Source: Trichobilharzia regenti (Eukaryota; Platyhelminthes; Trematoda; Strigeidida; Schistosomatidae). From it: a DNA stretch of 64,000 nucleotides. Each line of letters starts with the position of its first letter. The first letter of the stretch is position 1. The stretch lies in NCBI GenBank assembly GCA_944472135.2, contig OX235268.1, forward strand, positions 7,756,589-7,820,588. The letters run 5' to 3'. This document shows, one piece after another, positions 1 through 64,000 of this stretch. The position numbers and the translations under genes were made by a program. The notes under the pieces are model-generated. The model did no database searches. It saw only the letters and a list, made by a program, of their open reading frames with translations, and was not told the DNA's origin.

Positions 1-55
1 TGACGGATAATCCAGTCCACCACTGTTAGGAATATCATCGGTGATAAAAGTCAGC
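1..55 (-). mobile_element. RTE LINE fragment cut by the window edge
   Basis: These bases match, with few differences, the region near 37475-37525, an internal reverse-transcriptase segment (encoding Val-Asp-Trp-Ile-Met on the minus strand) of the RTE copy at 36.5-38.0 kb. The rest of the element must lie to the left of the window. Confidence 0.5.
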
Positions 56-1479
56 GAGCTTCTCTTTCATTCTGTATGCAATTTGAACACCTCGCTGAGT
101 TTTCTGTCGTTATTCACATGACACGTAGCGCTGTCATAAAGTAGTTGAATTTCCCATTCAGACTGTTTATTTATTCGTAAATAAAACTGTGAAGTTTTTG
201 GGCGTCAATGGAAATCTGTATACCCTGCTGTCTGACAATTGAAGATTCATACTTCGTGACATTTTAACATCAATTGGACTTTTAGAAGAAAGCCTAAATA
301 TAAGGATTGTCATTTTGTTAAAGAGTTACCGTAAAGAATAGATGCCACATCAAAGATAATAATCATCACTATACGGCCGAGGTCTGTATAAACCATGACA
401 TACCGACTTTCAAGTTAAAAGAACTCCTCACACTCAGATGTGATCTTAACCTTTAATTCATATTCAGTGGTGTTGCTTATAGAGAGCAAGATCGTGTAGC
501 TGTCTGATCACCATTAGGTTCAATACTTGCAAACACTTCACAGCAGATTTGCAAAACAGTTCTTTGAATTGGACCATCTATAGCCATTTGGTATACAAAA
601 GATGTTTTGACAATACTTTTATAATTTTGCTAGAAATGCAACCTAAATGATGCCCAACGAGTTTTAACTATTTGCTCACAAGCCATCACATTTTACTATT
701 CAAGTATAAACTGAACAGGCATTCTAATTATATGACGTTCAATTAACGACGAAGTCTTTGATGGTATGCTAGACAGATCAGTAAAACAGAAAGGCTCCGT
801 AGAATGACCAACTGACAATAACCACAGTCACTGACTAAGCCTGAGCCACTAGGATCTGATGGCTAAGTAAAAGAAGAACCGAAATAAATATATATCCACC
901 GTACCTGCTTTACAGATAAAGAAAAAACCAACGAAATCCCCTATTTGTGCCCAAGATGAAGTGATACATCAATCTAGCTAGCACTCAATGGAAGCCTTAT
1001 AGTTGACGTTGTAGAAAGGAATTTCAAATTCTGTGGTAAGAACTTTCACTGTATCTATAGTGAGTTTGATATTCTCCCTGGCGCCTAATATTATCTAGTA
1101 AGCCGGAGGACAGACGGTGGAATTTGATCATATTTATCTGTGAATCTGGCGATTCAATCTCTACTGAGAAGCAAGATATGTAGGTGGTTCTTGGTTTGTT
1201 TTATCCAGGAGAGTGTGATTGAGAATTATCCCTCAGGTTCATAAGGAGTGTCACTGAATAGCTGACGAAAATTTATTCGAAGATCAACATTTATTGTAGC
1301 TTTTCGAAATAGCGGTCACCACGCTAAATTTATCTTTTTTCAAGTGTCGTACTAAACAGAAAGTTTATAATCTGTGTTTATTCGTCTGACCGCCAATAAG
1401 ACGTAAAACTGGTTTAATAGCCACCAAGGAATAACAGGAAGTGTATATTGAGCTAGTCATTTCATGAGACTTGGGTCCA
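56..1479. other. Unassigned intergenic or repeat-derived DNA
   Basis: No open frame with recognisable protein similarity, no tRNA-like boxes and no clear match to the other repeats of the window. I see nothing supportable here. Confidence 0.5.
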
Positions 1480-2470
1480 AATCTCACTCCACCTTTTCGA
1501 GCTGGGCCACCAAACCTTAAGGAAACTTGAAGAAAAGTATCTCATGGACATCTTCCAAAAGAATGGATATCCACGGAATTTCAACAAAAGACATATACCC
1601 CCAAGCCAACCTACCAAAGCAAAAACCACCAAGGAAAGCACAAAGAAAATCGCCTTACCATATATAAAGGATGTCTCAGAAATCACTACAAGACTCTTCA
1701 AACCTTTAGGAATTGACGTCGTGCACAAACCAACAAAGTCGCTGCACTCAATTCTATGTCAACCAAAAGACTCAACAGCAAAAGAAGACAAAACCAACAT
1801 CATATACAAAATAAACTGTAACAACTGCGAAAAAAACTTCATTCGCCAAAGTGGACGTCCCCTTCGTCTTCGTATCCACGAACATAAGCTAGCCGTCAAA
1901 AGACATGATATCCACTCCCTCATATCACTACACACAGACAACCACGGACATCAATTCGACTAGGACTACCAGCGTTCAAATATTAGACAGAGGAAACAGC
2001 AAGCATGCTGAGAGATTTTTAGAAGCTTGGCATTCTAGTGAATCATCAATCAATAGACACATCGAGATAGACAAAATTTATCAACCGATAAGAAAGAATC
2101 TTCACACACTAAGGGTCAAAGTTCAAATCAAAAAGCAATCAGTTTCAATACAAGTAGCCTAGAAGGTGTGAAAACACACAAAACACACAACCAATCACGT
2201 CCAAGGTCACCAGGAGAGATGATTAATAATCTCGTGGAGAAATCTAAAAGCTCACTTCATGAAGTATGAAGTATGCGCTGAAGATGTCACCCAGTAGGGT
2301 GATGAAAGCTTCGCAAATTAACCATCCAGCTGCCCAGAGAACACAACCACATCAAAATCATCCACGTAGGCTACAAATCTTCTCTATCATACCATACATA
2401 TCAATAGCATTCATATCCACTCACAAGAAAGAATCGCTCCCAGTGACTGAGCTGAGATAGCTTAGTGAAA
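1480..2470 (+). mobile_element. Penelope-like element family A, 3' portion (GIY-YIG and tail)
   Basis: The frame at 1544-1963 reads through the RT-to-endonuclease linker (NGYPRNFNKRHIP, then KPLGIDVVHKPTKSLHSIL) into a GIY-YIG module: IIYKINCNNCEKN, then Ser-Gly-Arg-Pro-Leu-Arg-Leu-Arg, then HEHKLAVKRHD. The expected Tyr-Ile-Gly is altered to Phe-Ile-Arg. A +1 shift near 1965 continues in 1905-2162 (VQILDRGNSKHAERFLEAWHSS). The same family recurs at 47.9-48.8 kb (minus) and 48.8-52.8 kb (plus). GIY-YIG is the endonuclease of PLEs. This copy lacks the RT domain and carries a shift, so it is a dead fragment. The tail holds a hammerhead-like hairpin at 2278-2315. Confidence 0.8.
2278..2320 (+). 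ncRNA. Hammerhead-like hairpin in PLE family A tail (copy 1)
   Basis: CUGAAGA (2278-2284, fits CUGANGA) is followed by a six-pair hairpin: UCACCC at 2287-2292, loop AGUA, GGGUGA at 2297-2302. GAAA follows at 2304-2307 and then GCUUC. Two other copies in the window change both sides of one stem pair (A-U here, G-C at 52.74 kb, G-U at 48.1 kb). The hairpin is seen directly; calling it a hammerhead is inference, because the junction between core and stem is not canonical. Confidence 0.45.
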
Positions 2471-3369
2471 TCACACTTGGGGATATATAACAGTACTTCT
2501 AATGCATTATGATTATGACGTGTATAACTCCTTCCAGCTCATGTCTTGTTAAACCTCAACTATCCCTATGCTTAGCATCTAGGAATTGTTGCCAGAGAAG
2601 ATAAAAAAAATCACTAAAAAGTTTCCTTTTTCCTTTAGCTTTCTCTTTTCTATAAGATTTTTAATCATTTAATCATGGTACGCCTTGTTTTAAATGAGAT
2701 TAATTTTTAAACGCAGGAATTTAATTTCACTGGCTTCAATTTGCTGTTATTACTTTTTTATATTTTGACAATTTCGATTCAATGTAGCATTTTGCCGCAA
2801 GTTATCTCATAATCTATACATTTTTCATCTAAATCACGGTGATCATCCTAAAGTTTTATGTTTATGCTTTGTTCACAATATCAGTATATCGGTAAAATAT
2901 TTGATGTATTATCAGGTAACATAATTTATAAACGTCAGTGTGTTTAATCAGGTGAAATGAGAGTGAGAGAACATTAATAAAGGACGAAAATGTTTTCAGA
3001 TGAAAATAAAAGCCAAAAATGATATGATGACATTGGCGGTGTTTTGATATTTCTACTTGATGTTGTGCACCTTCTGTTGTACTACAAGATACTTCAAAAC
3101 ACCGATGAAAAAAAATGATAATGATTAAGGAGCATGAAAAAAGAGATTAGCAGATGGCTATACCAGCTATTGATAAACAGAAAGTAGTGCATCAGATTAT
3201 GTGTGTATAAATCAATATATCGGTATATTAAACATTGGAACAGATCTACTACAATAATAAAAAGGAATAGCTGTGGCAGTCTCATAAGATGGTAGTATCT
3301 TACTCATTTATTTATCGTCGACCTCTTAAAGTTTACTAGATGAAAAAGCCTTACATGCTTAAAAGAATG
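2471..3369. other. Unassigned AT-rich DNA
   Basis: Very AT-rich, with only short chance open frames and no similarity to the repeats identified elsewhere. Confidence 0.45.
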
Positions 3370-4325
3370 GAATTATTATTATTGCTTTCATTAGTTCCTA
3401 GAGGAACATAAAGCTACAGCCACACGTCTCCAGCGCATTCGGTTCTCTGCCAACGTTTTCACCTGACTTCACGTCTGCAACCCACATGCTTTCATCTCCT
3501 CTTCATATGACCTCCTCCATGTCACTTGCACTGATGACCAACTCGCCGCTTCCCGTTCACGGTCCACTGAAGTGATGGCCTGGCGTGTGATATCAGTCAC
3601 TTGATGGTTTGTTTTCTCAGAGTATCCACCTCAATTTCTTCCTGCAAATTTGTTGCACTATTGGTTCCTGCTAGGTTGGTTGGTTCATTGCCAGAAATTC
3701 ATGTTGGTATTCTTTTCTGGTAGGCTATCTGATCCTGAGTATCGAGCGCAGACAGCTGTTGATTTAGGTCTGTAGTTTGTTAGAACTACCCTTCGTGACG
3801 CGCCAGGCGTCTGGTCTGTATAGCGAGTAGAACTGATTTCACACTGAAGTTGAAAACCCGCACCTTATTTTTCATGCTTAGTGCCATTAATCTTCACACA
3901 GACTTGAGAGAAATGAAAGCTTGTCTTGCTTTCTCAATCCTCGCTTTGTTATCCTTGTCAGTTTCGCGTATAAGTGAAAAGATGCTTTCCGGGTAGGTGA
4001 AGGAAAAGAATAGAACCAACCAGGAACCGATTGTGCAACAAATCTGCAGTAAGAAATGCAGCTCGATTGGTCATACTCTAAGAAAACAAACCATCAAGTT
4101 GCATCACACGCCAGGCCATCACTCGAAAGGAGCTCGAACAGGAAGCGGTGAGTTGGTCGTCAGTGTGGGGGTGGGGTGACATGGAGGAAGTGATGTGAAG
4201 AGGAGATGAAAAAATGTGGATAAATATGGAGTCAGGTGAAAACGTTGACAGAGAACCAAATGCGATGGAGACGTTCGGCTGAAGCCCTATGTTCCTCTAG
4301 GAACTAAAAGAAACAAGAATAATAT
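3370..4325. mobile_element. RTE LINE 3' ends in a tail-out inverted dimer
   Basis: 3370-4002 reads as the minus strand of an RTE 3' end: the AT-rich microsatellite tail is on the left, followed by the conserved final stretch 'ttcctagaggaacat'. 4003-4325 reads as the plus strand of the same 3' end and finishes with the same terminal block and an 'aagaataatat' tail. Both tails point outwards. Because both arms contain the 3' terminus, simple 5' inversion of one copy (twin priming) does not explain the arrangement. No intact RT frame remains. Confidence 0.75.
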
Positions 4326-5220
4326 ATTTATCTCCGTATCCAATAAACTCTCTGTTTTTAATGAAGAGATAGAATTTTCAAAAATGAAGAAACCAGAAAG
4401 ACTGGGAATACTAAGTCAGCCTATCAAATGCATAGTGGTACATATAAAACCTGAAGTTATTCACTTTTCATGCAAGTATTCACCTACACTAATTAGACGC
4501 ATTTTTTCTTATTCATATTATGTAATGACAATTAATTTCTGCATTTTTTGTTACACAGAATCGCCAGGATATAAATTTTGCTTAGAGATAATGACAAGCC
4601 AATATACTTCACGTTTAGCCAGTTAGATAAATGCAGTGAGTTATTGAGTTTTGATGATGTCAATGAAATTCCACTTACAAAAAATGTTCAGACATAAAAC
4701 ATTATCGTTTCTATGGGAGATTTTGATTTTTCTCATCTATATGTATGTATGTGTTAAAAGTAACAAATTGTAGAATTATAATGTGGAAATAATTGTTACT
4801 TTAGAATTTAGAAACAAAAATGAACAATGAATAACCTTTTTTCTGAAAATTTATTCTTCTGATTCTACAATTTATTATACATAAATATGTTCGTATACAT
4901 AGATCATTCTAGAATAATCATCATATAACAATATTGGCATTTTTAAACGTTATCGATTTGTTAAGTAATATCACGATGAAATTACAGTTCACGAAGGATG
5001 CATAAATTGCAATTAGCGCGAAAAATGTAATAACAAATAGAATATCAAATAAAATTAATAAAATTTCCACAAGAAACTAAGGATCATGATGAAACCTTGA
5101 TGGCCGAGGTAAGGACAGTATCTGAACCAACTTCTTTTGGTTACAGAAGTTATGTTTCTTAATGTAGATTACAACAGCCAGCCTCAGTACTATGTAGCTA
5201 ACAAACTCTTTAGGTAAATT
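4326..5220. other. Unassigned AT-rich DNA
   Basis: No recognisable protein or repeat. An 80-codon open frame at 4384-4626 has no family resemblance and weak composition. Confidence 0.4.
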
Positions 5221-5500
5221 TAATATAGTTTGGTTTGTAAGGGTTAGTTATGTTATTACAAGTTTATCACGAATTGATATCAGTTAGAGAACCATTGAAT
5301 GACAGCTGCTGTTCCATCATAGTTTGGAAATCATCGACTGTACGCACCCACCACCAGGCAAGTTGTCTCGTATAACATCCAGCCACTCAGACCCGATTCA
5401 ATGGCTCATGAACTCTAACTTCTAGAAATTCATGATTTAACGCGACCCCTTCCAATCATAAAAGCATAACTAACCCTCACAAACCAAACTATACAAAAAT
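5221..5500 (-). repeat. SINE family H copy, minus, in a short palindromic setting
   Basis: Minus-strand H element, recognised from its tail block (tgatatcagttagagaacca), the remnant ribozyme (5290-5352) and the tRNA-like part. The outer arms 5221-5250 (tttggtttgtaagggttag) and 5466-5496 (ctaaccctcacaaaccaaa) are reverse complements. The ribozyme core is heavily mutated. Confidence 0.6.
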
Positions 5501-5519
5501 AATCTGATGCTAGCTATTG

Positions 5520-5650
5520 ACTTGCTACAGGATGGAGTTTCCTGGAGTTCTAGTGAGAAGTCGTGACCAGTGAGGTCACGTTTGTGGCGGGTGCCTACTG
5601 CCGGTGATCCCCAAACTAGTTGGATGAAACAGTCGTCCAGTACTCATTGG
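5520..5650 (+). repeat. SINE family H fragment, degenerate
   Basis: Retains 'cccaaactag', a diverged GAAAC box and 'tcgtccagtactc' of the H ribozyme region. The upstream part is lost. Confidence 0.45.
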
Positions 5651-5946
5651 TTTACTGTAGGTAAAGTTTAGATTGGATGGAATGAGGTAGATGACTATGA
5701 AAGCTTCGTTAACATCAATCTTGTCTTCTGTATCCACAAGATGAGACAGAACAGAGTTATGAAAGAATTTCGTTTATCCTTTGCTTAACCACGCAGTATG
5801 ATTTTCGGAAATCGGACAGTAAACATGCTTAATTGGGCGGTCTCTGTAATTTCCTCCACAGGAGCTGTGAAACTGGCAGGTACACATAGAAGAGGCGAAA
5901 TTTAGATTTTATATTTAACTTTTTAATTCTTGTAGTGATAACAATA

Positions 5947-6448
5947 AATTCATGGCCTGACATCAGTTAGAGAAACACTTGAAAATCTGGGAGTACTGTG
6001 CAGTTGTTTCATACTAGTTTGGGACTCTTCTGCGGTACGAACCTACCAACAGGATTTGAAACCAGGACCTTCTGGTTACAAGGCGAGCTCGTAGACCATT
6101 GAGTCAATGGAACCCGATCCAACGGTCGTTGAATTCTATCTTCTGCAAATTCACAACATAGCGCAACCATTTCGCAATGTCTCCTTCGATGAGTTACTGC
6201 CTCATCTTCAACCTACTGTACCCTGCTGGTCACGGCTTCCTACTAGAATCCCAGGTCATTGCATGAGCATCAGATTAATTTTCAAGTATTGGTTTTTTGT
6301 AGGGACTTCTGTTTGATCAAACCAAACTAGGACAAAACTGCTGTCCACTACTCCCAGCTGGTTTTCCAGTCGTTCTCTAATTAATGTCAGCTCACGATGA
6401 AATCCTCCATGCAATCAAACATCAATCCCTACAAAAACAATCCTTGAA
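5947..6448. repeat. SINE family H tail-out inverted dimer with target duplication
   Basis: 5950-6290 is a minus-strand H copy (ribozyme region 5985-6042, tRNA-like B box near 6045-6075). 6330-6440 is the 3' part of a plus-strand copy. The pair is bounded by the direct repeat gataacaata at 5937-5946 and 6449-6458, with further similarity just upstream of each. The minus ribozyme has C3 but a U4 to A change (CAGAAGA). The plus ribozyme is degenerate. Confidence 0.7.
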
Positions 6449-6479
6449 GATAACAATATAACTTAATTTCAGATATTAT

Positions 6480-7039
6480 GTGAACATATACTACAGATAT
6501 TTTCACAGTATTTACTTCTAAAAATATGTGCTTTTCAAACAGTAGGTATATGCACAGTAATAATCTAATTGCATATCATGTGATGTAGTTTAATTGCATC
6601 TGAATTGAGATCCAATTCTCCAAGGTTTTCTTTGTTACTTGTAGGCTAATTCAGTATTGGCTCAAGTTCATGCAGATATCATCTAACATTGCCGACGATT
6701 AAAATGATAAGAAATGCAGAAGAGTTTAGGAGTTCTGAAGGATGAAAATTCTGGTAGCCCAGTGATTTAAGGATGCCACCGTGTTGCCTGAACGTATGGT
6801 ACCGAAACCTCTTGGTTATTTCAATGTTCAATGAACAACTTGGAGCGATTTAGGAAAAGGATATAAACTCCCTAATGTTTTCCTCTCCATGAATAATCAA
6901 AATATTACTCAAAACAAATAAAAAATAAAAATATGCAGTTCAGTTTCTCTTGCTCAAATTTAATCTTCTTCCAATTTAATAACTCTCCTCAGTTTTTTAT
7001 ACTCCTGTTTCATTTGAATTCACCACATTGCTATGAAAA
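6480..7039. other. Unassigned AT-rich DNA
   Basis: No feature supported. Confidence 0.4.
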
Positions 7040-7705
7040 CTGCTGGTTATTTCGTGGTGAGAGCTGTCTGCAAGCCAAAATTGTAGAAAACACTTCACGT
7101 CAGTGTTTACCTCCCGAGTCAGGGTCATGAAATAAAACAGCAGCTAAGCTTGACATTGAACATCTCGACAAACAATCACATTAGACTTAATATATGTATA
7201 AAACTTAGGCACTGTGGTGGTAAGTAATTCCATATTAGTTTGTTTATAAACACAGCAGACTTAGCGTGTACAGATACGATTCGTAGCTATATGGCCAAAT
7301 TTTCTAAGAAAAGGTCATAAGCAGTACAGAATAGCCTTCAGCAAGAAAACAACCAATAAATAGAGGTTGTTTCTGTGCTTACAATAACGCTGTTATTATT
7401 ATACGTGCGTTGGTGGCACAGCAGTTAGGACTCTCGCTGACCATGCACATGGTCCGAGGTTCGATACCCTGCCGACGAACACCTGATATCTTTGGTCGGC
7501 CTGCAAAATTTGGGCTACCGATATCCACGCTGAAAATTCCATACTTGTATCAAAGATACAGTGTGGAATCAAGCTGTTATCAAAAATAAAAAATAAAAAT
7601 AACAATGTACATAAAAATCTATAAATATCTCTTGATTCTCTCAAAAGAAATGATCTGTTGCTTGGCCTTTGTCTTCTGTCGTTACAACTTAACAATAAAT
7701 CGTCA
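7040..7705 (+). repeat. Unclassified repeat N, copy 1, interrupted by a T SINE
   Basis: 7040-7390 and 7591-7705 align with 28735-28996 plus 29421-29500 (plus strand) and with 34765-35110 (minus strand). Shared blocks include 'gtacagaatagccttcagc', 'gaaaacaaccaat', 'aaaatctataaatat' and 'ttgtcttctgtcgttacaa'. No coding frame, tRNA boxes or terminal repeats were seen. It may be part of a longer element or of an LTR. Confidence 0.6.
7404..7600 (+). repeat. tRNA-like SINE family T, copy 1
   Basis: An A-box-like stretch (tggcacagcagttaggac) and a B box (ggttcgatacc) are followed by a non-tRNA body (cgaacacctgatatctttgg, then tacagtgtggaatcaagctg) and an A-rich tail (aaaaataaaaaat). Pol III promoter boxes are typical of tRNA-derived SINEs. 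It is inserted in repeat N. Confidence 0.8.
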
Positions 7706-8269
7706 GTTCTTAGTCTACCTTACATAACTTCATCCTCAGAATGTCTATGCCTATTGAATTCATCTCAACAGTCTATGCATGAAATGTATAAATGCAGCCT
7801 GTTCAGTGCATGCTGTTGATTACTCTGCAACTACCTGTTAACGGACCTCAAGTCATCATTTGAATCACGTCATAAGCTACTGCTTGCAGATACTCAATAT
7901 TATTTAGCTCTTTTGGAGTTAAGGAGTATCCGTTATTTCTTATACTCTCAAATCTCTAACAAAGCATTAAATGTGTGAAATAAATTACTAATTCAACCAC
8001 TTATTAGGTTCTACCAATAGTGTGTAAATATTTGAGAAAACGTTTCCTACAAGTAAAATCTCAATATTTACCTGAATACATCGTAGCTCCTGGCATTTTT
8101 TTATAATTCCCAAGTTTCTAACCATCTGTTATTCGAGTCAGTGTAGATGAATAGGAAAATCAATGGTGTAGAAAGAAAATCAGTGTCCAAACACCATGTT
8201 GGCTAACAAAAGAAGAAGAAACGGCATAAATGAGAATTCCAGTCCTTCAAAAAACCCATTGATAAAGTC
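7706..8269. other. Unassigned DNA
   Basis: No feature supported. Confidence 0.4.
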
Positions 8270-8405
8270 AGGTTATGTGAAGAGGAGATGAAAGCATGTA
8301 GGCAGACTTGGAGCGGGGTAAAAAAGTTGGCAGAAAACAGAAGGCAATGGAGGTGCGCAGCTGAAACCCAATGTTCCTCTAGGAATTAAAGGATATAATA
8401 ATATA
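8270..8405 (+). mobile_element. RTE LINE, strongly 5'-truncated
   Basis: Only the last 130 bp or so of the RTE 3' end (tgaagaggagatgaaagcat to ttcctctaggaattaaagg), followed by an AT-rich tail. Confidence 0.75.
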
Positions 8406-8514
8406 TATGGTTATTTCTTTTAGCGATTATTGCAGTTATTTACACTCAACCATTGAAATAAAAAAGAACAGACAGCTTGTCTACCAGAAACATCTACACA
8501 TTTTACCGCAATAT

Positions 8515-8640
8515 TAACGCAAATATCTGAAGAGACTAGTAGGAGAATCCAATAACCAGTATTTCTTCCATCTTGGTGTATTTGCATTTCTAGTGAGTGG
8601 CTGTGTTCCCACTGAAAATCCACTACTGCACTTATCGTTT
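8515..8640 (-). repeat. Degenerate Sm-alpha-like SINE
   Basis: The minus strand retains blocks of the Sm-alpha body: 'gggaacacagccactcact', 'agaaatgca' and 'ttggattctcctac'. The ribozyme core is not recognisable any more. Confidence 0.4.
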
Positions 8641-9124
8641 TGGAAACAAGAAATCATTGAATCCTAGGAGACGAGGGCCAGGTGAGCCCGTTTTTGCAGT
8701 CGATAAGTAATTACTCCTTTATAAGTACATATTGCATTTTCAATGTCATCAGTGTCATCAACCATGTCACTAAAGGCACAAGATCCACTTTATGCTTTAA
8801 CGTCTTTAAGTCAGCATTGGCTGAAAAATTCAGTTCAGTCGATCAACAAAAAGATAGAAAGAAATATAAAATATAGTTTTGCTTATTTTTTGAGTTTTTT
8901 AGCGATTTCGTTGATTGCAAGATAATAATAACGTGATGTTTATTTCAGCAGTGTATATAAAAATCCTGGTAAAAGGAAGAAGCGACCATCGTCGACGATT
9001 TACTTTTGAGTGGACTCTGACTGGTATACATATATGACATATAAAGGTGATTTTAAAGCTAAAGCAGAAAATGAATCCTCTGAAAAGAGCTTCTTAGATG
9101 AGCTAATTTTCTTGATTTCTATTA
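8641..9124. other. Unassigned DNA
   Basis: No feature supported. The open frames here are short and unlike known families. Confidence 0.4.
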
Positions 9125-9670
9125 ATATGACATTATTGACCGTTAAGACCATTAGGCCATTGCAACCCAATCCAATGATCTATGAGTTTTACCTTGTGCC
9201 AATTTACGGCATAGAGCAAACATAAGTCAATGTCTTCGGTGATCACATGTCCTCCTGTCAAGCCTGCCTTGCTCTAATGGTCATTTTAAGCCAATACTTA
9301 AAATCAGTGAGATGATCACTAGCGACTGATTCTATTCATCCTGATAGCTACCTGTGGTTCTTGTGGGAAATCATGACCAGTAGGTAACAGCAGGTCTGGC
9401 GTGAAGATAAATATTCTCTACGTATGATATTCTCTGTTGGTCACGCTATGTAGTGAATTGATAGAGGTTAGAATTAGACTGCCATTGGATCAGGTCTCAG
9501 TGGCCTATCGATCTACGAGGTAACTCGTCTTGTACCCAGATGGTCCTGGGTTCGAACCGTGGCAGTGGTTACGTACTGGTGAAGAGACCTAAACTAAGGC
9601 GAAATAGCTGTCCAGTTACTCCCAATGATTCCCTTATCAATGTCAGCTAATGAGGAAACCCTGTAGCCTG
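9125..9670. repeat. SINE family H tail-out inverted dimer, degenerate
   Basis: 9130-9335 is minus-strand H tRNA-like and 5' body sequence. 9340-9660 is a nearly full plus-strand H copy with 'ggtcctgggttcgaacc' (B box) and a mutated ribozyme (GUACUG, GUGAAGA, GACC...GGC, GAAAU, then GUC). No clear target duplication was found. Confidence 0.6.
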
Positions 9671-11954
9671 TCAATCGAATCTCAACCAACGAATACTTGG
9701 ACACCCAACTTTTGTTGATCAAGCATGTTCTAACTGATTTATTTATCACATTTGAAACATCATCCTTTTCCCTACTGATCTTGTAGTCTTAAGCAGAATT
9801 GGATAAAAACAAGAACTCAACCACACAGTTAGTCACTAGCACAGAAAAAAAAGATTCCAGATTTTCAGACCACAGATTTTACGAAGCTGAGACGAGATTT
9901 TGACTAAAAGCTGATAGAATGATATACTGAGATGTACTATACAACATGTGTTTCTTATCAGCTTTCATAAATTTGACGAGATCCTCCACCAATTAGATAT
10001 CCGTTGAAGAAATTAACAAGCGTGTCACGTTGTAAAGTTGAGTTTCCTCTTATTCAATAATTTAGGTACACTGTAGTGTTAAAGTTGAATCTAATAAATT
10101 ACAGGCGGTATTCTATTGTTCAGGAAGAAAGTAGTATTATATGTTCAAGTGATTGACATTTGAATCTTTGCGCTGACTTCTGTTTATATGAGAGAAAACG
10201 ATGTTGAATCACACAGAATTATACTGGTGACATAAAGCCTTATGTAGCAGTATACATTGTCGATCACTTCAATACAGCATATAATGTAGAATTCTTGATA
10301 GTGTTGAAACTTCCTCGTATATTTTAGTCGGCCAATAGATATACACTTAAATGTCGATGGTATCATCTCTATAGTTTCCCCGCAAGAACTTTGTCCCGAG
10401 GAGAAAGTCAGATGCACGTGTTGTAGAACATCTGATCTTGTTTTACTGAATAAGAGTGACTTTACCAAGCCATAAGTCATAATAATATTGTTCATATTTT
10501 AACTTTGTTGACAGTTTAATTTATCAGATATTATTCCAAGTAAACGGAATAGAATTTCCACATATCTATTATTTTATCAGCAAATTTCTTAGTAACCACA
10601 TGTGTAGAAACGTCTGCTTTGTATTTTCCATACGTTCATATTGTTGGGTAATGATTATCTTTCTATTAGGTATTCAATCTTACCATCATATCCTATGTAA
10701 AAATCACTACACCAATTATTTCAATCCATAGAGAAAGGCTTTTTCACGCGTGACCTATAATTCGTTAGCTTATTAACAAATAAATATCACGCAACCAGTT
10801 GTAGTGAACCGGGAGAACAGTCCTCAGCTAGAGTCATTATCCCTATTTGATATTGGGTAGGCGATTAGAAAATGCAGCCACTGAATGCATACAAATATCG
10901 AGTATTTGCATGATTTAAAACACATAAATCTTAAAAGTTCACCTTGTGTTTGAATACAAATTTCCGTTTTCTGAAGTAGGCTGAATCCATTTTACTGTAA
11001 GATCTACTGAGCTAAGTGAGCTAAGACAATTTCTCAGCATCACGTATTTATGTATATTGACCGATTTTGACCAGTTTCCTAATGTAGATTGCTTGTATAC
11101 TAATACCACTGTTTGTTTAAGATGGAAGTGTAGGAGAGGGCAAGTATGCTGGGAAACATTATGCTTCGTTTGAAGACATAATGCTGGAATATTTTCCACG
11201 TATATTTAGACAACATTTATTTATTTATTTATTTATTATTCACCCCTGAAGTTCCGAATGGATTCTATGACTTCAACGGCAAAACTTCATCGCCTTCAGA
11301 TGACTACCACAATTCTAGTTAGCTCCAAAATTTTTCCGGAAGCCTCTGTCCCGTCTTTCTGAATGATTCTTTCCATGCCAAACCTCGATATACGCGAAAT
11401 CAATAATAAATTAATACTGTATAACTAGAGAGTTTCACACGGTTGAAGAATATAACCAGGTATAAATCATAAAACACTGCGAATAGAAATATTGGGATGA
11501 TAATAAAAGCTGAGAAAAACCAAAAATTTAAGAAAAACTAAAGAGGAAAAGACACTCTTTAAGAAGAGAAGATTTTTATATCAAAATGTCTATAGGGGAA
11601 ATGTTTTTCGATTGGACCAACTTTTCATTCATCATACTTGAATATTTTTCAAACCTAATTTTGTTGAAAGACAAATCAGTAGAGTGAAGTGTGAGAGAAG
11701 ACATTTCCTTACCTTATTTATATTATCGTATTTTCGATATACTTTGGCAGTGTCTTTAACTAAAGCGTCTGTATCATCACTAGTCGGCTATTAGAGCTAT
11801 CTTTGAAAAGATCAAGTTCTGGAAAACATCTCCAATAAACTAGCAGTCTACATGGAGTATTCCAGTTACCATTTCCCTGTGACACTAATCCATTTAGTGC
11901 AGTAGTCATATTCACGATACTTAAAGCAAACGAAGACAAATAACCGAAATGTTT
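9671..11954. other. Unassigned AT-rich DNA with a (TTTA)n tract
   Basis: About 2.3 kb without a supported gene or repeat, apart from a pure TTTA microsatellite at 11216-11240. Open frames at 10184-10495 and 10939-11199 (minus) show no family resemblance. Confidence 0.45.
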
Positions 11955-13070
11955 GTCATTATTATTGCTTCCTTTAGTTGCTAGGGTAGCATAGGGCTTC
12001 AGCCGAACGTCTTCATCGCATTCGATTCTTTGTCAAAGTTTTCACCTGGCTCTGCATCTGCTCTCATACTTTTATCTTCTCTTCACATCACCTCCTCCAT
12101 GTCACGCCACCCTCTCACTGACGACCAACTCGTCACTTCCCCTTTGGGTGTTACTCAAGAGCCTGTCTTGTGATGTCATGTGATGGTTTGTTTCCTCAGA
12201 GTATGGCCAATCCACCTCTATTTCTTTCTGCATATTTGTTGCACAATCGGTTCCTGCTGGCTCGCTCCCAGAGATCCCTCTCTGTCGATGATCTTTTATG
12301 GCCAGCTATTTAATTATGAGTAGTGTTGAGTGAAGACAGCCGCTGATGAAGTTCTGTAGTTTCTTCGAAGTACCCTTCATGATGCGCTAAAACTGTGATC
12401 TGTACAGTGTCGCTGACTTCGGATTGGAGTTGGAAATCTGGATCTCATTTTTCATCCTGAGTGCTGTTGACCTCCACACAGACTTGAGAGAAATGAAAGC
12501 TCCCTTTGCTTCCCCAATCGCCTCCTTGATATCCTCCCAGGTCGATAGGAAAGGGAGCATGCTTCTTTCATATTTATCTCATTTATGCTGATTTTTGTCT
12601 ATTACTGTTGCTCTTGCTGTTGACCAGGAATCTACATCACCTCTGTTTCCTCTTTGTCTGCCTGAAGTCCTCTCTTTGATGCTTTTTCTGTCAACTTGTT
12701 GCTTTGCGTTTGCATATCGCCTAGTTTGTGGGCAGTCAGATATATATCATCGGGGAAGTCTAGATCCTCCAATCTTTTGCCAGCTGTCTCTCTCACGGAA
12801 CATAGTAGGGAGCCAGTTTCTTTTACTTCCGTCTTCACTTCGAAGGATTTCGTGAGTTTCCTGCTTTGGATTACTTGTCATGCAGCATTGTCTTAAAACT
12901 GTTGGATGAGATGTATATTAGTTGGAGACACCCTGTAGTAGCTAATTATTTGCCAAATCTCCTCTCGATCGACGCTATTGAAGGCCTTTTCAAAGTCGAT
13001 GAAGTTGAGATAGAAAGTTGACTGGCATTTCAAGCTTTGTTCAATGATGATCTGTAGTGTTGCGATTCAA
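11955..13070 (-). mobile_element. RTE LINE, 5'-truncated, 1.1 kb
   Basis: The minus strand runs from an RT segment (near 13060-12960, matching YLNFIDFEKAFNSVDR-type sequence) through the catalytic box to the 3' end (12000-11958). The FADD motif reads Phe-Pro-Asp-Asp (LDFPDDIYL), a damaged active site. Stops and shifts are frequent. RTE LINEs encode APE endonuclease and RT; this copy cannot be autonomous. Confidence 0.8.
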
Positions 13071-13377
13071 CCGCTCCTCTGTAAACTATATACCAATGTA
13101 ACAACCCTCACCTCAGGCATGAGGCTAGCAACAACCGAAATATTTGCAAACTCATTAATAAATTTTTTACAAAGCTAAAAAGATGTTCGAATAAGGTGCA
13201 GTTACATCCATGGTCATTTGGTCATTTCCATTGCCTCTGATTTTTTCACCTTATCTTGGTTGTACAGGTGTCATGTTCAATGCTTAGGTGACCCTTTTAT
13301 TCATGAAATATACTTATTTAAATACAATGGAGAAGATTTGTACTTCATGTGATTGGTTTCGATGTTATTGTATACGC

Positions 13378-13513
13378 TGAGCTGGATGGTTTATTTCTAA
13401 AGCTGTTACTGACATACTAGGCGACAGTCTTTAAATTGAATACAGTACTAAATCTATCGCCTATTAGGGCAATGGAAGTTTGGCTCAAAGAACACAACTC
13501 CATCAAAATACAC
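13378..13513. repeat. PLE family A tails as a small tail-out inverted dimer
   Basis: 13378-13435 is the minus-strand family A tail (gagctggatggttt, then actaggcgaca). 13458-13513 is the plus-strand tail (cctattagggcaatgga, then aacacaactccatcaaaat). Each arm retains a decayed version of the family A hairpin. Confidence 0.5.
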
Positions 13514-13750
13514 CTATTTAAACATTATTAAAAAAAACAACTTTTGTTCAGAGAAAAAGTATTCCCGCACTGAAAAACCTCATTCTAGGCTGTACCGTCA
13601 TAGTGATTTCACAGAGAAAAACATTCATATTGCCTAGGCAATATACGTCTGACAAAAACAAAGTTATTTAACATGATGTTTTATAAGATTACAAAATTTT
13701 ATAAGATTATTAAATAAGTCTATCGGTAAATGAATTCCAGAATTTTCACT

Positions 13751-13945
13751 GTGCATCGGTGGCACAGTGGTTAGGACTCTCACCAACCATACACATGGTC
13801 CGAGGTTCGATCCCTTGCTTACGAACACCTGATATCTATGGTCGACCTGCAAAATTTTGGCTATCGATATTCATGCCGAAAATTCCATACTTGTGCCGAA
13901 AATACAAAGTGGAATCAAGGTGCAATCAAAATAATAAAAAAATAA
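13751..13945 (+). repeat. tRNA-like SINE family T, copy 2
   Basis: The A-box and B-box blocks ('ggtggcacagtggttaggac', 'ccgaggttcgatccc'), the body and the A-rich tail match the other T copies. Confidence 0.8.
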
Positions 13946-14094
13946 ACATTATAGTATGAAATTTTACCAACCAGCTAAAAACACTGGATTACTGTTCCGC
14001 TGATTTGGAGCCCAGCTTACCAGCTGTGTACCCAAACTGGACACTCGTGATGCAACGCAGCTAACTGCTCTATATCATAAATTAACATTTAATG

Positions 14095-15110
14095 TCAAAT
14101 AATGGAGCTCAAATGATGATCACCGAACTGAACATGACAATTTATCTCATCCATGGGTTTCAATATATCTCCAAAGACATTCTTAGCGATATGCTCCGTC
14201 CCCAGAATACGTGGGCACCTAAGTTTGCTCCACGGGATTCGGAAAATCAAAGTGTTATATAATGCCGTATCTAACCGAAGACGAGTAGGTTTGCTGTTAA
14301 CAGAAACCGTAATGTACTTGCGTTTGCTGGTGAAATCCATTTTAGAAGTTTTAAAAATGATCTGTACCCGTGGAGATTGTTTCGGCTTGAAAGGACTATG
14401 TCTGTTCCTCACAGAATAAATTTTCTTTACTGGACAGTAAGCGTTTTTAAATCCAAAACGATGACACTTGATGCATTTGTGTTACTTGAAAAGATAAAAT
14501 TTGACAAAATGCCATGAACTACACTGACTAAGGCTTACCTGAAACTCAACATTGATGCTCTATGTGCTTAATGGTGGTCAGGGGAACTGTCACTGCGTTA
14601 ATTGAAATAAATTCAGATGGCTGTGGCTTACACTGCACCATGGCAGTGTCGTGCTTCAAGTTGATTAGGCGTTGGGATTCTTCTGTCACCATTAGTAATG
14701 TCATTTTAGGGTCTTGTCCCACGAGTTATACAAGTCGAGTTGTTATGTTAGCATCTTCTGGGTTCTTCAAACCACAAATAAAAATCAAACACTTGAACTT
14801 ATCTGGTGTCATTTCTTATGGTTTGAACCTTTCACATTTCTTTGTTCACTTTGCCAGTGGAAGTGAAAAAGGCATTTTTGTCAAGTGAAAAAATTGATAC
14901 CGAATATTAAACATAGAGGATTGTTCACCGGAAATGTCTGATAAAACGGTGACTGTCTCATCGAAAGATAACTCATGTGGGTTCTCAGGCAGAGTGAAAT
15001 TACCATTTTTGTTGTTCTCAACGGTATCAAGTTTTCGCAGTAGCAATCTGACTGTCAAGGAACTTAACCCTAAGTTCCTATTATTTGCGAAGACGCTCTG
15101 AATAAACACT
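14095..15110 (-). pseudogene. Gypsy LTR-retrotransposon gag-protease relic
   Basis: Read on the minus strand from 15109: a capsid-like segment (LSSLTVRLLLRKLDTVENN, then SFDETVTVLSDI), a gag stretch with stops (FICGLKNPEDANITTR, then LINLKHDTAMVQ), a zinc-knuckle-like Cys/His cluster near 14480 (HKCIKCHRFGFKNAYC), and then a protease-like segment at 14412-14095 (KYITVSVNSKPTRLRLDTAL). The catalytic Asp is followed by Thr-Ala rather than Ser/Thr-Gly. RT and LTRs are absent. The order gag, Cys/His box, protease is that of Ty3/Gypsy. It is broken by stops and shifts and is inferred to be dead. Confidence 0.65.
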
Positions 15111-15359
15111 TATTATGAACGATTATCGACTTTAACTCCAAAACACAAGGACTTGTAGTAAGTTATATTGTTCGGCAATAAAAATCGATATTGGTTCAAA
15201 GTCTTTCAACAAATGTTCTACATGGAATGTTTTGTACTTTTATTTGTATTCTTTCGTCTTCTTCCAACCTGTTTACGATTGAATCATCCGCGCCTTCGAG
15301 TTGCCCGCCAGTGACGACCAAGGTGAATGAACCAACGTTCAATGTTCACATTCATTTGC

Positions 15360-16640
15360 ACGGACTTTGGCAGCATAATCAAACATGGAGCATTCAATAC
15401 GGAAAACGTCTAACTCCATTATGGATACGATTTTATTTTGATAAATCACACAGTGTTGTGCAGTTATATTAACTGATGACGTTTCGAGCATAAATTATTG
15501 CCACTCATAATCATATCAGGCCACTCACACAACTTCCTTGCTTCATATATATACATGTGTGGAATTGACTAGATATTTGAATAGAAATCAATGTGGAATA
15601 ATGTGGATTCATAAATAATAATATGAGTGTTGTTGATCAATTACAATCAGATGGGAAATAAGACGAGTGTTTTTATAGTCATAATAAGTTATTTATGAGA
15701 ATGTTGTGATGTGTTTGAATTGAAATAGAATTTGAAGATTATTTATTGTCCTCCTCTGATTTCACTGACTGGTGGTAATAATATCTTTCATAGATATTTC
15801 TGGTATTTGCATTGAGTCGTTTCTGTTGCATGTGTTGTGTTTGGTGTAGACTCGATGAACCAGTCAGGATTCCGTAATCAACCTCTCTCTCCACCTAGCT
15901 ATATTACTTTTTAGAATTTCAACCCTATCCCACCTTATTGTGTGACTGTTTGTTGTTGTGTGCGTCGGTGGCACAGTGGCTAGGACTCTCGCCAACCATG
16001 CACATGGTCCGAGGTCCGATTCCCTGCCGACGAACACCTGATATCTATGGTCGGCCTGCAAAATTTGGGCTGCCGATATCCATGCTGAAAATTCCATACT
16101 TGTATCACAAATACAGTGTGGAATCAAGCTGTAATCAAAAATAAAAAAATTAAAAAAAATTATATAAGTTGATGCGTGAAGTAAAATAGCCGAGCTTTTT
16201 TCTAAATTACTTATCTTACATTACAATTACAAGCTGTAATCAAAAATTAAATTAAATTTAAAAAAAATTAATTAAATCTTCCCGGGGTCAACCATTCTTA
16301 CGTTAACTAAATTCGGATGTTCTGATAATCTGACTATCTCTGACCTACCAGTTTGACCTATGTAGTCGACCTCACAGTCATTGCAGGTTATTATTTCTGA
16401 CTGTACATTATGTCACATTGATTTTTAATCTAATATCTAATTGATTCCACACATGTATATAAATGAAGGAAAAAAGTTGTGTGAGTAACTTGATATGATT
16501 ATGAGTGGCAATAGTTTGTGCTCGAAACGTGGTCATCAGTGAATATTACTGTATAACACACTGTGGGATTTATCAAAATAAAATCTTATCCATAATGGAG
16601 TTATACTCTACCTCAGTGCCAAAGTTGTATACTTATATAT
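15360..16640. mobile_element. Penelope-like element family C between inverted terminal repeats
   Basis: The body lies on the minus strand: GIY-YIG region remnants around 16430-16270 and the frame 16040-15864 ending in RWDRVEILKSNIARWRERL. On both sides are copies of one about 190-bp terminal repeat in opposite orientation: 15375-15565 and 16440-16640, sharing 'cactcataatcatatca' or its complement, a 'gaaacgt' box and 'acagtgttgtgcag'-type sequence. PLEs are known to carry LTR-like repeats in direct or inverted orientation. A T SINE (15958-16155) interrupts the body. Confidence 0.7.
15956..16158 (+). repeat. tRNA-like SINE family T, copy 3
   Basis: The best-preserved T copy: 'ggtggcacagtggctaggac', B box 'ccgaggtccgattcc', the conserved body and an A-rich tail. 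It is nested in PLE family C. Confidence 0.85.
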
Positions 16641-17264
16641 ATGCTGTTCATCACTAAAAGTGTTTCAGTATACGCGCAGTACACACGCTGATAACATTGG
16701 AAACAATCCGTCTATTCGGCGTTTTATCTATAATATAAAGGTCTTCAGTTGTTGTAGCTAATAAATTTCAAAAATTAGTTCACCGAGTTAGCCCACACAA
16801 TGACATTTCAACTCTTGATTTATTACGATTTCGGTCTGTGTTTCATTGACATTTACACCATGCATATGTGATGTGAACGCAGCTGTTTTATTTTTTTCGG
16901 ATATTCCAGTGTGATGTTTACACATAAATCTACCAGCTCTAGGAAATGACCTTTTTTGTTTACAAAACGTGGTTGAATAGAATATAGCTTCTAATGAAAT
17001 CCGACAGAAAGCACATCACGTGAAATTAAACATCTTTTCATGCTAACGATAAGAGTTAAACGAATAATAACCAAAAAACGCGTTGACGACAAAGAATGAA
17101 AAGACATCCTAAAAACAGACTTTTCATCAAGTAGAATCAAATTCAAGTTACAAACTCTGTTGAAAACACGACTGTTAAGTTCATTAATAATTTAGTAAGT
17201 CCGGAAACAAATTTTATAATTATTGTAAGGCGACTGAAATAAAAATAGAACTAAGATAGTGTAG
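16641..17264. other. Unassigned DNA
   Basis: No feature supported. Confidence 0.4.
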
Positions 17265-18850
17265 TAGGGTATACTCCCATTGCATAGAAATTTTAACTTG
17301 ATAAAATCTCACAGTGTTATACAATCATATCTATTGATAAAGTTTCGAGCACTATGTATTACTGGTGGTAGTGGTAAATAATTCCCCAAAATTATTGACC
17401 ATAGGAATCACCAGTGAACATTGCATGCTGACTCTTAGAGTTTATTTTTATTTTTGATTACAGCTTGATTCCACACCGTATTTTTGGTACAAGTATGGAA
17501 TTTTCAGCGTGGATATCGGTAGCCCAAATTTCGCAGGCCAACCATAGATATCAGGTGTGCGTCGGCGTGGGCTCGCACCCCGGAACATGTGCATGGTCAG
17601 CTGAAGGCTTTCGATCAAGTATCCCCTTCATTTGGTTATCTGTCGTGTCACTGTTGTGCACGATAATTAGCTAGCTTAGCTTCCGCTTCAATCCGCGATT
17701 TGGTTCCGAAATATATCTCGTGATTCTGACAATCGACTGTGGTCTTTTGCTTTGCTTTTGGTACACGAATAAGTTAGAAGTTGTTGGTATAATATCTTGC
17801 GTTAATATACTCAGTACTCTTTGCGAACGTTTATACCGTCAACCTCTAAACTGGTCATATGTCACACCGAGGTACTCACACAAATTTCTAACTTCCTTTA
17901 TATCGTTCCATTATCCTCATTCTCTTGATTTGATTGATAGTAATGTTTTCCATATTTCTAGTATGAGTGATGGGTAATTGCTATTGCATATAGTAGGTGA
18001 AGACCCTAAGAACAAAGGTTACGTAATCCTCCTCTCGCTCCACCTACCTGGATAACTGTCTAGAATTTTAACTCTGACCGACCCTATTGTGTATGTGTAT
18101 GTTAATGTATGCAGTACGACTGCTGAGTTATTTTTTCTAAATTATTTTCTTGGGGTAAGCTGTTCTTACAGTTATATTATATTAAGAGGGGAAATCTGAG
18201 ACCCTACGTAGGATTCTGAATAAAATAGGAATTAGGGTGGCATTTAAACCTACAAACTCACTCAGAGACAAGCTCTGTGGGTTAAAGGACCCAGTTGACC
18301 CAATTAGACAAAATAATATTATTTACAAAATACCCTGCAATGACTCTGAGGTCAACTACATGGGTTAAACTAGTAGGTCAGGGGTAGTCAGATTGTCAGT
18401 AAGGTAAGAATGGTTGAACCTGAAAAGATAAGTAATTTATAAAAGTCCTCAGGAATTGCAATGCATGCATTAACAGATAACCACACAATAGGGTGGGAGA
18501 GGGTTAAAATTCTGAAAAGTAACCTATGTAGGTGGATAGAGAGGTTGATTACTGAATCCTTGTTCATGGAGTCTTCACCAAACACATGCAATAGGGATGA
18601 TTCATCACTCATACCTGAAATATGGAAAATACTATTACCAATCAAATCAAGTGAAAATCAAGTGAAAAATAATGGAACTATATAAATGAAGTTGGGAAGT
18701 CGTGTGAGTACTTTGATATGATTATAAGCAGTAAATTGTGCTCGACACCTTGTCATCAGTAAACATTACTGTATAACACTGTGAGACTTTATCAAAACAA
18801 AATTTACCCATAAAGGAATTATACTCTACCACAGTGCACATGTTTTATTC
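17265..18850. mobile_element. PLE family C, tail-out inverted pair
   Basis: The left arm (17265-17395 terminal repeat, 17870-18175 body) is minus strand. The right arm (18180-18700 body, 18700-18850 terminal repeat) is plus strand. The right body encodes PLE endonuclease-like sequence with stops: NNIIYKIPCNDSEVNY near 18310-18360 and TIGWERVKILKSNLCRWIERL at 18485-18545. Both arms end in the same terminal repeat facing outwards. A T SINE fragment (17443-17605) sits in the left arm. Confidence 0.65.
17443..17605 (-). repeat. tRNA-like SINE family T, copy 4, truncated
   Basis: The minus strand has the T tail and body (cagcttgattccacaccg, atagatatcaggtgtgcgtc) up to a diverged B box and then stops. 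Confidence 0.75.
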
Positions 18851-20160
18851 TTATATCAATGTTCTTACCTTAGTTAAATTCTTATGTTCTGACAATCTGA
18901 TTACGTCTACCCGACCAACTAGTTTGACCTTTGTAGTCGACGTATCTCACAGTGATTGGAAGGTGTTTTGTTAATTATATTATTTTGTTTATGAGCAATA
19001 AAGTGTGCTCGAAACGTGGTCATCAGGAAATATTAATGTATAACACTGTGTGACTTTATCAAAATACATTTTCGTCATTATGGAATTAATGAATAAATTA
19101 TTTTAGGAATTTGAGTTACGCTTCACGTTTTCCAACTTAAACTTCCAGGGCAAAGTATATAAAAGAGTAGATGGTGTAGCATTGGGATCATCTATATCCC
19201 GCGTTGCAGCAGATATCTTTATGGGATAGCTCCTACTTCAAAAAGTATGCTGGAGATAGGTGGATGACACTTTCACATTGCTAATAAACAGAACATTTCT
19301 CCAGCTTCTTCACGCATGTAGTAAAGGGAATAAAATTCACATTTAAATGGACAAGGAGAATCAACTATGTTAGACTGTAAAATCAAACGAATAGAAGAAG
19401 GTAAACAGCAAATACTAGAGTTTATAAAAAGCGAACACGTTCTAATAGATATTTAAACTTTAATTCATCTCATCTGTTAACTGTCAAAGCAGGCTTGGTT
19501 AAGTATCTAATACACTGAGCAGTAGCACCAAGTAATACAACAAAAATTTCAAATTGTGAAATGAGACAGATAGGAGAAGCGTTGCTATTATACCACGATC
19601 CTATAAAATTCATTAGGAATATCAAAAAATGGTAAAAAGCACAATAAAAATATTTTCGTGAAACCAATAAGTACTACTACATGAATAAGAAAGAATATAA
19701 GGCATCTAAATTAGTTTAACCATATAAGGAGGGAATATCTGAAACCCTACGTGAGATTCTTAATAGTGCAGGAATTAGGCAGACATCTAAACCTACAAAC
19801 TCACTTAAGGACAGGCTCTGTTGCCTTAAAGGACACAGTGGACCAAATTAGACGAAATAATATCATTTAAAATATACCTTGCAATCATAATGAATTAAGT
19901 CAACTACATAGCTTAAACTAGTAGATAAGGGGTAGTCAAATTGTCGGAACATAAGAATTTAGCTAAGGCTTGAATGATTGACACGGCAAAGATAAGTAAT
20001 GTACAGCATGCGTCAACGCACAACTACACAATAAAGCAGGTAGGTCAAAGTTAAAATTCTAAAAGGTTATCTTGTTAGGTGAAGTGACAGGTGGATTACT
20101 TAATCTTTGTTCATGAGGCCTTAGCCGAATACCTCCAATAGAAGTGACTCACCAAACTTA
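18850..20160 (+). mobile_element. PLE family C fragments with RT remnant
   Basis: 18870-19090 is a terminal repeat containing 'gctcgaaacgtggtcatcag'. 19105-19230 encodes an RT stretch (KVYKRVDGVALGSS, then VAADIFMG) typical of PLE fingers/palm, and near 19262 a catalytic Tyr codon has become a stop in front of Val-Asp-Asp-Thr-Phe. 19690-20000 resembles the linker/GIY-YIG segment of the 18.2-kb copy. Inactive. Confidence 0.65.
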
Positions 20161-20164
20161 GGAC

Positions 20165-20545
20165 ACCAAACTCCACACAAACTTAAGAGTAATGAAAGCT
20201 TATTTTGCTTTTCCGATTCTGGCTTTGATATCATTGTAAGTTCCGGCCCCCTGTAGTTGAAACGATGCTTCCCAGGGTGGAAGGTAGATAAAGGAAGTTG
20301 TTTCTTTCAGGTTCCTCCCATTTATGATAACTGATTGTTGTCTGTTGTTGTTCGTGCTGTTGATGTTGGCCAGGAATCTTCATCATCTCTGTGTTTCTCT
20401 ATGTTCACCTGAAGTTCTATCTTTGATGCTTCTTCTGCCAACTTGTCGCTTTTCACTTGCATATCTTCCATGTTTGTAGGGAATCAGACATATATCATCG
20501 GCGAAGTCCAGGTCCTCCATGTTTTTTGTGTGAATCTATAACGTG
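20165..20545 (-). mobile_element. RTE LINE internal fragment
   Basis: The minus strand matches the RTE segment around the FADD box and the Gln-rich stretch (compare 51.66-51.98 kb). Both ends are cut. Confidence 0.65.
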
Positions 20546-20789
20546 CTTGAAATTTCATATATTCAATAATTTAAGTTTGCATTTTTGCTATCAATTAGGC
20601 AAATGTTTAACAGAATCCGGTGACGAATCCATCACACCCTCTAACCTAAAGAGAAAATCAAAGAAATTGAAAAATGCAATCAGTTGTCTATGGTATTTCC
20701 ATATTAGTTTGTTTATTAGATGTATTATTTACTGGATGACAAGGTTTCGAACAAAATTCATTGTTCATAATCATTTCATCAATTGTAAT

Positions 20790-21560
20790 CACACGACCTG
20801 GAAACTTGAGCTTTTATAGTTTTATTTGCTTTCTCCTATTTGTCGTCGTTGAGGTAGTAGAATTTCCCAGATATCTGGGACAGTTGTTGAATCATTCTTA
20901 TTACACATATTCTCTCTCAATTGATTCGATAAACAAAGCTTCTGTTATCAATATCTCCCTTCACCCTGTGACATTAGATTTTAAAACTGTCATCTTATCT
21001 CATAATTCTGTTGTATGGTTGTGTGTAATTGCATATATTGAGTGGTTTAGCTGAACTATTCTCTAGATTTCTTATCTTATTCGGGTCAACTAATCTGGAT
21101 TTTGCTAGGTTTTTGTGCTCGGCTAGTCTGTCTGACTGCCCCTGTTCTACTAGTTTGAGCTGACAATAGTTCCAGTAGGATATAAGATAAACTGAATAGT
21201 TTTGTTATTAAGGCTCCACAGGATCGACACTTTAACCGACAAAGCTTGTTTCTAATTGAGTTTGTGGGTTTAAATGCTAGCCACGTTTGTTCCTGCCTTG
21301 TTAAGAATTCTGTGTAAGGTGGTTTCAGAGGTTCCTTCCTTGTATGGAATTACTAGTGATCATTTAGATTTCTTGTTGTTGGTGTTGTCATTAACTTGTG
21401 CATGCTCGACATGCATATCGTCATTATTATTGTTATCACTAATATCATTACTTATTTTAGTTTTACATTTCCTTACACATTTCATAACTAATTTATCAGG
21501 CTAATTACTAAGTTTCAAGGCTTCCTTTATTTGTATCACTTCCTGTCTTACATTTTTCTT
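20790..21560 (-). mobile_element. PLE family C linker and GIY-YIG fragment
   Basis: The minus strand encodes the connector (YKEGTSETTLHRILNKAG, then FKPTNSIRNKLCRLK) near 21350-21225 and a decayed endonuclease to about 20930, ending with tail sequence near 20790. Stops and shifts are present. Confidence 0.6.
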
Positions 21561-21839
21561 GGTACTACTTAGTAGTCTACGGTATCTTTAAATATCACGG
21601 AATCACAAATTTTCGAGTGAATAAAAAGCGGGTGAAAAAACACATTCAGTAAAATTACTCAGGAATGACTAACTCCACTTCTATCCCTCGAAAACAGAAT
21701 GAATGGATAAACCTAATGCCTATGAGATTGCCTATATCAGAACTGATTGTTGAACTTTTATCGCATATTCTTCCGTCAAAAGTCGAACCAAGAATTTGAA
21801 TATGTCACATGAATGATAAAGTCATGATAATTCAACAAT

Positions 21840-23900
21840 GTACCACTTATGGAAACAGTGGACTTTGTATGCGAAGAACTCATAGGATGAAACATCGATG
21901 TTGGCATTCCTATGTCTTTTATGAAAGAGCTCCTCTTAAAATGTACAATGAATGTTAAGGTTTTATTTAATAAGGAACTATATAGACAAAGCGATGATGT
22001 GGCAATAGGGTCACTACTAGGACCCATTGCAGCCGACATTTTCCTTGCGAAACTAGAAAATGGGCCTCTGAAGGATGTTATTAGTGAACTCAAATTTTAT
22101 TGCCGGTACATGGATGATACTTTTTTGATTATGAAAAATAAGAAGGAAGCAAAAAGAATCCTGGATAAATTTAATGAGGTACATCCTGCAATAAATTTTA
22201 CTATTGTGAAAGAAAAAGGCTCTACTATTCCAATTTTAGAGGTCTTTATGACCAGAAAAGAGGATGCCAGAATAACAAGAATTGTTTATAGGAAACCTAC
22301 ATCAACAGGCCAGTACACACATTTTCTCAATTTTGTGCCCTTGAAATACAAACGCAATCTAATAAAGTGCCTGGTTCACAGAGCAAGAACGATTTGTTCG
22401 GACGAATGTTTTGATGAAGAACTGAATAATATTAAACGGTTGCTAAGTGAGAATGGTTATCCTGAAAAGTTTATTTATTAGAATATGAATTTGAAACCAA
22501 AACAGTTCCGAAAAAGGCCTTATTCTCACAAATGCAGTTCCTTGGGGAAAACACTAGCGAGATAATGACGCAATGCCTTAGAAACGCGGCAAAAAGAGAA
22601 TCTCCTTCTGCCGAATTACGCTGTATCGGGAGTAAAAGACAAACTGCCTAATTTCTCCCGATCCATGTGTATCTGTGTGGAGGTCAACAACACTCAGCAA
22701 CAAAAATAAGATCCGGATATTCAACTCCAATGTGAAGTCAGTGCCACTTACCGTATGGAAGAGAAACTTGGCGCGTCATAAAGAGCATCTCAAACAAACT
22801 TCAGACCTTCATTAATAGTTTTCTTCTATCATTACTCGAGATCAGATGGCCAGCCAGAAAAGATCAGCAACAGGGATCTCCGGCAATGAGCGAACCAACT
22901 CAGCAGGAACCGATTGTGAAACAAATAGGCAGTAATAAATGGAGATGGATTGGTCATACTCTGAGGAAACCCTCGAGCGACATCACTAGACAAGCCATTG
23001 CTTGAGTGGAACCCGAAAGGGAAGCGGCGAGTTGGTCGTCAGTGCAAGGTTGACTTGAAAGAGGTCTTGTGAACAGGAGATGAAAGCATATGGGCAGACT
23101 TGGAACAGAGTGGAAAAGTTGGCAGAAAGCCGAAGGCAATGGAGATACGGAGCTGAAGCCCTATGTTTCACTAGGATTTAAAGGATATCATAATAAAAAT
23201 GTGTATCTACCAATTTAACTATTCTTTTGGAGCGAGTCAGTGACATAGGCCGCACAATTAGCCGTGTTTCTCGTCTGATTTCGGAACATCACCCTGCAAA
23301 GTGGTTAAGCAAATTACAAACAAAATATATTCGTAGCGCTATTCTGTCTCATCTTGTGGAGACAGAACACAAGAGTAACGTTAACCAGATGGCTTTCAGG
23401 GTCATTAACCGCACACCTACGAATCTCAATTTTGCCTGAAGATTTTGACTACTAAATATTTTCTGAGGCTGTGGGAATCCACATTAACAAGCCTAACTTA
23501 TGCATCCAAAAAAAGTTGGTTGGTTCAGATATTTTCCTTACCTTGGCCATCCAGGTTTGAATAATCTTCAGTTTTTGTGGAATTTCCCTAATTTTAGTTG
23601 ATATTCTATTTGCTATTATATTTTTATGCTTATTATAATTTAAGCATCTTTAATGAACTGTAATTCCATCGTGACCTTACTTTACAAATCGATATTTAAA
23701 AAAAACACTAATATTTTTGGTGATGACAATTCTAGACTGTTCTATGTATATAAAGATGCATACATAATTATGGAGCCGGAAGAGGAGGATTTTATCGAAA
23801 AGAATATTCTTCGCTCAACTATTTTGTGTTTTATAGATGTCTTCAACGATAAGAAATCTTCAATAAAAGAGGAATCCAAGAGTGACATTATTATTGTGTA
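21840..23900 (+). mobile_element. Penelope-like element family D (RT and GIY-YIG), split by an RTE
   Basis: The frame 21912-22481 encodes 189 residues of PLE reverse transcriptase: LYRQSDDVAIGSLLGPIAAD, catalytic CRYMDDTFLI near 22100-22130, and then TRIVYRKPTSTGQYTHFLNF and LKYKRNLIKCLVHRA. The YMDD box is intact. After a stop, the reading continues to 22664, is interrupted by an RTE insertion (22675-23198), and resumes with the GIY-YIG part at 23199-23439 (CIYQFN, then Asp-Ile-Gly-Arg-Thr for Tyr-Ile-Gly-Arg-Thr, then ILSHLVETEHKSNVNQ). The 3' repeat follows to about 23900 and includes a CUGAUGA/GAAA-like remnant (23771-23810). The N-terminal RT is missing, so it is a broken copy. Confidence 0.85.
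22675..23198 (+). mobile_element. RTE LINE, 5'-truncated, with 10-bp target duplication
   Basis: Begins inside the RTE 3' region (gtgtggaggtcaac) and ends with 'ggatatcataataaaa'. It is flanked by atgtgtatct at 22665-22674 and 23199-23208. Removing it and one repeat rejoins the PLE reading (Cys-Ile-Tyr-Gln-Phe-Asn). It is younger than the PLE copy. Confidence 0.9.
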
Positions 23901-23989
23901 ATCGAGAAAAACACACATTTCAAACTCTAAAGTACTTTTAATACAGAAATTTTGTTGTTGTTTTTTCATCTATATACATGAACAATTAT

Positions 23990-24421
23990 TTATATGTACA
24001 TTTTTTTTACACAGACATATATACATTCACCCATTACACTTCAAAGAACCTTTTTAATTCTTAAATCAATCAGAGTTTAATATCTGAACATCATAATACT
24101 CAGCACAAAATAATGTTATAAAATAAACGATAATAGAAAAGAAAAAAAGAAAGCAAAGATTTCGTTCCTCTTTCAATAAAAAATAATGACAAAAGTAGGT
24201 GTTTTTGATTTTTGTCAAAAAGTGTGGATGAAAGTTTTACTGCATTTTCTGTTATTTCCTATACAACACTTTACAAGTGAATAATACTACTCATTAATAA
24301 TAAAAGTCTACTTCTGCAAAACAAACTGATATTAGTAACCTTGATCGGTTTGAAAAACAAAATGGTGGGAATCGCAAAGTGCCTAAAAACAACACATATT
24401 AAAAAAAAGACAACAAAATGA
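23990..24421 (-). other. Probable 3' UTR of the Ig/FN3 membrane-protein gene
   Basis: Follows the TGA at 24424-24422 on the minus strand. It is AT-rich and contains ATTAAA, a variant polyadenylation signal, near 24050 and 24080. The exact 3' end is not visible from sequence. Confidence 0.35.
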
Positions 24422-24848
24422 TCATGTTGAACAATGAAATGTCACTGAAGGAAATGTGTTAGCTGGAATAATTAAAATTGACGATGAATTTACAACACAA
24501 TTGGTTGGAATGGATGATAGTGGATTTTCACTAGCGCATAATCCATCATTTGTACTAATTGGTATAAAAGAACAATTTGACGGTAATGTATAACTATTTG
24601 TGGAATGTGGACACGCATCAATCGGTTGTGATCTATATTCAATAATTGCAGGCGATAATTCAATATTCGAGGCTTTCAATAGTGAATTTGGCATTTCTGA
24701 AGTGAATGTCACCAAGGGGATTTGATTGTTTGTAGTATCACAGTTGAAGGTGATGACTTTAGTTGGAGTTGAAAAGGTGGATTGTGAAATTGCTAAACTA
24801 GACGTGGACAGTTTGAAGTTGGTTGGTGTTCCCGTCATTTGTCTCGAA
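24422..24848 (-). CDS. Ig/FN3 membrane protein, last coding exon (cytoplasmic tail)
   Basis: The acceptor 'tttccttag' precedes 24848. The exon starts with one base that completes a codon opened by two bases in the previous exon (TT plus T gives Phe), then reads SRQMTGTPTNFKLS and continues for 141 residues to TGA at 24424-24422. It is rich in Ser, Thr, Asn and Pro with scattered Cys, and no domain is recognised. It lies after the transmembrane exon, so by topology it is the cytoplasmic tail. Ser/Thr- and Tyr-containing tails of nephrin-type proteins bind adaptors; no specific adaptor motif is clear here. The phase match and the terminal stop support it as the last coding exon. Confidence 0.7.
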
Positions 24849-25184
24849 CTAAGGAAAGATTTTAAAAAACAATACACAGTCCGTGAATTTTAACAAAACA
24901 ACATGAAGACATAATGTATCCGAAACCAGTACCAAGCGGCATATCTCGAACATTTTGATGATACATGTTATCCTTCATGTTTAAATCGAAGGCAACAGAG
25001 CATAAAAGAACAACAATATTTTTATGAATATAGGACAAGTTCACAGATGACATCTACGAAGATTACGTCAATGAGAAACGGATGAAAATTTCAAGTCAAC
25101 TTAACCTTGCTGTTAAAATGTGAGTATCAAGGCAAGTTGAGAAAGACATTAACCAGTCAAATTCCTACCAACCATCACTTAATG
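24849..25184. other. Intron sequence
   Basis: Part of the last intron of the minus-strand gene. Nothing else is seen. Confidence 0.4.
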
Positions 25185-25492
25185 TTCACTAGTGACTGAT
25201 CCTAGTCAGGTAGGTATTTTCCTGGTTCCAATGGGACATCTTTACCTGTAGGGTACAGCAGGTCGAGTGTGAGGTGAAATAATCACCGGTGACACTTTCT
25301 AGTGGTCGCGCCAAATCATAAAGTGGGAGAAGTTGGAATTTATGGGCCATTGGGTAGGATCCGCATAGCTTACTGGTCTACCGGGAGGTCTTGGGTTGGA
25401 ACCCCTGTGGCGGATGCGTACTGTCTAAGAGACTTAAAATGGGACGGAACAGCTGTCCAGTACTCCAAGGTTCTCCAGTCGTCCGTTAACTA
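25185..25492 (+). repeat. SINE family H copy, plus
   Basis: Carries the body, the tRNA-like part (ggtcttgggttggaacccc) and the remnant ribozyme (gtactg, then gacggaac and agctgtccagtactcc). The core CUGANGA box is mutated. It abuts the RTE fragment that follows. Confidence 0.7.
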
Positions 25493-25825
25493 TTGTCATT
25501 ATTATTTCCTTTAATTCCTAGAGGAATATAGGGCTTCAGCTGAACGTCTCCATTGCCTTCGGTTTTGTGCCAACATTTTCACCCCGCTTCAAGTCTACCC
25601 ATACGCTTCCATCTCCTCTTCACATCACCTCCTCCAAGTCACCCCACCTTCGCACTGACGACCAAATCGCCGCTTCCCTTTCGGGCTCCACTCGAGCAGT
25701 GGCTTGTCTAGGTGCAGTTATGTCACTTGATGGTTTCCTCAGAGATCCCTCTTTGTTGCTGATCTTTTCTGCCGGCCATCTGATCTTCAGTACTGAGCGA
25801 AGGCTGCTGTTGATGAACCGATGTT
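25493..25825 (-). mobile_element. RTE LINE 3' end, 5'-truncated
   Basis: The minus-strand 3' terminal 330 bp of the RTE, tail at left ('attattatttcctttaattc'). Confidence 0.75.
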
Positions 25826-25829
25826 AGTT

Positions 25830-27140
25830 CATGATGAAATCCTGATACCAGTTATAAACCCTTCAAAGTAACACTTGTAGATACTGAATAACTTTTCAAC
25901 ACATAAATCGGTCTTGGACTTTAATGAGACTAAGGCTTCAGAGAATTTTATCATGTGAGCTAGTTTTGTTTTCATGAAGTGTGTTGTGCGAATTCATTAC
26001 ACATTTCAGATAAATGAGATCTTCCCTAATGTTTCGTCAAGATTACGGAATGATTTCTCAGAATCCAACAGAAGATTTGAGGGATTGATACATCGTTTTG
26101 AAATTAAAACTTCAGGCGAAGGTTTCTAGTGGTTTGAAGAGCATATCTCATCTCGAAAGTGCTTGTTGAATGAATAACTTAGTGAAGCAATTAATAGCCT
26201 ACTAGAGATCGTCTAGCATATTCAACGGAGTATTTTTCTGGCAAATCCACCATAAATCCACTATTCCAAGTCACCACTACAGTGTGTTTGCTTAGGTGAT
26301 CACGTCGAGTCCTGCTTGTTTTGTACTCGAGAAAGAATCGGAACTGTACAGCTGCCCCTGACGTAATAGTTTTTGTGGTTTTTACTAATTTATATGTTAG
26401 TAGTATGAGATAGCACAGCAGACTTTACAAAGAATAACCGTAACAGCAGCATGTCGTTTTTTATTAGTCGTAGCAGTTTGTTCACCTTATTCATCGGTGG
26501 GTTCAACATATTCAGCATATCACCATCTAAGTCGGATTGGAAAACGGAAAAACAAAACGGAAGTCAATGTGTCCCATAAATGTTTTACTTGATTTTGTGA
26601 GAGTGAATGACGAATAATCCCGTCAGTGTTACGAAGAGAAAAACCTTTTACCCCTATATAAAATATATAAATGAAATGAAGGATTTAATACTATTTTTGA
26701 TAAAAATATTTCAGACGATTGCATGACCTGGAGATGAACAGTGATGTAGGTTTTGGTGGAGTAGACATAACTTCAACTTGTCTACCTTGCAAAAATCTAC
26801 CGAGTTTCTATTTCTCTGAAGAGTAATGAAAGCTGTTGTCAAAATTGACATTTGTAAATTTCTCATATAAGTAAATCGTAAGTCAAGTGGTTTTATGTCA
26901 TAAATTTATTAATTGATTAAAACAAAATAAGTCGAGTCGGAAGACTGAATATTTAACTGAGTACATCTGTCAGGGATAAGAAAACCTTGAATATGTGTAG
27001 TAATCCGATGTTTTTCAAACCCCACCTAACTTGTTTCACGTCGATTTCAAAAATGCTTTCATAGGAGAACTGTCTTATTCTCTGGAGAGCAATAAGGAGG
27101 TCAATTGTTTAAAATTATAGTAGTACTATTGAATTAAATA
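25830..27140. other. Intron sequence, unassigned
   Basis: No feature supported in about 1.3 kb. Confidence 0.4.
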
Positions 27141-27142
27141 AG

Positions 27143-28490
27143 GTGCAACTTGAAGTACTTTCCTTCGATTTTGTGACCGATCAAAATGAGTTAATCACTT
27201 GGATACTGATATTGAATTCGAAAACCTATTTAGTCAAACAAGGCATCCATCCATCATCCCCCTTGGAACTAGAACGCTTCAAATACAGTCTAGTGGATTG
27301 TTGTTATCAGTACAAAAACCTCAAATGCGACAGTAAACGTTTTTTGATAAAGGAGCACAGAGAAGAACTAAAAAAACTGATTAATGATGAGAGACTGGCA
27401 ATCACAAAGCCGGATTAAGGATCAGGAGTAGTCCTCCTTGATAAAAGTGACTATATTAACAGGATGAATGATATATTGAAGGACACAGAGGAGTTTCAAA
27501 AGCTTCAGGAGAAGAAAGACTTCAATAACAAAATAGAGAATGAACTAACCAGACGTTTGAAGAAACTAGGGGACTAAGGGTCGAGAAATCAGACCGACGG
27601 GCCCGTATACGCCAAGATTGTATGGCCTACCTAAAGTGCATAAACCAGGGGTACCGTTAAGATCAATACTTGATATGCAAAATTTGCCCTACCATGCTCT
27701 AGTTAGATGGTTAGTAAATATTCCCGAACCTTTGCATGATATAGCAATATAGCGTCAAAGATGTATTTCAATTAGTAGACAAAATGAAAGATATTAATAT
27801 TAAGAACAAAACCATGATATTTCGGGTCATAACATTATTATACACATATGTAGCTCTCAAAGAAACGGTTAACTACGTATGTGAACAATTGGACAAGCAG
27901 TCGATAAACATCGGTATCCATACTGAAATCTTGAAAGAATTGATATTAAGATGTACCATGAATGTAGACTTCAAATTTAACGGCACGCTTTACAAGCAAG
28001 TGGACAGAGTGTCTATGGGCTCCCCATTTTGTCCCATTCAGGCTGATTTCTTTCTTAGTAGGCTAGATAGTGGACCTCTGAACAACCTTATCAGCAAGCT
28101 CTCATTTTATTACCGATATATGGATGACACCTTCATCCTTTGTGATAATGGTTCTGATAAGAGTACAATAATTACTGAATTCAATGAAGTACATTCGGCT
28201 TTAAAATACACATCTGAAGAGGAATCACAAGAGAGAATTGCCTTCCTGGATGTCCTACTTACAAGAAAACCACCAGATGGTAGCATAAAAAGAAATTTGC
28301 GTAGAAAAAGTACTTGGACAGGACGATATACACATTTTGACAGCTTCGTTTCTATCAAGTACAAAAGAAATTTAGTGAATACCCTCAGCCACAGAGTTAG
28401 TGCTATATGCTCAAAAGAAGTAATTGAAGGTGAATTAAGCGTTGTATATGATTTTTTAATATGTACAGGTTCTTTAAGTTAACCATTGTG
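27143..28490 (+). mobile_element. Penelope-like element family D-related, RT core
   Basis: 27143-27418 encodes an N-terminal PLE segment. After a stop, 27420-27560 continues (VVLLDKSDYINRMNDIL), 27600-27740 carries the conserved LYGLPKVHKPGVPLRSIL, and the frame 27784-28482 gives 232 residues including LYKQVDRVSMGSPF, catalytic YRYMDDTFIL (28110-28140) and IAFLDVLLTRKP. YMDD is intact. Several stops and shifts separate the pieces. The element ends before GIY-YIG. A related 3' half lies at 39.4-40.5 kb. Confidence 0.85.
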
Positions 28491-29084
28491 TGAAGTAATT
28501 CAAGGAACTGGAGTATTTTCTCTGGTTTACAGAACTTTTAGGTGTATGGATAGTTGACTGCATCGGAATGCACTCGAGACTGATAAGTTCATGATGTATA
28601 GACTGAATTTCATTAAGAGGTGAATATCACTCGGAGTGGTTCCTTGGAAACTTCATTTATCTTGGCTCAGGCTAACACAAGTTTCAATCTCCACAGAAAT
28701 TGCAGATACAAGTTATTGAATACGCAGTTCGTGATAGTGTGGTGAGAACTGGCTGCTAGTCAAAATTGGTGGACGGTAATTTACGTCAATGTTTATGTCC
28801 ATGATATTGGTCGTGAGAAAAGTGAGAACAAAGGCTTTGCATAGGCGGATACAGTTAACATATAGGTGATCTGACATTCAAGAAACAGCCACAAAGAGAT
28901 GAAAGAATAACTTTATGTGAGAAACAACCAATCAGAAGACTGTGTTTATTTGCGTAAATAAACCATAATAATGTACATAAAAATCTATAAATATGTATTT
29001 AAGTGTTGGTTTGTAAGGATTTGCTTGGTTTCAGGGTTTCATCATGAGCTGACATTAGTTAGAGAACCGTTGGAAAACCTGAGA

Positions 29085-29130
29085 TTACTGGACAGCTGTT
29101 TCGTCTTAGTTTGAGACTCTTCAGCAGTAC
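29085..29130 (-). ncRNA. Hammerhead ribozyme, canonical core
   Basis: Minus strand, 5' to 3': stem I GUACUG, core CUGAAGA, stem II GUCU / loop CAAACUA / AGAC, core GAAA, short stem III AC-AGCU-GU, then C17, then CAGUAA. Every invariant core position (C3, U4, G5, A6, G8, A9, G12, A13, A14, C17) is present. Stem II differs from the family GUCC/GGAC by a compensating pair change. Stem I has five pairs closing at the core. Predicted self-cleavage is between 29091 and 29090. This type of ribozyme is known from Sm-alpha SINEs of schistosomes, where it processes the RNA transcript. Confidence 0.85.
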
Positions 29131-29324
29131 GCGAGCTCCAGGATTCGGACAGCGGGTCGGGTGTGAGGACAAATACTCGCTGAAGACATTGGCTAGCGGT
29201 CATGCTATGTCGTGAACTGGCAGAAGTTAGAATTCTAGGACGATTGGATCGGGTCCCAGTGGCCTAATTGTATACGAGCTCGCCTTCTAACCAGAAGGTC
29301 CTGGGTTCGAGTCTCGGTGGGCGC

Positions 29325-29370
29325 GTACTACTGAAGAGTCCCAACCTAGGACGAAACAGCTGTCCAGTAC
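29325..29370 (+). ncRNA. Hammerhead ribozyme, intact core with one stem I mismatch
   Basis: GUACUA (29325-29330), CUGAAGA (29331-29337), stem II GUCC / CAACCUA / GGAC (29338-29352), GAAA (29353-29356), stem III AC-AGCU-GU, C17 at 29364, then CAGUAC. All core residues fit the consensus. The pair next to the core in stem I is A·C, which could lower activity. Predicted cleavage follows 29364. Confidence 0.75.
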
Positions 29371-29957
29371 TCCCAGGTTTTCCAGTTGTTCTCTAACTGA
29401 TGTCAGCTCATGATGAAATCCTATAAATATGTGTTGATTGGCTTAATAAACGATATGTTGCCTGGCCCTTGTCTTCTGTTGTTACAATAGTTTATTGACC
29501 TATAGCGTAGCAAACTGAGCGGAACATACCGCAGCAACGGTAGATCGATATTGTGCTGTAATACCCGTTCTCTTACCAAAAATCGCTGGCTCTCGTTCAC
29601 ATCATTCTCGGAGGCTCAATACGTTGCCTCCAACAATGCAACAAACTGAATGAAAGTATTACTATAAATGGCTGCAATTTACTGAAGGTCATTTGATTTC
29701 AGAGCATAGTCTCTGACTGATTAATAGAAGACAATACAAGCGTTACTCAGTGATTACTGTGATTCATTTTACCAAGCTACATAATACGTCAGGGAAATTT
29801 CGCTATACATCAATCAAAACAGTCAAACGATATTTTTGATTCCTCTACCACTTTGGTGGAAAGTGATGGAATAAAAATCCAAGGATCTGGTGCTTGCAAA
29901 TATATTTTGAATGTTTTAAATATTAAAAAAAAATGTAAAAACAACAAATCAACTTAC

Positions 29958-30204
29958 AAACTGGAATCCGTGAGTAACATATGCCCATTTTTTGTTGTCT
30001 TTTCTAACGACGTAGTATAATTCCTTAGTGAAGATTTATCTTTGTCATGAAGTGTTGGCACAATTACTCTGTGGGCTGATCGGCGACGGTAGACATGAAC
30101 AAGTGTCAAGATTCCGAGGCATAGAAATAACACAATGAGTATTGCGACAACAATCCAACCTAATTTACTGATAAATTTATTGTTACTGGGGTTTATCGCT
30201 GTAA
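29958..30204 (-). CDS. Ig/FN3 membrane protein, transmembrane exon
   Basis: The acceptor 'ttttctag' precedes 30204 and the donor GTAAGT follows 29958. The reading starts with two bases that complete Val from the previous exon, then TAINPSNNKFISK. A hydrophobic helix of about 24 residues follows (GWIVVAILIV, then LFLCLGILTLVHV), ended by YRRR, a classic stop-transfer signal, and then SAHRVIVPTLHDKDKSSL. This gives an extracellular N side and a cytoplasmic C side. The exon is 247 nt (2 + 81 codons + 2). If the donor were not used, a TAA two codons later would end the protein; the phase fit with 24848 favours splicing. Confidence 0.85.
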
Positions 30205-30356
30205 CTAGAAAAGTGGATAATGAAGAATAGTAACACTATTAGGTTCAGAAAAGACGAAAAAGAGCAGGAACTGATTACCCTTCAAGCTTAATGGTAAAAT
30301 GACCAGTGAGACAAGTCAGTTACATGTAGGAATAAAGTTGTGATAACTATAACTTA

Positions 30357-31330
30357 TGAAAGTAACAAGTTGGCGATAGAAGAAGCATCAAAGATAGGAA
30401 CTCACTTCAGGTGAACACTGAGTAATTTATTTATTTGTTTAAATTTTTGAATACAGCTTGATTCCACACACTGTATTTTTGGTACAAGTGTGGAATTTTC
30501 AGCGTGGATATCGGTATCCCGAAATTCGCAGGCCGACCATAGATATTAGGTGTGCTTCAGCGTAGGCTCGAACCACGGACCATGCGCATGGTCGGCGAGA
30601 GTCCTAACCACTGTCCCACCGACGAATTAAACAGAGGTGATGAAGATTCCTGGCCAACACCAACAGCAACAACAACAGACAACAATCAGCCGGAATAAAT
30701 GGGAGGGAACCTGAAAGAAACAACCTCCTTTACTTACCTACTTACCTGGAAAGCACCGTTTCAGCTACAGGCGGAACTGTCGAATATATCAAAGCGAGAA
30801 TCAGAAAATCAAGACAAGCTTTCATTACTCTCAAGTCCGTGTGGAGGTCAACAACACTCAGCATCAAAAAAATTATCCGGATTTTCACCTCCAATGTGAA
30901 GTCAGTGCTACTTATTATGGGGATCAGAGATTTGTCGCGTCACGCAGAGCATCTCAAACAAACTACAGACCTTCATTAACAGTTATCTTTGCTCAATAAT
31001 CAAGAACAGATGGCCAGAAGGAATCAGCAACAGGAACCGATTGTGAAACAAATAGACAGGAATAAATGGAAATGGATTGGCCATACTCTGAGGAAACCAT
31101 CAAGTGAGTGACATAACTAGACATGCCATTGCTAAAGTGGAACCTGAAAGGGAAACGGCGAGTTGGTCGTCAGTGCGAGGGTGAATTTGGGGAGGTCATG
31201 TGAGTAGGAGATGAAAGCATGTGGGCAGACTTGCAGCCAGGTGAATACCCTAGCATAGAACCCAACGCAATGGAGACGCGCTGCTGAAGCCCTATATTCC
31301 TCTAGGAATTAAAGGAAATAATAATATCAT
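30357..31330 (+). mobile_element. RTE LINE, 5'-truncated, interrupted by a T SINE
   Basis: 30357-30423 (aacaagttggcgatagaaga) and 30633-31325 (agaggtgatgaagattcctg to ctctaggaattaaagg) are consecutive parts of the RTE 3' third, as shown by the intact copy at 51.73-52.49 kb. The gap is filled by a minus-strand T SINE. No working frame remains. Confidence 0.8.
30424..30632 (-). repeat. tRNA-like SINE family T, copy 5
   Basis: Minus strand: A-rich tail at left, the body (ttccacacactgtatttttg) and A and B boxes at right (gtcctaaccactgtcccacc). It is nested in an RTE copy, so it inserted later. Confidence 0.85.
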
Positions 31331-31489
31331 ATGAAAAAGTACCAGTTTATTGTATTATCAATGCTTTCTTCAGATGCCAGACGATTATCTGAGTGACAAA
31401 TACACAGTTTTCTGCGGAAGTCTTATCACAACTTACTGCAATGTTGAAACGTACAAGGGATTGTGAGGCAGACAGGCATTGCAAACCAA

Positions 31490-31760
31490 AAAGCATTTGT
31501 CAGGAGTGTCACGTCCTAAGTCACGACTCTTCTACAGTACATACTGACGAAGATTCGTACGCAAGACCTCTGGTTACAACGAGAGCACTAAATAATTTTG
31601 CCACGAAGACACGATACACTGGCCCATGAATTTCATCTTCTGTGAAATAAAGGTCTGAATGATCGACGATTTCATCTTGTAACAGAAAGGTCCTGTTTTA
31701 GAGTCCCAGTGGGTGTGTACTGATAAACAGTCCTAATGTTAGGCTCAATATTAGTGTGAG
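31490..31760. repeat. Degenerate SINE family H remnants
   Basis: Scattered H blocks in both orientations ('cacgactcttctacagtac' minus, 'gtgggtgtgtactgataaac' plus). Probably an old inverted dimer. Confidence 0.4.
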
Positions 31761-32490
31761 CCACGTCTTTGAAAATCAATTCTTGAGGAGAATTTCGTTT
31801 TCTAAAATGACCTCCCTATTTAATGCGTCTGAAATATTTGTACGTCACTCGGTCAACAGTTGTGTCGAACGGCCACATTTGTCCATTACAAATTATCGAG
31901 TCAGTTGGAAAGTAAACTCTTATGGAGTGCATATAATAAATTCACAAAAATTATGGACTTATAACAGCAGAACTCAATACTGCTGATATTTTGGCTTGAC
32001 GACCCAGGCTGGATACGATTCAGGTGAGTGTTAGTATTACTAGTCAAAATTGGATTCAAACGAGCATTGTTTTGAAGGCAAAGTGTTGTAGATAAGCAAC
32101 CACCGAGTTAAGGTTTAAAACAGATAACATAGGAAGACTAGAAAAGAATATACCACAAAATAATTGAAATCATACCTTCTGGAAATGATTTCGCTTGATG
32201 ACAAATAAAAGTTTGATTTTTCAAACATGTCCAGACACGATAGGCAAAGTTTTGATCCATTTGTAATGCCACATTCTGATGTGAGTTATCCATACTATCA
32301 AGAATTGTCTTATTCTGGGTATTTTTGTCTAGAATTGAAGGAAAAAAGTTATAATCAAGGTGGTTTCTGTAAAAGATTTAGAAGTTACAAAAACAGAGAT
32401 AACTGGACTTATCATACGGGGTTATTCGAACCGACACAGATGAGGAATTCACGATTAGCAATACTACGGAGTAAAGTTTTAAATAGTCAT
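31761..32490. other. Intron sequence, unassigned
   Basis: No feature supported. The open frame at 32227-32613 (plus) has no recognisable family and runs into repeat sequence. Confidence 0.4.
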
Positions 32491-32587
32491 ATTGCAGTTC
32501 CATTATGGGTACATTTTGTTTTGATAAAGTCTCTTATATCAATGAGTCATATTGCAGGACGGAATTTCATACCACAAAGACACTTTA

Positions 32588-33580
32588 TTATTATTATATC
32601 TTTTAATTCCTAGAGGACCATAGGGCTTCATCTGCGCGTCTCCATTGCCTTCGGCTTTCTGCCAACTTTTTCACCCTGCTCCAAACCTGCCCACCTGGTT
32701 TCGTCTCCTCTACACATGACCTACTCCATGTCACCCCAGCATTGACGACCAACTCGACGCTTCACTTTCGGGTTCCACTCGAACAATGGCTTATCTAGGT
32801 TTAGTGATGTCACTTAATGGTTTCCTCAACGTATGGCCAATTCATCTCCATTTCTTTCTGCCTTTTAGTTCCACAATCGGTTCCTGCTGTGTTGGTTCAC
32901 TCACTGCCAGAGATCCCTGTTGCTGATTCCTTCTGGCCATCTGTTCTTAATTATTGAGCGAAGACAACTGTTATTGAAGGTCTGTGGTTTGTTTGAGATG
33001 CTCTGCGTGACGCAACAAATCTCTGATCCTCATAATAAGTAGCACTGACTTTCCACTGAAGTCGAAAATTCGAATCTTATTTTTGATGCTGAGTGCTGTT
33101 GACCTCCACACGGACTTGAGAGTAATGAAAGCTTGTCTTGATATTCCGATCACCGCTGCTTTGATATTCTCGTCAGTTCCACCTGTAGTAAAAACGATGC
33201 TTCACAGGTAGTTAAAAGAGGTTGTTTCTTTCAGATTCCACCCATTTATGCTGGCTGATTGTTATCTCTTGTTGTTGCTGTTGGTGTTGGCCAGGAATCT
33301 TCATCACCGCTGTTTGATCTATGTTCACCTGAAGTCTTGTTTTTGGTTTTTCTTCTGCCAGCTTGGTGCTTTTCACTTGCATATATTTTAGTTTGTAAGA
33401 AATCAGACATATATCATCGGCGAAGTTCAGATTTTCCAATTTTTTTGTGTGGGTCCGTTTTATGCCTGTTTCCTCATTGCCTGTTGCCTGTCGCATTATC
33501 CAATCTACTGCAATCAGGAAGATCATTGGCTATAGTAGAAAACCTTGCCTCATTCCCGTCCTCACTCAAGATATTTTTAT
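32588..33580 (-). mobile_element. RTE LINE, 5'-truncated, 1.0 kb
   Basis: Minus strand from near the end of RT (NFADDICLISYKL, intact Phe-Ala-Asp-Asp, at 33440-33400) to the 3' terminus and tail at 32590. Stops and shifts break the frame. Confidence 0.8.
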
Positions 33581-34764
33581 ATAGAATAAATTAGACAACG
33601 AAAATGATGAGACTAAAAGCTGAGATTATTGTTCGATTGTTGAGTAATATATTTCTAATTTACTAAACCAATCCTTTTGAGAAATATACCAAAGTGTCAA
33701 GCCCTTGAAGTTTCACTGATAATATCTTTTAACTTTGGTTAGTAAAAGTGAATTGAGTACATAGTGTGATAAAAAATCTTATCAGTGCTCTAAGGTACTC
33801 AGTGACAAGTGCCACATCATGAATAAATCTAATTTGAAGTCATCTACATTACTACAACTCTGCTATTCAATTATTAGGTCGTTTAGTTATAAGCTACAAG
33901 CTTACGGATGGATTTCTGGAAGCTTTAAACGGAAGGCACATACATCAACGTATATCATACGTTTAACGAGATGCTAAAATAATGCGTACCTGTCAACAAA
34001 GAACAACCCTAGTTTTGAATAAATCATCTTTGTTCTTTACAAAGCCTTTCGAAGAGTATTTAGAGACGACTAATAACATCGAGGCAAGACATAAAAGGAA
34101 AACAGAATGACCGTCACAATTAAGATTTTGTAATATGAATTGTCCTATCTGCGTTGTCTGATTTTGTATTCCCGTAGAACAACTAAACGTGACCACAAAG
34201 GTTCAGTCACATTTGAAATCTTGTCTCCTAGTACACTACTCCCTAGTGATTGCACATCCCACCGGATGATGAGCATTGAATACGACGAAATGTGCATCTC
34301 GCGTCTCATTGCTAATTGAGAGCTACCAGACAAATTGCACTACTCCATATCAGTGTATTTAACGATCGTGAGACTCATAGAAAATGAGCTAATGATGGTA
34401 ATTTCTGAGATATCTTCAAGAGCTTTGTAGTACCTGCAGTGACTGAAAAGACGATAACTTTGTCAACGGTTAAGTCTAGTATCCCAACAGGTATAGCGTC
34501 AGATGAATGATTTTGAGGCCACTGAACCAAATGGAGTTAATTGTTCATATAAATACCCACACTTCAGTTTGACTTATCAAAAAATGCTAAACTTTACAAA
34601 GTAGATTACAGGAAGGCATAATTACCAAACTATTATATAATTTTACGAGTACTAGAATTGGTAAATAGCATACGTTTGCTTCTAATGTCAGGGTATTTAG
34701 ACGTTTACGTTCATCCCACAAGATACATTCTGCGAAATGACACTTTATTTATGTTATCGGATTA
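33581..34764. other. Intron sequence, unassigned
   Basis: No feature supported. Confidence 0.4.
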
Positions 34765-35110
34765 AGTACTATTAAATAGTTGTAACGACTAAAGCAAAGG
34801 GTCGGGCAACAGATTAATTATTGAGAAACTCAAGAGATATCTGTAGATTTCTATGTATAATATTGTCAGTGGAGAAGCAACGCCTTTTGATTGGTTGTTT
34901 TCACGCTGAAGGTTATTCTGTACTGCGTGTGGCCATTTCTCAGAAAGTTAAGCCATATATCTGTAAATTGTTTGCACTGGTTCCATCTTCTGTGATTGGT
35001 TGTTGAGTTCTTCATGGTTAAGATTTGCAATTGTTTTCTCATGATTTCAGAAATACCAATGACGTAAATTCCTGTCTACAAATCTGTCTTGCAGCCAGCT
35101 CTCGCAACAT
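34765..35110 (-). repeat. Unclassified repeat N, copy 3, uninterrupted
   Basis: The reverse complement of this stretch aligns along its length with repeat N copies 1 and 2 without the SINE insertions, and so serves as the empty-site reference for both. Confidence 0.6.
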
Positions 35111-35933
35111 AGCGATTAATCAGCACCGACAGAAATTTCTGACTGTCCCGAATAGATAAACGTATATATCTATCTGTCTGTTTTTGACATAAAACTTTGC
35201 ACACATGTACGGCAGTTCAAGTCTCCACACTCACTTTATGTAGCACACAAAGCAAGAGAAGAAAGTAGAAGAAATGCATATTAGAGACAGTAAACAGAGG
35301 TGTGAGACAGAAGGAATAGTGATAACGAAGAATAAATCAGTTTCATTGAAAATCATAAGTCACAAGGAGTGAATGCATCTGCGCCAGCCATTGAGAACGA
35401 TAACTTTGAGCCATATCACCAATTGTTTCCAGCCTTCATTGGCTTTTACTGTCTTGAGGACCCCAACCAGTCAGAAAGTCTACACCTCCCTAAGTAACTG
35501 GCTTAGACTAACTGTTGTAGGTTTGATTGACTGGTGCCATGTTTTGGTTTGACCGCCGCTAGCTTTATTCCAGCCTGACCCTGTATCAGCTAACGTCACC
35601 TATCGGTCGAGGAAGTCAATGACTAGACATACGTAACACATGTCCTAACCATTTCAGTCGATGTAACTTCACAGCCTCGTCGACTGAGCAAAACTTAAAA
35701 CATCCACAAAATTCTTCTGGAATAACAACCCAGGTGTAAAGTATTTCTGATGAATTTCTCTCCTATTGAAATGGGGATTATTTATCGTAATAAGAACAGA
35801 CAAATTTCATACAATAAGGACCAATCAAATTAGGAAACTCTAGCCTTCATTTATTTAACCGATGAACATAATTATATCAGGTTTATTCAAATGTCTACCA
35901 AACATGATAAAATGCATTAGAGAGTAAACTTAC
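35111..35933. other. Intron sequence, unassigned
   Basis: No feature supported. Confidence 0.4.
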
Positions 35934-36404
35934 CGGTTGTAAAGTTATGCAAAATCAATGCTTCTCTACGAGGAGACTTGAACTTCTTTGAGATGTCCGA
36001 AGAGTTTGGATCATCTGAATTCGCCTGTGAATTTTCATGCTTTAAATTATTTGCATGGTTCTTGTTGATGTTGTAGTTGTTGCTGTGAACAGATAACGAC
36101 TTTTGTGTTCGATATACATTGTGTGTTTGTAGCTCTCTTACTAGTCGTCCTTTACCACCGGATAACACCGGAATATTTTCAACAGACACCCTAAAATCAC
36201 TTAGGATATTTCTATTTATTTTCGATAGCGATACAGTCCTGTCGTTTATCTGACATGTATCTATTAAAGTGGACCAGTTGATTCGATTGAGGAGAGAATA
36301 TTCAGTTTTCATACAAAATGACTGTGAATCCTTCGGACTAGAAAATTGTAAATTGATTAGATCGGTTTGATGATTGCGTGTTATCAGTTTTGGAAAGTTT
36401 ATAG
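35934..36404 (-). CDS. Ig/FN3 membrane protein, stalk exon
   Basis: The acceptor 'cattttttag' precedes 36404 and the donor GTAAGT follows 35934. The exon is 471 nt (2 + 156 codons + 1) and open throughout. It begins INFPKLITRNHQTDLINLQF and ends EALILHNFTTG at the splice. It is hydrophilic and Asn/Ser-rich, with several possible N-glycosylation sites (for example Asn-Trp-Ser, Asn-Phe-Thr), as expected for an extracellular stalk between FN3 and membrane. No domain is recognised. A second acceptor-like 'ttttctag' lies inside (36343) but would put the incoming reading out of frame, so I chose the outer one. Confidence 0.75.
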
Positions 36405-36539
36405 CTAAAAAAATGAAAAATAAGGAATAAGAAGGACTGCAGAAATTCCCTATAGATATTCAAAAGGTGAAGAATTTGAGTGCACAGTTATACCGTTATT
36501 CAGAATATTTCCTTCCTTGGTTTCTATGTTGACATTCGA

Positions 36540-37970
36540 CTTATTATTATTAATGTTCCCTTGAGTTGCTAGTGGAACATAGGGCTTCAACTGCACGTCT
36601 TCACTTGCTTCTGTCTTTTGCTGTACTTTTCACCTACATTCATATTAGTCCATACTGTTTCAGCTCCTCTTCACACGATCTCCTCCATGTCAACCTTACA
36701 CCGACGTCCTACTCACCGCTTCCTTTTTTGTTTCCATTAGAGCGATGGCCTGACGCGCGATGTCACCCAGCGGCCTCCTCAGCGAGTGTCCAATCCATCT
36801 ACACTTTCTCCTGCATATAACTTGGGCTATTGATTCCTTCTTGTTTTGTTTCTTCCCATAGTTTCTTGTTGGAGATTCTTTCCAGATCGGCCATCTGATC
36901 TTCAATATAGATTCAGCGAAGACAGTTGTTGATAAAGGTGTGCAACAAGCTGTTGGAAATATTCTTTGTGACCAACCCGCCAAGTTTCTGATCCGTATAG
37001 AACAACTGACTGACTTGACGTTTGTATTGGAAATCCGACCGAAGTTTGTTGTTGATGCTGAGTGACGAAGATTTCCAGATTGGCTTAGGGTTGATGAATG
37101 TGTTTCTCGCCTTCCCGATTCTCGATTTGACATCCTGGTCAGTTCCAGCCGCCTGTAGTTGAGACAGTGCTCAATGCTAGATAAGTGAATGAAGTAACCT
37201 CTTTCAAATCCCTCCCGTTGATGGTGATTGGCGATGGATGTTGCTGTTGTTTTTACTGTTGGTTAGTGATTTTCATAACCTCCGTCTTGTTTATGCTTAC
37301 CTAGATTCCTGTCTTCGCCGGGTGCTTCTTCGACCAGTTTGTCGTTTTTCGCTTATAAGTCTTCGATTTTGTGTGACATCAAACATAAATCATCCACGCG
37401 CGAAATCCAGGTCTTCTAGGTTCTTCACGTCGGTCCAGGATATCCCAGTCTTCTCGTTTCCCACTCATTGTCTGATGCATAATCCAGTCCACCACAATTA
37501 GGAATATCATTGGTGATAATAAGCACCCTTGTCTGACTCCTGTGTTTACTCCAAACGCCGTAGTACTCAAGTAGTTTCCAAATCACTTCGGGGTCAACGC
37601 TGTCGAAGGCCTTCTCGAAGTCTGTAAAGTTGAGGTAGAGGTTTGATTGCCATTCCATGCCTTGTTCTGTGATAATGAGTAGAGTTGCCATTTAGTTTGA
37701 ACATGATTTGCCTTACCTGATTCCAGCTTGTTCTGTTCGGAATTCTGTATCCAGTGTGTCCTTTATTCTCTCCAGGATGATACGACTCAGAATTTTAATT
37801 GGCGTCGACAGGAGCATGACTCCTCTCCGGTTCTTGCAGTATCCTAAGTCGCCTTTTCTTCGTAGTCCCGCAAAGTAACCTTTCCTCCAGTCATTGGGCA
37901 CCTTTCCCTCCTTCCAGACCTTTTGCAATCATGGAGTCAGCACACTGCATTGCCATTCGACTAATTCAGC
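36540..37970 (-). mobile_element. RTE LINE subfamily B, 5'-truncated, 1.4 kb
   Basis: The minus strand carries RT segments: VPNDWRKGYFAGLRRKGD near 37900-37850, EQGMEWQSNLYLNFTDFEK and AFDSVDPEVIWKLLEYYG near 37680-37560, then the 3' domain (RKCRWIGHSLRRPLGDIARQ) and tail at 36545. It differs from the other copies in its 3' end ('ttgctagtggaacat'), shared with 62.69-62.98 kb. Several frames are needed to read it, so it is inactive. Confidence 0.8.
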
Positions 37971-39384
37971 AGAATGTATCCTTGTGAAAATGAACCAGCT
38001 TCGTTCCGAAAGGGAGTAAGCAGGTATACAAAGAATGTTATTTTAACTAATATGTTATACAGTGAGAGTCACACCAAAATATAGGCAAAAAACCCTTTGA
38101 TGGTTTCTTAGCTATGGCTGAAGCCACTGGCATGAATATGCGTGCCTTTAGCTTCTGTTTCTAACCTAACCAATCTTATATCAATAATTGATGTAATTAC
38201 CTCAGATGTTTGTCTCACTGTGCTTTCCATCGCTTCTACAGTCTCCTATCTGCTCTTCTTAATTCTTTCCACAAATATAGCTGCTTGAATTATGCACCTG
38301 TCCTTTGTCATCCTATAAATTTACGCCTTTTGTTTATTGTACTCGAATTATATATAATTCCACACCTCGGAGCAATATTTATGAGTTTCATAAACACATC
38401 ACTTGATCGTCTTATCTATTACCTCTTTTGAGTGAATGTCTGTTATACAAACACTCAAGTCATCATCAAAACTGTTTGGATGACATTTTGTCTTTTAGTG
38501 GGAAATTCATGCTCCTCTATGTCGTCTACATTATCCCTATCCTTATGGATTTGACAACTGTAGTCTATAGGGAAGGAGAGTTTTGCTAAAGAAAAATTCT
38601 TCACTCAATTGTTTATTGTTTTGAAAAGTTGCTTGACTGGAAGATAGGAAAGTGAAGTTCCACGCTGAATAGATTCAGTGTGTGTAAATGATGAAAATAT
38701 TTTGACAAATCTACTTTAGATATGAGCACAACAATTACGACTTATCATGATTTGAGTCAAACATAACTTTAATCCTAACTGGTTACCGATATGAGCTAAG
38801 AAATCAATGAAATCTGCCTAAATGCACTAATTTTAAAACCTTTCTGATTCTCTCTGATGAAACGTCAGCTTCCCTTTAATAAAGTCTTAGAAAACCTCAA
38901 AAATGAATTCCTGTTCAGACAAAAGATGGAAATATGAAATATATTCAGCTTATTATCAAAAGTAGGGTGCTATTGGTGTTTGCTATTGGTGTTCCTCAGA
39001 TAGATTATTTATTCTTCATAAGGCATCTAGTCTATCAACCTTTATCTGACATCCTTCTTCACACATCGATTTTATGAAGTCTCCTCTAGCTTCACTCGAG
39101 GCTGTACAGGGAAAAAGGAGATTTTCCTCATACAATAGGATGACTTTAACCAGCTGTTTGCAGCAGCTCAATTACCTATCAAAAACAGTGTCACTCAATT
39201 GAGTCACAGGTTCACTACTGACACAGTATACAGCCTTCATTGTTTCACGCAGTATTATATAAGAGGGAACAGTAAAGAAAAAATTGGATTGTTATGCTAG
39301 AAATTCATGTCTTTCTTGCATAATTATTCAGCTCAAGGATTTTCCTAGAAAATGAACAATATGTGAGGTGACAAACAAAGATTT
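37971..39384. other. Intron sequence, unassigned
   Basis: No feature supported in 1.4 kb. Confidence 0.4.
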
Positions 39385-40470
39385 AAATTGCCTTCCTGGA
39401 TGTCCTACTTACAAGAAAACCACTAGATGGTAGCATAGAAAGAAATTTGCGTAGAAAAAATACTTGAACAGGACGATATACACATTTTGACAGCTTCGTT
39501 CCTGTCAAGTACAAAAGAAATTTAGTGAAAACCCTCAGCCACAGAGTTAGAGCCATAAGCTTATAAGAAGTAATTGGAGATAAATTAAGCATTGTATATG
39601 ATACTTTGATTAAAGGTGGCTGTCCTGACAAATTTATCAAGAAACACGTGGCGAAGAAATCGGCGGAACAGGACTACTCACTATCTATAAACAAGAAGCA
39701 ACTTTATATATGACTGCAATTCAAAGGCGATATACTAAGTGAGATGAATACGAGGAAATTAAGAAAATCAGTTCAAAGTACTTTTAATGTGGCGAACAAC
39801 ATGTCTTATTCCCTACTTGACCGATGGTGCTACCTCGACTGAGAGATGAAGTATCCAGACTAGCTGGCCACTTCAAATTGTATCTACCAATACAACTGCG
39901 CTTGTGATAGGGCAAGTCATAGTGGCCATTGCTCTAAGAACTAGATTTTTCGTGCTCGAGAACCTCTCCCAGAATGGCTAAGTAAAGGTGTAGTGAAAAC
40001 CATCAGCAACAGTTCGATATTGTACCATCTGGTACAAACCGGCCAGCCACCAAAATTATCGAAGCACCGCATGCTCCAAACAACGGAGGCTATTGCAGTT
40101 CGCCTCAAACAACCAGTGCTCTGTGTCGGAAAGAACCAAGTCCGGCAAGCCCCTACTACTGCCCTGGCCAGCTTTCACTGGAGACTATAAATTCATGAAT
40201 TTGTAATATTATCTTTCTTGATTTTTCTGACATTCAGCTTATTTTATGTTGATGCTATTTGGCCGTAATTTATCAATATTATCGATTGGATGTTGTTTCA
40301 ACAGCAGCATTAATGTTGTTCATAACACTAATTCATTCATTCAGTCACTATAATGCATGCATAACTATAGAGCCTGATGATGAAGTTATCGAAAAGAGTT
40401 GTCTTTGTTCAGTATCCATTATTTTGAAAAGATTGAAAGGTAAACGGATGCTAGAATAGTAATATATGAT
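39385..40470 (+). mobile_element. Penelope-like element family D-related, 3' half
   Basis: Starts in RT (IAFLDVLLTRKPLDGSIERN, nearly identical to 28236-28300) and continues through FDSFVPVKYKRNLVKTLSHR and KGGCPDKFIKKHVAKKS to a GIY-YIG remnant at 39885-40060 (CIYQYNCACDRASHSG, with the Tyr-Ile-Gly lost, then ILYHLVQTG). The 3' repeat reaches 40470 with a CCUGAUGAUGAAGUUAUCGAAA box at 40373-40394. Stops are present. Confidence 0.8.
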
Positions 40471-40869
40471 GTCACTGTCATTACAATTATCATGAAATTA
40501 TATCGGCCGAAACAAGTCTTTTTCACATCTGCAGCCGACATTAATAGTCTCATATATAATAATAATAATAATAGCTTCATTCTACATATTATTTACACAA
40601 TATACACAATTTAAAGTGTCATTTATTGAGTAGTTTTTTCCCTTCATCCTGATGTTTCAAGTAAAATAGCCATCTCAAGTGAACTGTGGGATGTAATGCT
40701 ATTCTATCTGAAGAATCCTTTATGGTATTTTTCTCTGACCTGCCATAAATGAGCGATGATAGATTGCAAACCAATTAAAAATGTGCATGATTACAATTGG
40801 CAGCCAACAAACATAACTGAATGGTTATTGCGTCAGTATTCAAATACTGGATTGTAGGGATTCGATTGA
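40471..40869. other. Intron sequence with a short (AAT)n
   Basis: An (AAT)n tract at 40555-40573. Nothing else. Confidence 0.4.
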
Positions 40870-41320
40870 TTTGTTACAGATTGTCATCATGAGCTGATAT
40901 CGGTTAGCAAACTATTGAAAAATCAGCAGTGCATACTGGACAGCTATTTCATCCCATTTCTATGGGACTCTTCATCAGTGCACATCCGCTTCCAGGGTTC
41001 GAAACCAGGACCCTTTGGTTTCAAAGTGATATCGTATACAATTGAGCTCGACTTCTGTCAATTCACAACATAGCGGGACCGCTAGATAATGTCTTCGGCG
41101 AATATTTGTCCTCACGCCCTACCTACCGTATCCTACTGGTCATGACTTCCCACTAGAACCTCAAGTAACTATCTACCTGAATATGACTAGTTACTAGTGA
41201 GCATTTCATTGATATCCAGGTACTGTTGAATAGTCCTTTACTAGGATGACACAAGTGTGCAGTACTCGCTGATGCTTTCCAATGGTTCTCCAACCGATAT
41301 AAGGTCACGACGAAATCATA
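40870..41320. repeat. SINE family H tail-out inverted dimer
   Basis: 40875-41222 is an almost full minus-strand H copy (B box complement near 41000, ribozyme 40950-41008). 41225-41318 is the 3' part of a plus copy. The minus ribozyme reads GCACUG, AUGAAGA, GUCC..., GAAAU, AGCUGUC, so it carries A instead of C at core position 3. Confidence 0.65.
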
Positions 41321-42490
41321 TTGCAACAATAATTAGGGAAAATAAGATGCACCGTGTCTAATGGAAGTTAACCTATTTCAGTGATTCAAACAGAGATTGA
41401 GTTTAAGATCATTTGATGAAGATCGTCGGTTAATATCAGATATGAAACTAGCCATGTTAGAATAATCCACTGCGGCAACTTCTAGAACAGAAATTGTTAG
41501 ATTACTAGATGTGAAGTTGGTTTTAAGATGCATTCTAAAATACAGTGTGTTGCTCCAACAATTCGGCTTCTCACTGGTCCATACTGTCTACTTGATTCAT
41601 TAATTTCCATTTCGCATATTTTGGATTTTGCAGGAACATGTCATCCTCATCCGAAGGCTACTCTACAACCGGTACACTGCTTCTACTCTAGCAGTGAACA
41701 CTTCATTGGGTTATATTAATAATTTGTAGCAGAGGATTTGAACTGTACCACTAAGTAACTTTTAGTTTCTTTAACCTGTTAACTGTATTTCTATAATATA
41801 CCGTTACAATATTATTTCATAAATACACGTACCATTAACGACCTCGCTACTAAGTCCCCTACAGACCAGTCGGAACAAAGTTCAGGAAACACTCATCACA
41901 TTTTAGAAAAAAAGGATATATTAGAAACTTTCGAGTAACAGTTTTTTGGGAGGTAACCTTTCATGCATACTCTTCATGTTCTGTATTCTGATAATCGCCT
42001 TCGCGAGGTCTAACTTGACCTGAATGATAAAACAGGCAGTCAAGTTTTGTGAACTATATCAAAGGAAATATTTTCCCTGTGCACCAAGCATAGAAACAGA
42101 AAAACGTATTTTCAAACTTGAAAGTACTGCTCAAACATTTGGCTTTACTTTAAGACACTGCAGTCATGGAGACTGTAGAATTCATAGGACTTTAAACCAA
42201 GAAATATCAGACTACTATCCAGTTACTTTTTATAATTACTGTGAACCGTTGTCTGTCACACAGTGAAACAAAATTCAGTGGACCCAGTAGATCACAAGTT
42301 CCCACAGGTATGCCACTAAATCCCTAAAAGTGACTGATTACTATAAGAACTAACTCATTTTATCAGTTGACCGGTGGTATCAATGTAGGTTGATTACATG
42401 TTTCCGTGTGTACATGTTTTTAAATATTGTCACTTGGAGTTTACATGAGTGTTTGGAGTTTCTTTATTTTTAAAATTATTTTGTCTGAGA
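41321..42490. other. Intron sequence, unassigned
   Basis: No feature supported. Confidence 0.4.
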
Positions 42491-42494
42491 TCTT

Positions 42495-42940
42495 TTGGTT
42501 AATTACAATTTCACCGTCAAAATGAAGAAGAATCCAGAAAAGTTCATCAAGAAACGCATGACCAAGAAAGCAGTCGAGAACTATTCTCTATCTGTAAATA
42601 AGAAGCCATTATATAGACGACTGCAGTTCAGAGGTGACTTATCTAGTGAAATAATTCAGAGCAAGTCAGGAAAATCTATTCAAAGAAGTCATTATGCTGG
42701 TAAACTGCAAGACATATTTTATGCACGACCGAGGTTAATTTCTCTATTGAAAGATGAAGTAGGTAGACTAGCTACCTCTTCTTGAACCTACCGATTTAAC
42801 TGCGCTTGTGGGGCGAGGTAAATTGGCCGTTTTTATGAGAACTTAATTTTTCATGCTCGCTCAGGAACACCTAGAAATGTGGCCTGATCAATGTGTGGTA
42901 AAAAAACATGAACAGTTTGATATCATAATTTAAATGGTGT
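42495..42940 (+). mobile_element. Penelope-like element fragment (RT end to GIY-YIG start)
   Basis: 42535-42785 encodes PEKFIKKRMTKKAVENYSLS and ARPRLISLLKDEVGRLATSS, the connector that follows RT in this family. A stop and a frame change lead into RFNCACGAR, the beginning of GIY-YIG. It is cut by the Sm-alpha pair. Confidence 0.7.
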
Positions 42941-42954
42941 ATGGTGACTAGCAG

Positions 42955-43010
42955 TGGAATCCAGGATGTGCATTTAGTCCTATTTGGGACTACTCGTCAG
43001 CTGGATGTAC
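42955..43010 (-). ncRNA. Hammerhead ribozyme of Sm-alpha, one core mutation
   Basis: Minus strand: stem I AUCCAG with CUGGAU (six pairs), core CUGACGA intact, stem II AGUCC / GGACU, but position 12 reads U (42976) where GAAA requires G. The G12 change is expected to abolish cleavage. Confidence 0.75.
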
Positions 43011-43263
43011 CTGCATTTCCCAGTGAGTGATGATGTTCCCACCGAGGCTCGAACCCCGTGCCAATAGTTTCAAACGCCAAAGCGTTATCCACCAGACCAC
43101 TTGGGCCATGAGAGCCACCTTTTGTGCAACGGGTTATATTAATTATTTAATTGAATTTTAGATTTTCCCGTTGAGTGAATGGACCGAAGTGCTGGGTCTC
43201 AGGTTGACATGTCGGCTTTGAGCCTCGTTGGGAACATCATCACTCACTGGGGAATGCAGGCAC

Positions 43264-43309
43264 ATCTGTATGACGAGTCCCAGACAGGACGAAATGCGCA
43301 TCCTGGATT
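43264..43309 (+). ncRNA. Hammerhead ribozyme of Sm-alpha, mutated at C3 and stem I
   Basis: UGACGA (43271-43276) is preceded by A instead of C3 (43270). Stem II GUCC / CAGACA / GGAC, GAAA (43291-43294), stem III AU-GCGC-AU and C17 (43302) are intact. The stem I 5' strand is degraded (ucugu). Probably inactive. Confidence 0.7.
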
Positions 43310-43669
43310 CCACTGCTAGTCACCATACACCAATTAAATTCTAATTATATACCGAGACATCGTCGAAGCATCTGCACAAGAAGTCAATTTGTCAACCTGA
43401 ACCTGAGCACTAAAATCTAAAATTCAGGTAAATTGTCCGTTATTAGACCACCTAGGGCAGAACGGCCATGAACGCACATGAATTCCAACACCAATAAACC
43501 CATTTTTTCCCTATGCCCATCCTTCACGTGATCCCTCATCCATCTGAAGTTTAAAATCAATATGAATGCAACTAAATATGTGCACGACGCATGAGAATTT
43601 ATTACCATAAATTTGTTGTCATTCATAATTATTTATTTTGTGATATTAGGTATTATAACAAACCCATCT

Positions 43670-44350
43670 TTTTGTATTTCACAATGAATGAAAAAGGAAA
43701 TGATATCGTTGTTTTACTGACGTTTCGTTATTTAATGCTACTGTTTGGCACTTTATCAAAGTAGTGTTATTAAACCAGAATTTACAACATCTCAGTTTAT
43801 ATATAACAACTTTATCATCGTTCCTCATCATGAGGTCATTTTTGCGTTGACAAGTTGGCCAATTGATGAAGATAACAAAACCAGGTGTAGATTGTTGGAT
43901 TTGATAAGTGTATAAAATTTAAAAAGCAGCCTGTGTTTACATAATGAAATGAAGTCGTGACCAGTATGGTGCAGCGGTCGCGCTATGTTGTGAATTGGCA
44001 GAAGTTAGAATTCAAGGACCATTGGATCGGGTCAAAGTGACTTAAAGGTATACGAGCTCGCCTCGTAACCGGAAGGTCCTGGGTTCGAATCCCGGTGGGT
44101 GCATACTGATGAAGAGTCCCAAACATGGACAAAACAGCTGTCGAGTACTCTCAGGTTTTCCAATTGTTCTCTAACTAATGTCAGGTCATGATGAAATCCT
44201 GAAATAATGAAATTGCTTATCGAATTCGTGTTGATTGTGTCATTTTATGGGGGAGGTGGGCGTCGTAACCAGATCAAATTCTATTTTAGTTCATCATTCC
44301 TATCTATACAATTTGGATTCCATCTGATATGAAGTGCTTGTGTTATAAAA
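43670..44350 (+). mobile_element. Solo PLE family E terminal repeat, interrupted by an H SINE
   Basis: Aligns with 57120-57700 and with the complement of 58465-58940 ('ttttactgacgtttcg', 'aaccagaatttaca', 'ggtgtagattgttgga', 'aatttggattccat'). An H SINE (43951-44203) sits inside. Confidence 0.7.
43951..44203 (+). repeat. SINE family H, single copy with 10-bp target duplication
   Basis: Body, A-box-like region, B box 'ggttcgaatccc', ribozyme region 44103-44150 and tail. Flanked by ataatgaaat at 43941-43950 and 44204-44213; the two family E repeats near 57.5 and 58.5 kb show the unfilled site. The ribozyme has A at position 3 and A at position 12, so it should be dead. Confidence 0.85.
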
Positions 44351-44399
44351 CGTTTTTGTGATTTCTAAAATTTTTCTGGGTTATCATATAATTGTAATA

Positions 44400-44634
44400 T
44401 TAGTGTTCAATTTAGTATTACAGTTTTACATATTACCATACATATACATATATTTTGTACTATAATCTATTAACAATCTAATTGCAAATAACTATTGGAA
44501 TTCTAATCTAAATGCTCCGATGTTACTCTTTGAAAACCACTAATTTTATCAATAACAGCCACCCTTTTATTATTATGGATGTGCAAATAACTGTAGAACC
44601 TGATGAAGAAGGAGTCACCGGAAAGAATATTTAA
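44400..44634 (+). repeat. PLE family D-type 3' repeat remnant
   Basis: Contains 'gtagaacctgatgaagaagg' and 'accggaaagaata', corresponding to the CUGAUGA/GAAA-like box of the 3' repeats at 23.77 and 40.37 kb. Confidence 0.45.
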
Positions 44635-44900
44635 GCACGGTACATCAGGTCGAAGGTGAGGACAGTGGTCACGCTTTGTCGTGAATTGGCAGAAGTTAGA
44701 ATTCATGGTCTGGGCATTGAATCGGGTTCCAGTGGCTTAATGGCCTACGAGCTCACCTTGTAACCGGAAGGTCCTGGGTTCGAACCTCGATGGGTCGTTA
44801 CGGTGAATAGTCTCAAACTGCGACAACACAGATGTCCAGTGCTCACCTCTGGTTTCCCAATGGTCCTCCAATCGATGCCAGTTCATTATGAAATCCTCCA
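44635..44900 (+). repeat. SINE family H copy, plus
   Basis: Body, tRNA-like part with 'ggtcctgggttcgaacctc', mutated ribozyme (GUGAAUA core) and tail 'tatgaaatcctcc'. Confidence 0.7.
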
Positions 44901-44947
44901 ACAAATCAAAACTAAAAACCCTTCAAATCAAGTCTTGTGAATATTTT

Positions 44948-45460
44948 GTTACAGGATTTCATCATGAGCTGACATTGGTTCAAGAACCATTGGAAAACCT
45001 GGCAGAACTGAACAGCTGTTTCGTCCTAGTTTAGGACTTTTCAGTAGTACGCAGCCACCGGGATTCGAACCCAGGACATTCTGATTACAAGGCGAGCTCG
45101 TACACCATTTAGCCACTGGGACCCAATCCAACCGCCCAGAAATTCTAACTTCTGCCATTTCAAGACATACCGCGACCCCTAGCCAACGTCTTCGGCGAGT
45201 GTTTCTCCTCGCACCCGACCTGCTGCACCCTACTGGTCACGTCTTCTAACCAGAACCGTAGGTAGCTACCTATATGAATAGGGCCTTTGGATCGGGTCCC
45301 AGTGACTTAGTGGTCTCCGAGCTCGCCTTGTAACCAGAAGGCCCTGGGTTCAAATCCCATAGTGTGGGTGCGTTCTGATGAAGAGTCCCAAAATAGGACG
45401 AAGCAGCTGTCTGGCAAAACTTCCAGGTTTTCCAATGGTTCCCTCCTGTAAGCAATCAAT
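44948..45460. repeat. SINE family H tail-out inverted dimer
   Basis: 44950-45260 is a minus copy and 45265-45455 a plus copy. Minus ribozyme: GUACUA, CUGAAAA (G8 changed), stem II GUCC/GGAC intact, C17 to U. Plus ribozyme: A at position 3. The minus copy includes a clear B box complement (ccgggattcgaacccagg). Confidence 0.7.
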
Positions 45461-45911
45461 CAAAGCCCTACAAACCAACACTTCAATAACTTGTAAATAT
45501 TCTTTGTTCAGTAATCAATCTTTAGGAAAACAACTCCCACAAACTTTTTAAATTTAGCTGACCCTATTACACACCTCAGTAATAAAATGCCAATAATCAC
45601 TGGATTTTGAAAGTTCAGTCGTCTAAACCTATCTCGGCTGGGTGTATGTGTCCATTTGTTCTAAAATTGATAAATCAAATTTATAACATATAGTTTTTAA
45701 AAAGAATTAGGTTAGATTTATACGAACTGTGGTTGAGAGTTGACCGAATACTTCCACAGACATTTGACGCAGGGTGAAGAGAATACATTTGTAATACTTA
45801 TATATATATATATATAAGGTTAGATTTTGAACTTAAAAAAACATGTCATAACATACACTAATTGAAAAATAAGCTTTCAATTGACATTTAACAGGCAAAT
45901 AAACGTCTTAC
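45461..45911. other. Intron sequence with (TA)n
   Basis: A TA microsatellite at 45799-45817. Otherwise nothing. Confidence 0.4.
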
Positions 45912-46007
45912 CTTTTGTAATAATTGTGAATTCTTTCGACTTCATTCCTTGACCTAAAATATTTTCTGCGTATATTACAAATTTATATTTCGTATTTGAA
46001 GTTAAAC
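45912..46007 (-). CDS. Ig/FN3 membrane protein, exon with C-terminal half of FN3
   Basis: The acceptor 'ttctcag' precedes 46007 and the donor GTAAGA follows 45912. The 96-nt exon reads (G)LTSNTKYKFVIYAENILGQG and then MKSKEFTIITK. This is the E-F-G part of a fibronectin type III domain: the L...TKY.F.I.A.N..G pattern with the conserved Tyr, Ala and Asn. The previous exon ends ...CQIS and one G, giving the typical ISGLT join. Both introns are phase 1, usual for extracellular domain genes. Confidence 0.8.
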
Positions 46008-46069
46008 CTGAGAAAAGAAAAAAATATATGGAATGAAAATCCCAGTACGCCGATACAATTGTATTCATT

Positions 46070-46760
46070 TATTTACTGTTTTCTAAATGAAATATATTGG
46101 AAAATTCAAATATTTTCCGGGAAAATATGATGTCAGTACACAAGGACCAGCCACCATGATTGATGTGACTTTTGACTTTGAGAAATGAATTTAAGTGAAT
46201 AATCAAGATCCGTTAATTTTTTCTGATTCTCTTCTTGATTCCAAAGTAAATTCGAGATCTACTTAGAGGACTAGGTATCCTGTCACGTTCACTCTGCATA
46301 TGTATATTTCAGCAATATGTGTTATTAAGTTATGCCACATGCAACTCTAGTTAGTTTTTGAAAGGCGTCTGTGTATGTTGGGGTTATGGTTTAACTTGGC
46401 TGAATGCACTTCAGCTTGTCTTAAAGCAATCTCTTCGCTTCACTGACTTTAGAATCTTTAAACTCCTGGAAATGTTCACATATAATCACACCACTTCAAA
46501 GCGTGATGCTATGATTAATCTTCATTTTGTATGATATAAGACGCAAGCCTCTGCGAAGGTTTCCTTTTATTTTCGTTTTGAAGTAAACACTGGCAGGTAA
46601 TTTGGAATCTACTTCGACAATAACGGTGTGCAGTGCCCAAGTCATTATCATCCCCATTCAACAGCTGACTATATGAAAATGCCATGTTTCAGGTGATACA
46701 CAACAGAAAACTCAGCGAGACGTTCAGAGTGAACATAGGATGAAAACCTCGTAGGCTATT
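46070..46760. other. Intron sequence, unassigned
   Basis: No feature supported. Confidence 0.4.
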
Positions 46761-46764
46761 TAAT

Positions 46765-47660
46765 ATCACTGATGATATTCCTAATCGTGACAGGCTGAAT
46801 TATGCGTCAGACTGTGGAGAGTAAGCGGACGGGAATACACTGGGCCACTAATAAGAAGACTCCCGGAAGATCTGAGTTTCGCACCTGGATGATATACGTC
46901 TGATGTCATACAAATCTGCAGACCTACAGACAGCGAAAACCAACAAACTGACAAGGGAGGCAAGCAGCTAAGAAACGACTCCATGGGAAAGTAGAGAGGA
47001 CAGAGGTGACGTAGATAACCAACCAACAGCAACAAAAGGAATCAGCACCACTCACAATCAACGCAAGAGATTTGACAGAGGTTATTCACTTCACTCATCT
47101 AGAAAACATTGTTTCAACTATAGGCAAGCGGAACGGATGAATATGTCGCAGTCAGCCAGCCAGAATTGGAAAGGTAAGATACGTCTTTGTCAACCTGAAT
47201 CCAGTTTGAAAATCTTCTACACTCCCGAGCAAAAAGTACAAGATTCTGATTTGCAACATACATGTTAGGCGGGTTCTTTCATACGGGTCAGAAACTTTCA
47301 CTGAATATCACGGAAAGAATCTCCAACAAGTTACAGACCCTTGTCGACAGCTAATTTTTGTGGCCACAAATACCAGCCAGAAAGAATTGGCAACAAGAAT
47401 CTCTGGTTGGGAACAAACCAATCAAAACCAAACTGCTCAAAAACTATGTTGTGTCAGAAAATGGACATGGATTGGGCGTACGACAAGGAAGCTGTCCAAA
47501 GAGATTATACCAGGCCGTCGAGTGGAACTCTTATGGGAAGCGAGGAGGGGTTAGTCCTGATGCGACGTGGAAGGTGTCACGTGAGGAAGATATGGGAGAG
47601 TTTGACCAATCGTGCACTCGGCTGAAGAGAATGGCAGAAAATAGAAGACAGTGAAGCTCT
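46765..47660 (+). mobile_element. RTE LINE subfamily B, degenerate
   Basis: Plus-strand blocks correspond to the RTE palm and 3' domain: LNYASDCGE, LDDIRLMSYKSADLQTAK (the FADD box reads Leu-Asp-Asp) and RKWTWIGRTTRK. It is interrupted by many stops, and the terminal block near 47650 is lost. Confidence 0.65.
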
Positions 47661-47912
47661 ATTTTTTACTCGGAGCCCGAAGGAACTGGCAGGTCAGAAG
47701 TCAATTAATGTTTTCAGTGCATTCTTTCTGCTATCCCAGGATGAAATTCATAAATTAAATTAATAATAAACCGAGAGAGAGAAGTGGATACCATATGCAG
47801 GATGGAAGTTTGAGTTAAATTGACGTTTGGAAAGGTGAGAACGTTTATAAAAGACATTAAGCACATAGTCCTCATAAAAACTTTGTCAGTCTGATCTCCA
47901 CCTCATATAACT

Positions 47913-48825
47913 GTCGACATCAATCAGGATTAAAATCATGTGAATCTCGACCACACCGACAATTTCTGTGATTAAAAGGGAAAGGAAGGCAAGTCTTCAG
48001 GCATTCCAGACTGTTACAGAAGATTTGTAGCTGAGGTGGATAATTTTGATGTGGTTTTGTTCTCTGAGCTGGATAGTTGATTTGCGAAGCTTTCATCACC
48101 CTACTAGGCGACATCTCTCTTCAGCGCATACTTCAATCTTTTGAAGTGAGCTTTTACATTTCTACATGAGTTTATTAATCATCTCTCCTGGTCGGTGACC
48201 ACCTTGGACATGATTGGTTGTTTTCGTGTGTTTTCACATCCTCTAGGCAGCTACTTGTATCGGAACTGGTTGTTTCTTTGACTTGAACTTTGACCCTTTT
48301 TGTGTGAAGTTTCTTTCTTACCGGTTGATAAGTTTTGTCTATCTCCATGTGTCTATTGATTGATGAATCACTAGAATGCTAGCCAAGCTTCTAAAAATTC
48401 CCTGGCATTCTTGTTATTTCCTCTGTCTAATATTTGAACGCCGGTAGTCCCAGTGGAATTGATGTCCGTGGTTGTCTGTGTGTAATGGTATGAGGGATTG
48501 GAAATCATGTCTTTTGACGGCTAGCATATGTTCGTGGATACGAAGACGAAGAGGACGTCCACTTTGGCCAATTTCGTGTTTTTCGCAGTTGTCACAATTT
48601 ATTTTATAGATGATGTTGGTTTTGTCTTCTTTCGCTGTTGTGCCTTTTGGTTGACATAGAATTGAGTGAAGTGACTTTGTTGGTTTGTGCATGACGTCAA
48701 TTCCCAAAGGTTTGAAGAGTCTTGTAGTGATTTCTGTGATATCTTTTACATATGGTTAGGCGATTTACTGTCTGCTTTCCTTGAGGGTTTTGGTTTGAAG
48801 TGGACGTTCCCTTCGTCGTCAAAAG
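47913..48825 (-). mobile_element. PLE family A, minus arm of a tail-out inverted pair
   Basis: The frame 48707-48414 reads MGIDVMHKPTKSLHSILCQP, then NIIYKINCDNCEKHEIGQSG and RPLRLRIHEHMLAVKRHD: GIY-YIG with Tyr-Ile-Gly changed to Glu-Ile-Gly. Upstream connector sequence reaches 48825. The 3' tail with the hairpin (48096-48111) and 'aattttgatgtggtt' extends to about 48000. Its mirror arm begins at 48826. Confidence 0.8.
48096..48130 (-). ncRNA. Hammerhead-like hairpin in PLE family A tail (copy 2)
   Basis: Minus strand: CUGAAGA, spacer GAGAUG, hairpin UCGCCU / AGUA / GGGUGA with a G·U pair where copy 1 has A-U and copy 3 has G-C, then U and GAAAGCUUCGC. Confidence 0.45.
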
Positions 48826-49022
48826 ACATGATATCCACTCCTTCATATCACAACATTCAGAAAATTACGGACATCAATTAGACTGGGACAACCAGCGTTC
48901 AAATATTAGACAGAGGAAACAACAAGAATGCTAGAGAATTTTTAGGATCTTGTAATTCCAGTGAATCATCAATCAATAGACACACCGAGATAGACAAAAT
49001 TTATCAACAGATAAGAAAGAAA

Positions 49023-52000
49023 TCGCGCGCTTTTCGACTACTGCGCTACATTTCCCTAATTTCATAAAGACTCTCGTTTCTGTGAAATTTCATGCCAAGA
49101 GTTTGTGAAAACTATTACAATTATCTACCTTTCGAACACTAAATCTGAGGATATAATCTTTTTGACAGATAATACCGATAACTAACTGTTTGGATTTGTG
49201 AAATTTTTAAAAACCCAAACACATATCTATTATTGTATATATTGTGGATTTACATGTTCAAGTTGTTCCAAGGCAGTGAGTCTATGGTTGAGATATCATT
49301 CTAGTTAACTGTGCTGAATTATATTGCATGTTGTTGTATTGTATAGTTGTTGTCGCTTTTTGCCCTTTCAACTGTGAACTGTTTTCCTTTTGCTGGTGTT
49401 GTTCTGATTGTATTGTCCGTTATTTTCAGATTTTGAGAGGAGCAACCCAAAAGGTTGCTTCTCTCTAAACTTTATCTTGACGTAACGGCTAGCAAACCCA
49501 CCCTGTAAACAAAATTGCTACAGAAACTTCAGCACAATGAACCTCTTTGCACCAAAAGAAAAAGTCTGTGCGGGGACATGGAACGTCCGCACCATGTACG
49601 AGACAGGGAAAGCTGCCCAGATCGCAAATGAGATGAAAAGAAACTGAATCCAAGTGCTGGGAATATGTGAAAGCAGATGGAATGATAATGGATCATCAAA
49701 TTGTCAACGGGTGAGTCAGTGATCTACTCCGGTCACCCAGAAGATAACCACACGCGAACCGAGGGCGTGGCTATCATGATGTCACCAACGGCAACAAAGG
49801 CCCTGATGCAATGGGAGGCGATCTCGTCCAGGATAATGACCTCCAGATTTAACTCCAAAGGAAGGAAAGTGTCAATTATACAATGTTATGCACCGACAAA
49901 CAATGCAAACCTCGAAAAGAAAGAAGAATTCTACAGACAACTACAGGCCACTATGGAATATACTCCAGCTGGCGACATTAAAATACTAATAAGAGACATG
50001 AATGCCAAACTGCGACCAGACAATACAAAAAAGGAACTCATCATGGGTAGAGAAGCCCTCGGAGAAATGAATGCAAGTGGCCAACCTCTGCGCATTCAAC
50101 GAACTAGAGGTTGGTGGCAGCGTATACAAACACAACGATATCCACAAGGCTACATGGGTGTCACCAGACAGGCAAACCAAAAATCAAATTGGCTTCACCT
50201 CAATGCTCCCCAAGGAAGTGGAGGCGCAGCCGACTGAACGCAAAAGTAAGAAGAGGAGCAGACGTTGACTCAGACCACTATCTCGTACAAGGGACAATCT
50301 AACTCCAATTAAAAGCTTTCAGGGAAACAGGAGCTGCAGATAGACCACAAGCCAAGTTCAACACTCAAAATCTGAAGGACCGAAATACAAAGGACATCTT
50401 CATTGCAAGCATGAAAGACAAAGCCGAGACATAAATCAACACCAGCGAAAAGGTCAGCATCGAAAAGCTCTGGGACAACGGTGTGGAGTCAAACCTGCAT
50501 GGAAGTTCTAGGGAGAAAGAGGAGAGAGGACAAACAGTTGCTCAATACTGACATTTGGAAACTAATAGAAGAAAGAAACAAAAGAATATCCAGTGCACCG
50601 ACGAGCAACAAAAACAGGAGTTGAATGCAAGCTACAATACGCTGAAGAAAAGAGTAAAGAAGAGTGCCAGAGAAGACAAATGAAAATATTATAAAGCCAT
50701 GGAACGTGAAGCGAAACAAGGTGCAGGCAAAGGAGACCTCGCCACACTCCATCAAACATCTAGGCACCTATCGGGGAAAAGTTCGACACAGATTAAAGGA
50801 TGACAGTGTAAAGTCAACCACCAATGAGATGGAGTAAAACAACACTGGGCTGAACACTTCACAAGACTTCTAAATCGTCCGCCACCTACAACACGCCCAA
50901 CAATACCAACGACGGAAGCAGAACTACCAGTGAACATTGATCCCCAGACGAAATTAGAAGTCCTGAATGCAATGCTGGCAAAGCAGCAGGACCAGATGGA
51001 TTCCCAGCAGAAGCTTTGAAAATAGACCCAGAGACAACAGCGGACTTGATGACGCGATTGCTGGAGAGGGTGAGGAAGGAGGGCAAAGTACCCGAGGATT
51101 GGAAGAAAGGATACTCATTCAAACTGCCAGAGAAAAGAAGACTTAAGTCAATGCAAAACTGGCACGGAATTATGCTCCCGTTCATCACAAGCAAAATACT
51201 AAGCCGCATCATCTCGATGAGAATCAAACACGCCTACATGGATGAAAAACTTCGACCGGAACCATCTGGATTCAGGAGTAACAAGTCATGTATTGATCAA
51301 ATCGCCACTCTACGAATCATCATTGAACGAAGCTTGGAATGGCAGTCACCTCTCTATCTCAACTTCATCGACTTTGGAAAGGCCTTCAACAGAGTCGATC
51401 GATAGGTGATTTGGCAACTACTTCGCTACTACGGGGTCCCATCGACAATTATACATCTCATCCAACAGTTATACGACAATGCTGCATGCCAAGTAATCCA
51501 CAACGAGAAACTTACGGAAGCCTTCGAAGTGAGGACGTGAGTGAGACAGGGCTGTCTACTATCGCCAATGATCTTCCTGACTGCAGGAGATTGAATAATG
51601 CGACAGATAACGGCAGTCAACGGGGGAACAGGCATAAAATGGACTCACACAAAAGACTTGGAGGATCTGGATTTCGCCGATGATATATGTCTGATTTCCC
51701 ATAAACTGGAAGATATGCAAATGAAAAGTAACAAATTGGCAGAAGAAGCATCAAAGATAGGACTTCACGTGAACATAGATAAAACAGAGATAATGAAGAT
51801 TCCTAGCCAACATCAACAGCAACAACTACAACAGACAACAATAAGCATAAATGGGAAGAACCTGAAAGAAACAACCTCCTTCACCTACCTGGGAAGCATC
51901 GTCTCAACTACAGGCGGAACTGATGAGGATATCAAAGCCATAATTGGGAAAGTAAGACAAGCTTTCATTACTCTCAAATCTATGTGGAGGTCAACATCAC

Positions 52001-52531
52001 TCAGCATCAAAAATAAGATCCGAATTTTCAACTCCAATGTGAAGTCAGTGCTACTATATGGATCAGAGACTTGCACTGCGCATCATAAAAAGCATCTCAA
52101 ACAAACTACAGACCTTCATTAACAGCTGTCTTCGCTCAATAATGCTCAAGATCAGATGGCCGGCCAGAAAAGATCACCAACAGGGATCTCTGGCAATGAG
52201 CGAACCAACTCAGCAGGAACCGATTGTGAAACAAATAGGCAGGAAGAAATAGAGATGGATTGGCTGGCCCTACTCTGAGGAAACCATCAAGTGACATCAC
52301 TAGACAAGCCCTCGAGTGGGACCCGAAAGGGAAGCGGCGAGTTGGTCGTCAGTGCAAGGGTGACTTGGAGAAGGTCATACGAGGAGAAGATGAAAGCATG
52401 TGGACAGACCTGGAGTGGGGTGAAAAAGTTGGCAGAAAACCGAAGGCAATGCAGGTGCGCAGCTGAAGCCCTATGTACCTCTTGGAACTAAAGTATACAA
52501 TAATAATAATAATAATAAGAAGAAGAAGAAG
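49023..52531 (+). mobile_element. Near-complete RTE-clade LINE (SR2/SjR2-like), 3.5 kb
   Basis: Flanked by aagaaagaaa at 49013-49022 and 52532-52541. Layout: 5' UTR-like 49023-49536. APE endonuclease from Met at 49537: VCAGTWNVRTMYETGKA, then the frame 49701-50237 with KVSIIQCYAPTNN and the later VGGSVYKHNDIHKATWVSPD. A connector follows with frame breaks. RT at 51016-51405: KVPEDWKKGY, GFRSNKSCIDQIATLRI and YLNFIDFGKAFNRVDR. RT palm and thumb at 51598-52122: DLDFADDICLISHKLEDMQ (catalytic FADD intact) and FTYLGSIVSTTGGTDEDI. A C-terminal region with TLRKPSSDITRQA comes before an (AAT)n(AAG)n tail. The order APE-RT and the short microsatellite tail are RTE hallmarks. Stops (for example after MKRN near 49646) and several frame changes disable it. 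It is the reference for the truncated copies of the window. Confidence 0.88.
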
Positions 52532-52739
52532 AAGAAAGAAACCTCACACAAAAAGGGTCAAAGTTCAAGTCAAAGAAACAACCAGTTCCGATACAAGTAG
52601 CTGCCTAGAGGATGTGAAAACACACGAAAACAACCAATCATGTCATAGGTGGTCACCGACCAGGAGAGATGATTAATAAACTCATGTAGAAATGTAAAAG
52701 CTCACTTCAAAAGATTGAAGTATGCGCTGAAGAGAGATG

Positions 52740-52770
52740 TCGCCTAGTAGGGCGATGAAAGCTTCGCAAA
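52740..52770 (+). ncRNA. Hammerhead-like hairpin in PLE family A tail (copy 3)
   Basis: Hairpin UCGCCU / AGUA / GGGCGA at 52740-52755, preceded by CUGAAGA and a GAGAUG spacer and followed by U and GAAAGCUUCGC. The third stem pair is G-C. Confidence 0.45.
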
Positions 52771-53039
52771 TTAACTATCCAGCTCAGAGAACACAATCAC
52801 ATCAAAATTACAGACTGCATAAGTTTCTCTGTTCCTGTACTCATTAGGAATTAGGTAAACTTTTTATCATCATCGTAAGTAACATGTTACATTTGGAATG
52901 CTTAAGATGAGAACTCGTCTTTTTTTAATGCAATCTTGGTGACATGATAGTGATTAAAATATACCTGTGAAGTCAAATACCCGCCGATGACACTAAATGT
53001 CGGTCGAGCTGAATGTCGTATATTCTCAGAAATGAGAAA

Positions 53040-53230
53040 TGATGGGTCGGTGGATTCTTTCATAGTGGTCGAATGGTCAACAGCCCGACCATGTAAGCTG
53101 AGGGTACTGGAATTGACCTTCGTTGAGGTTATGGAGGCGTACTTGAGAAGAGTCCCAGTCTAAGAAGAAGTACCACGATTATGTACTCTCTGGTTCCCAG
53201 TGGCTCTCTAACCGATACTAATTCGTGACT
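53040..53230 (+). repeat. SINE family H copy, degenerate
   Basis: Retains 'gaagagtcccagtctaag' and 'ctctctggttcccagtggct' of the ribozyme and tail. The tRNA-like part is diverged. Confidence 0.5.
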
Positions 53231-53364
53231 AAACTTTAAACCATTCAGATCAAATGACTAATATTGTTTGCATGTGAATGTCTTGCATTTCTGACATACA
53301 AAACAAATTTATGTTCAAAAAACATTATGTTATACATTGAATAAATTGAAATAGAAATGCAAAC

Positions 53365-53592
53365 CTGAGATTTGACACCTCTGTTGGATCGAAAGTTTTG
53401 GGACACCAGTGATTCTTACTTTTCTCTGGTTATCCAATTGCATTGAATCCTGTTTATTGAATGTTAAAATTTCTGTAAATTCTAAAATGATGGTTTGATC
53501 ATAACCACCATTAAAACCAACTACCCAGGTAAGCGTAACTTGATCCCATGTAACTTCTTCGATCGTAATATCTGTTGGTGACTCCGGTTTAC
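53365..53592 (-). CDS. Ig/FN3 membrane protein, exon with N-terminal half of FN3
   Basis: The acceptor 'tttactattacag' precedes 53592. The 228-nt exon starts with GT, completing Ser from the Ig exon, and reads KPESPTDITIEEVTWDQ, VTLTWVVGFNGGYDQTIILE and then TGVPKLSIQQRCQIS. This is the A-D part of a fibronectin III domain with the conserved Pro, the core Trp and a GFNGG turn. W...GF.GG..Q is characteristic of the single membrane-proximal FN3 in nephrin/SNS-type proteins (family knowledge). The donor reads GTTTGC, weaker than the others, but the phase and the resulting ISGLTSNT join are convincing. Confidence 0.8.
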
Positions 53593-54189
53593 CTGTAATA
53601 GTAAACAAATTACAAAACGGTGGACTATAAATTGGCGTCCGTAGAGACATACTTTTTATTTATCTCTAAACATCAACACCAAAATGTTCGGTAAACTAAG
53701 AAATTATGCATCCATCAGAAGGAGTAATATTTTCCGCAGAGGTTAATACAATTCAGTCAGAAGGAGGAATTATGAGTGAATTACTTTGTCTGTGATTTAA
53801 CTGCGTGCAAATTGTATACTGACTGTTGAATGCGAGATAAAAGGCTCAAGTGATCTTTTCTAAACAGACTGAGAGTCACTCAAAACTAGAGGGTAACAGT
53901 TCCGGTCATATATTAGCTGCTGAATAACTCTCTTGAATGCAGGTGAATAAACCTCTTACCCAAAGCTGAAGCCAAAAGAATATATTAGGATGTATATTAG
54001 CCATTCAGCCAAAACTATCTATTTAACCAGCTTGTTCAGTTTTAATTGGAATAGTTGACGATCAGTTGACACTTAATAGTATTGTGTTCAATGATGAAGT
54101 CAAGTCATTATGGTGCAGTAGAAAGATCTTTGCTGATATTTTTAACCGTTAAAATTTGAGGAAAATAAATATTTTTAAGTATTGATTGC
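53593..54189. other. Intron sequence, unassigned
   Basis: No feature supported. Confidence 0.4.
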
Positions 54190-54595
54190 ATGGAGGATTT
54201 CATCATGAGCTGATATCAAATTGAGAACCACTGGAAAACCCGGGAGTACTGGACAGCTATTTCATCCTAGTTTTGGACTCTTCATCAGTATGCACCCACC
54301 GGTGTTCAAATCCTTGAACTGAATCCTTGAATTCTGACTTCTGCCAATTTACGACATAGCGCAACCGTTTCGCAATGTCTTCTTCGATGAGTTACACACT
54401 CACCTTCAAACCGCTTTTACCTACTGGCTCAATGGTCTATGAGGTCACGTTGTAACAAAAAGGTCCTGGGTTCGAACCCAGGTGGGTGAGTACTGATGAA
54501 GAGTCCCAAACTCGGCTGACGAAACAGTTGTCCAGTAATACCACCTGGTTTTCCAACGGTTCTCTAACTGATGTCAGCTCATGATGAAATCCACC
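54190..54595. repeat. SINE family H tail-out inverted dimer
   Basis: 54193-54420 is a minus copy and 54425-54592 a plus copy with 'ggtcctgggttcgaaccc'. Both ribozymes (54250-54297 minus; 54490-54538 plus) keep stem I GUACUG/CAGUAC or a close variant, stem II and GAAA, but carry A at core position 3. Both ends show the mirror-image 'ggatttcatcatgagctga' and 'tcagctcatgatgaaatcc'. Confidence 0.75.
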
Positions 54596-54860
54596 ATGAA
54601 AATGAATATGTTTGTCAATGAGTTGTGTAAATACACTTCAACTCTCTTCATAGGTGTATATTAATAGACTCGGTCTAGAGGGACAGCTCAATGACTTCCA
54701 TTCACTGAAGTGTTTACTTCTGAATATAAAGCGCATTGAATTGTTTTATAACATTTGAATGACATTAGTTCATGTGTTTAGACACATGAAATATATATAT
54801 ATATATATCGATAACACAAACTGACTCCTGGGTAACTAACTGGTTGCATTCCTACTTTTC
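54596..54860. other. Intron sequence with (TA)n
   Basis: A TA microsatellite at 54790-54808. Confidence 0.4.
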
Positions 54861-54861
54861 A

Positions 54862-56001
54862 AACAGAATGCAGTATACCCTATACCCTACATGACCTACC
54901 ATCTTCAAATGACATTAACTTTGTTAAATATGCTGACGATGTGACTGTATCTTTGCCTGTCAAATGTCAAAGTGACTGCACTAAACTAAATGGCTTTTTA
55001 TCAGAAGTCAGCTAATGGTCGAAGGAAAACGGTTTCACTTTAAACCCCTACAGATGTCAAACAGTTAATTTCACCTTTAGGCACAAATCTGACCTAAACA
55101 AACTGGTTAGCACTCACGAGGTGTGCAACATTGGTGGCACTGAAATTGAAACCAAGTCTGAAGTTAAATACCTAGGCGTCATTCTGTTTGCTGATCATTC
55201 CTGGTCGTCTCATATCTTGACGATTTCTAATAAAATATACCGTCTAACCTTCTACATCAAGAAGTTAAGACAGTCTGGAATAACCCAACCCTTACTCCTA
55301 CAATTTGTTAACTTCCGTATTCTGCCTATTCTTCTCTATTGTTCCCCCTTAGTTTTTCCTGGGCTACTGAAGAAAGACTATACCTTATTATGCGGGATAT
55401 TAAAGGTTGTCAGCAGGGTAAGCAACGTGCCACTTAACCAGCTTGTTAATATTCTGGTTGACAGGCACATGGACTCATGTGCAAAAATGGGCTAAATAAA
55501 TTCTATCTAACTCTCACCACCCTCTTCACTCACAACTCTCCCCTTGTATCTCTTCAGAGAAAACCAGAAGCCTATATACAAAATTATAGGCTGACACTAG
55601 CAAGTAAAAAAGCTCAACCACGCCCTACTTAGCTCGTGTTCTGTGTGATAAAGAAAGCATTAGGCGTGAGACATAATTTATTAAAGAGTCAGTAGAACAA
55701 ATGGATCTCGTCGTTCCAACTCATTTCATTTATAGGTACAACGTCTTTCTTTCTTTCTTTTCCTTTTCTCTCTCTCCTTTCTGTTTTCTATCACCTACTT
55801 TTCTAGCACCTTCAAAAACTCAGCTTAATTTTCGCTTTGCTACCGACATGCTAATTTGTTGTTGTCAAAACTAACTGAGATTACCCTTAATCTATGTAGA
55901 ATTTTATTTTGTTGTTAATTTACTAACTGGATGCAATACTTTATGTAGTGAAATGCTGAGAATTCCATTCTGTATCGCAAGTACTGTTTTGGAATAAAGC
56001 T

Positions 56002-56033
<32 letters not shown>
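54862..56033 (+). mobile_element. CR1/Jockey-like non-LTR retrotransposon, 3' fragment
   Basis: 54895-55120 reads, with one stop, DINFVKYADDVTVSLPV (catalytic Ala-Asp-Asp) and SKENGFTLNPYRCQ. The frame 55121-55495 continues KSEVKYLGVILFADHSWSSH and NFRILPILLYCSPLVFPG. The segment ends in 'ttatcattatcattatt'. This YADD palm followed by the KYLGV...W..H thumb is typical of CR1/Jockey-group elements and distinct from the RTE copies (FADD). 5'-truncated, so inactive. Confidence 0.75.
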
Positions 56034-56039
56034 GTCACA

Positions 56040-57120
56040 CAAAAGTCGTCACAGAGTGTGCCCAATCCATATTTGAGAGGCAGGAGACTCTTCACAAATT
56101 TTTTGCCATAATTTCCCCTTTCTTATCATTTCCTACAGGTGATCCGATCTTTAGTATTCAGCACAGGTGGCTACTGACAGTAATCTGACCTGCATATGTT
56201 CAGTCAAAAGTTATCTAACTGACTAGTTCAGTTTGTTTATGACTGATAAGGATAATATAAACGACATGAGACTTCATATCTGCCTACATAACTGTAGAAA
56301 AACATTTCAGCGATGGTTGAATATTTACTTAAAGAGTAAACAACCCTTTCTGTAAATGCCTTCCCCCTAATATATCTGAATTGTTTTTATTTTGTCTCTA
56401 GATTACTCTATATGATTATCCCACCATTAACATATAAATGACACATTTATAAGCTAACTACTGGAAGCGAATATTTCAAAATGATTGGATAAGAGATTTC
56501 TAATGTTTGATACATTTGAAAGCATTATATCCTATTCATGCCTTATTTGAGAAAAAAATGGGGAATATGTAAGACGCGCAATATTTGATTCTACCATCTT
56601 CCTCTCCAATACTGTTATCTTGATCAAATTTGTCCACAATGGGTGGAGAGGGGGACTATACAAATGAAATTATGGGATGGATTATATCTGGTTTAGCAGT
56701 TATTTTCATTTCCTTCTGCAATGCTTTTTTTATTGACGATTTCTTGAATAAAGTTAAATGGGAAGCTAAAAAAATTGAACAGTAAGGGCTGAAATGGACA
56801 AGATCGTGAAAAAACTGTTAAAACCAAAAATAATTTGTGATCCTTGGAATCATATAAAAGTGGTAACAGAAAACAACTTCGTAATTTACACTCCCAGAGG
56901 AGAGAACGGAGATATTTGGCGCTGCCATCTTCTCATTTTACTAAATAGGTATTCTCACATCTTCAAAAAAATTGTAATCACGTCTTTGTCTGCTTTTGTT
57001 GTAAATTAATCAGTCGTGAAAGCTGTATTATCCCAAGGTCTCACATAACATAACAAAACAATGCATAATATCATAAATCATTGAGATTCACATTGTAAAC
57101 AGAGAGAATTTATACAACAA
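56040..57120. other. Intron sequence, unassigned
   Basis: No feature supported. Confidence 0.4.
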
Positions 57121-57124
57121 AGGT

Positions 57125-58940
57125 TTTTGTATTTCCCAATGAATGAAAAACAAAACGATACTGCTTTTACTGACGCTTCGATATTTAATGCCGGCAATAC
57201 CTTTATCAAAGTATTATGATCAAACCAGAATTTACAAAATCCACTCAGCTTATATATAACAAAGAGTTAAGAGGTGAGAAAATAGACTTCTTAGGTCAAG
57301 TTAAGGGGGACATATTGAAAGTCAAAATAACAATGAAGATCACTAAACCAAATAACAAAGGCAACAGTACATCTGCCCTGGTTGGTATCAAAACAAAGTT
57401 TACTAACTTGATCATCGTTTGTCAGTATGCGGTTGTTTTTCGTTGTGAAATTGGCCAATTGGTAAAGATAACAAAACCAAGTGTAGATTGTTGAATTAGA
57501 TAAGCGTATAAAAGTATAGAAACAGTGTGTGTTTATATAATGAACTTGCATATCACATTCGTGTTGATTTTGTCATTTCACAGGTGACGGGGGTGTTGTA
57601 ACCAGGTCAGATTCTGTTTTAGTCCATCATGCCTATTCAGACAATTTGGATTCCATTTGATATGAATTGCTTCTGATATTAGACGACGTTCTTTGTGATC
57701 TCTGATATTTTTTCTGAATGATCATTTCAATATTGTCAAAATTAATTTTGTCGCTTGATTTTATAGCTTGCTGACGATTTTTCAAGCTTTTCTAGTTCAC
57801 GGTGGTCGAAGAGATGCTCTATGGTGTTCATTTCTTCTGATTTTGATTTATCGAGATGTTTGTCCCATGTATATTGCATCACATTCCAAGCATTTTGTTT
57901 TATTTTATAGACATAATTAGATAAAGAATCTTTAACGATTTGGTGTTTTATATGGACAAGGTTATTTCGCAGTGTGTCTGATGTTTTGAAGAAACCTCTG
58001 ATGTCGAGCTGATTAAGAACTCTTCTGATATCATCTGACGTCTCTCCTCTATTTTGAATGACGACTGTTGAGGTACATGTTTTCGGAATGCGTGTTGTCT
58101 GTGTTGATTTTGTTGATGAAGTTCCTTGGGTAGTCGTTTTGCATGAAAGTTTGAGTAATGTTTCATATTTCTTCTTCTTTTGCTTGCTCATCCGTTATCA
58201 GAGAGTGTGCTCGTCTAAGAAGACTTGAAACAAATGAAATCTTGGCGCTGATGGGGTGTGATGATTTGAAGTCTAAATATTTATTGGAGTCAGTTTTCTT
58301 CCTGAATATGGATATACTAAAGTGTCCGTTTTTCCTCCACTTAACTAGGCAATCTAGAAGTGGCAGTTCATCGACGTCTGATTCTGCTTTCAAAGTAAAC
58401 CGAATTCTGGGAGATAGGCAGTTTACTTTATCCAGGGAATGAACTGTGTAGATCTCGTTACAGCACTACAGCACCCCCGTCGCCCATGAAGTGACAAAAT
58501 CAACACGAATGTGATAAGCAGTTTCATTATGTAAACACACACAGTTTTATAACTGTCCAAACTGATAAAATCCAACAATCTACACTTGGTTTTGTTATCT
58601 TCACCAATTGGCCAATTTCACAACGAAAAACAACCGCATACTGACAAACGATGATCAAGTTAGTAAACTTTGTTTTGATACCAACCAGGGTTGATGTACT
58701 ATTACCTTTGTTATTTGGTTTAGTGATCTTCATTGTTATTTTGACTTTCAATATGTCCCCCTTAACTTGACCTAAGAAGTCTATTTTCTCACCTCTTAAC
58801 TCTTTGTTATATATAAGCTGAGTGGATTTTGTAAATTCGGGTTTAATAATACTTTGAGAAAGCTTTTAGCAGGATAGATAGCGAAACGTCAGTAAAAACG
58901 ATAATATCGTTTTGTTTTTCATTCATTGGGAAAAACAAAG
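57125..58940. mobile_element. Penelope-like element family E with inverted terminal repeats
   Basis: 57125-57600 and 58465-58940 are about 470-bp inverted copies of one terminal repeat. The body between them is on the minus strand: frame 58393-58163 (DVDELPLLDCLVKWRKNG, FRKKTDSNKYLDFKSSHP, ISAKISFVSSLLRRAHSL) is the end of PLE RT, and frame 58191-57742 holds the connector (LRNNLVHIKHQIVKDS) and a decayed GIY-YIG (NYVYKIKQNAWNVMQYTWDK). The zinc-binding-like Cys residues and Tyr-Ile-Gly are lost. The RT palm is missing. PLE terminal repeats in either orientation are established knowledge. Confidence 0.8.
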
Positions 58941-58944
58941 CCCT

Positions 58945-60140
58945 TATTATAAAGAATATCATATACCCAATGCCCAAACATTTTTCAAACTGTTAAAAGT
59001 GAACTTGGTTTGGATATGTATAAATCCATACAACTTTTATCTATCCTTCAGCGATATTATATAAACTAGTAATCATCCCTTACTTCCATACAAAAGAACA
59101 CATTATTGTCTATACCTAAAGTGTCAGCTTTTCACCCGAGAACCTGTAGACGTCATACAGATAATGTCGAACAGAAGTATCTCCTTTTAGGAATCCAGAT
59201 ATATCAAGTTTACGGACGATACATTTGCAGGGGCGTTTGTGTTATCAGTCATTTACACACTAATGCAGTTGTAAAATAAATCCTTATTCGGCTGATAAAC
59301 AGTCAAAATATCATTCTTCCGTAATAATCCGATAGTCATCAGTAGTATGATTTGATTCTAGTGATGACGTTGATTAGTGAGTGAGAAGTAAAACGGGTTC
59401 CGTGCCCTGGATGACGTTCTTTTGAAATTATGAATTCTCAAAATTGCTGTTGATTCGCTGTAAAGAGAAAGCGATTCGTCACTTTTGACAATATCACAAC
59501 ATAGTGAGTTAAGCAATCCAAGTTTATCAATCGAAAGGAATCTTTCTACCTGACACTGGTTACCTAAAAGTAATCGGTCAGTTTACTTCCTAGGGACTTA
59601 GTTAAGGTGGGCAGAATGGGAGAATTGTTAAATCCCTGAATGAAGCACTGCGTGATATAGGCTGGCATCTTGGAGGAGACTTCAGGGTCTTCGTCAAGTT
59701 CACTAAAACCACCAGCTGACGATTACCAGTAAACGCCACACCTAGTTCTTGGGCTTTCTGCCGACTACTTCCCAGCTTTTTACACCAAATAAATGATTGA
59801 ACCACGAGACGTGTTTGAATTCAACTGAAATAATTCATTCGGCATCTCTAAGTCCAAGATTAATGACTATAGGTTTTCTCAGTAACTAGTCAACATATAT
59901 GCATTTCTCTTGCGTATATGCAACTAACAGTAAACCCTAAATGACAGCAAAACGTAAACCGCTTGTTTTACTGTTGATTTAATTTTAGATATGAATAGCA
60001 GACAGTCTGCTTGATGCCCTACGCGTCACAGATCAACTCAGAATAACAAGCCAAGTTAAACAATATTTGACTTATCATGTTTTCATTAAAGGCTGCGGAC
60101 TTTAATTGACAGCCGCCTTCACAGGGCATAAACAGCAAGG
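58945..60140. other. Intron sequence, unassigned
   Basis: No feature supported. Confidence 0.4.
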
Positions 60141-60144
60141 TACT

Positions 60145-60410
60145 TCTGCCATAAACCAACCAAGAACCCACTGCTTAACTTATATGTAGAAGGGATTGTC
60201 GGTATATCAGAAACACGCGGAGGAGACCATCGAGTGATATCGACGACTGAACAGACCCTTAAATGGAACCCAAATGAGAAACAAAACTTTTGGTGTTTTA
60301 GGGTAAAATGAAGATCTTTTAAAGAGGGTATGAAGACCTCTCAGCAACTGTAGAGTCTGTTAAAGAGAACATCAGAGAACAGAATGAACTGAAGATGTCC
60401 TACTGAGGCC
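60145..60410 (+). mobile_element. Highly degenerate RTE 3' fragment
   Basis: Blocks such as 'aagaacccactgctta', 'gaggagaccatcgagtgata' and 'aaatggaacccaaa' follow the RTE 3' order but are strongly diverged. Low confidence. Confidence 0.4.
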
Positions 60411-60550
60411 ATTTATTTCACTCGAAAAACATGGAATATTAACTAAACTATTCTCTGAGGTAATTTAGATCCTCTTTGAAAATGCCTACTTGTACTCTAT
60501 GTGAAAATTTGTTCGAAAAATAATGCATGTATTCAAATCAAATGACTTAC

Positions 60551-61090
60551 TAGGCTTTTGTAAAATCACAGTACACTGTCGACATCCCTCTGCATTTTCA
60601 ATATTAGCGATATATGCTCCAAAGTTAGTCATATTGCTCCCAGTGATAGTTAAACTAGTGAGATAGAGTGTATCACTGTAAGTGAAATTTAAGTCAGCAT
60701 AATTTTTTAATTCCATTTCAGCTTCTGTTCCCGATTTCAGATCAATTTTAAAACTCTCCTTTGGGTTCATATCGATTTCACTGTAATCGTTTTGATACAA
60801 TACTATTGGCTTGAATTGTTTGTCATATTTAGCGTCACATGAATGTGTCATGAGGGGATTTTTCTCAGCATGTCTCAATAAAACAGAAACTCTGTGTGGT
60901 GGGATATAGAACCAGGATAATTGACTTGGTTCAGGATTCGCTTTGAATGCACATATCAGCGTGTTTACTTTGTTATCATTGTCTTGATGAAATGTTGTCT
61001 TTTGCACGATTGTGGGACTTGATTTCTGTTTACTTTCAATGTCTATAAGAGCATGCTTCGATATAGTCTGATGTATGAGCACCGGAGGAT
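60551..61090 (-). CDS. Ig/FN3 membrane protein, Ig-like exon
   Basis: The donor GTAAGT follows 60551. The acceptor (tctttgtcttttaccgaag) precedes 61090. The 540-nt exon is phase 1 at both ends. It reads PPVLIHQTISKHALIDI, then TLICAFKANPEPSQLSWFY (B-strand Cys and C-strand Trp of an Ig fold), a long insert with HSCDAKYDKQFK, and DTLYLTSLTITGSNMTNFG then AYIANIENAEGCRQCTVIL (the D.G.Y...A.N region and G strand). The usual second Cys in Y-x-C is Ala here (Tyr-Ile-Ala), so the canonical disulfide is missing; nearby Cys residues (GCRQC) might substitute. This is an extracellular adhesion-type domain. Confidence 0.8.
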
Positions 61091-61221
61091 CTTCGGTAAA
61101 AGACAAAGAAAGTCAAAGATGTTACCTATGATCAAGTCTGAATTACCAAGAAAATTAAGAAAAATCCTTGCAAAAATAGAAAATTTCAATGCCTTTTTGT
61201 AAAAAAAGAAGCATTCTTAAC

Positions 61222-61412
61222 GTTTAGCGATCGCCTCGACGTAAAATCTAACCTCATCAGCTACTTTCAGTGTATGAATCTTGTGTCCGAAAAAATCTGG
61301 AAAGGGGCCAGTTGTTGCATACAGTCCTAGCTTGATGTGATATTTAATGTACAGCGTGATTTTTAGTACATTCATGGACTGGTTTCCAACATTCAAAATT
61401 TTGAAGTAAGCA
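61222..61412 (-). CDS. Ig/FN3 membrane protein, upstream exon (tentative)
   Basis: The acceptor 'cactttttag' precedes 61412 and a weak donor GTTAAG follows 61222. The exon of 191 nt (1 + 63 codons + 1) is open: AYFKILNVGNQSMNVLKITL, then YATTGPFPDFFGHKIHTLKV and ADEVRFYVEAIAK. Its downstream phase fits the Ig exon. The pattern of alternating hydrophobic residues suggests a beta-sandwich, but I recognise no family. The intron to the Ig exon would be only 131 bp, unlike the other 5-9 kb introns. Confidence 0.5.
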
Positions 61413-61489
61413 CTAAAAAGTGAAAATGAATGACAAAGCTGGTTGGAATAGCTTCCTCCACAGCTAGCCCATCGTACCAAAAGAGAATT

Positions 61490-62300
61490 CGTAGCGATGA
61501 TTATTCAGAAGAAGAGCTTCTATGTCTCATAAGCACCATAGTTCAAAATGGATACTCATCGCGTTTCGTTGAGAAGAACACGTAATCAAGGCCATAAAAA
61601 GAAGAATACACTTCAGTGCCAACGAAAACACTTTATCTGAATCTAAAATCCAATGGAGACCTAGCAGCAGATATCCTTGAAAGGAAAATCTTCAATTCTC
61701 CGAAGAAGGACTTTTCTGAAGAAACTCTAAGAGTGATGTTCTCTAGCCACACACTACTTCGGATCAACAGGAAGGATGGACTTCCACGTATGAACACTTC
61801 AGTGTGCATATATCAGTCCCCCTGCTTGTGCGGAGCTAGGCACCTAGGTCGTTCTATGCAGGTATTATCAAAACATGTTAGCGAACATTCAGCTTGGCTG
61901 CGAAAACGAGGCACTGGTTCAATCAGAAGCGCCATAACTGATGACTTCGTCAACTGACTCAACATTCAAAGTTATTTACAAAGTAAACAAATATCAATGA
62001 AAGCCAGTGAATTTCCAACTTCTGTGCACTGCTGAAGCTCACGCCATACGCATCGAAAAGCCGGAGCTATGTGTTCAAAAGAAACCAGTCCAGCCTTTAT
62101 AACTACCATGAAACCTACTTCGGTATGTTTCCTTATCCTTCAGTTCTTTTTCTTTTGTTATCTATGTGTGTAATTTTCTCTCTTTGCCTTCACTCACTTC
62201 ATCCTATTTTGTCAGTAATAAAATCAGTTGTTTTAAGTTTGTCTCCATGCCCATCCTGATCACATGTGTAATCCGTTTAGAATAACCACTTTACAATTAT
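61490..62300 (+). mobile_element. Penelope-like element family F, GIY-YIG and 3' end
   Basis: 61490-61580 encodes the RT C-terminus (STIVQNGYSSRFVEKNT). The frame 61616-61957 gives the connector (LYLNLKSNGDLAADILERKI, then SHTLLRINRKDGLPRMN) and GIY-YIG (SVCIYQSPCLCGARHLGRS, HVSEHSAWLRKRGTGS, IRSAITDDFVN), with Tyr-Ile-Gly as His-Leu-Gly. A 3' region follows. Confidence 0.8.
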
Positions 62301-62688
62301 ATTATAACCCTGAGTAATTTTTTGCTACTATACCCCTTGTAATCTATACTCACACCTCCTAACTTACATTTCAAGTTGAAAATGTTGATTTCAATTGGTT
62401 TACATGTTCAATTTGTTCACACCTGTAATTCGTTCTATCCCTGCGTCTCTAAGCCTCTTGTAATTCATATCAAGTTGAAAATAATTGTCACCTTTTAATC
62501 ACCTTTAAAATAATTCTCCAGTTATCAAATACTAATTTTGCACACGTTGCAACTGTTTCCTAATCCTATGCAACCTTGTCTCTAGGCTTCTTTTTTGAAT
62601 CTATATTCATACCTTCAAACTTTCATATGAAGTTGAAAATTATTATCTCCTAGGTTACTATGTAGAATTGAACAAACAAAACAAGAAC
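62301..62688. repeat. Imperfect repeated units near a PLE 3' end
   Basis: The block 'aagttgaaaat' preceded by 'catatc/tcatat' occurs near 62373, 62470 and 62630. 'ccctgcgtctctaagcctct' (62440) and 'ccttgtctctaggcttct' (62572) also recur. This looks like two or three decayed tandem units of about 130-150 bp. Confidence 0.4.
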
Positions 62689-62689
62689 C

Positions 62690-62985
62690 AATCGCCAACC
62701 AACAAATATGCACGAGAAAGTGGAAATGGATTGGACACTCGCTGAGGAGACCGCTGGGTGACATAACCCGTTAGGCCAATGCTCGAGTGGAACCCCAAAG
62801 GGAAGCGGCGAGTGGGTCGTCAATGCAAGGGTGACATGGAGGAGATCGTGTGAAGAGGAGTTGAAAGAATATGGACTAACATGGATGCAGGTGAAAAGTA
62901 CAGCAGAAGACAGAAGCAAATGGAGACGTGCAGTTGAAGCCCTATGTTCCACTAGGAACCCAAGGGAACAATATTAATGATAAAT
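62690..62985 (+). mobile_element. RTE LINE subfamily B 3' end, 5'-truncated
   Basis: Matches the complement of 36545-36840: 'gtggaaatggattggacact', 'cgctgaggagaccgctggg', ending 'cctatgttccactaggaac' and an AT-rich tail. Confidence 0.8.
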
Positions 62986-62989
62986 ATAA

Positions 62990-63328
62990 ACTAATGCATA
63001 TAAATGCGATTGTACAGCTGCTTTTGAGAATGGAATCACTGAAATGATATCTTTGCTGAACTTCTTGTTCTTTTCCCTCTAATGATCCGATGGGTATTTT
63101 CCACGATTTGGTGGAATTATTTAGCTGTATGTTATTTAAAAGAGCGTCTACACCATGGTCAAAACCAACAGTGTTTTTTCTGCTTTTCAATTTCTTTTCA
63201 AAAATGGAAATTTCAGGTATAAATCATCAGACACCTCCTCAAATATTTCGCAAATCAACGGCGTTGTTAATCGTACCCGTTCAGCGTGATTTATAATTTT
63301 CAGGTAGCTTTCCCTGAGACTTCTCAGT
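62990..63328 (-). CDS. Candidate host exon(s), uncertain
   Basis: A good acceptor (ttttgttgcccttcacag) precedes 63328. The open reading LRSLRESYLKIINHAERVR, then LTTPLICEIFEEVSDDLYLK, ends at TGA 63189-63187. Shifting one frame gives a further protein-like stretch (KSRKNTVGFDHGVDALLNNI, then NSTKSWKIPIGSLEGKEQE) to about 63000. This could be a decayed pseudogene, a short intron (schistosomes have introns of 30-45 bp) or chance. No family is recognised. Confidence 0.25.
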
Positions 63329-63329
63329 C

Positions 63330-64000
63330 TGTGAAGGGCAACAAAATGAAACACATGGTAGCATATTAGGTATAAAATTAACTGCGAAAAGGACTCCATA
63401 CAGGTGACTGAAATACAATTCGTCTGTCACGCAGCAATAACAGAGATGAAATACCGTTTGCTTTATGCGAATTATATCCTTTTTGTGTCGTGGAATGACA
63501 TCAATGTGAATATTTCTTTTGTTTTTTATAATAACGTCACCTATTTTTTCGTAAACTGTAGACAGTCTTCAGTTTTTAATACACCTGTATCCATTTCTCC
63601 TAGTTTGGACGAAGAAATAAGGAAAACATTAAATGAATTCTCTTCAGCTGCTTACATCCTCATGAAAAACATATAATAAGTTACATAATTTCTGATTAGA
63701 ATTTTTCGCACGGTCTTTCAGTTACTGATAGAAACTGTAGGCAGCATAAATCCAAAAATGTTGCATGCGGACGAAAAATTTAGAGTTAAAAGAGAAACCA
63801 TTTATAGAACATTAGGATAAGCGGCGGTTGGAAATAAGATTCAGCTTGAAAACAAGCATTGACTATAGACAGAACACAAGATTGAACAAGAGATTTCAAG
63901 AGGTTGAGACTGAAAAGTAAAGTAAAATTATAACCTAGAGATATTGGTTTAGTAGATTTAGAAACTTAACTGTGAATCCAACTCAGTAAGTGAAAATCAG
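63330..64000. other. Unassigned DNA
   Basis: The plus-strand open frame 63404-63676 has no recognisable similarity. Nothing else is supported. Confidence 0.4.

Follow-up and report, generated by a model that had tools for sequence, protein, structure and literature searches.

In a 64-kb stretch of the Trichobilharzia regenti genome (C7:7756589-7820588, hereafter the window), the 424 bp at 28997-29420 consist of two outward-facing copies of the hammerhead SINE family H enclosed by exact 12-bp repeats, and this insert is probably the product of two-sided target-primed reverse transcription, in which the machinery of Penelope-like elements (PLEs) would have acted on hammerhead SINE RNA. In this genome, H and a second SINE family, A, have often been inserted as two head-to-head arms inside a target-site duplication, mostly of 12-14 bp. 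The reading builds on this anatomy, on the end sites and duplications, on arms that are mutually exclusive in part of the pairs, on variants shared between arms, and on a like anatomy in a few PLE pairs. For A and H, the sample comprised one genome, represented by the window and 54 further stretches (L001-L054), some of them selected as pairs and a few, among those placed on a grid, containing no A or H copy. The features of the window are listed in Table 1.

Table 1. Features of the 64-kb window, with positions counted from its first nucleotide. S, short end site; L, long end site.
Feature	Position	Strand	Basis or score
Left target-site duplication, CTATAAATATGT	28985..28996	.	Direct reading and duplication scoring
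L arm: H copy, unit positions ~335 to 97, terminating at the L site	28997..29150	-	
Type I hammerhead motif, stem II GUCU/AGAC	29085..29130	-	Rfam RF00163, 42.6 bits
S arm: H copy, unit positions 180 to 59, terminating at the S site	29150..29420	+	
tRNA-like stretch with A-box- and B-box-like motifs	29240..29322	+	By eye and alignment of 9 copies
Type I hammerhead motif, one A.C mismatch in stem I	29325..29370	+	Rfam RF00163, 49.0 bits
Right target-site duplication, CTATAAATATGT	29421..29432	.	Direct reading and duplication scoring
Empty site: host repeat without insertion	7591..7687	+	84% match to joined flanks
Second empty site: host repeat without insertion	34780..34864	-	74% match to joined flanks
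Fragment of a PLE reverse transcriptase closely preceding the insertion; candidate class of autonomous partner	27745..28482	+	
PLE reverse transcriptase fragment, query for relatives	21891..22481	+	
H pair, S left, L right, duplication GATAACAATA	5950..6448	.	
Older H pair, L left, S right, no clear duplication remaining	40836..41317	.	
Family A tail-out pair with two hammerheads	42932..43411	.	49.5 and 52.2 bits
Second H pair, S left, L right, duplication CTTGTGAATATT / CTTGTAAATATT	44945..45488	.	

An earlier, sequence-only reading had described the insert as a dimer inserted as one unit, with the same repeat directly outside both ends and the unfilled site visible in two other copies of the host repeat, and all of this was borne out. 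The two copies of CTATAAATATGT are identical at 12 of 12 positions, and a score of at least 12 was reached by only 1 of 600 mismatched flank pairs. Both host-repeat matches (7591-7687, and 34864-34780 on the opposite strand) run across the junction of the joined flanks. With a single outer duplication, empty sites that span the junction, and two oppositely oriented H copies, the insert is one insertion unit. The inverted arms are 85% complementary over 118 nt (29033-29150 and 29305-29422), and the S arm extends 155 nt farther upstream than the L arm, the 5' end of which is truncated within the B-box-like stretch. The entire tRNA-like stretch is present in the plus arm only, the minus arm being cut off within it. 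The box-like motifs of this tRNA-like head of H were recognized by eye in aligned copies, while ARAGORN called no tRNA in the stretch on the plus strand.

Families H and A have the same layout of a tRNA-like stretch, a hammerhead, and a 3' part, with units of 394 nt (H, cut from L033) and 329 nt (A); we take family A to resemble Sm-alpha. When the units were numbered as circles from the ribozyme cleavage site, most end positions formed two tight clusters in each family. The arms of A (n = 58) end at 28-49 (S) or 153-161 (L), and those of H (n = 76) at about 50-74 (S) or 84-105 (L), apart from a minority of arms in each family; S and L are about 115 nt apart in A and about 37 nt apart in H. In circular folds of the two unit sequences, S and L were predicted to be less paired than average in both, a prediction from just these two sequences to which we give no weight as evidence. 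The 5' ends of family A arms cluster at unit positions 230-244, just before or in the B-box-like stretch (L001, L002, L004, L006, L007, L008, and window 43214). Altogether, 20 of the 134 arms exceed one unit (7/58 for A, 13/76 for H). In addition, H forms a tandem array at C7:8640241-8642542 with six scored units at a spacing of about 397 bp and one hammerhead in each, a possible source of multimeric RNA. Because arms exceed one unit and this array exists, we take the template RNA to have been multimeric or circular. The array and the over-unit arms also give H and A the retrozyme-like organization of tandem units with one hammerhead each.

For family A, loci were taken irrespective of pairing, and 12 of the top 18 hammerhead-scored loci (L001-L008 and L037-L046) are tail-out pairs, or 11 of 16 without two duplicate loci. 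Five of 11 H loci sampled by BLAST rank (L034-L036 and L047-L054) are pairs; the series passes over ranks 8, 9, and 15, while ranks 6 and 11 had already been fetched as pairs. The loci L009-L013 and L029-L033, selected for a second hit, lie outside these fractions and inside the later tests. In 15 grid-placed 10-kb stretches with 23 arms, all seven cases in which neighbours of the same family are separated by less than 100 bp show a head-to-head orientation. When the four sets were combined, there were 34 head-to-head, 4 tail-to-tail, and 2 same-strand neighbours; these numbers, like the counts of arm ends, include the duplicates L037/L038 and L042/L043. Identical arm lengths and inner junctions were found among the tabulated pairs only for L037/L038, apparently one duplicated locus. 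The window itself contains further pairs, including one (5950-6448) with an extra minus-strand H tail between its arms at 6270-6320, as judged by eye, and the A pair, which has an S site at its left end, an unclassified right end, and no clear duplication.

The two ends of a classifiable pair nearly always combine one S and one L site. We tabulated 45 pairs, of which 34 had both ends inside the S and L limits, which were chosen after the first loci had been seen, and 33 remained after L038 was left out, which looks like a segmental duplicate of L037. In 31 of these 33 pairs S is combined with L, compared with 16.5 expected if the sides were independent (P 6.5e-8). In these 31 pairs, an optional 3' tail between two start sites is present at one end only, a feature of PLE insertions, as is the enclosure of head-to-head arms by one short target duplication, which is also seen here. 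A duplication score of at least 9 was obtained for 26 of the 31 S/L pairs, versus 11 of 600 mismatched flank pairs, and in 21 of these 26 the duplication is 12-14 bp long; the pairs with lower scores are L014, L026, L037, L039, and window 40836. The remaining 11 of the 45 pairs were unclassifiable, with an end beyond the limits, and most of them are old or diverged. One of these 11, however, is a young H pair (L022:1399-1588, 94-97% identity), the left arm of which is an internal piece (unit positions 194-301) without a tail; this pair departs from the S/L rule. There were two exceptions among the classifiable pairs. Both ends of L008 are S, and its duplication is only weak, whereas L048 is L/L by the mechanical rule, yet carries a 37-nt S piece outermost. 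At L048:324-793, the arm passes from these 37 nt of the S site to an L site in another unit, as if the reverse transcriptase had jumped between templates.

Arms without a partner were also observed, either with a duplication (L035, L044, L046, L047, and L049) or without one (L003, L042/L043, L053, and L054). Therefore, extension of the second side either does not always occur or does not always leave a visible arm. By eye, short hidden partners were recognized in L006 (about 12 nt of L), L028 (29 nt of L), and perhaps L016 (7 nt of S). At L034:850-930 (C1:76260949-76261029), an H insertion within the duplication AAATGAAAGAGAGTGTTA combines an L arm with about 55 nt of unrelated filler at its opposite side, as read by eye; the template for that side may have been a different RNA.

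The units of H and A are too short to encode a reverse transcriptase with a GIY-YIG endonuclease, and they can therefore be at most non-autonomous partners of PLEs. A search with a PLE reverse transcriptase from the window matched 11 proteins, with relatives in Trichobilharzia and Schistosoma; the match with the best E-value is from Schistosoma rodhaini (54% identity over 99% of the query), and Trichobilharzia proteins gave the highest identity values (67-85%, covering 38-62% of the query). The PLE loci L055-L062 were chosen as pairs, and the five pairs inspected are head to head with arms about 99% alike. The 1.6-kb arms of L055 are 99% complementary and flanked by a 12-bp duplication, with one end longer by about 60 nt. 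The pairs L057/58, L059/60, and L061/62 each have one longer and one shorter end, with no duplication at a threshold of 10; imperfect ones nearer to the ends score 9, 9, and 8, a score of 8 being reached by 10 of 500 random pairs. The same ends as in the SINEs are thus seen in PLEs of the same genome at L055 and L057-L062, all of them chosen as pairs, with L056 set apart as nested. In L056:990-5346, a head-to-head PLE pair has unequal ends, a 13-bp duplication, and a shared 140-bp sequence on both flanks, the result of a nested insertion or of template switches. An Rfam search of the PLE pairs L055 and L056 gave no hammerhead at E 1 or below. At C5:10360842-10371885, a PLE tandem array (spacing 2948) is preceded by an inverted PLE copy.

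Two-sided priming could in principle also be the work of a LINE enzyme, as in the twin priming of LINE-1, in which each of the two cut strands primes a cDNA on RNA. If the template is one linear RNA, the arms formed in this way do not overlap. LINE reverse transcriptases are abundant in this genome; nevertheless, we consider this alternative unlikely, since the arms overlap in linear coordinates in 29 of the 31 S/L pairs and since opposite-strand neighbours differ between the two classes of elements. Within 5 kb, and judged by eye among 150 scored of 54,236 PLE candidates, there are 6 head-to-head and no tail-to-tail neighbours, whereas the LINE control (by eye, 150 scored of 46,690 candidates) contains no head-to-head and one tail-to-tail case. 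Moreover, an optional 3' tail together with head-to-head ends matches the PLE pairs of this genome as well as what PMC3846280 and PMC11167929 describe for PLEs.

Self-priming, or snap-back, in which a strand, once copied, folds back and becomes its own template, would also give head-to-head pairs with variants common to both arms, and for the inverted repeats of PLEs, Arkhipova et al. 2013 (PMC3846280) proposed self-priming on an antisense template. By content, this mechanism is compatible with 19 of the 31 S/L pairs, those in which the arms are not mutually exclusive. However, snap-back requires that one arm be contained in the other, and in 12 of the 31 pairs each arm has at least 10 unit positions that are absent from the other (15 of 31 if counted by linear reach, 12 being the stricter circular count). 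Among these 12, the pair at 28997-29420 has 155 unique unit positions in its S arm and 38 in its L arm, and the arms of L040 do not overlap at all. Since each arm holds sequence absent from the other, neither copied the other in these 12 pairs, and the simplest reading is two separate priming events on RNA. Mutually exclusive SINE arms thus speak against self-priming, which was rejected for these 12 pairs. In its simple form, snap-back would also have both arms end at the same site, whereas 31 of 33 pairs use two different sites. As an account of the H and A pairs, it appears quite improbable.

Rare variants connect the two arms of a pair. In 31 pairs (18 A and 13 H; L038, L043, and pairs with a weaker arm of at most 84% identity were left out), the right arm repeated a rare variant of the left arm in 9 of 45 cases for A and 8 of 54 for H, compared with 12 of 964 and 7 of 705, respectively, between arms of different insertions. 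Sharing within pairs is therefore about 15-fold more frequent (pooled Fisher P 6e-8 and 2e-6, with sites that are not independent of each other). One RNA molecule, or RNAs from one source locus, would both do as an explanation. There is no evidence for ribozyme-cleaved RNA as the template: counted by hand, the distance from the 5' end to the cleavage site is at most 3 nt in 3 of 62 arms, with about 1.3 expected. We claim no role for cleavage because there is no clear excess of 5' ends at the cleavage site and because the hammerhead of a PLE was dispensable for insertion in vitro, according to PMC11167929.

In the two-sided reaction that we favour, an endonuclease would cut both target strands with a stagger of mostly 12-14 nt, and on SINE RNA a separate cDNA would be primed by the 3' end of each cut strand, at S on one side and at L on the other. 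Both cDNAs would proceed upstream across the hammerhead and then the tRNA-like part of a multimeric or circular template, halt at variable points, and be joined head to head in the middle of the insert, while fill-in of the stagger would produce the target-site duplication. We infer the PLE enzyme as the agent, a single RNA molecule for both arms, the order of the steps, and the joining. For a purified PLE, PMC11167929 describes that it cuts and extends both target strands, starting at two internal RNA sites, and that the 30-40-bp "tail" is the stretch between these two start sites; the later steps of insertion are called "yet to be validated" there. A more specific version is possible, but we hold it only tentatively: a dimeric PLE enzyme may grip one, possibly circular, SINE RNA at S and L and start both cDNAs simultaneously, and hammerhead SINEs would therefore often be born as palindromes.

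The sequence-only reading had instead suggested a functional dimer, the foldback transcript of which could self-cleave whichever strand is transcribed. Each H copy of the insert does carry a putative hammerhead that is nearly intact by sequence, so that there is one such motif per strand. In a covariance-model check run on both arms, both exceeded the gathering score of RF00163 (34), and the Rfam alignments agreed with the earlier claims of a compensating stem II change in the minus arm (against GUCC/GGAC in the plus arm) and of one stem I mismatch in the plus arm, which was read by eye. However, the full transcripts of either strand were predicted to form a single extended hairpin (-228 and -209 kcal/mol, z about -15 and -16) in which the ribozyme is paired with the antisense arm. 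Such a hairpin would favour double-stranded RNA over an active ribozyme, and the self-cleaving foldback transcript was rejected on the predicted folding of both full-length strands. Furthermore, only one arm has kept the whole promoter-like stretch, and no dimer lineage was seen in the sample. Because two SINE families of this genome frequently insert as pairs of this kind, with arm lengths and inner junctions that vary, the dimer as a functional unit of its own is not supported, and we regard it as very improbable. The weakest alternative, two independent SINE insertions side by side, is hardly credible: SINEs do insert beside each other's tails, and L042/L043 resemble that, tail to tail, but the pair as a whole is enclosed by a single outer duplication, nothing interrupts the empty site, head-to-head neighbours outnumber the others (34 versus 4 and 2), and the arms have rare variants in common.

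The Rfam search detected seven hammerheads above threshold in the window, and a first look at the genome (954 Mb) gave 304,034 type I candidates, of which 74 were scored. High hammerhead numbers are also described for Schistosoma (PMC2770079). H and A resemble the Sm-alpha/Sj-alpha SINEs of Schistosoma treated there, which are tRNA-derived, carry a hammerhead, and reach very high copy numbers, although the two-arm anatomy with S and L ends is not mentioned in the description cited from that source. With the metazoan non-LTR retrozymes, as characterized in PMC7229834, they share a type I hammerhead, units of about 300 nt, a tandem arrangement, and the lack of coding capacity; unlike these, they are dispersed head-to-head insertions with a tRNA-like stretch. 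PLEs are named "a strong candidate" for mobilising retrozymes in the same paper.

The closest parallel is with endonuclease-bearing PLEs (Penelope/Poseidon), for which PMC3846280 and PMC11167929 describe head-to-head inverted termini in a short target duplication, an optional tail of about 30-40 nt on one inverted end, tandem copies, and a hammerhead located close to the start sites. Elements of this class in which the pLTRs are inverted, one of them bears a tail, and the duplication is short had already been described in PMC3846280. Unlike PLEs, the H and A SINEs encode no protein, are only 394 and 329 nt long, and carry a tRNA-like stretch; the start sites of A are about 115 nt apart, and the duplications given for rotifer PLEs are 8-10 bp. 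In addition, the start site did not differ between the strands in the experiments with the purified PLE as reported in PMC11167929, whereas the two sides of H and A insertions differ, one being S and the other L.

With LINE-1 twin priming, the SINE insertions have in common that both cut strands prime cDNA on RNA; in contrast to the non-overlapping arms of twin priming, however, H and A arms usually overlap and start at two fixed sites. As far as searches of the open-licence literature show, the original Sm-alpha and Sj-alpha papers excluded, the PLE signature in large number and a different start site on each side are new for hammerhead SINEs, and so is the use of mutually exclusive arms as an argument against self-priming.

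With these insertions, the enzyme that moves hammerhead SINEs and retrozymes becomes testable from genome sequence, and so does the way in which PLEs form their head-to-head inverted ends. Many insertions with two fixed start sites constitute a statistical record that includes a rule, one S and one L, not seen in vitro. Two-sided insertion also explains why many hammerhead loci in this genome are located in inverted repeats that are able to form double-stranded RNA. If the reading with a dimeric PLE enzyme is true, the genomic copies would be an in vivo record of two-sided reverse transcription, and both the mover of retrozymes and the origin of the inverted ends of PLEs would be settled.
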